Shown here: one piece after another, positions 1 to 64,000 of the stretch
Layout: each line of letters begins with the position of its first letter
Position numbering within the stretch: the first letter of the stretch is position 1
Source of the DNA: Viridothelium virens
Taxonomy: Eukaryota > Ascomycota > Dothideomycetes > Trypetheliales > Trypetheliaceae
DNA: 64,000 nt
Direction: 5' to 3'
Assembly: GCA_010094025.1 (NCBI GenBank)
Contig: ML991779.1
Span: forward strand, 310,001 to 374,000
Notes under the pieces: model-generated
What the model saw: only the letters and a program-made list of their open reading frames with translations
Told to the model about the DNA's origin: nothing
The model's database searches: none
Made by a program: the position numbers and the translations under genes

Positions 1-1353
1 TTTGACTCGGTCGTGCTCCGTTTGCAAATTAGACCCGTCCATCATTTGCGAAGAAGAGCGAGATGTACTGGGTTTGAAATTTTGCAAGCGATACGCAAGC
101 GCCAGAGGAATAGCCAGCCTCGTTGCACAAGCTTCACAGTAGCTGTACGCTTCACTTTCTACAGAAACCACGTGGAAGGGGTTGCATTCAGAAAACAAGG
201 TCTCTTCGGCTGTGAAGTCCTTACATGCGAACAGTGCTGGTTTTCGATTCCCATTCTCGTCAACAATTATGTCGACGGCACATCCTGAGACCTTATCCTC
301 AACATATTCTCGAGTTTCAACTAAAAGGGGCTTATCCACGGAGTTGCCGATCTCGTCCCATGGGTAGGCTTGGCGTCGAATCGTGGTAAATCTCGTTTCC
401 TGTAGGTCGCGCACGCCGTGCTGCTTTTGACTATCTGAAGCTTCGAACTTGTACTGATCGAGAGCTTGCAAGCGTGTATATAAAGCCTCCTTCTTCAATA
501 GTTTCTCAAGGTCCAGTAGGATTCGATTTGCTAGTGTCGTAAAATATTTTTTGTCCGCTGGAGGGCAAACCTCCGTGCCTTGTTGAGTAACATCAAGACC
601 ATCCATCAAGGCTCCGCCTCCACACTTCCACAAAGAATATGCGATGCGGTACATAGCCTTCGACTTGCCATCGAGCAGGACACTCGCTCGTATCCTGGAC
701 ACGCTGGTATTCTCTCCAGGATTGATGCGAGACCTTACGGTTAGCGCCGCAAGTGGTACCATCAAAAGGTCATCCATATGACGTCTCATCTTGTAATTGC
801 TGGTTGGAGCTCGTACCCATGGATATTGGTTGCTGTCCGCCTGCGCTGTCCATGTTACGAAACGTTCAAGTTTGCTGAAGGCCATTTCGCTTGCTTTATC
901 CTTTCCGAAAGCCGTTATGAAAGCAAGCAGTGCGCGCTGTGCATCAACGACGGCCAGTTCGGGGAAGCCAAGTGCCAAATAGCAGAGGCAGCGGTTGAGA
1001 AAGGCACATGGGTTGCCTGGTGGTTGCTGAGTGAGATTCGCAGTGTATAGCTTCAAAGCGGCCACTGGCTCGTTCCTAAATAGGCACGTATTTCCATCGG
1101 CGATTTCTCGTATGCTATTCATGCTGCCGATGCGTATTCGAGCGGTAGGATTAGGATTAGGAGCAGATGTTGGTAGGCCTTGGCACAAGAGATCAAGACG
1201 CGGAGAATTGGATGGTTCGGACATCAGTTGTTCTTGCGAAGGGAGCTTCGGCTTGTTCGCGCGTGAAGGTCGACGTGATGGTTGAGTAGGTAGCTGTGGT
1301 CTCGGGCCTCGAGGTCTTTCCTCAGCTTCTATAGAAGAAAATTCATGCTCCAT
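1..1353 (-). CDS. TPR/SET-type protein, N-terminal part (runs off left edge)
   Basis: The frame is open from an ATG at 1353 down to base 1 with no stop (451 codons), so the 3' part lies outside the window. The first ~75 residues are Pro/Arg-rich and probably disordered. A TPR-like segment follows (...NPCAFLNRCLCYLALGFPEL..., with Ala/Leu helices). Further on are a YPWDE motif and a segment with ...PALFACKDFTAEETLF... and YSYCEACATRL. This order (TPR, YPW, 'ALFA-kd' strand, Cys motif) resembles fungal TPR proteins that carry a split SET/MYND-like methyltransferase domain, where the ALFA strand opens the SET fold. The catalytic part is not in view, so methyltransferase activity is inference. 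No intron is needed in the visible part. Confidence 0.65.
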   Translation of the reverse strand, partial: MEHEFSSIEAEERPRGPRPQLPTQPSRRPSRANKPKLPSQEQLMSEPSNSPRLDLLCQGLPTSAPNPNPTARIRIGSMNSIREIADGNTCLFRNEPVAALKLYTANLTQQPPGNPCAFLNRCLCYLALGFPELAVVDAQRALLAFITAFGKDKASEMAFSKLERFVTWTAQADSNQYPWVRAPTSNYKMRRHMDDLLMVPLAALTVRSRINPGENTSVSRIRASVLLDGKSKAMYRIAYSLWKCGGGALMDGLDVTQQGTEVCPPADKKYFTTLANRILLDLEKLLKKEALYTRLQALDQYKFEASDSQKQHGVRDLQETRFTTIRRQAYPWDEIGNSVDKPLLVETREYVEDKVSGCAVDIIVDENGNRKPALFACKDFTAEETLFSECNPFHVVSVESEAYSYCEACATRLAIPLALAYRLQNFKPSTSRSSSQMMDGSNLQTEHDRVK

Positions 1354-2569
1354 TGTAGGAGGAGTAAGTTCGAGGCTTGATCGAGAAGTAAATACTATAG
1401 TGTGAGTATGGTATCAGGAAGCAGCGTGGACAACCGCAAGTAACGTGTCGGCTGAACGCGTTTGTATTATTGATGTAATGATGTGATATGCGGTGATGAT
1501 AAAGTGAGTAATATCGTCTGGAGAGGGACTCCATAGCTTCGGCCGCAGGGTGAATCAAGGCAGTGATAAAGCTTCTCTTGAAATGCTTGCGACATTTGCC
1601 TTGCAATGGTCATTTTAGGTAACAACGACTCGGTTATGACCCGTCCTTCATCCTTGGTAACCCTCTTTCAAGATTCGAGAGCATTCGGAAAAGCCCCTCT
1701 CACCCAGAACAAGATAAAACCCTAATTTCAAATATCATTACCCCAGTACGAGAGGCCTCCAGAATAGATTTCTCAAGTCAAAGCTCGACAAAAAAGACTA
1801 GGCCAAACTCATTGCTCGGATGGACCGATCTGAAAAATGTCATCTGCAACAACTGTATCAGGTTCCATGCCTTGATCTGACCTATCTGAATACTACATAT
1901 CTTGTTAGCAGTAACTATGCAGGCGTTCCGTTTGGAGGTCGTTGGAATAGTCAGCAAACAGACGGTGGGTCAGTGAGATACTCTCAAAGAGCACCATCTT
2001 TCCCAATGGTCAATCATTCAAGTCAAAAGACATCATCGCGAGGAGCAAGGGACTTGATACTAAGTATCTCTATTTCATCTTGTGGTCGACAGGATTGTAA
2101 GGTATTAATGAGAATCGTGCAACGAAACTCTTCCACTGAGAGACATTCAGTCGATGCGATTACGGCACATCAAGACTATTAGGTCTTATCTAAGGTCATG
2201 GAGAAAACCCTATTGGGACATATCGAACTGGGTTGATAGAGGTTTCTTTACTGTTGTCAGAGATTTTGTTTTCAGCAAGTGAAGTCGAAAGCGATTTGCT
2301 AATTAATACCCTGTCCCCTTTCCTGATGAAGTTTAGCCCCTTTTCCCACCCTCAAATAACTTGATCCTCTTATATTTTTCTACCGTTAAGAAAATTCTAC
2401 CTTTCAATCTACTCAAGAGGGACGTAGGAAACAATCTTTGCGTGTGAGTCCCTGAGTAGAGTTGCGCGTCTTCACTGATAAGATTCCTTTATCTGCTTTT
2501 TGGCCTTTCCATGCCTGCCTCAACCCCAAGATCTACTACCTAAAGAAGGTTGACATAATATTACCCGGC
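1354..2569. other. Intergenic, upstream of the TPR/SET gene and downstream of CSA
   Basis: About 1.2 kb. It must hold the promoter of the leftward gene at 1353. The open frames here are short, have no protein-like composition and no convincing splice partners. I see no RNA gene or repeat. Confidence 0.6.
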
Positions 2570-4103
2570 TCAACTTTGGATGAACGACCTCTTCGTAATA
2601 CTCTCATAAAGCTCATCCAATTCTGCCCTTTTCCTCTTTCTTTCTTCATCCTCTCTTTCCTTCCCCACATAATCATCGCTCTCCTCTTCGTCCTCTTCCA
2701 TCTGTTTGACCCATGGTCTCCACGCTCTGATCTGTCCATCTGCGTGCGCGGAATATATTTCTACCTCATGAGCTCTCCAAGCTAGACCCATAACTCGATC
2801 CATTACGTTCCGACCAACCGGTACTCCCCCAGGTCCTCTGCCGTCGACCTCTAGACTTCTTAATACTTTAAGCCTCTTCATCAGCCGTCCTTCTTTCCAT
2901 TCAAAGCCCAGGATTTCACGTTCATTGGGCCAAAAAAGAAGTTCTTTACCTTTTCCAATCCATCCTTCAGGGCTGAAGATAGGCGTGACCGTTGAGAGCG
3001 CGCGATTTCGTACTACTGGGCCGAAATTGACTAGGTTATTCGCGCCCGTGCTGGTATCCCACACGCGAATACGCTCGTCGTGGCCCGCAGTAATCAGGTA
3101 CCGTCCATCCTCTGTCCATACCAAGCCATTTACAGGTCCAACATGCGCCTTTGCATCTGGATTCCTCTTATATCCTCTTGCATTGTTAGCCCCCGACGCC
3201 CCAGTCCCACCTCCATGCCCCAACCCAACTCCAACACTGTCCTCCATGTCCAGTGTCCCCAGTGCCGCCGACGACCGCCGCACATCCCACATCCTCACCG
3301 TCCCGTCCGCACTCCCACTCGCCAACACCCACTCTCCTGCCCCACTTCCGACCTTCCCGCCCAAGTTCCCATTCGGACACCACCCCACACTCAATACCGC
3401 TCCCGTATGCCCGGGCAAACTATGACTTGCAGCGCCGGACCGCAGGTCTACAAGTCGTACGGCGGGATGCTGTGTTCCGACCGCGACGAGCAGGTGCGAT
3501 GCGATCGGGCTGACGGCATGGGTGTAGGGAACCGAGTCGAGGGAGATGGAGAAGCTGGGCTGGAGGGTGAGGGAGGAGTGCAGGCGGAGATGGTGCGAGT
3601 ACGAGGTGCTGAGGAAAGCGAGCGAGTCGAAGGGGTAGTAGGATAGGTGGGTGAGGCCGAAGCTGGAGGACGGGTCGATGCGGGGAAGGCTGGCGGTGGG
3701 GTAGAGGGGTTCTGGGGAAGAGGACGAGGACGTGGAAGATGCTGTGATTTCGCTGGAAGACTCGAGGTCGTAGATGGCGAGGGAGGAGTCGGCGCCGCCG
3801 GAGAGGAGCCTGCAGATGATTTATTAGATGCGAAAATTGGAGGGGAGGGATGGGAAGGGCGAACCAGCGTCCTTCGAATCGGTCGATTGCGATGACGTTC
3901 ACGCCGGCCTTGTGGGCGACTCTTGCATGTTTTTGCGCCTCATGACTGCGACTGTTGGACGCCTCTTCTCTAGGTCCTGGCTCTGAGCTAAATGTCACGG
4001 TTGGTGCAGGTTGGAGGGCATGCAGAAGTCGAGTCGCGTAGGCGCGTTCGAGGCTCTGTGGAGAGATGGAGCCAGTAGCCCGATTGAGAAGGAAGGAATT
4101 CAT
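2570..4103 (-). CDS. CSA/ERCC8-like WD40 protein (Rad28 homologue)
   Basis: Two exons: 4103-3865 and 3809-2570, with an intron at 3810-3864 (donor GTTCGC, acceptor CTGCAG). The spliced product is 492 aa. The N-terminus (MNSFLLNRATG, then RLLHALQPAP, then AIDRFEGRW/LLSGGADSS) is the characteristic start of Cockayne syndrome A proteins. WD40 blades follow, with motifs such as GHTGAVLSVGW, LASGSADGTVRMWD and LITAGHDERIRVWD. The C-terminus is acidic then basic. CSA is the WD40 substrate receptor of a CUL4-DDB1 ubiquitin ligase in transcription-coupled nucleotide-excision repair and acts in the nucleus. The splice join restores the GRWLLSGGADSS motif, which supports the intron. The donor is weak (GTTCGC rather than GTANGT). 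Confidence 0.85.
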
Positions 4104-4811
4104 CCCACGCCCTGAACATCATCGTCATTCGTCAATGGAACGTCCATGGTTGATAATGGTGTCTGGGTGGTCATCCTCGAAACTTGAAGGCGTTGGCAAA
4201 ATCGTGCTGGCGCGCCCTTAAGTCTCGCTTGTTTTGGGAGGGACGACTGATGTTTCAAATGGTTGTAAAAACGCATCCACAAAGAAGTTTTGGGACCATA
4301 CTAAGAGACTTTCTCTTTGAGCCAAGCCCTACAATATTGGGCTAATAATGGATGTTTGACTTGCCTTTTCGGGGTGCGTATATTGATCGCCAATTTGTAT
4401 GAATGTAGCAATAGATGACAAAACAGTTGGCCTTCTTGGACTGCCGTAATAAGTAAACAGTGACGTGAGGTACGGAGTAGTTATATTGAAATAAAGCTCC
4501 CCCAAGTTTTCTTCCTCGGACGTGAACGAATCAGCACTCCTCATAATGGACACCGCTTAAAAGCCACATATATTGGACTATTAGAGAATATCGAGAACAG
4601 TCCCTCCAATCATTTCTGCTCGTGTGATAGAATGACTGCCGCATCGGGCCAGGACTCCAGTTTGAACTCTATGATCTCCTCTCCGCGTTGGCCCCGAACG
4701 GTCCTTCCGTTACTGTTCTAAGAGGCCTACAAAACGGGAACTTTCTTATATGACTTCAACCCAATCTGTCTGAGCAAATTCTAGGAAGTCCCCTCCCCCG
4801 TAGTTGAGGAT
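4104..4811. other. Divergent promoter region between CSA and the next gene
   Basis: About 0.7 kb separating two divergently transcribed genes. It contains one copy of the GTACGGAGTA-type motif (4469-4480) that recurs elsewhere in this window. No other structure is seen. Confidence 0.5.
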
Positions 4812-5764
4812 ATGGCCTCGAGCATGTCCGAAGCGCAACTAAGAGATCACACAACGACAGAGCAGGGGCAACGAACATCAAAGCCACAGGCAAAGACAAC
4901 GAAGGATAATACGCTTTCTTTTAATTTCAGGAGGCCACCTGGGGAATTATGGCGCAGCGGGGAAAGCGCGCAGAGGAGAAAAGAAGCCGTTATAATACAA
5001 GATTACATCGAAAGGAAGTCAAAAGGAAAGAGGAAAACCGCTCCCGAAGACAGGGTCCATTCTCAGCAGCAGCCTTACGGCATTGGAAGTAATCGGCCGA
5101 CAGTTTATGATGCAGTCGCAGGCTAGCATACCTGCCTTGACTCCCTGCCGTCCTTCTAACTGACTCTTCGCTAGGCCGCGTCGACCCCAGTGGCCGGATC
5201 AACCGGCCACCTTCCAACAACTTTGTCAATTGGCCACTTGCTCCCGAAGACATACTCTTCCGCGCAAACGATGCACCCATCCGCTACCAAGAAGACGACC
5301 TCTACTTCCAGAACGAGAAACTTGGCCCTGCCCAGCGCCTCCCAGATTCGGATCTCCTCAAGGCGATACACGCGTACGCCTCTGATTACTACTTTTGCAA
5401 TACCGTAGATGAGGTAATTAAAATATATGGGGGCCGCAAGGAGAAAATCAAGGGTCGTGGCGTAGACTTCGTCAGCATGGACGAGACGGCGTTGCTGACG
5501 ATGGGCATCTTGATGGAGGAGGCGGCGCGGGAGCGGCTAGGCAAGACCGGAGACCTGGCCTTGGTGGAGGCGGATGATGAAGATGAGAGGGAGTGGCCGA
5601 TGGCGTGGAACGGAAAGGAGTGGGTGAAAAGCGCGATTGAGAAGAAGGATCTGAGTAGGAGGCGAGCCCGGGAACAGCGAAACCGCGCGGTGAACGGCGA
5701 GAACCAGAGAAAGAGGGCGAGGACGGAGGAGTCAGAGGAAAATCAAGAAGTTATAAAAGACTAA
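4812..5764 (+). CDS. Conserved-looking nuclear-type protein of unknown function
   Basis: Two exons, 4812-5088 and 5175-5764, with an 86-nt intron (donor GTAATC, branch TCTAACTGAC, acceptor CTAG), giving 288 aa. Splicing joins the Lys-rich N-terminal part to a compact block with NFVNWPLAPEDILFRANDAP, LPDSDLLKAIHAYASDYYF, SMDETALLTMGILMEEAARE and GDLALVEAD. The C-terminal ~50 residues are basic (RRRAREQRNRA, RKRARTEE), suggesting a nuclear signal. I recognise the style of a conserved fungal nuclear protein but cannot name the family. The start is the first ATG; ATG codons slightly downstream are possible. A cryptic acceptor-like TTTTAATTTCAG lies in exon 1 and is probably not used, because the frame is open through it. 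Confidence 0.7.
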
Positions 5765-6434
5765 GGGCGGATGTCCACGTGTGGTTCATGGTCTGAAGCT
5801 CTGCCTCCTACGATATCTACCCTTTCGGAATACCGACCAGAAATTAGTCGTCTCTCAGGACAGTCCTTGCATTGGACACTCACCACAGCAAGCTGAGCTG
5901 AACTTTCTCACGGGAGTGTATAAAAGTATCACCAACTCGTGCCTGCACACTACGCAACTGTATGTGCAAGGCTTTGTTTGGGGGTCGAAACAAACACGGT
6001 TTCGACTGAGGGAGCAGATGGCGAATACTTGATGAAAGCCGACAGTCAATTCATGGCCTAGGAGCAAATAAAGTCTAGAGAAGATAATGTGCTCGGAATT
6101 GCAAGACCCATTATGATGGCCATTTAGTTATGTCCAAGAAGCAAAGTCACTCTTGCCGAGATTTCGATTACTCATCAGCCTCCGTCATCCGAAAGTTCAG
6201 GTTCTAGGGACCACGTATAGGACTATCGAGCAGGCTTCAAATATATACACGATCATTTTTCCCAGGTCCCTTAGTTGATGATAGTGCGTTCCGCCATGCA
6301 ACCGTGGAGAGAGTCCTCCTTGATCAACTCCGTAGCGAAACTTATCTCTCTCTCGTCTGTGAACTTAGGCCAGTGACCTAGGATTATCCGCCTCTGTGCC
6401 GTGCCCGCATCATCCTCGTCGCACCAAGATAGAA
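5765..6434. other. Convergent intergenic stretch
   Basis: About 0.67 kb between the 3' ends of two convergent genes. No gene, repeat or RNA structure recognised. Confidence 0.5.
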
Positions 6435-7091
6435 TCAGTCGTAGAGCCCCACCCCTTTTGCCGTCGGTCGCCGTCCCAGAGACTTCTGCTCGATATGTAC
6501 AGCCCCATCCCGGAGCACAAGGCAGTACTCCCTCCGCCTCTCCATCTCCTCCATCACCCTCCCAAACTCACCCTCCACATTCTTCAACAGCCCACCTGCC
6601 ACCGTCTCAAAATCCCTCTCCCCTAACGCTAACAACTCTTCCACTACCCACCCTTCCTTCTGAAACCACCCCCTCACCACATCCGTGAACCTCCCAGCAA
6701 CCTCACAAAAGAACTCCATCGTCACCCTTGCCGGTCCCGCCTCTCTCGCCTGCCTTCTCGCTGCCGCACACTCGGTCCCGAATGGCGCGACACGGCTCAC
6801 AGAACGCAACCGCGTGGTAGCGAAGGCAGTCCAATCGCTGCATGGATCGTCCCAGCCGAATTGGGCGGCCGTGAAGTCGAGGCAGTAGGAACGGCCCGAA
6901 CGCGAATTGGCGCGTAGGACGGTGTGCAAGGCGAGGACGTTGTTGTGGGGGCGGCTGGCGGGGTCGAAGTAGAGGGTCGGGCGGACAGCGTTACGGACGT
7001 AGAGGTGGTATTCATGCATGATGGGGCAGAGATCTGTAAGTAGAGAGGGTAAGTTAGTCACGGCGGTTGTGAAGATAGCTGAATGAGACAT
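6435..7091 (-). CDS. Hypothetical protein, 218 aa
   Basis: Single-exon ATG frame. Sequence features: a segment VLALHTVLRANSRSGRSYC followed by LDFTAAQFGWDDP, where a Cys, a Thr-Ala-Ala-Gln-Phe-Gly-Trp strand and an acidic turn recall fungal proteins of unknown function with a papain/transglutaminase-like layout. The middle is Ala/Arg-rich and the C-terminal half is a predicted helix (EEMERRREYCLVLRDG). No signal peptide or membrane segment. The gene is on the same strand as, and just downstream of, the next unknown gene (68 bp gap). The enzymatic hint is inference only. Confidence 0.6.
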   Translation of the reverse strand: MSHSAIFTTAVTNLPSLLTDLCPIMHEYHLYVRNAVRPTLYFDPASRPHNNVLALHTVLRANSRSGRSYCLDFTAAQFGWDDPCSDWTAFATTRLRSVSRVAPFGTECAAARRQAREAGPARVTMEFFCEVAGRFTDVVRGWFQKEGWVVEELLALGERDFETVAGGLLKNVEGEFGRVMEEMERRREYCLVLRDGAVHIEQKSLGRRPTAKGVGLYD

Positions 7092-7159
7092 GGTACGGTT
7101 TTGTGGAGTTTGTGAGGAAGCCCTAGAGAGTTGTGTTTGCTTGATTCTGCAAGCTTAAG

Positions 7160-8308
7160 TTATGGTGCCGTTGCAGAAGCCAAGCCTTGATGAGAAAACG
7201 TAATGGTGTCACTATTGGAAACAATCCTTTCTTTTGCAGAGGGGGCATAAAAGGAATGAAGTATGTAGATACCTCGGAGAAATATCAATACAAGGTCGTA
7301 CATCTGGACGCAGAAATTGATGCATTCCTGTGATACCAGGCATGCATTGAGATCGTTGCCGTTTGGAACTTTGTCGATTGGAAAACGTCGAAGAGGAAAA
7401 TCTCTGTTCTTGGCGGATGTCCTTCGCTCGAGACTGTATAAATATAAAAGACCGTGCCTGTATTCGATGTGCGAGAAAATATCGTGATAGCATCTCTTGC
7501 GGTATACGTAAAATAAGTCCATTATCAAACACGCCGCACGGTCTATCATTATTCGTTCTGCAATGTGCCCATGGATCGTAGTTTCTGATCTCCATGGAAG
7601 AAGCGGGCCAAGTTGGTTGCGAGGCATAGTAAGCTGCTGACTATGAAGTACACCTGGAGCCATGTTGAAACCCTTCGCGACCCCAAGGTCTCCATTGTCA
7701 ATCATGCGTTCCTTTGCACAGCCCCGGTTGTTTGGCGTTTCATCCGGAAGTCGCCTGGGCGGTTTCTGGAGAGAAGGAAGCTCCTCAATCTGCGCATACT
7801 GTCTCTGCATTGCTATATCGTATTTTGAGTCACTTGTTCCTTTTGCAATGCGACCAAGATCCCAAATCGTCATCGCAGTCAAATCCGCTGCCGACGGTGG
7901 GAAAGGGCACTCTAGACTGATCAATGCTAGATCTTGAAAAAATCTGTCTCTTGCAGTCATTCCATAACCGGGATCAAAGAGCGCGTTTCGTGCGGATTGT
8001 GTGAGTTTATTTGCCGTCGGGTTATTGCGTTGTAGTCGACGAGCAGCGATGGCTTCAAGATGGACTTGCGTGACATTCGCGAACGTTGTAGGCCATGGTT
8101 GAAGAACTCGAAACAATATCTTGATTGGGTCGTCCTCAGCTAAGACTGCAATGTCTCGCAAGATCATTGACGAAAGTTTCCTAGCCTTGAAATTAAAGGT
8201 CGTGTGAACTTGAAAATTCGTTGGTAGATTACGGAGCGGTTGACGTGATTCTAGTCGGCCAGAGTATGCACGACTGCCGTTGAATTCAGAGGACGAATTA
8301 CCCGTCAT
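7160..8308 (-). CDS. Hypothetical protein, 382 aa
   Basis: Single-exon frame. The first ATG is at 8308; the frame extends upstream only through a GTG at 8326, so 8308 is the likely start (MTGNSSSEFNGS...). There are no clear domains. The centre is Arg/Pro-rich (KPPRRLPDETPNNRG). The C-terminal third contains hydrophobic/aromatic helices (DRAACLIMDLFYVYRKRCYHD, NFCVQMYDLVLIFLRGIYIL), which could be one or two membrane or buried helices. Composition and length look like a real but possibly lineage-restricted gene. I do not recognise the family. Confidence 0.5.
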   Translation of the reverse strand: MTGNSSSEFNGSRAYSGRLESRQPLRNLPTNFQVHTTFNFKARKLSSMILRDIAVLAEDDPIKILFRVLQPWPTTFANVTQVHLEAIAARRLQRNNPTANKLTQSARNALFDPGYGMTARDRFFQDLALISLECPFPPSAADLTAMTIWDLGRIAKGTSDSKYDIAMQRQYAQIEELPSLQKPPRRLPDETPNNRGCAKERMIDNGDLGVAKGFNMAPGVLHSQQLTMPRNQLGPLLPWRSETTIHGHIAERIMIDRAACLIMDLFYVYRKRCYHDIFSHIEYRHGLLYLYSLERRTSAKNRDFPLRRFPIDKVPNGNDLNACLVSQECINFCVQMYDLVLIFLRGIYILHSFYAPSAKERIVSNSDTITFSHQGLASATAP

Positions 8309-8904
8309 TTTGGATTTTACACACACAACGTGTGTTGAGATTTTATGAAAGTCCTAGGTCAAGTGATGTAGCCGGCAGCTTCAGGAATCGTTCAAGGCTG
8401 ATATGCCATCGCTCTCAGTCCTTTTAAATCCCACCTTCTTGCGTCTACGAATGGAAGTCGCTGATGACCTCGGCCTACCCCCAAAATTGATCGTAATCGC
8501 CGGAAAGTATTCTTGGGAACATGATCTCTAGAAACACTCGGCCAGATTTGCTTCACACAAGCAATTTACGAGTCAATTTCCGAACGCAAATAAGGAAAAC
8601 AGAAAAGTAGGAAAGGTGAAGTTTGCTCCTTGTCGAACTGGTTTGGCGGTGACTTGGAGTGAATGTTTTCGGGAACTAGAACGGAAGGGACAGACAGAAA
8701 ATTCACTTTCTTTCTCATCTTTCACTTTCCCAGTTCCACTGAAGTAATTTGGTCGTACCGGCCGAATGCAAGGATCAAGCGTTGGATCGATCTGTCCTTT
8801 TGGCCCCATGGTCCCTTAGATCCCTCAAATGGGCCTCAAGACCCTGGAGTTCTGCTGTTTTTTCTGAGGTCAGCAAATGGTTAAGGCAAAGGTTTCAGGC
8901 AATT
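8309..8904. other. Intergenic stretch
   Basis: About 0.6 kb between the start of the 382-aa gene and the stop of the small gene at 8905. Nothing recognised. Confidence 0.5.
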
Positions 8905-9302
8905 TCACCTACTATCCTTCTGTTGCTTTTCCTCCATCGTCTCGAGCTTAAGCCATGCGAAGTATGTTAATTGATAGGTAAACAAGGCGCCCAAGAACAC
9001 TTTCATGACGGGGAATCCCCAGGACCGATAGAACTGTCGCTATGGTTGCACACATGTTAGATGCAAGGATAGGTAACAGATTGAAGGCCAGTGGCTTTGC
9101 CGTACATGCGGATTGCTTTGCGCAGACGATGATTCCAGCCTGGCGCCTTGTTGCGTGCCTCGTATCCGCAGACGTTTGGATGCCTGAAGGATCAGACTTG
9201 CAGGTACTCTTGGAGCCATGACAAGTCAGCGATTTAAAACACGTCCCTAAGTACTTTTCCAGAATGCGGCTACTGGGGCGGAAATGGTTGCTGTCGTCTC
9301 AT
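8905..9302 (-). CDS. Small three-exon single-pass membrane protein (89 aa), unknown
   Basis: Hand-assembled. Exons are 9302-9274, 9183-9078 and 9039-8905; introns are 90 nt (GTAGCC/CTTCAG, branch GCTGAC) and 38 nt (GTTACC/ACCATAG, branch TCTAAC). All phases agree and the total is 270 nt. The product starts MRRQQPFPPQHPNVCGYEAR, continues through a basic segment (NHRLRKAIRMYGKATG), then SWGFPVMKVFLGALFTYQL with one hydrophobic segment, and ends in a charged tail (KLETMEEKQQKDSR). A basic N-terminal half, one membrane segment and a short charged tail suggest a mitochondrial inner-membrane or other small organellar protein; this is inference. It is divergent from ysy6 with a ~250-bp shared upstream region. 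The 38-nt intron is unusually short. The last exon is the most convincing part. Confidence 0.5.
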
Positions 9303-9556
9303 CAAGCTTCGGAGCTACACACTAAGGTGAAGGCGGTGAGAGGAGCTCTGCCGCAGTGCAACTTTGTGCCTCTCCGCATTTGAACATTTGTCCTTTGCGA
9401 ACAGAGTCACAGACCCACTTGCGCAACGCATTACGAGTCACTGCAGCCTGGCAATCCTTCACAGGCTTCCAAATATCGAACGCAACTATATCATCTGTGC
9501 ATTGGCAAACCTCAGAGTAGATATTTACTCCTGGACCATCGTTCCTCTCTTCCAAC

Positions 9557-9937
9557 ATGGTAAGTCGAGCTCCGATCTACGGTCATAAACCTGGAACATA
9601 TTCAGACGCCTTTTCGAAATTCTTGAATCACATTCTCGATTTCAAGACTAGCTGATGCTTCCACTCAGGCACAAACACCCCAACAGCGGCGTGCCAATGC
9701 CGCCTACGCAAAGTCTGAAGCTTCGAAGCGTGGTAAGCCCCAGTCAGCCGTGAAGAAGCAAGAAAAGCAAAAGTCACCAATCTCTATGACATGGATAGGT
9801 GAGTGCTCAGTCCCCATGCGACCTTCACGTCACAATAGGGTTCATGGACGCTGATAATGGGGCCTATGCTAGTGGTTCTTGCTTTCCTTGTTGGCGGTGG
9901 GGTTATCATTGAGCTGCTGCGGATATTCTTTGGTTGA
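9557..9937 (+). CDS. YSY6: Ysy6/RAMP4 (SERP1) stress-associated ER protein
   Basis: Three exons: 9557-9559 (only the ATG), 9669-9798 and 9873-9937. Introns have GTAAGT/CTCAG and GTGAGT/CTAG ends. The product is 65 aa: a basic hydrophilic N-terminus (AQTPQQRRANAAYAKSEASK, then RGKPQSAVKKQEKQKSP) and a C-terminal tail anchor (SMTWIVVLAFLVGGGVIIEL). This is the complete RAMP4/Ysy6 layout and length. Family role: a tail-anchored ER protein associated with the Sec61 translocon that stabilises membrane proteins during ER stress. The first intron directly follows the start codon, so no conventional open frame of this gene is visible without splicing. Confidence 0.9.
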
Positions 9938-10195
9938 GTCCAGAGCCGGGATAGACAAGCGTCCGGCAATGGAGAGTTATAAAATTCGGAAAAGAGGCGA
10001 GCTAGCATGTCAAGGCGTTCGGGCGAAGCATCGGAACGGGTTTGGCGGATTCTCATTACCAGACAAAAGGTTGAAGCAAGCGATGGACTATGGTTTGGGC
10101 ATCTGGCTAGCAGCAGCAATAGCTTTGGCATTCAAACGCCAACTCGATGCGTATATACAATGCGATACCCAAGATGTCTGGAATACCATTTTTGG

Positions 10196-13100
10196 TCATT
10201 GCATCACATCATCACCCTTCAAATTAATCTGTCTCCGCTTCTTCTTCTTCGTTCTTATGGGTGCTTCGTCCTCTGCTGATCCCTCCCCGCTTCCAACCTC
10301 CTCCACCTTGACCTTTTTCTTCTTTTTCTTCTTCACTACCGCTCCTTGCGCTTCTTCACCAGTTTCTCCCACTGCTTCTGCCGTGTCGCCGGCATCTCCC
10401 GCAGCAACGACTTTCTTCTTTTTCTTCTTCTTCCTCTTTACCAGATCACCTTCCTCGTTTTCACCTGCGCGTGCCTGGATCCTCTCATTCGCCCTTTGCA
10501 TCTCGAGTCGGAGTCTTTCTATTTCCTTCATTGCGCGTTGCATCTCGGCCTCCTCCGCAGCGCGCTTTTCAACGTCCAGTCGGTTGCTGGGAACTCTGGA
10601 TTCGTCGAGAGAAAAGGAACCAAGGCCGCTGGAATCGACTTGGAGGAGTGACTTCTTCGGTCGACTTTGCAGTTGTGGTCTTGAAGATGTAGCAAAAGCG
10701 TTTGAGTGTTCGTCATCCCCGAGGGTTTCGTCGCTTTGGATTATGATTGGAGTTCGGGGTCGTCTATTTTGCGTTTTGGATGCAGGTGCGGAATGGCTAG
10801 TGGGCATCTCTGAACCCTCACCATTACCAATATTAAGATCCATAATTGGAATGGTATCAACGTCGAGCTCTTCGCCGTTATTAGATCGAATGACGTTGTG
10901 GATCGGAGTTGATCTGCCGGAGGCCCGATCGGAATCGATATAGAATGGATCATCTTTGTACCGTTCTCTTCTCTCGGTTCGTCTTCGAGCAGCAACTTCC
11001 GGATCGAGATACTCTTCTTCGTGCGCCGATTGTTGGTACGAGGCGTTTTGGATAGCTTGGCTGTCGAGCCGATCTGCTGCCGACACGGGCGGCGGAGCTG
11101 TGGACCTCGGGCCTTTGTAGTAATGATCGTATGATTCATCTTCGTCATCTTCGAGAAGACTGTCGTAATCTGCCTGTTGCAGAAGCATCTGGAGTTGCTC
11201 GTTGATTGGTGCATCAAGATCCAAATCCTCGGGCAGAGGAACTTTTCGCTGGGCTCCAGGAGCGACCGGGTTGAGCTCTAAGCCTGTGAACAATGATGGA
11301 ATAGCTTGCGTAAGTAAAAGAGGAGCATCTGCAAAAGTCTCTTCCTCATTCTGTGGTGCTTGCCCAGAGGCAGCTTCGGAAGCTAATCGTAAGAGTTCTA
11401 AAAATTCAACTGCCCTTTCCTGAACCTCGAGACTTGGGTGCGTTGCTAATGGCTCAAGAAAATGGATCACTCGTGCAAGAAGGAGTGTAGTCGTCATCTT
11501 GCGATCCGCTGTCCACGAGTACTGTTGGTTACTGGTCAGGCGAGCAAGTACCTTGGGCATTGCTTGCAGGTATACAGCTAATAGGGGAGCTGGTAACTGT
11601 GAAGTAGAGGTGTGTAGTAACGAGCTCATAACATCGTCGGGGTTTGGAAGCATGTCTGAGTATTCTCCAACAATCCAGGCTGCTGATGCAAGGACTCCGT
11701 AACCACTGTTTCCGGATGCGGGAAAGAGAGAGTCGCGTTGATCTACTAGTATGAGCGCTTGAGCCGCTCTCGTGGCCTCGTATCGCATTGACTTTACCCT
11801 CACTGCCACATTCTGAAGTTCGTAGCCAATTCGATAGGAGATGTCGGCGTTGTCTTGGAAACCACCAAAGTCACCCGGTTTTTCAGTCTCAGCTTTTGCG
11901 GTAGTTGGAACTTGCTTGACAAGTTGAACTAGGATTTCGATAAACCACTCAAAATCCGAGACATTTGAATATATGTCACGATAGCACATATCCAATATCC
12001 GAGTGATGACGCTTTTCCGGTAGTCGTCAGGTAGAGGAGGCGGCTGATCTGACCCCCTTTCTGGCTTTTGTAGAGATTCCTCCATATCCTCGTCGTCCGA
12101 ATCCGCAGTTGGTACAATACCCTCATGGACACCGCGATCATTGGTTGGATCGTCAGATTTGGACGCCAATGGAGAGTTCTTCAATTGCCGCATTAGACGT
12201 TCCACAATGGTCATGAGATTATCTGCGTTGACCATATCGACGACAAGATCAAGGGCTCTCGTTCGTATAGAGATGTCCGCATCGTCGATGCATTCAAGGA
12301 TTACATCTTGATGTTGAGATACCAGAAAGGGATGTGAGACTACAATCTTTGCAAATGCCAGCAGAGCAACGTATTTTAAATTTGGATCTCCTTCGACAGT
12401 GAGCATACTTCGCAACTTTCCAACGCAGAGTTTGGCAATTTCGTTGCCTTCTACGCTGCCTTCGGATTCTTCCAATATACCTCCTTGAATGATGCCATTG
12501 ATGCACTCATACAGGAGTGACATTGCCGGAGTAGTTTTGATGAGTGATGTCAAAGGGGGGACCAGCTTCTTGACTAAACGGGGCTCCAAAGGGGTCAAGA
12601 CAGCGAATAACTTGATAATCTTAATGGCCATCCAGTTATTACCTCCTTGAACCAATAGGTCGAAGAGCCTCGGAGCCAAAGGAAGAAAGTCCTGTGGTCT
12701 TCTCCAACCCAACTCACAGACCACATTGATTATTGACGCTGTGACGCTTGGGTCTTCACTCTCATCGCTCAGTCTCTCCTTGATCTTTGGCCACGCTGGG
12801 CGGAGGGTCTCTGGATATACCAAGGCAAGCCGGTATAGTGTCACAATGGTCTTTTTCTTGATTGCGGGATGAGAATGCGTCAGTCTCGGGAGCAGGTCTG
12901 AGAGTAGTGAGTTCGCCATTGGAGGACTGATCACATGTGGAATAGCGGCCAAGGGTAGGGCGATCGTGATGGGAACCGGAGATGAAAGGTCTTTCTTCAG
13001 GAGGTTTTCAGCCAGCATTAAAACTTCCGTATCTGGACGAAAACTTTGTACAGCTCCAAGATAGCCGACTCTTTTCTGTTGGTATTTTTGTGACGACATG

Positions 13101-13414
13101 ACCTCGAGGACGTTGAATGAAGCCCATGACATATCGTGACCAAACATCTCCAAGTACGTGAGTTTGAGTAGGGCAGTGGCCTTCATGTCTGTCGGACCTT
13201 AGTCGGTGTTTGTAATATTCCGAGAGAATGACCATACCCATATCCTGGCTCTTGATTTCTTTCCGACATTCTCGAATGCTATCCTGGACGTATTCCCGCT
13301 CGGTGCCCTTGTGATTCCTCAAACCTCTAATGAGGTCGTATAAGGACTTTTCGAACCTGAATAGTGAGTAAGAAACGAGGAAAAATAACGGTTCATTAAC
13401 AGGATAGCTTACAT
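10196..13414 (-). CDS. APL5: AP-3 complex subunit delta
   Basis: Exons 13414-13413 (the bases AT only), 13356-13238 and 13188-10196, giving 1037 aa. The introns (56 and 49 nt) join to give MFEKSLYDLIRGLRNHKG, EIKSQDMDMKATALLKLTYL and EMFGHDMSWASFNVLEVM, the diagnostic adaptin-delta N-terminus. A long HEAT-type solenoid covers roughly residues 1-620. A disordered hinge with acidic patches (LLEDDEDES) follows. A C-terminal segment with coiled-coil potential (VEKRAAEEAEMQRAMKEIER) then gives way to three poly-Lys clusters. Role: large subunit of the AP-3 coat, sorting cargo from Golgi/endosomes to the vacuole. The start codon itself is split by an intron (AT|G). Divergent from EMC2. Confidence 0.93.
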
Positions 13415-13788
13415 TTTTGCCGTAATTGTGAGGTATTATGCGAATAGTCAAGGAGTGCAAGAATGAAGAAGAAAATTATATGCATGTTACAGCCTGTAAA
13501 GCCGGTAGAAAACGCCAATATAGATCGCCCAGTGCTCCATCAGGAAGAAGAGTAGCATTAAGTAGGTACGGAGCGTATGATGCCCACAGGTGGTGGGGTG
13601 GAGTTTAGTTAAGGACTCTTTGATCCTGGGCCAAATCAAACCTCCGTTCAAACCTCCGTGCTCCCGCATCAACAACCTGCTCAGCTGTCGTTCTTCAACC
13701 ATGCAACTGCGCCGATAGGAGTACCCATTTCATTGAATTCCGTCCCACCTATATCGCACCGTCTCGCGATCCTTTCCTCTTGGCAGCC
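13415..13788. promoter_or_regulatory. Shared AP-3 delta / EMC2 upstream region
   Basis: About 370 bp between two divergent housekeeping genes; it must hold both core promoters. No distinct TATA box is obvious. Contains one GTACGGAG half-motif near 13566. Confidence 0.4.
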
Positions 13789-14833
13789 ATGTCGATCGAT
13801 CTCCTTCAACCACCCACCCATGTTCCCCCGTCTACGGCCTTACGGATATCGCAACAAGCTCCTACTATCCTCAGAAACACTTCAGGCTTCAGGTTACCAT
13901 ATCCGCTCTCTCTATTCGTATCGACCGAAAGCCAGGAACTATGGACTACTCAAGAAAATCTATTCTTGGCTTGCCTTCGAACAGGAGACGACAAGTCTGC
14001 ACTGCACTGCCTAGAGAAGCTTACGGAACGTTTTGGTGGACAAAATGAACGGATCATGGCTTTGAGAGGACTGTATCATGAAGCTACCGCTGAGAATTCA
14101 AAAGCGCTTGAAGAGGTGTTGGAGGGCTATGTCGAAACTTTAGAAGAAAACCCTACAAACATGCCCATACGAAAGAGGACGGCAGCACTCTTGAAGTCGC
14201 TCGGGAGACCAGCAGAGGCTATTCAAACACTGGTTGCGCTGTTAGATTCTTCTCCAACAGATGCTGAAGCGTGGTCAGAGATGGCGGAGCTTTATACGTC
14301 ACAAGGCCAATACTATCAAGCAATATATTGTTTAGAGGAAGTCCTTCTCATCATGCCAAACGCATGGAGTGTATGTTCTATTTTGCCATTACAACTGTGC
14401 ACGCTAACCGCAAAATTAGGTCCATGCAAGATTAGGCGAAATTTTATTTCGTTCATGTTCAAACCTTGCAGGGGGCAATGGCGATTTGCTTAAGACTCTT
14501 TCGGAGTCGATGAGAAGATTCTGCAGGAGTATAGAGCTCTGCGAGAATTATTTGCGGGGGTATTACGGCCTCAAACTTAGTACGAAAAAACTTCTTGATG
14601 TCTATCCGAAAAGCTCCAAACAATCACAAGCAGTTTCAGACCCCGCCACTGGTGACTTGGCTCCCCCAACACTTCGATCGATACAAAGACTGCACGAGCT
14701 CGCGACAGGAAAGCTAGGCGAGATGGTTCGACGCGGTTCCGTCGGCGAAAGAGGGTGGAATGACTATGATGAGGCAGAGTTGATAGCAGCAAGAGAGCTC
14801 TTGGATCGCGATACCCAACCTATAGAAAGATAA
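13789..14833 (+). CDS. EMC2: ER membrane protein complex subunit 2
   Basis: Exons 13789-14370 and 14420-14833 with a 49-nt intron (GTATGT, branch GCTAAC, TTAG), giving 331 aa. TPR-like helices follow in order: ENLFLACLRTGDDKSALHCL, RIMALRGLYHEATAENSKAL, IRKRTAALLKSLGRPAEAI, AEAWSEMAELYTSQGQYYQA, then after the splice VHARLGEILFRSCSNL and RRFCRSIELCENYLRGYYGL. This is the Emc2/Oca3 arrangement and length. Role: cytosolic TPR scaffold of the EMC, which inserts tail-anchored and multipass proteins into the ER. The frame can extend 9 nt upstream only to a TTG, so the ATG at 13789 is the start. Confidence 0.9.
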
Positions 14834-14988
14834 TAGGACCTTGCCAATCGGGTACGAATAGACAACTACCTAACACGCTCAAGATCCTTCCAGTGGTATC
14901 ATTACATAACTCGAGAAGACCTAGCGCCCCGACATTCAATACACATACCCACCTTCTCCACTCCCAAGCCAAGCCATTTCCAATCTCT

Positions 14989-15732
14989 TCAGCTAATTGC
15001 ATGGGCAAATACCTTCGCTGCAAGCTCACTCAACAACTTCGCCTTATCGCTCTGTGGCAACTCCTGAAACACACTATATACGCTCTTTCCCCTACTATCC
15101 CTCACAGCACCCAGTCGATTCCCAGCCACCGCGCCCGCAATCGCCCCCGGGAAATTTGCAACGATAAATCCCATTGCCCCACCACTCAAGCCTCCAACAA
15201 GACTCCAAAACTTTTGCGTCGGCGCCGCCTGTTGGCCTTCAGCCATCCCTTCCTCCCGTAGCATCTCCTCAAACACGTTTCCGAACTGGTCATTCGCATT
15301 CGTATGGTGTGCACTCTCTCCTCCTGCCCCTCCGCCTCCAAAGAAGCTCGACCATCCTCCCGGAACCGAGCCTCCAGGTCGCGGCACCTCCTCGTCGACA
15401 TCGCCCTCTGCTGGATCCGGAGCGCCGGCGTCTGGGTCGGGCGCGGCGAAGCGCCGTGCGGCATCGTAGTCGCGTCTCCGGGTTGGGTCCGATAGCGTGT
15501 AGTAGGCGTCGTTGATCTGTTGGAATTGCTTGGTCCGGATTGCACGTTCGGGGGAGTCGGCGGGGACCCGGTCTGGGTGATACTTAAGAGCAGCTTTCTT
15601 ATAGGCGTCACGGATCTGTTGAGGGGTTGCGGTGGAGGAGATTGAGAGGATGTTGTAGTAGTCAGGTGCTAGAGGGGTCGTTAATCAAGTGAATGTGAGG
15701 AGGTGGAGAAGCTTGGTGAGCTTACTTGACAT
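14989..15732 (-). CDS. J-domain protein with C-terminal Gly-zipper segment
   Basis: Exon 1 is 15732-15726 (ATGTCAA) and exon 2 is 15668-14989. The intron is 57 nt (GTAAGC/TCTAG). Product 228 aa. The J domain starts immediately: MSTPDYYNILSISSTATPQQ, then KYHPD with His33-Pro-Asp35, then AYYTLSDPTRRRDYD. A Gly-rich linker (GGWSSFFGGGGAGG) follows. The C-terminal half is a conserved-looking segment with small-residue zippers (GGAMGFIVANFPGAIAGAVA) followed by helices. J proteins stimulate Hsp70 ATPase. The Gly/Ala segment may insert in or contact a membrane. Convergent with EMC2 (155 bp between stops). The exact orthologue is uncertain. Confidence 0.85.
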
Positions 15733-16628
15733 TGTGGTGGTGTTTCTGTGTAGGGATCAGATGATGAGCAAGAGCAAAGAGATTACAGGTGCAAGGGAAT
15801 ATGGAAAATGCGTGGATGTATGGAGATCACTGAGCAGCTTAATTTGGAGGGGCAGAGGGAAATAGGTCTGAGGCTGGCTACAGATGAATACCTGGAAATC
15901 CATGCCGATGACGTCCAGCTACTCACCACCCTTAGGAGTATTCCTGCGCCTCTGTGGCTGATATTCACGTGACTGGTGTGATTTGTAGCAATTTGCTCAG
16001 AGTGTCGATCTCCCGCCGTTTGACCCGGCCCTGGGAACACCCTAATAGAATCATGCGGAGAGCTACATAAGGTAAGGTACCTGATACAGAGCCTCACTCA
16101 AAGAACGTGTGATCAAATACAGTATTGCATTAAGCCTCAGAGTAGTGCAATTTCGGAGTATTTTCTGCAAGTCAATTGCCAACTTCAACCTCCGCAGTGC
16201 CGTTAGTCTCATTTTGATCCTTCGGTGGAAGCACCTGCATAAAGCTGCATTAGCGTTTTCGCCGGAGAATCCAGCCTCTCGAATGGCAGACGAGCGGTGA
16301 AAGGCTGGGCAGAAGAGAGAACCACAATCCTGTCCCTAGAATCCTTCATTTGCTGCTCTCCTCCTCTTCTGTTTTTTATCGGCACTTCCCTCTGCTTCAT
16401 ACTTGTGACGTTGGCATCGAATAGTTTAGCAAAGTCAGGGCAGCTACATCTAGTCCCGCCTCAGCTCTTCCCCTCAGTGCGAACCTCTGCACAACGACCC
16501 ATATCTTATTGGACATTGAAATAGGGCATCCAATTGGACACGCTATTCGAGATCAACCGTCAAGACGCCAACTCCCCGAAGCTCTCCAATCCTAGCCTAG
16601 GAGAACAGCTCTCCAATTGGCACCAGCA
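15733..16628. other. Divergent upstream region
   Basis: About 0.9 kb between the J-protein gene and the His/Ser-rich gene. Only short frames with no protein-like features. No RNA gene seen. Confidence 0.5.
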
Positions 16629-17276
16629 ATGGGTCTCTTCACTCCAGACTCCCACTCTCACCACAGCGGCCACTCTTCCCACGGCCACCACCACTCCACC
16701 TCGCACTCCCGCCCCGTCTTCGTCCGCGCTCCCTCCTCCCACCACTCCCACCATTCCCACCACTCCACGACCGGCTCTGGCATCTTCGGCACCTCCTCCT
16801 CTCACCATCACCACAAAGGCCACCATTCCCCCACGCGCTCGTTCTTCGGCGCCTCCTCCACCCACCGCTCCCACTCTCCCTACTCCTCCTCCCGTGGCCT
16901 CTTCGGTTCTTCCTCCTACTCCCATTCCTCGCGCGCTCGGCCCCGCGATGGCTACATCAACTACCTCATCTACCGCCTCCGCCACCTGCTGCGCGAACTC
17001 TGGCGTTTCATGCGTCGGCACCCGATTCGGGTGCTGCTGGTTGTACTGCCACTGATCACGGGCGGAGCGTTGGCGGGGGCGGCAAGGGGGATGGGTCTTC
17101 GGCTGCCGAGAAGTCTGGAGGGGCTGATGGGAGGACGAAGGAGCTTTGGGGGATTGGGAGGTGGGTATTATGGGAGCAGGGGATATGGGATGAGTAGCGG
17201 TGGGAGCTGGTTTGGGGGTGGGAGAGGCATGGGAGGGGTTGGCAGCATATTGAAGGCTGTTTCGGCATTTGCTTGA
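16629..17276 (+). CDS. His/Ser-rich N-terminus, single-pass membrane protein, Gly-rich tail
   Basis: The ATG at 16629 is the first in the frame (upstream only TTG); 215 aa, one exon. Residues ~5-105 are dominated by Ser and His with repeated SHHSHHS and SSHHHHKGHH units. A basic segment follows (YLIYRLRHLLRELWRFMRRH), then a hydrophobic helix (PIRVLLVVLPLITGGALAGA), and a Gly/Tyr/Ser-rich tail (GGLGGGYYGSRGYGMSSGG). No family recognised. The His clusters could bind metal (Zn/Ni/Cu), which is inference from composition only. The antisense frame is long merely because of the biased composition. Confidence 0.65.
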   Translation: MGLFTPDSHSHHSGHSSHGHHHSTSHSRPVFVRAPSSHHSHHSHHSTTGSGIFGTSSSHHHHKGHHSPTRSFFGASSTHRSHSPYSSSRGLFGSSSYSHSSRARPRDGYINYLIYRLRHLLRELWRFMRRHPIRVLLVVLPLITGGALAGAARGMGLRLPRSLEGLMGGRRSFGGLGGGYYGSRGYGMSSGGSWFGGGRGMGGVGSILKAVSAFA

Positions 17277-17800
17277 ATGGGTCAATTTCCAGGCTTGGCT
17301 TTAGAGTACGTCTCGGGACCCGCACAGGATTGGGCGAGTAGAGGAGTTTGGTGAATTGGTGGCAACGGTGTAATGATTTTCATTCAAGAGTGAGACTGTT
17401 TTGTCTCCATATTCGAGCTTGACTATATCGGGGAAATGTCCTTCTTGTACGCAACTGAGGCCTCTTGACCTAGATGCGGTATCCAGAGCCTTACAGGCGG
17501 ATACGAGGGCACATCGTGATTTTAGAGTGACGTTCAAAAGTTCACCAATTCCCTAGAAAAGTACTGAGTCCTGAATCTGTTCAGAATGACTATTCATGCA
17601 GATATATGTTTCATCGAAGAGATTTGACTACATTTTTTCATACGAAGTCACTTAAATAAACAATTTTCTTCTAAATTTACACTTAAGCACTTCTCAGGGC
17701 AACCAATTTTATTTGCGTACAGCCAACTTCGCTAGGGTATCTAAACTGCACGAAGGTCGAAGTTGTGAAACAGCTATATGAAGCATCTTCCCTTTCTTCA
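17277..17800. other. Convergent 3' region
   Basis: About 0.5 kb between the stop of the His-rich gene and the stop of the ER J-protein gene. AT-richer around 17580-17690, consistent with 3' UTR/terminator sequence. No gene seen. Confidence 0.5.
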
Positions 17801-19264
17801 CTACCTAACTCTATTTTTCGCCTTTCGCTTCCTTGCCTCACCGTTCTGATTGGGCGCCTCTGCGCTCTTGATGGCCTTCTCCTCTTTGGTTTCTTCGTCT
17901 TCAGGGGATATGTCGGAATGAGGTAGAATACCCGAGTCTTCAGCGACAGTGTGGCCAATGAAGCGGCCAATGAAGCGATCGTAGGCCCAAACTGGAAGAC
18001 GGAAGAGAACAGTGTCGAAGATGGAAGGCTGAGGGATTTCGTCAACCTGATGTGAAAGTCAGCAGGCTAGCCTTCTAGTGAGTAAAGGAAGAGTGTTGAG
18101 TCGAGACAAGATGAGACCTAGTAAGGGATAAACAAAATGACTTGTGAAAACTCACGTCAAGCAAATACTCATGTGTCTCTCCATCCTCGGTTTCTTCCTC
18201 AAGATATACATTGCCCACCGAGTCAACGATCAAGACTTTTCCATTCTCTGCAACTACCCTTTTCTTTGCACCCTGTGGACCACTGGTAACTTCTGCCTCC
18301 TGTGGCGTACTAATTCCACTGCTTCTCGCTTTAGCCACGGCCTTCCCACTTTTAGTGGCCTTCCGATTCTCCTTTTCCGCCATCCTCTTCTGTCTCCGAT
18401 TCCAATTCATCGCCTCTCCGCCTGCCTCTCCCTGTTGTGTTGGTGGTGTGGACGTCCCTCCGTTCGCAATAGCATCCGAATCCACTCCCGGCACACCTTG
18501 GATCCCACTCGCGTCACCCCAAGCCATCTGCCGTGCATGCCGTATGTACCTTTCAACGAAGTCTCTTTGACGCTTCCAGGAAATGTACATGGCGCCATAG
18601 TGCGCACCTCCACCGGCAACGACGAAGAGACCTAACAGCACAGATCCTAGCCCAGGTCGGTACCGCGAATAATAGTATCCAGTCCCTCGCCAGCGGGGGA
18701 ACCCATTCTTGAGGAAATGATCATATCGTTCTCGACCAGGCCCTCGCAGAATGCTAGCTACAAGTCCGAGACGCGCAAATCGCTCTTGTGCTTGTTTGTT
18801 GAAGGCAGTGATTTCGCGCTGAGAGGGGGGTTTCCGAACGGTAGTGCCCTTGCCTGAGGACTTCTTGTCGGTCTTCGAGTGTGACGAGATGAAAGTTTGG
18901 CGAGCTTTGTCGGGATGAAGATTGCGAGATTTCTTGCGATAGGCTTTGTCAAGGTCGTATTGCGAAACGGAGGGGGGCACGCCGATGAAGGAGTAGAAAG
19001 TCGTGTCTGGGCCTTCGTGAGAGGTAACCTCGTCGTGGAGACGGAAGATTTCGTGGTCTGATAGGCATCCATGTTAGCTGCTTGGTAAGATTACTCCGAG
19101 GAGAGGATTAAAGCAGTGACATCTGATTCTATCTTTTCTCTTGGAGGTCTGTCGGAAGAATTTGGGGGTTGAGAAATTTTTGAAGAGATACCTTCTTTTG
19201 TCCACGCTGCAATTGAGGTCACGAAGACACTGAGTAGCAGGGGAACCAGGACCAGCAGCCTCAT
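17801..19264 (-). CDS. ERJ5: ER-luminal/membrane J-domain protein (Erj5-type)
   Basis: Exons 19264-19192, 19057-18156 and 18046-17801; introns 134 and 109 nt (GTATCT/ATCAG, GTGAGT/ATCAG), giving 406 aa. N-terminal signal sequence: MRLLVLVPLLLSVFVTSIAA. The J domain has HPD at residues 72-74 (NLHPDKARQ) and an inserted Lys/Ser stretch before its last helices. A hydrophobic segment follows (GLGSVLLGLFVVAGGGAHYG), then a long charged cytosolic-type region (NWNRRQKRMAEKENRKATKS). After the last splice comes VDEIPQPSIFDTVLFRLPVW and a Lys/Arg-rich tail. Layout (signal, J, TM, charged tail) matches fungal Erj5, a type I ER J-protein that helps Kar2/BiP folding. Confidence 0.83.
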
Positions 19265-19936
19265 TGTGCTAGCCTTGGTGGAGGATCGATGGAGGTCGTC
19301 GTGTCTGGTTGGGGCTTTTTGTACAGAAAAGTGGATGCAGGTTTTGGCTCAGTCCGCCTTGAACGTGGACCAATCAGGCGAAAGCTTCTCCTCTCGCAAA
19401 GCCTGGAAGTATCCAGCGAGGTACCTTAGCTTGCAGCCGTTGCAGCGACATTTAAGCCCACAGTCGTCGTCGCTTTCTTTCTCACCTTCTCACCTCTGGA
19501 TCGGGCCTTGGGGCCACTGTGGCAGAGATCTGGTCACAGAGGGCGGACCTCGTTTGGGGCAACGTTGGCCTGCGCCTGTTGCGGCTGCTGGGCTCAGGAA
19601 CGAAGCACGATTCGAAGCCAACCCTCACGGCCCTGCAGGGATCCTCGCCTTGACCTGGGGCTGAGCCAGGAACTCCGCTGCACTGACTTCTAAGATTATT
19701 TCTCACCCGAATTGTCTTTTATTATTACAAAATCCATAAACTGCTGCCTGCTCCATACTCCTGTTTGCATTGTAACACCACACCCCAAACTTTCTGTGCA
19801 TTCCTCGAATATCCACGTCAACGGTTTAGTCCTCCTACTGCCCTCGTGAATTACTACTATAACAACCACTGCTTCAATCTCTTCTATACAGCATCAGCGC
19901 CGACCAACAATACACATATCTGCAAAATTGCCCAGT
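19265..19936. other. Divergent upstream region of Erj5 and PRA1
   Basis: About 0.67 kb; holds both promoters. The 120 bp before the PRA1 ATG is CT/AC-rich, as expected for a fungal 5' UTR. No other feature seen. Confidence 0.45.
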
Positions 19937-20470
19937 ATGGCACCCACCATCAATATTCCTCTCGACGCCCTCACGTCACGGCTGAACCTCCAAGGTCGAT
20001 TCGACAGTGTGCGCGCTCAATCTCTAGCATCCCGTTTCTCGAACCTTAAGCCCCTTTCAGAATTCTTTGATCTCAAAAGACTGTCAAAACCCAACAACTT
20101 TGGAGAGATGCAAGCTCGGGTCAACTACAACCTCAACTACTTTTCGAGCAACTATGCTGTCGTCTTTGTCATGCTCAGTATCTACAGTCTCCTTACCAAC
20201 CTCACTCTTCTCTGGGTCATCATTTTTGTAACTGTAGGCATGTATGGAATCGGTCGCTTAAAAGGTGGAGATCTCGACCTTGGATTTGTAAAGGCAACCT
20301 CTGCCCAGCTCTACACCGGCCTCATGGTCATTGGTGTCCCCTGGGCCATTTGGGCCTCCCCCCTTGCCACAGCGCTCTGGCTAGTCGGCGCAACTGGCGT
20401 GACGATACTCGGTCATGCCTCGTTTATGGATAAACCGATTGAGTCAGCTTTTTCCGAGGAGGCGGTCTAG
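19937..20470 (+). CDS. YIP3: PRA1 family protein (Yip3-like)
   Basis: Start ATG at 19937; 177 aa, one exon. The N-terminus is hydrophilic. The PRA1 core has NFGEMQARVNYNLNYFSSNY followed by two hydrophobic hairpins (AVVFVMLSIYSLLTNLTLLW and VIIFVTVGMYGIGRL, then TGLMVIGVPWAIWASPLATA and LWLVGATGVTILGHASFM). This is the normal size for the family. Role: prenylated-Rab acceptor of the ER/Golgi membrane that helps recycle Rab GTPases. The next gene on the same strand begins only 26 nt after this stop, in a different frame. Confidence 0.9.
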   Translation: MAPTINIPLDALTSRLNLQGRFDSVRAQSLASRFSNLKPLSEFFDLKRLSKPNNFGEMQARVNYNLNYFSSNYAVVFVMLSIYSLLTNLTLLWVIIFVTVGMYGIGRLKGGDLDLGFVKATSAQLYTGLMVIGVPWAIWASPLATALWLVGATGVTILGHASFMDKPIESAFSEEAV

Positions 20471-20496
20471 GTGGTCGGCCGCGAACTCCATATACT

Positions 20497-21969
20497 ATGC
20501 CCCCATGGGGAAGACCACCGGGGGGAGGTAACAAAAAGGCGAGAAGAGAATGGGAGAGACAGATGCGTGAATGGGATTCAATGCAACAACCAAGGTTTCA
20601 AGAACTTGACAGCGACGATGATGACGACGATGGACAAGGTGTTCATCTGGATCCGAAATATTTACAGCAACAAGGAGGAAGGTATTCTGGAGATGAGTTG
20701 TTTTTCACTGGCGCTGACATGGGAGCCTACTTGCGGAAACCGGCAAAGGGTCAAAATCGCTCCTACGAGAACTTGGCATACGGAGAGCCTCCTTACGAGT
20801 CGGATGACGATGAGGATGACGGGCAAGCAAACATGGCACTTCAAGTTGCGATGAAGGATAAAGAGCAAGAGCTCGTACGTAGCGCTTTGGCGCGAATCCA
20901 GCGCGCTCGCGAAAAGGGTAAACCGAACGTCAACCTCTCGCAAGAAGAGGTCGAGGCTCTGGAACGTCACCGAACTCATCAACAACAGATTACCGCGGCA
21001 TCCAGCTCCTCAAAACCTAAAAATGACAAGGCCAAAAAGCGTCCTAGCCGTCTATTCTCCAGCGGACCCTCTAGCACAGCGCCCAAATCCTCCAAATCAC
21101 GCTCTCGCAGATCCGGCGGCGGTCTCTCTTCCCAATCCCCCGACGAAATTACCCATAACATCAACTCCGCGCCTCCTGGAGGTGCCCCCGGTATCCTGGT
21201 CCCTGGTCCCGGAGGCACCTCAACCTACGCGCCCCTCGGTTTTCGTACACGAGACTCTCCACCCACAACCTCACGCTCCTCCCCCTCCCGCCCAACTTCG
21301 CGCTCCGCCTCCGGCTCCAAGCAGCAAACCTCCCCTCCCCAAATGTCCTACAACTCCTACTCCCTCTCCCAATACCCAAGCTCCCAATTCGCCTCTTCCA
21401 CCTCCGACTTCCGGCCTCCATCCTCCTCCTCTCGCAACTCTCCAACCCGCAGCCTCCCAGACGACCCCAACTGGGCACCCCGCTCCCGCTCCACCTCCAC
21501 CGCCAACCCCTCTCAAGAGGCCTCCGCTGCCTATCCCGGCGTCTACGCCTCCCACCAGCAGCAGCAGCCACCCTACCCGACATCCACCGGCCGCCGAAAC
21601 GTGTCTGGGCCTGCAGCGCCCGAGATCTCGTATTCGACCGTGCCGAGGCGGAAGCCGTTGAGTGCGGCGGGGACGGGAGCTGGGAGGCAGCCACTGCAGC
21701 CGCCGCCGCTGAGTCATGCGAGCCATTCCGATCCGTCTGGGATCAGGAGGGTTCCGGGGGGTGTGCCGGTGGGGATTGAGGTCGAGGTTGAGGAGAGTAG
21801 TAGTGAGGAGGGGGAGAGTAGTGAGGAGAGTGAGGAGGAAGGGCAGGGGGTGCAGGTGGAGTCGCAGAGGTATGCTGGGAGTGCGGGTGTGCGGGCGAGT
21901 TATGGGTATGGGTATGCGAGTGGGGCGAGAGGGGGAGGGAGTGGGTTTCAGCGGAGGTCGGGGAGGTGA
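20497..21969 (+). CDS. Large disordered acidic/Ser-Pro-rich protein, unknown
   Basis: ATG at 20497; 490 aa, one exon. The N-terminal ~170 residues look ordered or conserved: MPPWGRPPGGGNKKARREWE, an acidic run (DSDDDDDDG), then LRKPAKGQNRSYENLAYGEP and a coiled helix (KEQELVRSALARIQRAREKG). The remainder is Ser/Pro-rich and low complexity (SSPSRPTSRSASGS, SRNSPTRSLPDDPNW). An acidic stretch (VEVEESSSEEGESSEESEEE) and a Gly/Tyr-rich tail close the protein. No signal peptide, membrane helix or known domain. The distance to the PRA1 stop (26 nt) leaves almost no room for a separate promoter and 5' UTR, unless transcription starts inside PRA1. Confidence 0.65.
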   Translation: MPPWGRPPGGGNKKARREWERQMREWDSMQQPRFQELDSDDDDDDGQGVHLDPKYLQQQGGRYSGDELFFTGADMGAYLRKPAKGQNRSYENLAYGEPPYESDDDEDDGQANMALQVAMKDKEQELVRSALARIQRAREKGKPNVNLSQEEVEALERHRTHQQQITAASSSSKPKNDKAKKRPSRLFSSGPSSTAPKSSKSRSRRSGGGLSSQSPDEITHNINSAPPGGAPGILVPGPGGTSTYAPLGFRTRDSPPTTSRSSPSRPTSRSASGSKQQTSPPQMSYNSYSLSQYPSSQFASSTSDFRPPSSSSRNSPTRSLPDDPNWAPRSRSTSTANPSQEASAAYPGVYASHQQQQPPYPTSTGRRNVSGPAAPEISYSTVPRRKPLSAAGTGAGRQPLQPPPLSHASHSDPSGIRRVPGGVPVGIEVEVEESSSEEGESSEESEEEGQGVQVESQRYAGSAGVRASYGYGYASGARGGGSGFQRRSGR

Positions 21970-22393
21970 GAGAGCTTGACATGGAACGAGTAGTTCTTGG
22001 AGTCTATGGTGCAGAGCTTAAGGGTTTGCCTTCCTTCTTTTCGGGGATTGATTTTGATAGAAAAAACGAGGGCTTTTGCTATTCATTTTAATTGATTTAT
22101 TTTCAACTACATGTCATCAAACTCGGCGGTAAAGATTTCATATGAGATGAGCACCTAATGAGCGCTCTTGCTTGGGAGTTCTCTATTCGGTTCCTAGGGA
22201 CTGATGAGGAAGGGGTTACATGTGCAGGATTAAGCATAAAGTGCTCTGGTAGGGTCTTTGTCAAGATTCACTAGATATGGCACTACATGTACAGATTGCT
22301 CGTTTACGTTTCCGACTTGTGTGAACGTAGTCGAAAGGTCTTATATTCGTTTTGCCAAGACATAACAAGACAACCTACTTTTGACGGGCGGAG
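21970..22393. other. Convergent 3' region
   Basis: About 0.42 kb between the stop of the 490-aa gene and the stop of the STK19 gene. AT-rich near 22080-22110, as in 3' UTRs. Nothing else seen. Confidence 0.5.
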
Positions 22394-23623
22394 TCACAAA
22401 GCCCTGATTCCCACTCCCACGCTTTGCGTATTGAAGCATTCAACTAAGCCACCTCCGACTGCTTCTTCCAGCACCCACTCAAGCTTCAACCCCCAGAAGC
22501 TTCTCCATTTCTTCGTCCTTCCAGGCAAGACCGCTGCACTTTCGCCTCTCGCGGCACGAGCCTTACTAGCAGGATCGTCCGCAGCGATGCCACCATCCCA
22601 TCGCTCGCGAAGTAGCGAAAGCGGTGCCTCCCTATGCCTCGGCGACGCTTTGGACAACAGAGAAATGAGGTGCTGACGCGCAGAAACAAGCAACTTCAGG
22701 TATGGCCCGATATTCGGCAGCGACGGCGCAAGATTGTGTTTCACAGCCAACGCATCGTCTTCGAAATTCAGACCTCGTCCACCACCTCCGGAAGAGTGTA
22801 CAATGCCTATGCCACCAACCGCGGCGACAGATCCTGACGCAGCTGACGATCCAGCAGAAGAGAGCGAAGCAAGCAATCCTGATGTCGGACTCGACGCGCC
22901 TGGACGGAGGAAATCTGACATCTTAGTCGCGTGGGCGGCGGTCAAAAGGCCAGCCGTCATCAATGCCACCGCTTCTCCTTTGGTGAAGTTCGACCCTGAG
23001 ACCGTCACCGCCGTTGGATGGGAGCGTAGGACTTCCAGGTACTTCGACTTGAGCTCGGCACTGAGCTGGTCATTTTGCGTCACGAGGCGCTCCCAGTCAT
23101 CCATGAGCACAAGACCCTCTCCGAATGTAGCAGCACCGGATCCACGTCCTGAGATGACAATTTTGCGGATTGTGCCAGTCTTCAGAAGCTCGGAGATCTC
23201 GCGTTCGGCGGCGGTCGGTGCTGGGCTGAGTGCGTGGATGTGCGCGACGGAGACAACAGGCGGGAGATTCAGTCTGAAGTTAAGGACTTCCGCTATTCGT
23301 GTGGAACTCATACCAGCTGCACGCTCCGGAACTTCGCTGAAAGTGCGCTTTTGGATGTACCGCATCAGGTCGATGATATTGCTGACAGGTCGGTCGATTT
23401 GCAGGGAAGTTATGATACCCGTGTCGACCAAAGCATCAACCTCATGTTCCTCAGATGTTTCATTTTGTTTGGAGTGTGACTTTGTGACGGGTTGAGAAGG
23501 CTTGCGACGCTGTGCATTTGCAAAGGGAGAACCGGAAGAGGCGCGACGTAGGGCTTTTATGGGGTCTTTCTTTTGCGATTTTGAGACTCGGGATGTCTTC
23601 GTGAGCTTCGACTCAAATACCAT
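22394..23623 (-). CDS. STK19 homologue (winged-helix nuclear protein)
   Basis: ATG at 23623; 409 aa, one exon. The basic N-terminus (MVFESKLTKTSRVSKSQKKD) is followed by the Stk19-type core: NIIDLMRYIQKRTFSEVPER, LNFRLNLPPVVSVAHIHALS, EISELLKTGTIRKIVISGRG, then FGEGLVLMDDWERLV. A long helical region and a Gly/Ser-rich linker follow, then LPNIGPYLKLLVSARQHLIS and a final RTKKWRSFWGLKLEWVLEEA block. The family was first called serine/threonine kinase 19 but lacks kinase motifs. It is now viewed as a winged-helix DNA-binding protein and, in human cells, a transcription-coupled repair factor. Divergent from DGAT2. Confidence 0.75.
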   Translation of the reverse strand: MVFESKLTKTSRVSKSQKKDPIKALRRASSGSPFANAQRRKPSQPVTKSHSKQNETSEEHEVDALVDTGIITSLQIDRPVSNIIDLMRYIQKRTFSEVPERAAGMSSTRIAEVLNFRLNLPPVVSVAHIHALSPAPTAAEREISELLKTGTIRKIVISGRGSGAATFGEGLVLMDDWERLVTQNDQLSAELKSKYLEVLRSHPTAVTVSGSNFTKGEAVALMTAGLLTAAHATKMSDFLRPGASSPTSGLLASLSSAGSSAASGSVAAVGGIGIVHSSGGGGRGLNFEDDALAVKHNLAPSLPNIGPYLKLLVSARQHLISLLSKASPRHREAPLSLLRERWDGGIAADDPASKARAARGESAAVLPGRTKKWRSFWGLKLEWVLEEAVGGGLVECFNTQSVGVGIRAL

Positions 23624-24104
23624 GTCCGGTCCATGAGAGATGGAAGAGCAGGAAGAGTACTGTGGTTAAGGATTAGATTTGAACGGGATCGTGGTAGGAT
23701 GTCTGTGCGATGAGTAATATGTAGTGGCAAAATGAAGACGGCGCGGCTGTCCCATCTGCAACCATTCCGAGATATTGCGCCTATTTCCAGACGTTCTGAG
23801 CAATCCCGACGCGCATCGACGGAGACTGTGATCTGTGTCTCGGGAGAGTTGCAGTTGCAGCAAAGCAGATGCGGGCAAAGTACCTTGAAGCTTGGAGCTT
23901 CTTAGAAGCTTACGACGTCACTGCTCCATCCACCCATTGGTGCATTGGTCCCCCCAACATTCGGTTCCGTCCCTTGAATATTGTTTCCAGATCCTTTTTC
24001 CCCAATCAAGTGGCGTCCACAAAGTCATGGAAAGGTAGCATAATATATTGACCGTGCAGTCATTCTAGGTAGTTGTTCACTCTCTTCATTTCCAATCGCT
24101 CGCC
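23624..24104. promoter_or_regulatory. Shared STK19 / DGAT2 upstream region
   Basis: About 480 bp between divergent genes. A TATA-like ATAATATATT lies near 24040-24050, roughly 60 bp before the DGAT2 ATG. Otherwise unremarkable. Confidence 0.35.
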
Positions 24105-25574
24105 ATGTCTCTCAATCCGGAACCTTCGCAACCTGCCGAGCGTGCAGAGCATCAGCTTCAACTCAAGTCTTACAAAGAAGCTTTGATCGAGTCTGAAGAG
24201 GAACAACAGGAACAAAATGAGCTGGCGCAAGATGGACAACCGGTTGGTAGCAATGAATTCGAGATTTCGGGAACTGGCATGAGCAAGGCACCCCCAAGCC
24301 CTCAGAGGAAAGGAGGACACCGCCGAAGCCTATCCTTGAAAGCCAACGGAGTAAAGAAGGAGAAGACTGATGTGAACGATAATGCTCTGGAGTTTGAGAA
24401 ATATCAAGGCTCGAATGGCGATGTTCTTGCGAGTACGAAGCCAGATGATTCGTACGAAAAGGCGCTCCGGCAAGATGAAAAAGAGAAGCCAAAACCAAAA
24501 GAGCGTAAAGGTAGTTTGGCAAGTGGCCGACAAGCTGGTGCCGGCTGGGAAACAAGCAGCATACGATGGGCACCTTTCAACATACCACTGCAACGCCGCT
24601 TACAGACCGGAATGGTTCTTCTACATACACTGTCAATCGCTGGCATGCTAGCATTCTTCTTCCTCCTCTGCACTATCCCTTTACTCTGGCCCATCTTAAT
24701 GCCCTATCTCCTTCACGTCCTTTTCTCCAAAGCCGGCACCAGCGGCGAACTCTCCTATCGCAACAACTGGCTACGCTCCCTCTCCATATGGTCTCTCTTC
24801 GCCTCCTACTTCCCCGCTCGCCTCCATCGCTCAGAAGAGCTCCCTCCAACCCGCAAGTACATCTTCGGCTATCACCCCCACGGAATCATTAGCCACGGCG
24901 CCTTCACCGCGTTTGCTACTGAAGCCCTTGGATTCTCCCAGCTCTTTCCAGGCATCACCAACACCCTCCTCACACTCGACTCCAATTTCCGCATCCCTCT
25001 CTACCGTGATTACGCCCTCCGTATGGGCCTCGCCAGCGTATCGCGCGAATCCTGCGAGAACTTGCTTTCGAAAGGCGGGCCCAATAAGGAGGGCATGGGC
25101 CGGGCCATTACGATCGTCGTTGGCGGGGCCCGTGAATCGCTGGATGCACAACCCCACAGCCTAAAGCTTGTGCTGGCGCGTAGAAAGGGCTTCGTCAAGC
25201 TAGCGATCCGGGCGGGTGCAGACTTGGTGCCGGTCCTGGCCTTTGGAGAGAATGAGCTGTATGAGCAGTTTCAGCCGGATCGACACCCGCTCGTGCACAA
25301 GTTGCAGCTGTGGGTGAAGAAGCATTTTGGATTTACCGTGCCGCTATTTCATGCGAGGGGCATTTTCAATTATGATTTCGGCATGATGCCGTATCGACGG
25401 CCGCTGAACGTGGTGGTGGGACGGCCGCTAATGGTGCAGCAGCAGAGCAAACCGGAGGATAAGTACGTTGAGGAGCTCCACGCTGAGTATGTAAAGGAAT
25501 TGAAGAGGATCTGGGATGAATGGAAAGACGTGTTTGCGAAGGAGAGGACTGGTGAGTTGGAGATTGTGGAATAG
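24105..25574 (+). CDS. DGA1: Diacylglycerol O-acyltransferase, DGAT2 family
   Basis: ATG at 24105; 489 aa, one exon. A ~150-residue hydrophilic Lys/Glu-rich N-terminal extension precedes two close membrane segments (MVLLHTLSIAGMLAFFFLLC and TIPLLWPILMPYLLHVLF). The DGAT2 signature HPHG is at residues 257-260 (FGYHPHGIISHGAF). The downstream blocks GGARESLDA, LARRKGFVKLAIRAGADLVP and VLAFGENELY, followed by the RRPLNVVVGRPL strand, are all family hallmarks. Role: last step of triacylglycerol synthesis at the ER/lipid droplet (acyl-CoA + diacylglycerol). The extension is longer than in yeast Dga1. Convergent with the mysC-like gene (157 bp between stops). Confidence 0.93.
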   Translation: MSLNPEPSQPAERAEHQLQLKSYKEALIESEEEQQEQNELAQDGQPVGSNEFEISGTGMSKAPPSPQRKGGHRRSLSLKANGVKKEKTDVNDNALEFEKYQGSNGDVLASTKPDDSYEKALRQDEKEKPKPKERKGSLASGRQAGAGWETSSIRWAPFNIPLQRRLQTGMVLLHTLSIAGMLAFFFLLCTIPLLWPILMPYLLHVLFSKAGTSGELSYRNNWLRSLSIWSLFASYFPARLHRSEELPPTRKYIFGYHPHGIISHGAFTAFATEALGFSQLFPGITNTLLTLDSNFRIPLYRDYALRMGLASVSRESCENLLSKGGPNKEGMGRAITIVVGGARESLDAQPHSLKLVLARRKGFVKLAIRAGADLVPVLAFGENELYEQFQPDRHPLVHKLQLWVKKHFGFTVPLFHARGIFNYDFGMMPYRRPLNVVVGRPLMVQQQSKPEDKYVEELHAEYVKELKRIWDEWKDVFAKERTGELEIVE

Positions 25575-25731
25575 TAACGACCTTTCACCACTTTTGACGG
25601 TCTGATTTGTACCATCACCATTTTGACATTTAGTAGACTGGGAAGTGATTCAATTTCACGGAGGATTAAGATCAATAGCAAAGAGCATTAGCCGCGGGGC
25701 CGGTGAAATCTATTAGTCTCTAAACTGCAAC

Positions 25732-27318
25732 TCAACACTCAAATACCTTCCCCGTACTGATGTTAAGTCTACTCCATCTCCTTCCAGTCAATAAAAAGTA
25801 AGCAAATCTTAACGGCCAGTATACATGGTATAGCCACCACCATGGCCAAGGGTCCCAGACTTCGAAAGTGCCGTCTTTCCAGAAAAGCAGATGTTGCAGG
25901 CAGACACTGCAGTCACTAAGAAGAGCTGATAAAGAGACCCCTTTTCCAGTCGCAAAGGATGTCAAGAAAGAAACCAAGGGAAGTAAGACAGAGGCCACAA
26001 GGTCATGTCCTGACCAGTAGTACTTCTGCGGCTCTTCAGGCCAGATAATCGGGTTCTCCATGCCGCCATTAGTGAAGCTCGAGCCATTAGCCTTGATTGC
26101 CTTCTCCTGTTGCAGCCGAGTGAACGCGTCCTTGGGTCCATCAAGTACGTCGAGATATTCCGCAATCATATTGGGGTTCTCTCGAAACAGCACCACCGCC
26201 GTGTGTGCTCTCGGATTACACTCAATTGGCCATAGCTCAACCCCCGACCCAGCCGCCCCTCCTCTTCCTTCCATCTCCCTTACATCCTCCTCTCTGACAA
26301 GAAAGTCAAAGCTCAAGTGCCCCGTAAACGCCTCTCCTTGCCTTTCCGCGAACGTTCGCGTAAACTCCAGCATCCCCTGCGCCAACGGCGACTCCCGTGG
26401 CAGCGCCTCATAGTGCATCAGGAGGTCCGAAGACGGACACGCAACGAATGCACGGACGCTACCGCGAACGACAAGCGCATGAGTGCAGTACTCCGGACCG
26501 CGGATGTACTGCTGCAGAATCCAGGGCGTCTGGGCTGAGATGCGGAGGGCTAGAAGATGCTCCTCTGTTTCTGACCACGACGGACGCGGCAGGAGCGTCA
26601 TGTTGCCGCGAGCCGCGTCGTCGAGCGTGAGCGACTTGAGGATGAATTGCTTCGTCCCTTGTGCGCCTTGCAAGATGTCGAGTGCAGTGTCTTGGGATGT
26701 GACGGTATGGGTCTCCGGAACGTTAAGACCCAGGGACGCAGTGTGCTCGATGAAGCTGTGTTTCTCGTGCAGCGTCTGCGTGGTCGAGATGTCGAACTGA
26801 ACGGCGCGACATGTGGTCAGACGCTCGATTGTTTCTTTGGCTGCACCGTCCTCGACAGCTGACGCGACGCCCGAGCAGCTGACCCAGAGGTGGACATTCT
26901 CGTGGGTGATGATGTCGAGAAGGGACTGGATGTAGCGATTGGAGCCGTGCTCTGCAGAGGGAGCGGTTAGGCTGTAGAATTTGCGGATACTTTTGGAGAC
27001 TCGGCCCGGGTTCAGGGCGCCACAGGGCTCGAAGTCGGCTCCAATAACGTTGTGACCCGCGGCATAGAATTGACGGGCGAGAGAGAGGCCCTTGGACATT
27101 CCAACACCAGTGACCAGAATCGTCTTTGGTTCAAAATAGGGGGTGGATGTACCTCGAATGAGACGACGTCGTTTTGTGGCTTCATCTCGAATGAGAACAT
27201 TCGCTATTAAACTTAGAGCGAGAAAGAATGTATCTTGCGGTAAGGTAATCAGACTAAGAGCTATGAGAGATGCATTCTTGAGTGAATAAGCTAGCCACCC
27301 CTGCCTGTCTGCTGGCAT
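25732..27318 (-). CDS. mysC: ATP-grasp amino-acid ligase of mycosporine synthesis (MysC-like)
   Basis: ATG at 27318; 528 aa, one exon. A hydrophobic N-terminal region (residues ~15-43) is followed by a Rossmann-like pre-ATP-grasp domain (TILVTGVGMSKGLSLARQFY and VIGADFEPCG). The ATP-grasp fold has KQFILKSL (nucleotide-binding Lys near 228), WILQQYIRGPEYCTHALV, GHLSFDFLV and the metal-binding ELWPIECNPRAH (Glu366, Asn368). The C-terminal region is Trp-rich and partly hydrophobic. In cyanobacterial and actinobacterial clusters this enzyme uses ATP to join 4-deoxygadusol to an amino acid (glycine there) as an imine-linked mycosporine. The amino acid used here cannot be read from sequence. Same strand as mysB (489 bp between them). 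Confidence 0.85.
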   Translation of the reverse strand: MPADRQGWLAYSLKNASLIALSLITLPQDTFFLALSLIANVLIRDEATKRRRLIRGTSTPYFEPKTILVTGVGMSKGLSLARQFYAAGHNVIGADFEPCGALNPGRVSKSIRKFYSLTAPSAEHGSNRYIQSLLDIITHENVHLWVSCSGVASAVEDGAAKETIERLTTCRAVQFDISTTQTLHEKHSFIEHTASLGLNVPETHTVTSQDTALDILQGAQGTKQFILKSLTLDDAARGNMTLLPRPSWSETEEHLLALRISAQTPWILQQYIRGPEYCTHALVVRGSVRAFVACPSSDLLMHYEALPRESPLAQGMLEFTRTFAERQGEAFTGHLSFDFLVREEDVREMEGRGGAAGSGVELWPIECNPRAHTAVVLFRENPNMIAEYLDVLDGPKDAFTRLQQEKAIKANGSSFTNGGMENPIIWPEEPQKYYWSGHDLVASVLLPLVSFLTSFATGKGVSLSALLSDCSVCLQHLLFWKDGTFEVWDPWPWWWLYHVYWPLRFAYFLLTGRRWSRLNISTGKVFEC

Positions 27319-27807
27319 GTTGAATCGTGAAGTAGTCTTGAGACACTTACAGGGCTTTCATAGGTGAATCCAGAGCTAAGTATGGTGATAGTAAACTAGT
27401 CGGTACCACGGATGGCCTACCATGAAGACTACGTCATGATCCTAAGTTTTTCAGTCTTTACTTATTCGTGAGCCTTATCCTTTACGATAGCCTGGGCGGC
27501 TTCAGGGCTGCACTGAGTTGAGCATATGCTTTGCCAGCAGTACAATGCCTTTGAGACTACAGAAAATTTAGAAGTCTATCCAACCAATGTTTGCGGTCTA
27601 CATATATGCAGCAGGTAGAGTAATCGTCTGACACTGCCAGGGTTTTGACCAGGCCACATTCTGTGCTTTTATCCCGTCCCGTCTCGGGTCCTCTTACCCT
27701 CTATTCTTCGAGCCTCCTCCGATTCCCTCACTCCTCCGCCCGCCGCCAAAGGCAATCTGGGTTGGGCTTCTTCCTACCTAGTCTCACTATGAATCCTGAT
27801 AACTTTG
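27319..27807. promoter_or_regulatory. mysC upstream region
   Basis: About 490 bp between the mysB stop and the mysC ATG on the same strand. It must hold the mysB 3' UTR and mysC promoter. No clear motif recognised. Confidence 0.35.
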
Positions 27808-28775
27808 TTAATTTTCCTCGTTGGTACATCTTGAAATTTCAACGGCGTCCTGGAAACTCAAGTCAATCACCTTTTGTCTAGTGCATGCCTTTTGAGGCCT
27901 TACCGGAACGCCTGTTGGCTCGAAGCTATGGACAAGCTTGCTATCATATACCAGATCTGGATTGCCTTTTGACGAGGACAGATCAAGTTCCACCTTGTAC
28001 TGTTTGGAGGTTCGGTCCTTGAATCTCGGGTCAACACCACGAGGACCATTGGTCTGAATTGCGGTCCGCTTCTGTTCAACGGAGCTGCGCACATATTCCA
28101 GATAAGGCGGATTCCCGGGCTTGATTACATTATCTGCAGCAAGAACAGAGCCTGGAGTGATGAGTCGCAATTCTTCGCACAACTTCAGATCTGTCGTGTA
28201 CGCCGGCTTGTAATGGTCAAGGAACATGAGGTCAATGTGCTTCAGGTCTCCGCTAGAATGAAGCCGCTTGATGGAGGCATCGCTGGTTCCAATGATCACT
28301 TTGACAACGTCGCTTAGGCCAGCCAGGTCGACAAGTGACATTATGACTGCACCAAACACCGGGTGCCGTTCCAGACTGTAATATCTTTGGCCGCCTGATC
28401 GCTTGACAGCGTCTCCGAAAAGGATACAGGAGTAACCGACGTAACCTCCACATTCTACCTGTATTTGCGTCAATCGGGAAATCATCGATGCAGCCGGCCT
28501 AAGTGAATCTGAGGGGTTTGACTGACCATGGTCTCTGGCTTGACTTCTTCAATAAGGTCTGTGACTATCTTTCCTTTGTCTTCTCCCACATTCATGAGAT
28601 AATTCTTGGTTCTTCCGTATTCATCTATCGCAGCGAGGACTTTCCTTGGTGATCCTCTAATGGCATCAATGTCCGATCGATTATAAATGTATTGCAACAG
28701 CTCTGTCTCACGACCATCATCAAAGAAGATCTCTGGCTCCTCGACATAGGCCTTAGCCTGATCAAATTTGGTCAT
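27808..28775 (-). CDS. mysB: O-methyltransferase of mycosporine synthesis (MysB-like, catechol-OMT fold)
   Basis: Exons 28775-28527, 28458-27904 and 27849-27808; introns 68 nt (GTCAGT/TACAG) and 54 nt (GTAAGG/TCCAG), giving 281 aa. The first splice creates the SAM motif ETMVECGGYVGYSC (Gly87-Gly91). The catechol-OMT metal/catalytic residues are placed at Asp164 (MFLDHYKPAY) with Lys167, and Asp192-Asn193 (SVLAADNVIKPG). In the known pathway MysB methylates 2-demethyl-4-deoxygadusol to 4-deoxygadusol with S-adenosylmethionine. The second intron is a multiple of three and has no stop, so retention would add 18 residues near the C-terminus. Divergent from the cyclase gene, which supports the pathway assignment. 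Confidence 0.87.
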
Positions 28776-30159
28776 CGTGTAGCGTACAGAACTCTCCTAT
28801 CTTGTGTGGTGTTCCTTCAATCATCCAAGTGGGCTATGTTTGGATTCGATCTTGTGCAATATGACACAACATGGAGCTTGCATCAAATTACGCAGCAAAT
28901 TTAGACCGACAGGTTTGAGTGCAGTCAGACTATGTCACAGGGACGAGGAAAGCTTTGCAGATCCAAGAACTGAATACCCGACGGCAACCTGCATTACAAT
29001 TCAACTCGATCACAAGCTGGTAATCTCGCGTCCGTTGTCGGGTGATGCGGGGGGCTTAGCTCTTGCTTAGCTCCTTGGGCGTGGGGATCCTATTTCGTAG
29101 TACATAACGCAATGGGGTAACGCATAACATTTTAACGCGACGACAGACCGCTGACAGATTTAGCTAGATTCGATCACCTTCGGAAAAGATTGCACCGTTC
29201 TCATCGCGTCAATGCAGGAACAGATGAAAAACTTTTGAAAGACAAACATCATGACGTCGTCAATCGCTAAACTGAGGATGGTTAGACCAGTAGATCCACG
29301 CGAACAACGCCGAGTCCTCCATCGTGAATACCCACTACTTCTCATGTAGCAGGCCAAGAAATTGTTGAGTGCGCGATTTTCTAGGATGCTGCTGTCATTG
29401 ACTGTCCAATCTGGCTTGGAATTGACTTTTTGGCGGCAACTTAGCGCACCTGATGGGCGCGGCGTGGACTCCGTTCAGCATAAAGCATGGTTACTTGCAT
29501 TTGCGTAACATGGGGATTTACCGCGCAGCTCAGCGTAAAGATTTCCAAGATCGCGCTAGGATCTAAGACCCCACGCCGGACTTTACTCCTGCCCCCCTGC
29601 AGTTCTTCTAGACTTGAACCGTCCGCAGAGCTTCCCCACGAAAGCTTGGCTCTGACCTTGATTGTCGTCAGACTGGACCAACTGGGTAGGACCCCTGACA
29701 ATATCCGAAAGCTGAGACGCTCTTTCATTGAGCTAAGGTCGGTCCGGCGACGTCTCTGTTGACGCGATACATCACAACCTCGTCCGAGATGGTTCGAAGA
29801 GCGGGTCGGCGGAAAGTGCTTGAGAGAAGAACTGTGCCCGGCATTTGCACCTCGATGTCATCTGCGCGAGCTGCATGAGGAAAGGGCTATGGCCTATCCT
29901 TGGGATTCCTTGAGCCCACATGGGCAGGCAGAACGGACGAGAGCGGCAGTGGTTGACGTTATGTTCTCTAGCCGAAGGTCAATCACTCCAAGCCAGCAGT
30001 AAACCCTTGTCAATTAGTCCGACGCGTCTGTTAGAGCACGTATATATTCGTTTTCGCGCCGCGTTGCACAAGGTTCAAGAGCACCTGTCCTTCTCTTGTT
30101 GCATCCGTGTCTTCGGAACCTACTTCTCCTTCCATTCTTCTTAGTCCATTCTTCTCAAA
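28776..30159. promoter_or_regulatory. 1.4-kb bidirectional promoter region of mysB and mysA
   Basis: No convincing gene: open frames are short, and I found no splice-consistent assembly. This is the only space for control of both divergent pathway genes. A TATA-like TATATATTCG lies at 30041-30050, about 115 bp before the mysA ATG. The last 70 bp before that ATG is CT-rich, as in fungal 5' UTRs. Confidence 0.45.
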
Positions 30160-31905
30160 ATGTCTGATTTAAAAGCAACCGTTGAAGAAACCAAGAAGGG
30201 GTTCCACGTTGTGGGCTATGAAAAGATCGAATACGACTTTACCTTTCTTGACGGTATCTTTGACATCCACAATCCCAATCTTGCAGACTGCTATGAAAGA
30301 TGGGGGCGTTGTCTTGCCGTCATGGACCGTAATATCTTTGATACATACGGAGACCAGATGCAGGCATACTTTGATCACTTCAATCTGGAGTTGAAAATCC
30401 ACAAGACAATGATCGGTGAGAAAGCCAAGTCGATCGAGACCCTGCTTTCCATTGTGGACTCGATGAATTCGTTTGGAATATTCCGAAAGGTGAGTCGATC
30501 GCTCATACTGGAGGTGACGTTAACATCAGTAGGAACCAGTTCTTGTCGTAGGGGGCGGACTCGTGACGGACGTTGCTGGGTAATACTTTTAACCACCGCC
30601 AACGATAACTTCAAGGCATCCTGGCCCAATTATCGCGAAGAGGAGAGCTCCTGCACCAGTGAGATTGGAACTAACCGGATCCCTTTAGATTTGCTTGCGC
30701 AGCATACCGGAGGAATACCAATTTCATCCGCATTCCGACGACCGTCATCGGGCTGATTGATGCCTCAGTCTCCATCAAAGTCGCCGTAAACTATGGGTTA
30801 GTAACACGAAGCCCTAGGCAGAGAGAAGAAACTGATGGCAAGGCACTAGTAACTATAAGAACCGCCTCGGAGCGTATCACGCACCTCAACATACCTTTCT
30901 CGATTTTGGATTTCTGCGTACTTTGCCAAAAGCACAGATTCGAAATGGATTTGCAGAGCTCATCAAGATCTCTACCTGCGCTCACCTCAGAACCTTTGAG
31001 CTTCTCGAGAAATACTGTGACCAACTCATCGACACCGGATTCGGACGAACGGATGGCTCGTCGAAAGAGGTTCGAGAGGCCGCAGATGAGATCAATCGGG
31101 CCGGCATTCATGAAATGTTGAAGCTGGAAACCCCAAATTTGCACGAGATTGGGTTGGATCGAGTCATTGCTTATGGGCATACGTAAGTTTCTGGGGTTTG
31201 GGCGCAAGGAGAAAATCTCTGACACTTATATCACATAGATGGTCTCCCATGCATGAGCTCGTTCCGGAAGTGCCCTTCCGCCACGGCCACGCGATCTCCA
31301 TCGACATGGCCTACTCGGCAACGCTCGCTAATATGCGGGGCATCCTTAGTGACGCGGAGCATAAAAGAATCTTGAGCTTATTCTCGCGTGCCGGTCTGTC
31401 CATGGACAACGATCAATTCGATGAAGATTTGCTCGATAAGGCCACGAAGGCTATCCTCAGGACTCGAGATGGTAAACTCAGGGCCGCTGTTCCAAGTCCC
31501 CTTGGTAGGTGTGTCTTCCTGAATGATGTATCCCTGCAGGAAATGCATGCGGCATTGCGGAAGCACAAGGAATTGATGCAGGGCTATCCCCGTCACGGAG
31601 CGGGGATAGCAGCCTTCGTGGATGCCTCGGACACGGGGTACACCATGAACAAGAAGCCAAGCGAAGCAACCAACCACGCCAATGGCCATAACGGTGTAAA
31701 CGGTGCCAGCAAGGCAATCATCAAAGATGATGTTGCCGAAGGTGTTTTCAATGGTGGTCCCGTCCACGATGGACAAGGCACGTCAAATCCGTCAGTTGCG
31801 ACTGAGCACGCGTCAGGTCCTGAAGGTGTAGATGGATCTACCAAGGCGGAAACGAAAAATGGTGCGACCTCGGAGGTCAACGGCCATGTGAGCAATGGTT
31901 TCTGA
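30160..31905 (+). CDS. mysA: Sugar-phosphate cyclase, 2-demethyl-4-deoxygadusol synthase type (MysA-like)
   Basis: Five exons: 30160-30489, 30533-30579, 30689-30796, 30850-31182 and 31239-31905, giving 494 aa. All junctions restore family motifs: [20 protein letters not shown] (NAD site, Gly117-119), [34 protein letters not shown], then the likely metal ligands Glu197 (GFAELIKIS), His271 (AYGHTWSP) and His287 ([11 protein letters not shown]). The fold is dehydroquinate-synthase-like. The pre-core [20 protein letters not shown] and the neighbours (O-MT, ATP-grasp) point to the C7-cyclitol branch, DDGS, which cyclises sedoheptulose 7-phosphate. DDGS versus related cyclases (EEVS) cannot be settled by eye. 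The C-terminal ~95 residues are an Asn/Gly/Ala-rich extension beyond the catalytic fold. Confidence 0.87.
31657..31872 (+). repeat. Internal duplication in the mysA C-terminal extension
   Basis: Two diverged copies, about 31657-31740 and 31789-31872, offset 132 nt. They encode [20 protein letters not shown] and [20 protein letters not shown]. The shared pattern is P-S-x-A-T-x-H-A-x-G-x-x-G-V-x-G-x-x-K-A. Confidence 0.65.
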
Positions 31906-33557
31906 GGAGAGTTCAACACCCTCTTGCCACATTTTGGCTACATTTACGGTTCGGATCCCTCATGCCTGAGACGATCAGACAACGGTTTCTTAGACGCTGT
32001 CTACTAGGGTTGATGCTGCCTGCCGGGGTGGCGAGGTCTGTAAAGGACGACATCATTACATAGAGAGAGATACGCGAAACGATTCGCTTTTGCCGTTAAT
32101 GCAACGCATGAGAAGTTTGAATGACATGGCAGAATGAAAACCAATATCTTTTGCGTGAGCCTAGGTGACATCAAGCCAAGAGTTACAGTTTATGCTATTG
32201 AGTCTGTGCGTGATATCCGGATTCGGTATTGCACGAAAAGGAGAGTATAGCCGTCGAACGGTTGGCAAGCAGCCCACCCACGAGTCGCGAAGAACGTTAT
32301 CATGTTGTGGCTAGGGGTGCTGATTGGCGTTTGCTGGTGAACTGTCACTGCGCACGCCAATCGCCACCATTCGTCTCGCTGGCAAGTAAAGCCCAATGGT
32401 GCCACGTAAACCAGGTTTTGAAGACGACCACTACAGCAGTGGGAGCAAGGATGGCCTTTCGTTGTTCAACTTTTCTCGTGGGGAAACTTTCAGTAGCGCA
32501 GATTTTTCGATCTGAGTTGCTCCCGAGGCGAAGGGTTCCACCGTAACTCGAACGAATCTGCGCCCCTCTCACGAAGTTCACACGCCAGCACCACTTTTTA
32601 GGGGCGATTGTCTGAAGATCGTTCGGGCCGGGGAAATTCTTAGGGGCTCTTCAGGGAGCCCCCTGGACATGCAGTAATTAGGGCTTGACTTAGCGCGTCG
32701 ACGCTTTTAGAGGCTGGAATTTGAACGAAAGTAGAGAGAATGCCTACTCCTTTTTTTCTTTGGTGCGAGAGTAGTGATCCATGTGCGACCATCGACGGCT
32801 CGAGTCGTCGCTTCTCGACCGTGCCTGTGCTCAGCTGCTCGTGTGCACAGTTCGCCGTCGATCCAGTCCCACGAATCGGCTTGGAGGATCGCAACCGTTT
32901 CAGGACCTCATGCCCTCTCTGGATCTGTGCAGAGCGAGTGCAGCGCAGGACGGGACGGAGGGCTGCCGGAAGGTCTGCCGGTCCCAGAGGGCTGGGTGGC
33001 TGCAAAGGGAATCCCTGAGCTCGCTGCCCTTTTCTAGACCTGTCACCTGCAAGCATCGTCACAATCCACAATCGCGAGCTCCCGCCTACCTCGTTCATCC
33101 CTCTTGCTCCCACGCCCTCTGTTGCACGACAACGATCCGGTCTCTTCTGGTTTTCTAATCCTCATCGCCTCGAGCAAAGCTAAACTGATCCACTTGCTGT
33201 TTCCCCGCATCTTTCGACACCATCTTCACATTGTTTGCATTGAGGTTCTCTGGAGAAATCCCTGTCCTGAAACCGATCCTGCAGCCTGTCACCGTCCCAT
33301 TCACTTGGGCATCTCTTTCGCGTTTTGACCTGGAATGCGACAGCCAAATAGGGCAACTTTTATTCAAATCACTCTGACCGCAATTACAAAAAGACTACTC
33401 GCGTGAATATTGAGGATAGTCGACACATTGCTATGGCTTTTTGACCGTCCATGGGCCCAATTTCAGATTTACTATATCAGAGCCGAGTGGCTTGAGCTGT
33501 CCGTCCTGCAGAAGCTGTGCAGCCGACGAGGATTTCAGAAAACGGTCAAAAGGAAAA
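31906..33557. other. Long region upstream of the kinesin gene
   Basis: About 1.65 kb. It contains the mysA 3' end and the kinesin promoter and long 5' leader. Several short frames on both strands have mixed, non-protein-like composition. CT-rich stretches occur around 33060-33330. No RNA gene or repeat recognised. Confidence 0.45.
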
Positions 33558-36500
33558 ATGGCCATGGCGACACGGCCGCCGCGACCATCTCTCAACCCGC
33601 CGAGCGCGCCTCTTCCCTCTCTTCCCGTCCCTAAGACTCGTAAAAAATCGAATAGCTCCATAGCCTCTATACCAACCTCGGAAACCAACAGATTATCTTC
33701 GGCATCACCACAATCGGGGATACCGACAAGCAAAGGTACCTCGCCATCGACAAGCGGCATACCAGCTCCAGGACTTACTCCAAAATCGACTCCGCACGCG
33801 TATTCTACATCCAGCATACCCACACTCGGGAATAACAAGAATGAACAAGCAACCCCTGTCATTGGTACGACATCTGTACCGGGGAAAACCGTCCGCAAAA
33901 CTATCAGCATCGGCTCTTTCCCGCAACCACCTAAAGGGGTCTCGCGCCTATCGTCTCTACCGACAAGTCCCCTTGCAATGAATGCCAAATTTCCCGATCA
34001 AACGCCTGCTATCCCAGAACACTCATCTACCGAAAACAAGCGACTTCAAACTCCCAAAGCAAAGAAGACGCGAGTATCTGGTGGTATCACACCGCATGCA
34101 CCGCCTCTGCGGATACCTGGTTCAGCACCAAGCCTGTTGAATGGGACAGGAGATAGCAAATCTATATCGAGTGCTCAAGGAGCGCAAGGTTCAGAAGGCT
34201 TGCTGAGTCTGCCTTCTCCACCAGACAGTACAAGTTCTTCCATGGACGGCTCTTATTCCACAAACGCAACTCAATTTGAGGATATTGATGAGGATGTGAC
34301 CATATCTTCTGACGCACAATACGCCGAAGGACAGAAGTTGGACAGAAACTCTGGACAAAAAGATGGAAAGGGTAATGTATTGGTCAGTGTTCGAGTAAGA
34401 CCTGATGTGGGCCCAAGTGATGCGCGAATACAAGGAGAATGGATGGTGGATGGACGAAGATCTCTAGTTTCTTACAAAGGGAAGGAAGGAGGCGAATACT
34501 ATTACGGTGATTCATCGACGTACTAATACATCTATGGTTCAGGCTAATCGGAACTTCAGATAATGTCTTTACGACCCACGATCACAATGCGAAAGTGTAC
34601 GATTCTGCTGCCAAGCGTCTTGTTCGACGAGTAATGGAAGGTTATCACGGGACGGTCTTTGCCTACGGGATGACTGGTACGGGAAAAACATTTTCAATGC
34701 AAGGCACGACCACATCTCCTGGTGTCATACCGTTAGCCATCACAGATATCTTCTCCTACATCCGCGAAACACCTCATCGGGAGTTCCTTCTACGAGTCAG
34801 CTATCTCGAAATTTACAATGAGAAGATACACGACCTCCTGGCAATGCCCACAGGAGGTAGTCTCGGAGGTCCCGGAACACCACAGCAGGAGGAAATCAAG
34901 CTACGGGAAGATAAGAAACGCGGAGTTTACGCAACACCGTTGAAGGAAGAAATTGTTCAGAGTCCAACGCAACTGCTACGGGTCATTGCGCGAGGAGACC
35001 ATGCCCGACGAACAAGCAGCACTCAATGGAATGCACGCAGTTCGCGAAGTCATGCCGTTGTCCAAATCGTTGTCGAAAGTCGCGAGCGCAATGTCGGAGG
35101 AGGTGCGCTCGATAACCGGCGTAAAGCAATCGTGCCCGGTGGTGTTCTCGTCTCTACGCTGAGTCTGATTGATCTTGCCGGTTCCGAACGAGCAGCGGAA
35201 AGCAAGGAGAGACGTACTGAAGGTGCCCACATTAATAAGAGTTTGCTCACGCTCGGTACGGTTATCGCTAAGCTCTCAGGTGATAAGGACAAACAAGGCA
35301 ACCCAACAGACAAGGATGGGAAACATTTACCGTACCGGGATAGTAAACTGACTCGATTGTTGCAGCCAGCCTTATCTGGAAATTCGCTTGTTAGTATTCT
35401 TTGCACGATACAGATTGGAGGATCAACATCGATTGCGTTAGCAAACAGTCATACCGTGGAGACATTGAACACTCTAAAGTTTGCTTCACGCGCCAAGAAC
35501 AACATCGTGAGTCATGCCAAGAAAGCAGAAGAAGCGCATGGTGGCGGAGGAGATGCTGGGAGCCGGGCCTTACTCGACAGATATCGCGTGGAAATCTCAG
35601 ATCTCCGCCGCCAACTTGAGGAGCAACATAAGGCGAAAGAACAGTCTAAGGATGAAGAAGAAGAGAAGCAGCGCGAAGCTGAAGAGCAAGCTCGGCACGA
35701 AGAACAAATGCTTGAGATGCAGCTTGCCCGAACGGCCTTGAAAGAACGCATTGAGCATCTCAATCGGCTAATTCTTAGCTCAAAATCCATTGGAGTCAAT
35801 TCTATGAATAACTATGCTAATGCAGGCCGCTCATTTTCTTCGCTAAGCATGATCAAACGGTCCTCCGTACGTAGCAATGGAACGACACGAACATCCGGAT
35901 CAGCTCAGCAACCACTATCCTCACGCTCTTCATCCTCCCATACCACCGTCGATGCTGCACTTTCTCATCCTGGCGCCCCGAACCGCGCCCATTCAACCGG
36001 CTCGCTCGGCTTCGCCTCAGATCGCAGTCGCGCCTCTCTTGGCCGCTCCACCGCCTCCCTCCCCGTCGGCAGCAGCGGGACCGCCGTCTCCATTTCCCAT
36101 TCTCACTCCCACTCCCATTCGCAGGGCCCCGACCCTCACGACGAAGAAACCTCCAGCATCGGCTCCAACGGCGAAGGCATCGCCTCCTCCGCCGCCCACA
36201 TCCGCGCCCTCCAGGCCGACCTCGCCGACAAAAACCGCTACATCTCCACCCTCGAAAAGCGCCTCCTCCAAGCCCGCCGCTCCTCGCATTCCCGCCTCTC
36301 CGCCGGCTTCTCCCCTCATGCACGCCGCGTCAGCGAGGAAAGCGGGGGTGCTGCTAGCGAAGCTCTCGGAATCGACAGCCTCCTCCGCGAAAAAGATGCC
36401 GAGATCGCCGAGCTCCGCTCCCGCCTCGACGACAAGGAGCGCATGCTCGCCGCCCTCCGCAGCGCTGCCCGCAAGCGCGATGTCGCCGACCTTGCTAGCG

Positions 36501-36976
36501 CCGAGACTGCTTCACCGTCAGCTGCGTCGGGAGGCGAGTCCCGCCGGGCCTCGACGCTTTGGGGTGGCGCCGCCGCCGCGGGAGAGCTCCGACGTAATGC
36601 GAGCACGACGAGCAACACGAATCCGCTAACGCTGGCGCGCGCCTCGTCGGCCAGTGCGGGGAGTTTTTCTGCGGCCGCGGCACAAGGACAGGGGCAAGGG
36701 GGGCGGGCGAGTGCGTTGGGGCATGCGTCGATTGGACCGCCGCCGGCGACGGCGCCGCTGAGTCCTGTTGGGTTGCAAGGGGAGGGGAATGGGGCGACGG
36801 CAGCGGCGGCGGCAGCAGCGGGGCAGAAGAAGGGAGGGAAGAGTGTGGATGAGATGACGAGGATACTGGATCGGATGATTAGGGATCGGGTGGGGATCGC
36901 GGGGAGGGGCAGGGATAGTGTGATTCCTGAGGAGCATGGAAACTTCTTGGAGGGGGAGAAGTTGGTCATGTCATGA
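33558..36976 (+). CDS. kipA: Kinesin, Kip2/KipA type (kinesin-7-like)
   Basis: Exons 33558-34506 and 34560-36976 with a 53-nt intron (GTGATT, branch TACTAATAC, TTCAG), giving 1121 aa. The start is the first ATG of the frame. A ~270-residue Ser/Pro-rich, probably phosphorylated N-terminal extension comes first. The motor domain begins at VLVSVRVRPDVG; P-loop GMTGTGKT near residue 353, switch I NARSSRSHA, switch II SLIDLAGSERAAES, then LTRLLQPALSGNS. A coiled coil follows (DLRRQLEEQHKAKEQSKDEE). Further segments are Ser-rich with a His/Ser repeat (SHSHSHSHSQ), another coiled coil, and an Ala/Gly-rich tail. Kip2/KipA motors move to microtubule plus ends and carry polarity and dynein-loading factors. 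The splice restores YYYDNVFTTHDH. Confidence 0.9.
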
Positions 36977-38166
36977 AGGGAGGAATGAACGGATAGATGG
37001 GTTGGGGAGAGCTAAGAGAGAAGAGCGAGTCTTTGAGGGCTTGTCTTGAGTGTGAGTATGTTTACGGCCAATGACCCAGGGACATTAATTCTTTCGAAAC
37101 GGCATGCTTCTGCTGGTGCTCATGGTTCTGAGCTTCCGCCAGGAAATATTTCTACTTTGATACCCAGTTCTCGATCCTATTGTTCTCTCTTGCATTTTTC
37201 TAGGGCGAACTATCTCCTTTTGATAATTTTTTTCATCATATTGCATAGCGGAGCAGAGGGGGTTGAACTCTTTTAGCGAATATCAGTTCGCAGGCGGAGA
37301 AGGGTGTGCACATGCAGGCTCGGTATTTTGGCATGGCATTAGGTAGCGCGGCCTTTCTGCATCTCAACAGACGGGATTGATCTCACAATTGAATTCATCC
37401 AATAATAACGACGACTTCTGTATCACGTCTTGAAACTCCGCGATGGCAACGTGAACGTCCTAAAATGCTGCCGAATCTTGTGCTTCGATGCTGTTGCCTT
37501 CTGTTCGCTCGCAACGACAAGTCGCTGAAAAAGCTTGCGTAGCCTGGCTCTCGTAGCCCTTGGAAAAATACTTGAGACGATACATCACTACGTGATTATG
37601 GGGCATCCGCAAGACCGAGTGTTCTTTGGATAGATGCTGCTTGCAAATATCTCTATCGATGCTCAATAATATGCCGCGGAAAACCACTAGCCAAGAATGT
37701 GTTTTGTAAGGACTCTCGTTTTCCACACTCGGTGATGTCAGGGGATAAGTAGTCGGCCATGTATTAGCTGTTGGAAGGATACGACGTCTTGAAAGTGGCT
37801 AACTCCTAGAAACTCGAATTGCCCACTTATCAGATAACTACGGGACATAAGCCCAACCTCAATCAATCACTTCGGCCTGCGTTGGAAATGTCAAGTTCTC
37901 CGATTTCATAGTTCAGGTGTCTACGAGTTATATCACATGAAACTCCAATTGCCATACCAGCAACGGAGCCAAACACGCAAGGGAACTAAGAGAATGTGTT
38001 TCCTCGGCAGTCTGCTACCCACTTTCTTCATTCCGTTAGCCCTTGTCTTCCTATACAAATCTGGTCAGTCTGCAAGCGCATTAATATCGAGCCTTTGTTA
38101 TCACTCTGAAGAAAGCGCAGTTACCTGACGAGGAGCCGGTCATCAGCTTTCACGTCCCCTTCGATA
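36977..38166. other. Gene-poor stretch downstream of the kinesin
   Basis: About 1.2 kb with only short, unconvincing frames. T-rich near 37200-37235, as in a 3' UTR. A 63-codon frame at 37937-38128 has one hydrophobic segment but no support. Confidence 0.5.
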
Positions 38167-38516
38167 TTAGTTACCATGTTGAGCAGCAGCAGCTAAAGCC
38201 ATGTTACCTGCGAAGACTTGTTAGCAAAAAGATCTCCGACATTCGTTCAGCGGGTTGGCAGATCACCTAGCTCGTGCTCGGCTGTCGTGGCTGTAAGGCG
38301 CTCTTTCTCGAGACGATAGCTCTTGCGCTTGATGTAAACATTATAGCTGCTGTAAATGCAGCCAAAGAAGGCGCCTGCAGCGGCAAAGGTGTAGTACACA
38401 ACCTAGACATCGTCAAAATTGGCTAGTTGCGGAATCTCGGCTGTGGGTACTGTGATGTTTGGATGGTTATTGTGGTTGAGTAAAGCAATTGAAGTGATGT
38501 TTGTGGAATTTAGCAT
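38167..38516 (-). CDS. Small single-pass membrane protein, spliced model (80 aa)
   Basis: Hand-assembled. Exons are 38516-38451, 38402-38267 and 38207-38167. Intron 1 is 48 nt with a weak donor (GTACCC) and TCTAG acceptor. Intron 2 is 59 nt (GTGATC, branch TGCTAAC, CGCAG). The N-terminus (MLNSTNITSIALLNHNNHPN) has N-glycosylation sequons. It is followed by a hydrophobic segment (VVYYTFAAAGAFFGCIYSSY) and a basic cytosolic-type stretch (NVYIKRKSYRLEKERLTATT). Without intron 1 the frame continues unbroken through exon 2 except for one TAG, which is exactly the last three bases of the proposed intron. Family unknown. The exon 2 protein is the convincing part. The start and first intron are less sure, and a decaying gene is an alternative. 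Confidence 0.45.
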
Positions 38517-39986
38517 CTTTGATAGTTGTTCCGTTGAGTCTTGACCCTACTTCTATGATAGCGAGAAATTGGATGAAAGAGAGGTGGGGGGAGAAGGGAA
38601 TTTCAGTCCCAAAGGAATCATGGCCACAGGCTCTATCAGTTGCATTGTTCAGAGATGCGAGTTCAGAGTTGAGAGTTCAAACTTGGATGAGCTTCAATGT
38701 TCAATGTCGGAGAAGCGGGTACTACGATAAGCGGTGCGATAGGATGCAATGCTCGTCCTACCCTAGGTACCTATAGGTAGCTAATATTTCGACTTCGTCA
38801 TATCCCTCGAGGGCCTCTCAGCGGATTCTCCGATACCTAAGACCCTTGGAGAAGAGCTAGATAGGACGCCGAAGAAAAACAACCCATGCGTCCCTTTCTT
38901 ATTCTGTCTTCTAGGTAGCTTGGACGAATGTCGGATGGCTGCAGCAAGATCTTGAGCCACCTGTCGGTATATCCGAGCGTGTTGCTTTTTGCAACTCTTA
39001 GCGCAGTGGCTAGTGGTACTGTCCGATTCGGCGGCCATGATGATGTAAGCAAGGCTACCCCCGAACCTTTGAGTTCTTTCTCTTTCTCCAACAAGTGTGC
39101 GTGGGCCCATCAGAGAGTGCAAAAGTGGATGTTGGTGCGCTTAGAGAAAGAGGATATCGGTACCCTACCCCTTATTTTGGGATCCCTCAACGAGGTCTAC
39201 CTGAGTTCAGGACTGTACAAAAGACAATACGATATTTGTTAAGCACCGGTAGGAGATCTCTCTAGTATCCTAATTACTTCAACTCTATGCAATATTGGAA
39301 GCCCCAAGCAAGATTTTGAGCCTCGTTTGCCCCGCTAACATCCCTCATTGTAACCATTGGTGGGCCGAGCAGCGGGTGTCTCCATTGCAGGTCGCTGCCT
39401 CCCTTCAGCGACTATTCTCACCGTATAAAGTCGTGGAAATCAGTAAGGCACCCAACGTCCTCCCTAACCTTTAACCTGTTGAGAAACACCCCGCTGAGGG
39501 GGTGGCTGTGGCATCTAACCAATCAACACTCTGCAGCGCCCCTGAAGCTGATGCAGGTATAGCCTCTTGCAGCTTGCTGCCCTGAAAAGCCACGGAGTGA
39601 TGTCAACAGGCGGATGCAGCTTACTTCTCAAGTTCGATGTTCAGCCTTCAATCTTCGGGTTCTACTTGCCCTGCCTTTTCGGCGTCCGGCAGTCGTAAGG
39701 TTGATTTCTCCCTTTTGCTTTTTGGTAACATCGGAATGACTGAACAAGCGCTGCTTCAACACCCCATTATCTCTGGTTCTTATTACTGAGTTGAGTTTGA
39801 TCTATGCTGCCTGCTTGGCTCGTTCACTCTTCATTCTACGCCATCTCCATATCACCAGCCGGGTGCCAGACGCTGTGGAATCAAGCCCTCCAACAACAGC
39901 AGGCACTCCCAAGATCAAGGATCTCCTCAATCCTCTCGGTTTCCTGATAGGCCGCGGTGCAGCATTTACAAGCTGTCCTATGCTAC
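38517..39986. other. Gene-poor stretch upstream of the zinc-finger gene
   Basis: About 1.5 kb. It includes a palindromic CTAGGTACCTATAGGTAG-like stretch near 38763-38780 of a kind common in fungal intergenic DNA. Frames present are short and look random. Confidence 0.45.
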
Positions 39987-41971
39987 ATGGCTCTTCCGGC
40001 AACCTCAATCGATGTGTTTGCCACTGATGAGGATTATCAACGCTTACAAACGATACTTGGAATCAACAAAGATATGGTCAAAAGCACTTTGAAAATGTAT
40101 CAGAGGCTTTCTCATTTCGGTGTGTTCGATGGCTACTCCGAGAGTGAGTTGAATACTGTATTCGACGTGTTGCGAGACCCTGCCGCCCGCCAGCTTTTCA
40201 GCAGGACCCGTCAGGCAGCAAACGACGGAACAGACCAGGGTAAGTAGTCTCGGCATGGTAGCGTGATCAATTGCATGTTCTCATTCTGAATTCAGCAGTG
40301 GCAACGGCGTACAGAGATTCCGGCTTCTACTCGAACACATCAAATCGTACTTCGTACGCAACGCCCTCTGACCCCTCTCGACCTGGCCTTTCCACAGCGA
40401 AAAAGCTTGCGGGAAGCGATTCAAATCAAGACGTTGGACACAATCTCTATGAGTCTGAAAGTCTGGGAGCAGCTTCATACTCGAGTGATGGGCATGACCT
40501 CAGATCATACTTCAACCGCAGGAGCACTGAGACCCATTCAATTCCCCAAGCAAATGCTACTGCTATTGGTCCCTCTCATCGTGAGATCGACTTTTATCCT
40601 AGAAACTTATCACCTAGGCGAGCCGCGTTTTCACCCAACTTGATGCGCTTGAGTTCGGCTTCAGCTCAGACAGCCAAGAGGGGAAATGTCAATGACCGTA
40701 TCAGCGCAACGGCTTCTGCAGCCTCGCAAGCTGCTCCCGATTCCGCTATGACTCGTTCAACGGTCGATTCATTCTCCCAAGTTCAGTCAGGAGCTACCAC
40801 TCGCGACGAGCGACTAGCTCGTGTACCCAGAACTCTCTACGAATGCACACACTGTGGTGGAAGCAGTTGGCAAGCTGGTTATCGAAACAGACATCACGCA
40901 GAGAAGCACGACGCTCTTTATAAGTATGAGTGCCCGCAGTGCCCGTCAAACGCGAAGCATTACGATTCATACAAATCAATTAGAATGCATCTAAGCGGAA
41001 CGCACGGTGATCAATCTTCGCCTGAGTACAACTACCCCACGAGACGCCAATATCGTTCCCCGAACCTTGCAATGGCTTGCGGGATTTGCGGATCACTCTT
41101 CCGGAGGAGAGAATGGAACGTAACAGCCACGGCAGCGGACAGAACACGACGTGCTTCAAGGGGAACGGGGTTGCCACGTACTCCTAAGGCGATAGCGTTT
41201 CAGCAAGACCAGGAGGAAGACGAAAGGAATCAAGCTTTTATTAGTGAGGTTTGGTATAATCACATCGCGAATGAACACCACAACGATTTCTCGAGCTGGT
41301 CGAGGCGAGTAATAGCTGTTGCTTTCCTTACCCAGGAAGAGCTGAAGCCTTATTTTGAGTTCGCTACTCTTGAGGACCCTCAACACTGGAACAGCATTTT
41401 GGAACAGCGCGTCGAGGACGATCGACACTGGGCTACTATTCATGAACATCTTGAATTCTATGCCCTTTCGGGCAAGGAAGAAGATGCCAAGACGACGATT
41501 GAACTTTGTCTAGGTCTTGCTGCAATCAATTGGACGCCTTTTCAATCCGCAAACAGTCAGCGCACACTTGCAAGGAATAGCCTAACGCCTCATGAGAACG
41601 TGATCAATCTTGAAAGTGCCGTGGAAGTAAACAAAAATCTCAATCACTCTATGCTAGCTCAGCAAGAGCCAGCGTCTCTAAGGGTGCCGCACGAGGCGAT
41701 TTTCCACTCGCTTAATCCCACACGCCCACGCACGTATCCGCCGCTGACTCAACGCATTGTATCAGCCACTAGAAGCGACAAAGAAAAGATCGCCTCGTTT
41801 CCTTTGCCTCCGACATCCAGCCGCCACACGAGCTTACCCCTCGTGTCTGACGAGTTATCGAAGGAGCTACAATCGCATTCCTCGTCGTACAATTCTGATG
41901 AAGCGAATGAAATGAGCGTGGATGAAGAAATAGACATAGATGAAATTTTTTCCGCCGTACTGTATCCTTGA
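39987..41971 (+). CDS. C2H2-type zinc-finger protein, unknown target
   Basis: Exons 39987-40239 and 40296-41971 with a 56-nt intron (GTAAGT/TTCAG), giving 642 aa. The N-terminal helical region (MALPATSIDVFATDEDYQRL and LSHFGVFDGYSESELNTVFD) is followed by a Ser-rich linker of ~150 residues. Zinc-finger-like elements follow: YECTHCGGSSWQ with H..H (RNRHHAEKH), a second C2H2 (YECPQCPSNAKHYDSYKSIR with MHLSGTH), and a third, looser one (ACGICGSLFRRREW with WYNHIANEH). A helical segment and a Ser-rich, acidic C-terminus (SVDEEIDIDEIF) end it. This resembles fungal C2H2 proteins with degenerate fingers. A DNA-binding regulator is likely, but targets are unknown. The fingers are spaced irregularly. 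Confidence 0.72.
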
Positions 41972-43863
41972 AGGTTTGGCACATTACTGACGTATTTCAA
42001 GTTCCCTTCGCTCACTACCGTTCGCTCATTGTCGCTTTACCATGCGCAAACACCCTCCCGAACTCATCTCTGCTACTGAATCCTTGCGCTTAGGTCACTG
42101 CACACAACGGAAAAACCAAACTATTTTCTTTTCTACTTTGGCGGAGCCGGTCTCCAATTTCTTTTTCTCACTTTCAATGTCTATTTCGCCTTGATTGTGG
42201 ACAATTCGGTTTCTTGTTCTTAGGGGGGCTTCCTCGATAGAGCGTTGGGCTTGACAATACAGGTGTGTGGAAGGAAGCTATCTCCGGAACCGAGACGGTA
42301 TCCATGTAATTCTTGGATCTTGCGATTACTGTGATGGAATGGGAGCGTTGACGTATGAAGGGTTGGTTCCATCCTTCGACGAGAAAAGGATTCGGCACGC
42401 CTTCCTGTACATCATACGTATTCTGCAGGCTTTCGAAAGAGCCAACAGTAGTTGAATGCTTCATCGCACGGTCTCATAAGTGTAATGGCGTTTCCCCACC
42501 GGATCCACTGGATTGACATCAACAGATAGACGAATCAGTCTACGGGTCAAACATACAGGAGGTGGTATAGTAGGATACCTTCATGTAGTTTTGGAGAAAT
42601 ACTGTAAAAGTGTAAAGGAATGAAGACCGCGCTAATCGAAACATCCATGTGTATTGTATCATTTAAAACTATCGATCAGCTTAGTGGACCAGACCTAGTC
42701 GAAATTCGGGACAAATCTTCTATTGCGCCGAGTGTGTTACCATCAGTCATTCCTCCAAACCTATGAGTTGAAGCTGCAACATGTCGCCTGCCAATGGAAG
42801 GAGCATCCTAGTGCGTCAATTACATGAATTTACATGCGCCTCTATCTACGATGAGAAAAAAGAACTAAGTTAAAGAAGTTCCTTCTTGGTTTAGTCCAGA
42901 CTTAAGATTGCGCCAAGCGAGCGGCGAATCGCCTTTGCAAGTGGTCACTATAAGCATAGCAATAGAAGCGTTGATTGTATGCGCCGGCATCCTGCCTACG
43001 AGACAGTTTTGTGCCCCTAGCAATCAAAGGATGGTCAGCCCTCGCCAGGTCGCCCACGGTACCATGACTCTAATCCAATCTCTTATCACTGCATGGTGTA
43101 AAGGAAGATTGATCTGAGTGCACAAAACAGTAGTCTGTAGATCAGTAGTAATTTTCAACAGTGGGAAACCATAACCACAGCACAAACATACGAGACTTTT
43201 GGTCGTTAGAAGGGTAGGGATAGGTACCTAAGTACATAGGTACATACCTTACTCCGTACGGAATACCAAGATGATGAATGCGACGAAAGCCTTCCGTTGC
43301 TAGCGCCGTAACCTTATTCTAGAGTATGCGCTCGGCGATTCCAAGCTTCGGTGGCTTCCTAAATCTCGCCACATCTCGATCCGAGCGCTCGACGTCGGGT
43401 TTTCATATTCTCTACCTAAAGCGGCCACGCTGAGCTCCATGGATGAGGGGCGGAGTTGCGGAGACCATAGGGTTCACTGTGGGGAACCCATGCAAGGTCC
43501 ACACCGTCTAGATCCTCTCGCGAAATTAGTACTCTAGGCGCCATGAGCAATTGTGGAGCCGATCCCAGAGTGCCCAGTCCCTTTTCCCCGGAGAGACTGA
43601 GAGTCAGGTCCACGTGGAAAGTCTCCAAGCACGGTTACATGGACGGGTCAACAACTTTCGTCTTGTGAACGAGGGTCGAAATACTTCGGCTGAGCTGGGA
43701 CCGAAAAGATGTCATGTTCCGCGAGGGAGATCAATGGACTCAGGCTATGGGACAGCTGGTAGCCCAAGTCAGGAAATGGTGTTATATAAGCTCTCGACAA
43801 GCTTTATTGCTTGTCATTGCGGCCATATTTCGATAATCTCTGGGGTCTCAGGGAGAGAGCACA
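41972..43863. other. Gene-poor stretch
   Basis: About 1.9 kb. It contains fungal-type palindromic TAGGTACCTAAGTACATAGGTAC sequence around 43221-43245 and a TACTCCGTAC motif at 43250-43259. A 96-codon minus-strand frame at 42174-42464 has no supporting features. No gene or RNA supported. Confidence 0.45.
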
Positions 43864-46800
43864 ATGATTGGGAAGAAAGTACGCGCTCTTGCATGCTTCA
43901 ATCGCATTTCAACTGACGAATATAGATCCTTGCTCTCGCGATTGTCGGTCTTGGTAGTCTGAGGGTATCTGGCTTGCCATACAACCATACGGATGCGCTT
44001 GTTAACGCTGCCATCGATGCTGGCACCTTTACGAATCCCTCAAAGAATGTTAGGCCACGATTCAGATACTGGATTCCCGATGCCTCCGCCGACCTCCCCA
44101 CCCTCGCCGAAGATGTACGACAAGCTGGGATCATTGGGGCGGGAGGAATCGAGATATTAGGATACTATCTGTATGGCGGTACTGCTCAAGGTTGGCCATG
44201 GATCCTTAGCATGTGCTCTGGTCCTAGTCTAATGGGTGGGCAGGAACTGGAACCTTCGCTCCGGATGACTGGTCAGTCTACGGTTGGGGAACTCCAGCAT
44301 GGCGTAAGTCCCCAGTCTGCGCGAAAAGGTGAACTGGAATAACATTTTGGGCCAGAGACTGCTTTCAAGACTTTACTGCAGTCTCACGCAGACCACGATC
44401 TGATTTCGGATTTTGCAATGGGTCCAAATCAAGGTCAGGGAGTCCCTTCTCCTGAGGACTCCGAAGGCCTAGCTTGGGATCTATACAGCTACAACATTTC
44501 CGTGCCACTGGGAGAGAGCTATAGCAATATCCTGCCAGGCTGGGGTATCGGTAAACTTCAGGCGGTTGTCGGCGGACGTATCGTCTCTTCTTTCAACATC
44601 ACGGTCCCACCCACTGCCTCATTTGGCGGTACAGCCGAACTGAATGCGACGGGCACGTATCCGAGCTTGCCTGGAGATACCCCTGCGAACCGAACACAAG
44701 TGACATTGGCCGCCAACAGTCTTCAAGATCTCACCGCTCACGTAGGCTCAGATGGTAGACTCAGCTATACATGTCTGCAAAACAGTACAGGCTCGGGATG
44801 TACTCTGTTTGTTATATATCTCATTCATTCCGACTACCGTGCACAGCAAGATCCTGAGTTCCTGGGTGGGCCGCAGACGGCTCCTCAGTCCTGGCTCCAG
44901 AATGGCTCATGGGCAGTGGATCACTTTTCTGCTCTCGGTGCTCAAATCATAACCAATTTTTGGGAACAATTTGTGCTCACTAACGGTACGCGTGAGCTTT
45001 TGATGAGTGTTGGTAATTACGGCTGGGAAGACAGTATCGAGATACGAGAAAATCTTTTCTGGACTGAGAATTATACGACGATCTTCCAGATTGAACATGG
45101 TTATGATATTACAAAATACCTACCGATTCTATTCCATCAGAACAATGTAGGTTTCGGGTCAGCACCGCCCGTGTGGTGGGTCACGGATGAGCCGGACTTT
45201 GGAAACAGCCACATTGCGGATTACAGAGAGACGGTGAGTGGCATCAGGTAGAATGTTCGGGCTCATGTGCTAATAGATTGGTAGCTCGGGACCCTCTATG
45301 GCACATACCTGCAGACTCTCACCAAGTGGGCCAATGACTACTTGGACTTGCAATTTTCGGCACAGGTGTCATATAACCTTGCAATGGACATGTTACAGAA
45401 TGTGCCGAATGTTGATGCTCCTGAGTGCGAGTCTCTTGGGTTTAACCATCTCATCGACGGCTATCGCCAATACTGTGGTCCGGCAAATCTCGCGGGAAAG
45501 CGTCTCGTGTCAACCGAAATTGGCGCTAATCCTGATGAAGCGTACCAATTGACGCTGCCGGAGCTGATGTGGGATGTCAAGCGCTCAATTGCTGGATCAG
45601 TGACGCAGTTCGTCTTCCATGGCTTTCCCTACAGTGGACCATATGGCAATACAACTTGGCCCGGCTTTACGACTTTCGACTACGAATTTTCTGAAATGCA
45701 TGGACCGAGACAGCCAGCTTGGCCGGAATTTTATCAGGATCCCATGAACTTCACAGCTCGACTGTCGTACATTTTCCAGTCGGGCGTGCCGAAAATGGAT
45801 CTTGCTTTCTATATGAAGATCACCACCTTTCCCTCGATTGTCCGGAATTATGAGCCCACTGATCTTGAGCACGCAGGTAACGTAGACACTGTCTTTGCGA
45901 GAGGCGAAGCTTACATGATTCTAGGGTATGCATACGAATACTTAAGCCCGGAAAATTTTGGTCTGCCAGGAGCATACGTTGCCAACGGAGTTCTTGCACC
46001 AGAAAATCAGGCATTCAAGGCGATGGTTATCCGCGCAAACGACTCCATGACGGTTGACGGTACTTTAGGAATCGCCGGTCTCGCTCAAAACGGTCTGCCA
46101 ATCATCTTCACAGGAGGTATTCCCACGTATGTCGCCCAATACGAACCACTTAATGGCACTCAGTGGGTAGGCCAAATCCTCAACTCGCTCACGTCGTTAC
46201 CAAATGTACATGTGGTACCGTATGAGGGCTTGGCAGATGCAGTCTCGTCTTTGGGCATTGAGCCACTCACCAGCATCAAGTCAAATGGCTCATGGTTTAC
46301 GTATTGGAGACGAGATGACCTTGTCGGAGCGGATTACGTCTTTGTTTACAATGATGCCACCGGCGCAGGTCTTGGCAATGGCTACAGCGAAGGCAGTATC
46401 AAGTTCGCATCTACAGGCACGCCCTATGTCCTCGATGCTTGGACTGGTGATCAAATCCTAATACAAAATTATACTCGCTCAAACGCATCTACAACGATCC
46501 CGTTCCAACTGGCAGGAAATCAATCCATTATTGTCGCCTTCGCCGACGCCAATTCTACTATCTCCTGCGCTAGCAGCCATTCGAATCTCACAACTGGACC
46601 TTGCACTCCTGCTACAGTCGTTAACGATCCCTCACGACCTCTACCACCTCCATCCAGCTCTTTTCTTGATTTGACCGATTGGACCCTAGTTGTCGAGCAC
46701 TGGGATCCTCCAACCGACCTCTCCGATATCACCCCGAACGCCACTATCAAACACAACACGACGCACCAGCTCACCTCCCTCATGCCTTGGGCCTCGATCC

Positions 46801-47192
46801 CCGGCCTCGGCGCCAATGTTAGCGGTCGTGGCTACTATACCACTACCTTCACCTCACCCATTACCAACACCAGCACTACCGCCGGCAGCCACAGCAGCTC
46901 AGGCGTCTACATCGACTTTGGTGCCATCTACCATACCATCCGCGTCTCCATTAACGGACGCCCACTTCCACCCCTCGACCCCACCTGGGCGAAGGCTGAC
47001 ATATCGTCTTACTTGGTGTCTGGGGAGAACATGGTAGAGGCCGTGGTGAGCACGCCATTGCTGAACGTGCTGCGACCGATTTGGGGAGAGTTACTGAGTT
47101 CGGGAGCGGGAGTGAATGTGCCGGCTGCAGGGTTGCCGATACAGGACTATGGGCTGCAGAGGCCTGTGGTGGTGGTGCCGTATACGAGATGA
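43864..47192 (+). CDS. Large secreted glycosidase-like protein (GH106-like rhamnosidase candidate)
   Basis: Five exons: 43864-43878, 43926-44178, 44244-44303, 44356-45233 and 45285-47192, giving 1037 aa. Exon 1 plus exon 2 creates a signal peptide (MIGKKILALAIVGLGSLRVS). Motifs in order: RPRFRYWIPDASAD, GGIEILGYYLYGG, DDWSVYGWGTPAW, ISDFAMGPNQGQGVP, VWWVTDEPDF, LVSTEIGANPDEAYQLTLPE, FPYSGPYGNTTWPG, then a C-terminal jelly-roll-like domain (SGVYIDFGAIYHTIRVSING). Many N-glycosylation sites. This layout fits the fungal secreted family usually linked to alpha-L-rhamnosidase GH106/GH2-like enzymes. The substrate is not demonstrable here. All internal splices fall inside otherwise continuous family-like motifs. 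Confidence 0.75.
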
Positions 47193-47447
47193 GGTCGGAC
47201 AGCGTGGAAGGACGTTGTTCGGAGGAGGCGGGAGGGAGAGGCTCTTTGATTTGAGCTGCCGATCTCCAGCAAATTTGTACTGCGTCCGATGTCTCCCACA
47301 TCTTTGAGTGAGATATTAAAACCTGTTGAAGATATCTACTTACGAATCTATGGCAGATCATTGATATATCTCAGGATTCAAGAGTTTTCCTTCATGTAGA
47401 GATCGGTCACTTTCTGAATGAGATCGCGCTGATGTAAGTTGTAGACA

Positions 47448-48242
47448 TTGGACGCGGTGTTTCGCTCCACGCTGGTGGCGATCATACGCCTGGCCCGAAG
47501 ATGCAGCAGTGATTCTTTAGATGTCTTGCAGTCTAATGAACATGCTACCGCAGCGAGTTCACCAATGACCTCGGCTTCTTCGTTGGCTACATTGGTAGAG
47601 TCATCGATCATAGCTTTGTCCGGGACCTCGCTGACATTGGAACTCTCGCCAACAACCTTGTCCTCGTTGTCACTGGCGTCTTCATTCTGGGTGCCACCGG
47701 AACTGTCCTCTTCACCAACCTCGCCGTTTTCAATCCTGACCTCCTTGTCCTCGTCGAGCACGCAGGCAAGTTCATTGTCAACATCCACGTCCTCGTTACC
47801 GACCGCGAACCCCACATCAACCCCCTCGTCTAGTCTTAGCAAAGGCGGTTCTATCGCTGTAGGCATATCCGTCCCTATTGCTTCTCTTATCCTCACTGCT
47901 ATTGTCTCTGGCTACACTTTGTACAGAAAAGGTAGGAGACGACGTCTGCAGCAGGGACAACATGACGATAGAACCTCGATCTTTCAAGATTTGCGTACTG
48001 GCTTCGACACCTTCCGCTTCAACTTCATCTTGTTCAATACTGGCACTATTCGATTCGGGGCCAATCGAGGTAATCGTCGTCAGTATTCCCAACGAACGTC
48101 TGCTATTATAGAGTCAGGTTCACAGGATAGAGGTGATTCGCGCGCACCTATCATAGGACAGCCTCCAATGGCGCATTTGCGTCCTGAAGGACCGTCTGCG
48201 CGGATTGGAGGTGGTGCGCCAGCTGCCGAGATTAGCGGATAA
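47448..48242 (+). CDS. Ser/Thr-rich single-pass membrane protein (Wsc/Mid2-like layout), start unresolved
   Basis: The frame is open from about 47418. Its first ATG is at 47565, and 47448 is only a TTG. Residues rich in Ser/Thr/Leu (SSSSTQASSLSTSTSSLPTA) precede a classic hydrophobic membrane segment (GSIAVGISVPIASLILTAIV) with a basic stop (YRKGRRRR) and a ~90-residue hydrophilic tail. Ser/Thr-rich ectodomain, one TM and a short tail is the layout of fungal wall sensors and glycophorin-like proteins. I see no signal peptide, so a short upstream exon may be missing, or the gene may be decaying. The antisense frame (172 codons) is long only through base composition. Confidence 0.45.
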   Translation: MDAVFRSTLVAIIRLARRCSSDSLDVLQSNEHATAASSPMTSASSLATLVESSIIALSGTSLTLELSPTTLSSLSLASSFWVPPELSSSPTSPFSILTSLSSSSTQASSLSTSTSSLPTANPTSTPSSSLSKGGSIAVGISVPIASLILTAIVSGYTLYRKGRRRRLQQGQHDDRTSIFQDLRTGFDTFRFNFILFNTGTIRFGANRGNRRQYSQRTSAIIESGSQDRGDSRAPIIGQPPMAHLRPEGPSARIGGGAPAAEISG

Positions 48243-48868
48243 AGGCTTCTTTGGGGATGTCGCTACTTGGAGCAGGGATAGCAAACTTTACCACAAATTT
48301 GGATGATGCCCTTCTTTTCATGCTGGGGAGTAATGGGGAAAAACACGAATTAGACTATAATCTGATGAGGTTAGCCCTACCAATTCATTACCTCTGTAAG
48401 TCGCCTCTAATGAGTAATAGTACAGAGTAAGATTTTGTATCGGATTCTGCTCTAGAAACATATGATAACAACGTCAAACTGGAGAATACCTTAACCCTTA
48501 TCAGGCTACGATCAGCCTACTTACTTTGCCCGGTGCTTCTCCATCACCATGTCTTTGGCTGCCTGTGTGTTGTCCCATAATGATCTCACTGGATATCGCG
48601 GGGCATGGTCTGACAGATCACAGTCGGGTGATCAGCTCATTTTAAACATAATGACTGAGTAAGTCGATCCTAAACTAGGTAGTGGAGCTAACCATTTGAA
48701 GCACACAATTACTACGAAAGGCCAGCGCACCGCTGTGTGCGGCAGCGAACCTGGACAGCAAGATTTGCTATCTAAGTTGCATACAGATATACAGATATAA
48801 GCACGCCGTGACTTCCCGCCTTCCACCAGCAAATCCTTCAGATCATACGCCGACCAGTCAAGTCAAAT
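48243..48868. other. Intergenic stretch
   Basis: About 0.63 kb upstream of the kinase-like gene. AT-rich around 48340-48480. No feature recognised. Confidence 0.45.
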
Positions 48869-49918
48869 ATGTCCAAGCTCCCAGACAAAGAGACATCCAT
48901 TAGGATAGCCCTGCCTTCACCCAGTGAATCCGATCAGAGTGACTTTACCTCAGCAGTTGAAGCTCTCCGGACGGTTTATGGAAAGAAGCGAGAATCATCC
49001 ACCCTCGTTCCTCCCGCCGGCCGGCCAGTCTGGGATGTTGACATAACTGTCATCGATGGAAAAGAAATCACCACCTACTGGTACGAGCTCGAAGACAAGA
49101 CTCCCGATGGCAAACAGAAGCTCCAATGCGTACGTCTCGTCGACATCCCTGACAGCGTTGCTGGCGCCATCCTCCGCCTGGAACGTAATCTCCCCATCTT
49201 GAGTGGCAACCCTGACTACGAGATTATTGGCGACACCGTTCAAATCCTCACAGATGCCCCCAAACCTCCAGTGCTTGACGATGATTCTGAGGATGTTACA
49301 GCCGAACTCGCTTTACTTCCAGAGATAGCTGTGGACCCAGAACAACACTTCACCAAGAAATGCAAATACCGCAGTGAGATCCATAACCTGCTTCTTTGTC
49401 AAGGTGGAGTCTGTCCAGGCGTACCGAAATCGGAACACATAATCCCGCTCCTGGGAAAGTCAGCCACAGGAGAATTAGTATTCGAGAGATTCACACCGCG
49501 CTACTGTTTAGTATTCGTTTATTCCTTCGCTCGGTACAAGGCCTGGATTCTACAGATCATCAAAGGGCTTGCATGTCTACACTCCCTAGGAATAGTGCAT
49601 CGCGACTTGCGGATCGACAATATGGTCTTCTCGTCAGATAGATCTCGCCTGTATATTATTGATCTTGAGAGTCGCTGGGGAAATGATCTCGCACCTGAGA
49701 TCGCACGCGAGCCTTCGTTGGATGCTGGATGGAATGAGAAGTCTGATGTTTACGACCTGGGCTTTGTCATTAAAGGAATGGTGTACGGCAATGTGCCCAT
49801 CACAAGTGTAGTTCAATGGGACGTTCCAGCCCCCTTGGACACGATCGTTCAAGCTTGTACCCAAAGTTCGCCTGAAGATCGTCCAAGCTTAGATACGCTC
49901 TACGATATGGTTGCCTGA
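48869..49918 (+). CDS. Divergent protein-kinase-like protein
   Basis: ATG at 48869; 349 aa, one exon. The N-terminal ~150 residues show no recognisable domain. From ~160 a kinase-like fold is visible: KKCKYRSEIHNLLLC (possible Lys/Glu helix pair), IKGLACLHSLGIVHRDLRID with HRD at 244-246 and Asn251, then LYIIDLESRWG where DFG should be (Asp265-Leu-Glu), APE at 275-277 and SDVYDLGF. Only seven residues separate DLE from APE, so the usual activation loop is missing. HRD, N and the metal Asp are present, so activity is not excluded. No Gly-rich loop is seen. Likely a fungal orphan kinase or pseudokinase. Confidence 0.7.
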   Translation: MSKLPDKETSIRIALPSPSESDQSDFTSAVEALRTVYGKKRESSTLVPPAGRPVWDVDITVIDGKEITTYWYELEDKTPDGKQKLQCVRLVDIPDSVAGAILRLERNLPILSGNPDYEIIGDTVQILTDAPKPPVLDDDSEDVTAELALLPEIAVDPEQHFTKKCKYRSEIHNLLLCQGGVCPGVPKSEHIIPLLGKSATGELVFERFTPRYCLVFVYSFARYKAWILQIIKGLACLHSLGIVHRDLRIDNMVFSSDRSRLYIIDLESRWGNDLAPEIAREPSLDAGWNEKSDVYDLGFVIKGMVYGNVPITSVVQWDVPAPLDTIVQACTQSSPEDRPSLDTLYDMVA

Positions 49919-51711
49919 CTCCAAGTTTGAAGGCCGCAGCCAATTGAGTAGATCATCAAAGACTGATAACGAATCAGAGTTGTATACAGAGATAGATACC
50001 ACATACTAGATGGAAAGACTGACTACTTCTGATCATATTCTGACTGGTCCCTAGAATCTTCATGCTAAAATCTTCATGCATGCACATGTCGTGTAGACGT
50101 ACCCTAGATCCCCTCAACTGCCTCGCTCAGAATAGTAAAACGGAGCGAATAAGTCCGACTTCGTAAACAACTGAAGAGCATACCATGATACATTATAAAT
50201 GAACCTTACGAAATTATGAATTCATGCAACTGAAAGCTGACAAGGCTGCAAAACCACATCGAGATCCCGCCTAAAACCGCACAGTTGATAAACACTTGTT
50301 GACCAGATTTCCGTAGCATACGATAAGCATTGTCGCCACCAAGGCGTTCATGAACGCACACGGGCCCACTACGACTGAGATGGGGTTCCTCTATCTGGAA
50401 GAATATTGTTTCAGGCGGATTCGCAAATGACCAGCATAGGGCGGGAATATTTTTCGTGCGTCGGTTAGCAAGTTCCACTGCTCTACCGAACTTCCTTTAC
50501 CCTGGTTGAATCGAGGACGTCCTTGATTGTTCTGTCGGAGTCCTTATTTGATTATCGCTAGTTTCATTCATAGAGATGCGACGCATGCGAGGAGACACGA
50601 TGGAGAATCGTTCTCAAGTAGTCGTCTCGAATACTCGTATGATCAATATCACTGCAATAAATTTCAATTTCAAGTTTTACGGGACTTCAACGTCGACCAG
50701 ACGACGTTGCTGTGTTCTTGCTTGCATAACCGACCTTCTCCTGATGATTTCGTCGTAGCGGGCCTTTCTGGTGGTGCGAATGCTCATAAGGAGACAGTAA
50801 AGGACGTAGTCTTGTACTACATTGCAAGTCAGCCCAGCATGTGACGCTCTAAAATGACGCCTTCTTCTTCTCCACTGAGCAGACCGAGAGTCAAACGACT
50901 GTCTCGAGTGTGCAATCTCTGCAGTAGCCAGAAATTCAACTGCTTTTGACCCTTGGAATTGAATCGTAGTGATGCTTGAACTAGATACCGAGAACATCAG
51001 ATCATAGCCCAGCAGAAAAGCAGCCTTGAAGAGAAAAGGAATTGAGAGCTAGCGTGCTCTTTGGCAAGGTCGGATCTTGCCTTTTGAAAGGTTCGATGTG
51101 AAGTTTGGTCCCAAAAGCGCTTCATGAGATTTTGTCAGCCACATTCGAAACACCCGTAGATTGCATAGCAATTATGTGCCTCTAGAAAAGAGATGCAGAA
51201 GGAGCAGATATGTATGGTAGAAGGGGTAAGGTCTTCTCAAAGGCTAGCAGATGCTTGACAGAACAGGTGTGAATTTGAAAGGAAAGTGGACAGTTTCTGG
51301 AATCAAAAATTCTATAGTGAACACCGGACTTGATAGACGAACATAGAACAGACGTTGTGCGATGTCGAGAATGGATGGGTAGGCAAAGTCGTATTGCCCC
51401 ATTGCGATACTCATAGGCGAAATTGGCGGGACTGATGACATTTTATTACGGATGAATCATTTACTGGACTCATTCCTGAGTGAGGAATTCAAAGGATCTA
51501 GTTGAGTGACGGTCGATGAATGATCTTGGCTCTACAGCACGTTAGCGCATAGATCGAGGAATGCAGCCCAGAGATCCAGATCCTGTGCATTCATGGCGAG
51601 GGGTGGAGCCAGGGCAGAACTGAATGCCATTAACAAAGATAGCGGGTATATACGTGTCCGCCCGGACTCCATTCTCCATCCTCCATCCCATGTAGATACC
51701 TCATTTTCCCA
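49919..51711. other. Long convergent intergenic region
   Basis: About 1.8 kb between the stop of the kinase-like gene and the stop of the Pol delta subunit gene. A 65-codon minus frame at 51244-51441 (MSSVPPISPMSIAMGQYDFA...) looks mildly protein-like but has no partner exons. Other frames look random. Confidence 0.4.
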
Positions 51712-53418
51712 TTAGGTCTTCTGAAACAGATCAAACTTGACCACCTCGACGCCAAGGTTCTCCATGTCAAGCAGAATCAGCTCACCCGTGTCGCGAAACT
51801 TTGGTACTGCAATGAGTCGCACTCGCTGGCCGTCAGGGCCCTCGATGACGGCAGTGTCAAATTTCGGCTGGTTACCCACAATATAGACGTGCGGACATTC
51901 GGATATAATAAATGCGTCCTTCAACTGGAATGGATAAGACCCTGTATCAACCCATTAAGCTGTATTCTTCAGTGCAGTATACCTGTGACCAGCAAGACTT
52001 ACACAACGTGTCTGGTGCTGTGGGCGCCACCAGTCTCCATCGCAGCATGCTCTCCATCATTTCGATACGATCCTCGCCTTCCACATATTTGAAAACATCG
52101 TCTACCGTCTGTCCTCCCGACGCCAGAACTCTCCAGCCATCAACATCGCCTTGCCAAGGGTTCGTCGCGGTATCGAACCAGCCTGGGTCCTGAGAAGACT
52201 CGCCAGGTATGAGACTGTATGCTCTGCAATGTGGGAACAAGGCCGGATGAAGAGGCTGTTGTGGTAAGGAGACATTTGCCGGATCTGTTAGACCTGGAAG
52301 AAGGGTTATAGGTAGGGAAGGGAGGAGCGTGGCGAGTAGGACATCAAGTCGTTCGGTAGGAGCGGCATTGTAAGCAGTAGGATCGTATCCATATTTCTTC
52401 TTCTTAGCGGCCACGTCTTCTCGTGAAGGGATGGGGGTTCCATGTGAGATCGAGTTGCCGGCAACAAGCAGACGAGAAATATTGGCGGCCGCGACCTGGG
52501 ATTCTGGGCCTGCAGCTTCTCCGAGAAGGTACTCCAAGAGGAGATCCACGCATAGTGTATCGCCTTCATCTCCGTTTATGCCAAGACCGCTAACTATAGC
52601 CATTTTACCTGCTTGAGGTGTCCCGTTTTGCTGATTGTTCTTGCCTCCTTGCACTTGGCTATGATGTCGCCCCCAGCGCTCCGGCTGTGCAGGCAAATCA
52701 GGCACTTTGAGGTCGACAACATCGAATTCCCCGTCTCTGTTTTCCGTGCCTAGGACAGCTACTATACAGCCCGTGACGAGCAACTGCATAGGTAGAAAGC
52801 TACCCGTAAGTCTAATGCGTCCTGATTCGTCTTCAAGCATAATTTGATCTTGTCCATTTGGCGATGTGAACTTTGCCCGAGGTGGAGGAGCTGCGATCCA
52901 GTGCTGGGCTCCCTTCAGTGATCATCCAATTGGATATGTAGACGGTAGAGACACTACCTCTTTCGAAATGTCGTCGAGTACATTCGGCTTCAAAGGCATC
53001 TCCATGTACACAGTACCCACGATCCAACACAACTGCCCCTGGCGGACCGCTAGCACTCTGTCCACCTTTTTCGCCGTTTCTCCCGCTATCTTTACCACAA
53101 CCAGTCAGCAGAAGCTTTCGTTCGGTCGTCTTGCTTGATTTACCTTGAAATCGTCCCAAGCTTCAGCAGCTACCTGCTCCACTGGTTTCTTGAGCATAGC
53201 CAATCTTGTGAAGTACATGTCCGCATATTGCTGTTGGTAATGCTTGTCGTTGCCTTTGGCAAGGTCATAGGTTTGGAGAGGGTTATAGGACGAAGGGGTT
53301 CTTTCGAGGTTGGGGAAGTCATTGGTTCTATCAATTTATGATCAATGCTGTTTAGGGATGCTCTAATATCAGAAACATACGTTGGAGATTGGAGAAAGAC
53401 ATCGAGGCTGTTGGTCAT
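51712..53418 (-). CDS. POL31: DNA polymerase delta small (regulatory) subunit, POLD2/Pol31/Cdc1
   Basis: Five exons: 53418-53381, 53327-53144, 53089-52958, 52903-52003 and 51941-51712, giving 494 aa. Introns are 53, 54, 54 and 61 nt. N-terminal helices (ADMYFTRLAMLKKPVEQVAA) precede the OB-fold block (QLCWIVGTVYMEMPLKPNVL, HWIAAPPPRAKFTSPNGQDQ, then LEDESGRIRLTG). The inactive phosphoesterase domain includes FDVVDLKVPDLPAQPERW, NISRLLVAGNSISHG and LPSLPITLLPGLTDPAN. Splicing the last intron restores DTLWSYPFQLKDAFIISECP and HVYIVGNQPKF, family hallmarks. Role: scaffold linking Pol3 to Pol32 in the replicative polymerase delta; also shared with Pol zeta. Confidence 0.92.
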
Positions 53419-54333
53419 CTTCAATCATGGCAAAATTGACTTGTTCATTTGTGACGGAGGAAGAGCTGTTTGGAGCAAGCTAGTCGCGTCGCGTCCCCGT
53501 TCGCGAAACCCACTTTAAGCACGCGCTTCACGTGCTTGAAATGTACATTAGTATATTACCCGGGGGCAACGACGCCATTTTAGCTAGAAAACACCAAGAA
53601 TGCGCTTATATTCAGAAGAAAGACATCTTCCAGAGCAGAGACTGGCACTTCTTCCATCGGAACGGTCACTGAACCCGTCTTGGATACACGTGCTATGCAC
53701 AGTGGCCACCCACTCTGATATCTAACTATTCTATTCATTCGCGCCATGGACGGCTAAGGGCACAGCAAACAATACAACCATTTTGTTTCATATTAATTGG
53801 CGCTTACATTGGTCTTACTTTAGATTGACTAAATGGTTACGAGTTGGAAATGGTTCTTGTCTTCAGCGATTCTCTATTATTCGCTTCAAAGGCACGATAT
53901 ATGTCCGCCAGACGGTAGTCCTCCATGCAGCTTCCTCACGCTATGGAGGTTCTGAACGTTGGCGCACGAGCAAACCACCTGCAACTCCGAAGAGTGCCGG
54001 GTTAGCATCGTGGGGGTCAGTCTTGCGCTAGGGACAGAGTCCCATGGCTTGCAATCTACCAACAATAGAAGACCATCCCGGAGGAGACCTGTTGGAGACT
54101 GTCGGTTCTGTTCTGCAGCGCGTTTGATAAAAAAAGGAAAATTGTAGGCTCACGAGGCCACCCCTTAAGCGCGGCCTGGCTTACTCAGCGAGCCGGCTTC
54201 ATCACCCAAAGGTGGGTAACAGAGAACAGGTGATGAGTATTGACATGGATCTAACCACAAAGGTATCTATGGTACACCGAGGTGAACGATGCAAGAACGC
54301 TGATGAGCGGAGAAAAACGAGAACGCCCACACC
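53419..54333. other. Intergenic region between Pol delta subunit and Cym1
   Basis: About 0.9 kb; both neighbours read leftward, so it holds the Pol delta promoter and the Cym1 3' UTR. Short plus-strand frames near 53783-54150 are not supported by splice or domain evidence. Confidence 0.45.
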
Positions 54334-57300
54334 TCACAATGCCACGTCCCTCTGTTCACCAATTTCCTCTCCTACAACCTCCTGCTCCACCCCCTTCATC
54401 CCCAGATCCCTCACATCCCAACCCTCCACCTCTTTCACCCACGTAGCTTTCTCCCCCAAGACAGCCAAACTTCCATCTTTCGCCCCCTCGACCAAATACC
54501 TCTGCGCTACATCTCTGACCTGCTCCCTCTTCACATCCAACAACTCCTCCCTCTTCCTCTGCTCCATCGCGTCATCCACCTCACTCAGAAATCTCACCAT
54601 TCCTTCCTGGCTCACACTCTCCGGCGCATCGACACCCTGAAACACGCTCAGCTTCGCCTCCTCCAGATCGCGCTCGCTCCACTCCCGATCCCTCGCCCAC
54701 GCTCCGGCATCCCGCATCACAGCCATGGTGTTGAGAGGGTTCGGATCGCGGTACGAATAGTAACCAAAGACACCGTTCAGCCCGCGGTGATATGCACCGC
54801 CGCCATAGGCACCGCCCTTTTCGCGGATCTCGTGGTGGAGGTGCTTGTGCGTGAGGAGCTGGGCGAGGATGGCAAGGGGCGCCGAGTCGGGCGAGGTGTA
54901 GGGCGTGGTGGGGAGGGAGAGGGCGGAGTAGTAGACTTGGTAGGGGAGGGGGAAGAAGGTCTTGGCGTTTCGGGGGAACGTGGTTGCCGGAGTGGAGGTG
55001 GTGGGGATCGTAGTCGAGCTGGGGAGGGAGGAGAGGAAGGTGGATAGATGGGACTCGTTTGTGGCGGAGGAATCGGGACCGCAGGTGAGGGCGGCGCGGA
55101 AGGTGTTGGCGTTTGCAAGTGCAAACGATTGAATAGCTTTCAGCTTAGAAATGACATCGTCGAGTCCTTCTGATTGAGAGCGAGATGCAAGGGATGTAGT
55201 TAGCTTTACTTGGGTCAACCCGCTGACTTGCTCGCCGAGACGGCCTTGAGGGGTCAAGCCAGCTTCTGCAAAGCGACGAGCATAAGAATGCCCACTCTCC
55301 GCTATGCTGTTGGTAGCACCATTTGCTGCAGTTTGTAGGAGCTGTCTGATATTCCGCTCCGCTTCAGGCCCGTCAAAATTCGTCTCCTGGATAATCATCC
55401 GGAAAAGTTGGTACATGTCGGGTATGTTGCGGTCGAGGGCAAAACCCGCCAAGACAAGACCCTCTTCGCACTGCCCAGTTGCAATTGGCGAGGTTGAAGA
55501 GTGGTAGCCAACACTAATACCGCCCGTCTTAAGCTTGATCAACTCTTCAAGCTGCTCCATGGTCTTATTTTTGGTTCCTAGTCTCATAATAGCGTCGCTG
55601 AAGAGGGGTATCATCTCTCGTAAGTCATCTGGAAGCTGCTCAAACTTGTTCACGGCTCGGAAATAGGTAAGTCCATTCGTAGGAGCTTCTCTCCACTGCA
55701 CTTTGACATCATCTAGGTTGCCGTCGCGGACAGTCTTGTTCTCTTTTTGACGAGGGATATCTCGAACGTGAACTGACGGCAAGCAGCTCAGATCTTGATT
55801 GCGAGCTCTGTCTTGAACTCCAAGCAACTCAAGCTCCCGCTTTTCTAGGTTCTGGCGCGCTTCCTCTTCTGAACGATACTGCTTAATAGTTTCCAGAATT
55901 TTGGATGCCAAGCGAGTTGCCTCCTCGTCGGCCACTTCCTGTCCGTAAGCCTCAGAAGGCTCCATCGTGAAGGTCAACGTCCTGTCGTTCAGGAGGTATC
56001 TCTCAACGAGATCCTCCAAATAGCGACCTTCAGCATATTTAGCCTTGAAACCATTGACAGTTTCTTGCCATGCAAGAGCATCAAATGGATCCACGCCGTT
56101 GAACCACCCTGGTTTCAAGCGTTGCATTACACCCATGCCGAAGTGGGCCGTTTTATGCTTCAAACCCAGCTCTAACTGATGTAAAATGCCGTCCACCTTA
56201 ATTCGGTCAAATCCCTTCGTCTTAGTCTCTTGCAGTGCCAAATAGATGGCTTCCTTGACCTTAGACACATCGGTTTGCTGGACACCAGTAAGGCCAACAG
56301 AAAATATGGCGGTACTACCGGAGCTATCAAAACCTGTATTTGGACTAAAGTCATGACCCAAACCGGCCTCGATGAGTGCTCTGTAAAGGGGTGATCCATA
56401 ACCATCCATAAGCAGATTTGACACTATACCCAAGGCAAACATTTCCTGGACGTTTGATGTCTCGCCTAGAAGCCATGACGTTGATGTCTTGTACTGAGCT
56501 TCTGGAGGTACCAAGGGATCTGTAGGTCCTTTGATTGTAACATAGTATGGTCCGTTGCTGAGATCGATGGGAATCTTGATTTCTTTATCGGGCATGATTC
56601 TTGAAAAGTTCTCCAGACGTGAGCCGACTTCTTTCAAATGATCCTCAAGAGGCAAATTTCCATAAGTGAACAGCTTGGCATTACTAGGATGATAGTGGTC
56701 TTTATGGAATCGTTTCAACTGTTCATATGTCAACTCCGTCATTTTCTGCGGATCGCCACCGGAATTGTTGATCGCCGGAAAAAGGTGGTCTTGAAAGCGT
56801 ATGTAGTAAAGATAGCTGGCATCAGACATCTGTCCTTTCATTTCATTGTAGACCACACCTTTGAAGACCAGCCTATTATCGCTTGAGTCTTTCTCCGGAT
56901 TAGATGTAGCTGCCATCGGATTCTCTGGACCTATACGCCATCCCTCCTGTGTAAAATCGTCGGCTTTTAACAGAGGATGTAGGGTTGCATCAAGATACAC
57001 GGACATCAAATTCCTGAAGTCTTGTTCATTTGTCGTCGCAAACGGATAGGTGGTGTGGTCTGAAGACGTAAAGGCGTTCATAAAGTTGGATAGAGATCGG
57101 GGAAGCATCTTGAAGAAGGGGTCCCGAATAGGGTACCTGTGCAGATGTTAATATTTGTCCCCCATGTTGACATCTGGAGGCATACTTCTCGCTACCGCAT
57201 AATGTCGTGTGCTCGAGGATGTGCGGCACTCCTGTGTCATCGGGAGGATTGGTCTTGAAGCCGATGGAGAAGACATTGTTCTTGTCGTCGCGAGCAATGT

Positions 57301-57538
57301 GGAGGTAATCAGCGCCCGTCTTGTCATGTTGTAGATGCAGAGCTGTCAACTCCAACTCTGGAACGTGTTTGGAGCGAAGGAGCGTAAAGCCATGGACGTG
57401 GTCCCCTGGCTTTGGGTACCGGTCCAAGTCAGTCACGGAGGCATAGCTGCGGGTAATGGGATTGTGAGCTGTTTTCAAGCTCAAGAAGCCTTTGCTACCT
57501 CTCGATAGCCATTTTGACGAGTGTCCGGCCGGTAGCAT
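54334..57538 (-). CDS. CYM1: Mitochondrial presequence protease (Cym1/PreP, M16C metallopeptidase)
   Basis: Exons 57538-57186 and 57136-54334 with a 49-nt intron (GTATGC, branch TATTAAC, CACAG), giving 1051 aa, the usual length. The N-terminus is a mitochondrial targeting sequence rich in Ser/Lys/Arg. The inverted zinc motif HxxEH is at 106-110 ([17 protein letters not shown]), completed by the splice into [20 protein letters not shown]. Further family blocks include [33 protein letters not shown], then [10 protein letters not shown] and a C-terminal [20 protein letters not shown]. Role: matrix degradation of cleaved presequences and other short peptides. Divergent from the taxilin gene. Confidence 0.94.
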
Positions 57539-58166
57539 GTCCAGTCGCGATATATGGTGGGCGTGGTAGCTAGAAAGGTTGCCGAAGATGCTGAAGATTT
57601 GACAGCGTCATTTGTGTCGCTAGAGAGGACGAGGGCCGAGATTTGCACCCTCAGAAGCGCCACCGCCAGACGGAGAGCATTGCTGCCTCCTCCCTCACTC
57701 GACTGCGGAAATCCTGCCCGGCAATTCGGCATTCTGCCCTTCTACACTGAGCTTTTCGTGGCTTGGGTTTATTCTCCGACACGAGCTTGTTGTCAATCGC
57801 TTAGCAACTAGCCGTGACAAAAAGGTTCGCCATCCCCAATCTGTGTCATTAGATCATTTCCCGTCGTTCCACCTCACGAGACAACGGGAGGCCTGCCACC
57901 ACGGCCTGCAAGTAATTCGATTTCGGTCTCAGATCCCCGCCTCTGCTTTCAGCCGCATACGATCAACAATTACGCGAGGCAAACTTCCTTCCTAACATCC
58001 GTGCTTGATGCTTCCTTCGCGCGGGTATCACCGCACCCTTCCGTATCAGTATCTTCAGAGCTCGACGGAAAGGCAAACGTTGCTGAAAACCAGACGTTCG
58101 CTGCTCAAGCACATTTGAACTGTCGCTACATTCTTATCCGCATGCGTATGAATATTAACTCCGGAA
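57539..58166. promoter_or_regulatory. Shared CYM1 / taxilin upstream region
   Basis: About 630 bp between divergent genes. A frame at 57554-57811 is not supported. No clear core-promoter motif. Pyrimidine-rich stretches occur near 57950-58050. Confidence 0.35.
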
Positions 58167-59920
58167 ATGCCACCAGCTGCCCCCCAACCCCAGACCGCCG
58201 CAGCAAACGCTCGTGCGTCACCAGTCAATGTAGCAGATCCACATCGAGCACCAGCGGCCTCCCGAGATGGCTCTGTCTCCGATACGTCATCTATGAATAG
58301 CGCTCCACCACCGCCGCCTCCGACGACTGCAAAGAAAGGCAAAGACAAGAAGACCAATGACCCTGACGACGCCTCGAAACAGCTCGCTGCCAGGATCGCG
58401 CAGTTGGAGCAAGATAAGGTGAAAAGCCAGGAACAGGATGCTGAGGTCGATCGCGAAGTTAAGAAGGCCAATCGGGACCTTGTCAATCTTCTCAGTAATC
58501 TGGAAACCCCTCTACAAAAGCTTGAACTCGTCCGCAAGCGATATTCCGAACTGTATCGGAAAATGAAGGAGCATGAACGTGATCACCAGAGAGAAAAGAG
58601 GCGTGCCGATCAGCTGCAGAGGGAGAAGGACAATGCAAAATCGGAACTTAGCAAGGCAACCTCGGCGGAGACCAAGACGAATAACATGTACAGGAAGCTC
58701 ATGAACGATCACAAGAAGCTCAAGGCACGTCCATCTCTGCACTACACACTCCGCATCTGAAGACGTACTGACACGTAGTTCATTAAGGATGACCATGAGA
58801 AGCTCCAGGACAACGAATCTAAAGCCCGAGAGGAACTTAACGAGCGCCTCCAAAAGATGGCTCTCGACGTGCAAGAGGTTGTCTCACGACGCGAAGCTCC
58901 GGAAGCACAGCCAGCGCAGGAGATGGAGGTTGACAAAATGTAGGCTGCATTTTCCGACTGTACATCTTATAAGGTATTAACAAGAAATCTGTAGCTTCCA
59001 CGAGAAGTTCAAGTCGTTTGCCGAGCAGTACGAGTTGCGCGAAATCCAGTTCCAGTCTTTGCTTAGGACGAAGGAACTCGAAATACAATATCAGATGGCC
59101 CGCTTCGAGCAACAGCGCAAGGCACAAGAGATCGAAACCTCCAAATCCAGTCAACTAACACGGCAAGTCTCTACATTTTCACAGACGGAGACGGAGCTTC
59201 GCAGCCAACTCAATATTTACGTTGAGAAATTCAAACAGGTATATAAACTTATCTTCGCCTTCTTTTCTATTTGCCCTTGCCTTCCATTCCCATGCTGAAT
59301 TGGTATGGGGCTAACAGGGTATCAAACGCCAGGTCGAAGACACGCTCAATAATAGCAACGATCTCTTCCTCACCTTTCGCAAAGAAATGGAAGAGATGTC
59401 AAAGAAGACGAAGCGGCTCGAAAAGGAGAATCTTCAACTCACCCGCAAACAAGATGCCACGAACCGCAATGTTCTGCAGATGGCAGAGGAACGAACGAAA
59501 CAAGACAAGGAGATGCGTACTTTGCAGAAGAAGAATGAGCGTCTGGAACAGCTATGCAGAGGCATGCAGGCGCAAGGCAGAGGGGGCATGTCCAATGTAA
59601 ATCCCCAATCTGGTGCAGGAGAGGCGGCGGCGTCATACGGTCCCGAGGATGCAATGGCATTTGAAGGGGAAGGAGATGCGGATGAAGGTGCAACAGATAG
59701 CGAATATGATGAATATGAGGACGACGAGGAGGTTGGCAGCGAAGAGTACGATGACTACACTGAAGAAGAGGGCCTGGAGGTTGTCAATGGCCAGAGAACT
59801 TACGGGCCAGTGCCACCGCCTCCTCCACCTCCACCGACCACTTCAGCTCCCAGCAAAGCCCAGGCCAATGGGCAACTCAATGGTCAGAAGGGCGCTGGAC
59901 GGAAATCAGTGGTCTGGTGA
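58167..59920 (+). CDS. Taxilin-family coiled-coil protein
   Basis: Exons 58167-58724, 58779-58939, 58995-59238 and 59318-59920, giving 521 aa. Introns 2 and 3 are GT-AG. Intron 1 (58725-58778) uses a GC donor (AAG|GCACGT) with branch TACTGAC and CGTAG; no GT donor keeps the frame. Motifs: LLSNLETPLQKLELVRKRYS, RKMKEHERDHQREKRRADQL, FHEKFKSFAEQYELREIQFQ, LLRTKELEIQYQMARFEQQR, VSTFSQTETELRSQLNIYVE, FLTFRKEMEEMSKKTKRLEK and RTLQKKNERLEQLC. This is a near-continuous coiled coil of the taxilin family. The N-terminus is Pro/Ala-rich; the tail is acidic (EDDEEVGSEEYDDYTEEEG) with poly-Pro. Taxilins bind syntaxins/ribosome-associated NAC in animals; the role in fungi is little defined. Confidence 0.88.
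58725..58778 (+). other. GC-AG intron in the taxilin gene
   Basis: The 5' splice site reads AAG|GCACGT; the 3' end reads TACTGACACGTAG|TTCATTAAG. This join gives KKLKFIKDDHEKLQ in the coiled coil. The nearby GT at 58729 would produce an immediate stop. Confidence 0.7.
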
Positions 59921-60873
59921 GCGTTGGTATAGCTTTTGCAAATTGCTGAACACTTGGCTCGGTATTTCGTGCAGCAGTACCTCAGCAAGATTCAGTAATC
60001 AGAATTCAACTCGACGCACTGAACTAGCTAAATCCGAAAGTCGTAATCTTCTGAGATTATCCGAATGATTGGGGCGATCAGTGCACCTGGCGTTGGATCG
60101 CTCTGTGCCGGTCTGACATGAGAAGGCTCCGGTGCATACATGCTTAAGTACCCAAGCGTCCCAGTTTTGGGCAATTCCATAGTGCCATGAGGTATTTCGC
60201 GATCACTCTCCAGCCAATCACGAACATGTCCGGAAATTTAGCACGCGCAGGTCATTGTCGCTTACCAATCCGATTGTCCTAGTACGGAGTAGAACTCCGT
60301 TCAATCTTCACCACTCTGCCAACCCATATACGGTCATTGCTTAATCCATATGTCTCCGGCCCCAACGCTATCGTATACTCTCCGTTGGCATGGACGCAGA
60401 TTTCATGGTGTCCGTCATAGTGACCACGTATTCCTGTTTCATTGCAATGTTCTCTCTAATCAAGAGCCGCCTCCGCTCTTACGGTACAGCAGCCAAAATG
60501 CCTCTACGAAGGGAGACACATTTGTAATTTATCAACAGGTGGGTCTCAATCTCTCCGCAATTTCTGGTCCGCAAAGCTTGAAGTATTGCATGAACCATGT
60601 TAGTTCCACCGCTGAATAATTTTTGCATTGGTAATGCTGTACTGATCTCGATATCGAAACATTTTCATGCGTTTCTTCGTCTCCTGATATGGCATGGTAC
60701 CTCATTCTTGTTTCCGGCTTAGGAGACATCTCGAACGTCGTGGAATATATAAAGCCACCAGCAAGATCCACGAAAATATTTCCCCTCTACTTAACAAATC
60801 TCAAAACACCTGTCTTTCAATCTTAGCAGAGTGTGTCGAACCTGAAGTTTCGTACCGAACGCTTTATATCGAA
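59921..60873. other. Intergenic stretch upstream of the SDR gene
   Basis: About 0.95 kb. It contains an inverted repeat at 60284-60300 (below) and TATA-like sequence near 60745-60751. Short frames are unsupported. Confidence 0.4.
60284..60300. repeat. Short hairpin of the recurrent TACGGAGTA motif
   Basis: ACGGAGT-AGA-ACTCCGT: two 7-nt arms with a 3-nt loop. Single copies of the same motif occur at 4469-4480, 43250-43259 and 61818-61827, all in intergenic DNA. Confidence 0.6.
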
Positions 60874-61721
60874 ATGTCTCTCAATAACAAGCTTGCTGTT
60901 GTCACGGGCGGTTCACGGGGCATTGGAGCTGCAATTGCTCTCGAACTTGCCAAACGTGGTGCCGATGTTCTCGTGACCTATACTTCCAATCAATCGAAAG
61001 CAGAATCTGTGAAGGATCAAATTACAGCTTTAGGCCGTCGTTCTGCCGCCATCCGGGCAGATCAGAGTACCATTGATGTGGGCAAAGTCGTCTTGAAGGG
61101 CCTACAAGAGAGCTTCGGTGTGGGGGCTGAGCGGAAACTGGATATTCTCGTCATCAATGCGGGCATTTCGTCTCGGACGCCAACTTTGGACTTCGAACTG
61201 GAGAAATTCACCAGGTACGTTACTCTCTGTCGGAGCTCCAACTCTTTCATTGCCACTCCAGTGATATATGGAAGAGATACTGTGCTGAAAGTATCCTCAG
61301 CTTCATGAATACCAATGTTCGTGGACCCATGCTCCTCGTCCGCGATCTCGCCCCCTTCCTCTCCTCTACTGGTCGCATCCTTGCCAACACATCCATTGTT
61401 GCACGTCATCCAGCACCAGATCAAGACGCTTACACTGCATCCAAAGCCGCCCTCGAAGCTCTGGTGCGACAATGGGCCTACACGCTTCCTGATCATTACA
61501 AGGGCGTCACTGCCAACTCATTTGCACCCGGTCCTGTGGTAACAGACATGATGAAAGGGTATGAGGCTTTGTTTGACAAAGTGAAGGAAGACACGCCAGT
61601 GGACCGTCGTCTGGGTGAAGTTGGAGACATTGCAGATGTGGTGGCCTGGATGGCAGGTGAAGAAAGCAGGTGGATTACTGGGCAGTCGATTCAGTTGAAT
61701 GGAGGTCGGCTCATGTTATAA
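60874..61721 (+). CDS. Short-chain dehydrogenase/reductase (SDR)
   Basis: Exons 60874-61214 and 61301-61721 with an 86-nt intron (GTACGT/CTCAG), giving 253 aa, the classical SDR length. The cofactor motif TGGSRGIG is at 11-18 and the NAG motif in LDILVINAGISS. The catalytic Ser145, Tyr158 and Lys162 are seen (LANTSIVARHP, then DAYTASKAALEALVRQW). The C-terminal VVAWMAGEESRWITGQSIQL-NGG is typical. Basic residues after the cofactor loop suggest NADP(H). Resembles beta-ketoacyl-ACP-reductase-like SDRs; the substrate cannot be read. It lies ~29 kb from the mys genes, so no link is proposed. Confidence 0.88.
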
Positions 61722-62336
61722 AGTTCACATAGTCTCATTCTTCTACCCACGCGCAACTCGATAGTCTTTTGGCATTAAATGTAGTATTTAATCCCCAAAT
61801 CAGAGCAATTGCCCCAATACTCCGTACTTATACGGTCGTGGAAACATATTTTTATAAACAGAGGCACTTAAAGGAAATCCCAGTCAGCGCGAATATCTCA
61901 TGCCTTAAGTCCTCCCTTACTTCTACGAGTTGCTCTTGCCGTATAGATGCCTTCTCCATGTGGCTCCATCCTCCACCAAACGGCTATTTGTCAGAACAAA
62001 GGGTCGGGAGGCTTCGTTCCCTAACAGTTGATGATCCCTCGAGTAGAGCCACAGCTCAGACATTAAAGCCATATCAGTAGGCCGTCTCAGCTCAGTGACA
62101 TTCTTCGGTCGTTGATTTCGTCCTTAATCTTCTAGTCAGTTCTTCCCTCTAATCAGTACGTAATTACATTGCGGCCCCATGATGACATCCAATATTCCGT
62201 TTCGAGAAACATTGTCTTGGCGCCAGCGCACAATGCCCAGTTATTGCTGGAGTCGAGCAATCGCAATGGACTTGATGTCAAATCCGTATTGCATCAGATA
62301 GTGACCAGAGTTTAGCTACGCCAAGGTCAATGGGCA
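61722..62336. other. Convergent 3' region
   Basis: About 0.6 kb between the SDR stop and the stop of the secreted protein. Includes a TACTCCGTAC motif copy at 61818-61827. No gene seen. Confidence 0.45.
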
Positions 62337-63380
62337 CTAGGCATGATCCATGGCTTCAGTGCACAAAACACCAATCGCTTCGGCAAGCGGAATGTCCTCC
62401 ACAGCGAATTCGGGGGCTATGAGACCAAGGGCTGAAATGAGATCTTGAATCCATTCGCAGGTAGAGTCGCCCGAAGTCCCAGCCTTAAACTCCCATGATG
62501 CATCAAGCCATGACGAGGATCCAGGATGTTGCTGCCACCATTGATTATAGTACTGTACGCCGGCGAAGCTCGCCGCGTTGCACAAGGTCAGTCCTCCATT
62601 ACCTGATCCTCCTCCCGCCTGTCCTCCTTGTCCTGAAAAGGGTCCTGCATAGGCAACAAACCCCTGACGCTTTTCAAGCTCGCTACGATATCTGATTCTA
62701 AACGGGTCGGTCCAGAAGGACCAAGGCGTCAACTCACGTTCTCGGAGACGTCCTTGAGCCATGGGGATTTGCCAGCAGCTCGAGCCTTGGGCCGAAGTGT
62801 TTGCGGTCAGGGCTGCGGCCATAATCATAGCATCCCGAAGGCCGGTGTCATTGTATGAGCTAGATGCGACCTTGACATCCAGCTCCCCGTCATCTTCCAG
62901 GGTCTGTCCTTTTGTGTAAGAAATACCTTCAATCGTTACTGGGTCGGTAGCGCAGGTTGTCATCGACTCTGTTTGAGACACAGCGGGACAGATCTTCTCA
63001 AGCGCACTTGAAATTGAGGTGTACAACGGTTGGCCAGTCAATATCCCGACATGGACTGGTGAACTGCCGGCCTGGACAGTAGCGAGCCCTTTAGGACCTG
63101 AACCTGGTGACGAGGGCGGAGTGGTCGTAGGAGGTGGAGGGGCTGCTGTAGAGTTGCCTCTGAAAGTCGTAGCTTCTGGCGTCAATGGCATCTGCAGGCA
63201 CAAAGGCGGAAGTCCTTGCGTCTCATTCACCGGACAAGGGAGATCTTCAGCTCGAGCTAAGATGGATGGGGTTGGCGTTGGAGTAGGCGTTATAACGGTC
63301 ATGTCATTTGGGTAAGAAAGACTTTGCGACTGTACCTCGGTATAGAAAAAGGTTATCCACAGGAGAAGTGAGAGATGCAT
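62337..63380 (-). CDS. Secreted protein of unknown function
   Basis: First ATG at 63380 (the frame's upstream extension has only TTG), 347 aa, one exon. An N-terminal signal peptide (MHLSLLLWITFFYTEVQSQS) is followed by a Thr/Pro-rich linker (VITPTPTPTPS and TAAPPPPTTTPPSSPGSGP), several Cys residues and N-glycosylation sites (NET, NST, NDT, NTS). The C-terminal half contains FSGQGGQAGGGSGNGGLTLC and a Trp/Cys-containing ending (STCEWIQDLISALGLIAPEF). The size and linker resemble a secreted or wall protein with an extracellular Cys-stabilised domain. I cannot name the family. Confidence 0.65.
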   Translation of the reverse strand: MHLSLLLWITFFYTEVQSQSLSYPNDMTVITPTPTPTPSILARAEDLPCPVNETQGLPPLCLQMPLTPEATTFRGNSTAAPPPPTTTPPSSPGSGPKGLATVQAGSSPVHVGILTGQPLYTSISSALEKICPAVSQTESMTTCATDPVTIEGISYTKGQTLEDDGELDVKVASSSYNDTGLRDAMIMAAALTANTSAQGSSCWQIPMAQGRLRERELTPWSFWTDPFRIRYRSELEKRQGFVAYAGPFSGQGGQAGGGSGNGGLTLCNAASFAGVQYYNQWWQQHPGSSSWLDASWEFKAGTSGDSTCEWIQDLISALGLIAPEFAVEDIPLAEAIGVLCTEAMDHA

Positions 63381-63732
63381 GTTGAGGCAAATAGAGAGCA
63401 AAGTTGTAGGGGCGAGAACGTGTTCAGCAAAGCTTCAAGCCTGAGACATGAGAAGGCAGATAATGATTTTATATGATTGAGAAATAAGCTAACCTTTCCA
63501 GATGATGTTATCGCAATACTTTCACTCCGAAAATAAGTGAAGCAGCCTCAGCCGGAGACGCCTCAGACGAAGGCGCAGAGCCGAATGACCTCGCAAAGAA
63601 GTCCAAAAGAACACATTCTACGCCTTTGGGCCTTCCTATCAATCGGTAGGACCGACAATTGCCATTCAACCGTGTCAGGATACCTGGCAGATCCATCTGA
63701 CGGGTGACTCTTCGTACTGAGATTTCCACACG

Positions 63733-63925
63733 TCATTCTCTCTTTGCCTCTGCTCTTTCCCGTTGCTCGGAGAGATCAGCGATCGTCTTGCCACTGCGTT
63801 TAGCTGTGAGACTCTCTGACGAACACTTGCTGGACCTGGACGCAGAAACATCTCTGCTTCGTTGGCGAGAATCGGCAGCCTGTTTCTGCACAAAGCTTTT
63901 CAGCGTAGTATTAGAGTCGAAGGCA
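63733..63925 (-). CDS. Possible 3' exon of a gene beyond the right edge
   Basis: The minus frame ending in TGA at 63733-63735 encodes a Ser/Lys/Arg/Glu-rich stretch (KSFVQKQAADSRQRSRDVSA, then SSESLTAKRSGKTIADLSEQ and RERAEAKRE) with no stop back to about 63932. A weak acceptor (ATAAG) lies at 63926-63930. The upstream exons would lie outside the window. Composition suggests a coiled or disordered nuclear tail, but support is thin. Confidence 0.22.
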
Positions 63926-64000
63926 CTTATGATTTAGAAGAATCGTGTCATATGTTATTTGCCGTAGACCTACCCTACCTAAGTTTTCTAGGAGTAGGAT

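Follow-up and report, generated by a model that had tools for sequence, protein, structure and literature searches.

The main finding of this study is that three adjacent genes of the ascomycete Viridothelium virens, encoding a sugar-phosphate cyclase (A), an O-methyltransferase (B) and an ATP-grasp ligase (C), can with high confidence be regarded as a fungal mycosporine cluster. The genes span 6.2 kb (25732-31905) of the window, i.e., the whole 64,000-nt stretch of contig ML991779.1 (positions 310,001 to 374,000) that was analysed. A preceding sequence-only reading had described a cyclase, a methyltransferase and an ATP-grasp ligase side by side, and all three are present at the positions it gave, with similarities far beyond chance. 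B and C lie on the same strand and A is divergent from both, as follows.

30160..31905, plus strand: A, predicted DDGS (MysA-type) sedoheptulose-7-phosphate cyclase, 494 aa, five exons
30160-30489, 30533-30579, 30689-30796, 30850-31182, 31239-31905, plus strand: exons of A (gene model)
27808..28775, minus strand: B, predicted COMT-type O-methyltransferase, 281 aa, three exons
28775-28527, 28458-27904, 27849-27808, minus strand: exons of B (gene model)
28526-28459 (68 nt), 27903-27850 (54 nt), minus strand: introns of B, inferred from sequence
25732..27318, minus strand: C, predicted ATP-grasp ligase related to MysC, intronless (single exon), 528 aa
28776..30159, no strand: divergent A/B intergenic region, between both starts, 1,384 bp
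27319..27807, no strand: B/C intergenic region, from B stop to C start, 489 bp

The four introns deduced in A (43, 109, 53 and 56 nt) are all GT-AG, while the second intron of B, which is in frame (GTAAGG...CAG), yields upon splicing a protein of 281 aa instead of 299. All three frames are open, splice sites are canonical and the aligned catalytic residues are kept, which argues against a degenerate or silent cluster that has lost its function. We consider that alternative very improbable, although absence at the level of the strain does occur, Phaffia rhodozyma CBS 6938 being reported to lack both the cluster and mycosporines (PMC5103461).

Fungal mycosporine biosynthesis cannot be presented as undescribed, because work on P. 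rhodozyma is in print: deletion of any single gene of its DDGS-OMT-ATPG cluster abolishes mycosporine production, and Saccharomyces cerevisiae expressing all three cDNAs produces mycosporine glutaminol (PMC10057719). The two loci share the same three enzyme classes and the same layout, with DDGS divergent from co-oriented OMT and ATPG, and their dimensions are comparable: 1,384 bp here versus 1,568 bp (IGR1) for the divergent region, 489 versus 621 bp (IGR2) for the OMT/ATPG gap, 6.2 versus 7.9 kb for the span, and 494/281/528 versus 477/284/500 aa for the three proteins (PMC10057719). They differ in exon numbers, which are 5, 3 and 1 here versus 14, 7 and 6 in Phaffia (PMC10057719). By analogy with Phaffia, the A/B intergenic region is probably a shared promoter; a sigma-70/terminator scan, which suits bacteria only, found no more in it than in its shuffles.

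Family placement of A leads us to predict that it is a desmethyl-4-deoxygadusol synthase (DDGS). A is 56% identical to PDB chain 5tpr (E 1.4e-148), its residues after ~400 forming an extra tail beyond that match, and it agrees with a published fungal DDGS stretch at 24 of 30 positions, a comparison limited to these 30 residues (PMC10057719). A phylogeny had been proposed as a check on the original assignment, a position with dehydroquinate (DHQS) or EEV (EEVS) synthases counting against it, and in our tree A falls inside the DDGS clade (24 rows, support 100/100), together with cyanobacterial DDGS (98/91). The 21 DHQS-type rows, and six EEVS-type rows plus EEVS chain 4p53, all lie outside this clade (30 reference rows were typed by best reference match, as 21 DHQS, six EEVS and three DDGS). 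An EEVS reading, in which the cluster would lead to gadusol or a valiolone-derived aminocyclitol rather than a mycosporine, draws on the close relationship of DDGS and EEVS and on the match of A to 4p53 (E 5.3e-69), but is scarcely credible in view of that tree and of the discriminating columns, i.e., those that are invariant across 60 DDGS rows and hold a different invariant residue in five EEVS. At 13 of these 14 columns A is DDGS-like, at one it has another residue and at none is it EEVS-like; E255, A269 and T348, for instance, are in the DDGS state, where the five EEVS have L, D and H. Furthermore, a MysC relative adjoins A, and in none of the three gene models is a methyltransferase fused to an oxidase as in vertebrate MT-Ox. 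Tree, discriminating columns and row typing together lead us to reject both EEVS and DHQS as identities of A. Assignment of A as a DDGS also agrees with residues E198, H272 and H288, which are conserved in 60/60 DDGS and which we take to be at the expected metal-ligand places. Identity of A to bacterial (cyanobacterial and actinobacterial) DDGS is 52-58%, and the median identity between the cyanobacterial and actinobacterial enzymes is 61.4; in other words, the distance of A from bacterial DDGS is only slightly greater than that between the two bacterial groups.

The characterization of B indicates a catechol-OMT-type enzyme from a different OMT subfamily than bacterial MysB. B matches COMT chain 5zy5 (E 2.9e-43) and groups with it in two trees (100/99 and 100/97), in both of which the pair then joins other COMT chains (96/91 and 96/85), with long branches flagged for B and 5zy5. 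D164, K167, D192 and N193 of B align with equivalent COMT residues, presumably metal-binding and catalytic, and all are kept. Placing B inside 14 MysB is rejected by the AU test (p = 8.7e-5), which excludes orthology to MysB, and blastp against each of 57 MysB gives 20-27% identity over 138-204 aa (best piece). The first tree contained 15 MysB, L072 being left out as a copy of the L001 MysB, and the second, which also served for the AU test, contained 14, with L080, L051 and 4p58 left out as well. The 299-aa form of B was used for the 5zy5 match, the search of bacterial loci and blastp against the 57 MysB, and one COMT-grouping analysis used the first 224 residues, common to both forms. The name "mysB" in the sequence-only reading therefore fits by expected function, but not by orthology. 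Since B belongs to another subfamily than MysB, we infer its substrate from its neighbours and from Phaffia: unlike other members of the COMT family with which it groups (PDB 5zy5, 6aw4, 4p58), B lies in a mycosporine cluster, so its substrate would be desmethyl-4-deoxygadusol and not a catechol. In Naganishia, the fungal OMT is already annotated as a catechol O-methyltransferase, according to two reports (PMC12204325, PMC8875396); in the open-licence literature that we searched, no discussion of the difference between fungal OMT and MysB was found.

C appears to be an ATP-grasp ligase from the MysC side of the family, strongly diverged. It matches NCBIfam NF005315 with an E-value of 2.7e-56, but at 191 bits versus a curated cut-off of 406, and it matches the gene downstream of DDGS in 60/60 bacterial loci (E 5.3e-29 or better). 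A match to C was found in 15 of 20 genomes searched, all 15 of which have a DDGS, and in the other five there is no DDGS among the cyclase matches listed. The 60 loci come from an alignment-based second scan of bacterial genomes, a scan with A alone having confirmed no relatives; viral contigs, also scanned, yielded none. An OMT frame was picked in 58/60 of these loci, the exceptions (L019 and L022) being due to an over-extended C frame, and both have an OMT match in the locus search; for L061-L080, frames were obtained in 16/20 loci (not L068, L073, L075 and L079). In the ATP-grasp tree, C and 21 MysC are split from six other ATP-grasp proteins with 100/100 support (sampled were 18/60 MysC loci plus L118, L119 and L133, and 5/8 non-MysC plasmid matches, L134-L138, plus L126). 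This rejects an unrelated ligase clade, the position that had been named as speaking against C. C itself has a long branch (3.91), and we place it as basal on the MysC side because a split uniting C with the six other proteins also appears (48/54). Pfam gives no significant match for C itself, whereas PF02655 matches 11 of 12 aligned members of the C family at E up to 0.1, C not being among those matched. A profile search with the C alignment against PDB sequences returned 12 matches (E 0.016 to 0.9), none convincing, and the fold was therefore examined by structure prediction. The model (mean pLDDT 76.8, pTM 0.80), which has a long N-terminal helix, finds ATP-grasp ligases in Foldseek, the best being 3vot (E 2.4e-12), with a moderate TM of 0.41 by query and 12% identity.

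Divergence of C bears on what it may attach. C shares ~30% identity with bacterial MysC, compared with 54-56% between A and bacterial DDGS (the respective cyano-actino medians being 51.6 and 61.4). Of 128 columns in which at least 95% of 58 MysC proteins agree, C keeps 65 and differs at 63; its substrate may therefore differ. L023 and L049, incomplete, were left out of the alignment for these columns, and L023, L044, L046 and L049 out of the cyano-actino comparison, in which the low end of the range for B (16.5%) is due to a wrong L045 frame. The same figures would fit a scenario in which A and B produce 4-deoxygadusol but C has switched to another amine or another acceptor, so that the end product is not a simple mycosporine. 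We regard this as unlikely, because C retains the I365-E-C-N-P-R370 motif and the C-terminal region common to MysC, and because a cluster with the same set of genes yields mycosporine glutaminol in Phaffia (PMC10057719).

Cyanobacterial and actinobacterial mysA-mysB-mysC likewise combine a DDGS, an OMT and a MysC ATP-grasp ligase, but their genes all run in one direction, whereas here A is divergent, and their MysB and MysC differ from B and C as detailed above. On a plasmid of Nostoc sp. HK-01, a D-Ala-D-Ala-ligase-like gene lies beside the mys set, and some fungal NRPS-like clusters have been assigned to mycosporine-like products, according to a survey of Hypoxylaceae (PMC8403587). Among the 30 of 53 ORFs of at least 170 aa that we scanned with Pfam, neither a D-Ala-D-Ala-ligase-like (MysD) gene nor an AMP-binding/NRPS-like domain was found, nor any other fourth pathway enzyme, although genes with short exons could escape such a scan. 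Within this scope, the earlier statement that no fourth enzyme lies nearby holds. The sequence-only reading is upheld in its essentials, the relationship suggested by the name "mysB" being the one point to correct.

While the enzyme classes, the layout and the family placements are observed, what each enzyme catalyses and which class of product results can be predicted, with high probability, from these families and from gene deletion and heterologous expression in Phaffia. A would cyclise sedoheptulose 7-phosphate to 2-desmethyl-4-deoxygadusol, B would methylate it with SAM to 4-deoxygadusol, and C would couple a single amine (amino acid or amino alcohol) in an ATP-dependent step; the product would be a monosubstituted aminocyclohexenone with absorption near 310 nm. 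Our best guess for the amine, again by analogy with Phaffia, is glutaminol. More tentatively, and with rather less conviction, the fungal pathway might be an evolutionary mosaic, in which a bacterial-like DDGS is combined with a COMT-type enzyme replacing MysB and a MysC relative remodelled for a different amine (e.g., an amino alcohol), these two changed enzymes setting the product class.

As natural UV-B screens, mycosporines attract commercial interest, and the cluster described here is a compact and intron-poor source of three mycosporine enzymes. Since a cluster of the same kind is already known to function in a yeast, the locus is a further case of an established system, for which the comparison provides figures on the difference between B and MysB and on the divergence of C. 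These numbers—an OMT that is not bacterial MysB and a strongly diverged ligase—bear on the amino-alcohol mycosporines of fungi such as Phaffia.

The three genes A, B and C exist where the sequence-only reading had placed them, and their right-to-left order of cyclase, methyltransferase and ligase is indeed pathway order, as it had claimed. The gene models, built from the sequence, are as follows.

30160-31905, plus strand: A, cyclase gene, five exons, 494 aa
28775-27808, minus strand: B, O-methyltransferase gene, three exons, 281 aa
27318-25732, minus strand: C, ATP-grasp ligase gene, one exon, 528 aa

A and B are transcribed divergently with 1,384 bp between them, and B and C, in the same orientation, are separated by 489 bp. 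The C-terminus of B is broken up by an in-frame stretch of 54 nt with GTAAGG...CAG ends, the removal of which fuses FEPTGVP with DAVEISRC; this stretch is a predicted intron, which would alter the obvious gene model. The three genes and their arrangement are the same as in a functionally characterised cluster of Phaffia rhodozyma, in which each single deletion abolishes mycosporines and loss of the ligase leaves 4-deoxygadusol; S. cerevisiae expressing all three cDNAs produces mycosporine glutaminol (PMC10057719). Ascomycete homologues are known as well, those of P. tritici-repentis, P. nodorum, A. clavatus and M. oryzae having served as queries in the same study (PMC10057719), and catechol O-methyltransferase (COMT) is named among mycosporine genes in two Naganishia papers (PMC12204325, PMC8875396). 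This type of cluster is therefore already known, and the window adds another example.

The proposal that A is a MysA-type desmethyl-4-deoxygadusol synthase (DDGS) is well supported. Its match to PDB chain 5tpr (E 1.4e-148, 56% identity), deposited as a 3-dehydroquinate synthase and which we take to be the Anabaena DDGS, leaves far behind those to the related cyclase classes EEVS (chain 4p53, E 5.3e-69) and DHQS (best chain, E 3.9e-31). In a 52-row tree, whose 30 fetched reference rows were later assigned by their best matches to DHQS (21), EEVS (6) and DDGS (3), A is nested in a 24-row DDGS group (100/100), where cyanobacterial DDGS adjoin it (98/91). Fourteen columns tell the two classes apart, each having one residue in at least 97% of the 60 DDGS compared and another fixed residue in five EEVS; A is DDGS-like at 13 of them, other at one and EEVS-like at none, and it retains E198, H272 and H288. 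It is also identical at 24/30 positions to a stretch quoted by the Phaffia authors as a marker of fungal DDGS (PMC10057719). Past the 5tpr match, residues 400-494 (window 31618-31902) form an N/G/A-rich C-terminal tail of ~95 residues; the Phaffia DDGS, given as 477 aa (PMC10057719), likewise exceeds most bacterial DDGS frames (about 405-415 aa).

The name mysB, taken as orthology, does not hold for B. The top match is chain 5zy5 (E 2.9e-43), a COMT that is presumably a fungal enzyme, and further COMT chains score near 1e-36; the best pieces aligned with 57 bacterial MysB show 20-27% identity over 138-204 aa. At E 1e-5, B has matches in 20/60 mys loci, none of them cyanobacterial. In three of the 16 mysB-carrying bacterial genomes (G010, G011 and G013), it matches best a COMT-like protein encoded away from the operon (E 5.7e-21 to 5.6e-19), whereas the OMT within the operon reaches 1.1e-5 to 4.9e-4. 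With B as query, no such protein was found in the other 13, one of which lacks any match, the remainder having weaker best matches (7.7e-12 to 8.7e-5) to other OMT types or MysB itself. B groups with 5zy5 in two trees (100/99 and 100/97), in which the tree program flags long branches for both, and a placement inside MysB is rejected by the AU test (p = 8.7e-5). D164, K167, D192 and N193 line up with COMT residues to which we ascribe metal and catalytic roles. By these sequence comparisons B is not a MysB orthologue, and its predicted function, which is expected, is to do MysB's job.

C by itself has no significant Pfam match, but in all 60 bacterial loci the gene lying downstream of DDGS is similar to it, at 26-34% identity. 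Among 20 whole genomes searched, 15 have a C match and all of these carry DDGS; in the genome in doubt, G042, a DDGS 60% identical to 5tpr, MysB and the C match lie in one row. The cyclases of the other five (G054, G071, G098, G111 and G189) are EEVS-type or DHQS-like among the matches listed. In a tree of C, 21 MysC and six other ATP-grasp proteins, a split unites C with MysC (100/100), which bears out the claimed MysC-type identity. Within that group, however, C is basal and its branch is long; an opposing split, joining C with the six others, is also present (48/54). The AlphaFold model of C (mean pLDDT 76.8, pTM 0.80) resembles ATP-grasp enzymes, its top match being the L-amino acid ligase 3vot (E 2.4e-12, TM 0.41 by query, 12% identity). 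C keeps 65 of the 128 MysC-conserved columns and differs at 63; I365-E-C-N-P-R370, D489-P490 and G523-K524 are kept. In the model, residues 1-56 (window 27151-27318) contain a long N-terminal helix, H5-56, with a 19-residue Kyte-Doolittle maximum of 1.55, weaker than in 16 cyanobacterial MysC, whose N-terminal end is clearly hydrophobic (2.29-2.81). MysC may be membrane-associated.

The bacterial comparison loci offered further observations. The actinobacterial genome G042 has an EEVS-type gene (L083) and, elsewhere, the DDGS-MysB-MysC row (L139, 981-4376), and two sedoheptulose-7-phosphate cyclase systems may coexist in it. On a Nostoc sp. HK-01 plasmid typed as mobilizable (L133, 1674-7574), a row of DDGS-like, OMT and MysC-like genes, under generic annotations, is followed by a D-Ala-D-Ala-ligase-like gene. 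MysC-related ATP-grasp proteins also occur on Paenibacillus and Pontibacillus plasmids (L134 and L138) with the same neighbours: beta-ketoacyl-ACP synthase III, NAD(P)-dependent oxidoreductase and MBL-fold hydrolase.

Alongside the observed enzyme classes, family placements and layout, we infer the three reactions, product class and amine of the window cluster. A would cyclise sedoheptulose 7-phosphate to 2-desmethyl-4-deoxygadusol, B would methylate this with SAM to 4-deoxygadusol, and C would use ATP to join one amine to it, giving a monosubstituted mycosporine absorbing at 310 nm. The claim that no fourth enzyme is recognisable nearby agrees with Pfam scans of 30/53 ORFs of at least 170 aa, hand-picked so that frames do not overlap, in which NRPS-like, D-Ala-D-Ala-ligase-like and glycosyltransferase domains were not found. 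The sole possible tailoring enzyme recognised in these 30 ORFs is a short-chain dehydrogenase about 29 kb away (60688-61721), which there is no reason for linking to the cluster. The scanned neighbours are mostly housekeeping (adaptin, DnaJ, Stk19, kinesin, DNA polymerase subunit B, PreP-type peptidase and taxilin), with a DAGAT-type acyltransferase 157 bp off the end of C. Half of the scanned ORFs (15/30) have no Pfam match at E 1e-5, and three long open frames at 40262-47192 (569, 302 and 635 aa) have none at this threshold.

The three genes differ in conservation, as measured by median identity first to cyanobacterial proteins (16 rows) and then to actinobacterial ones (38-40 rows); the yardstick is the median identity between these two bacterial groups. 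The medians are 54.2 and 56.4 for A (yardstick 61.4), 22.1 and 20.9 for B (52.9), and 30.6 and 29.6 for C (51.6); one B row (L045) is in the wrong frame, which the medians withstand. Judged from sequence, the pathway here looks like a mosaic, in which the first enzyme is conserved, the second replaced and the third diverged.
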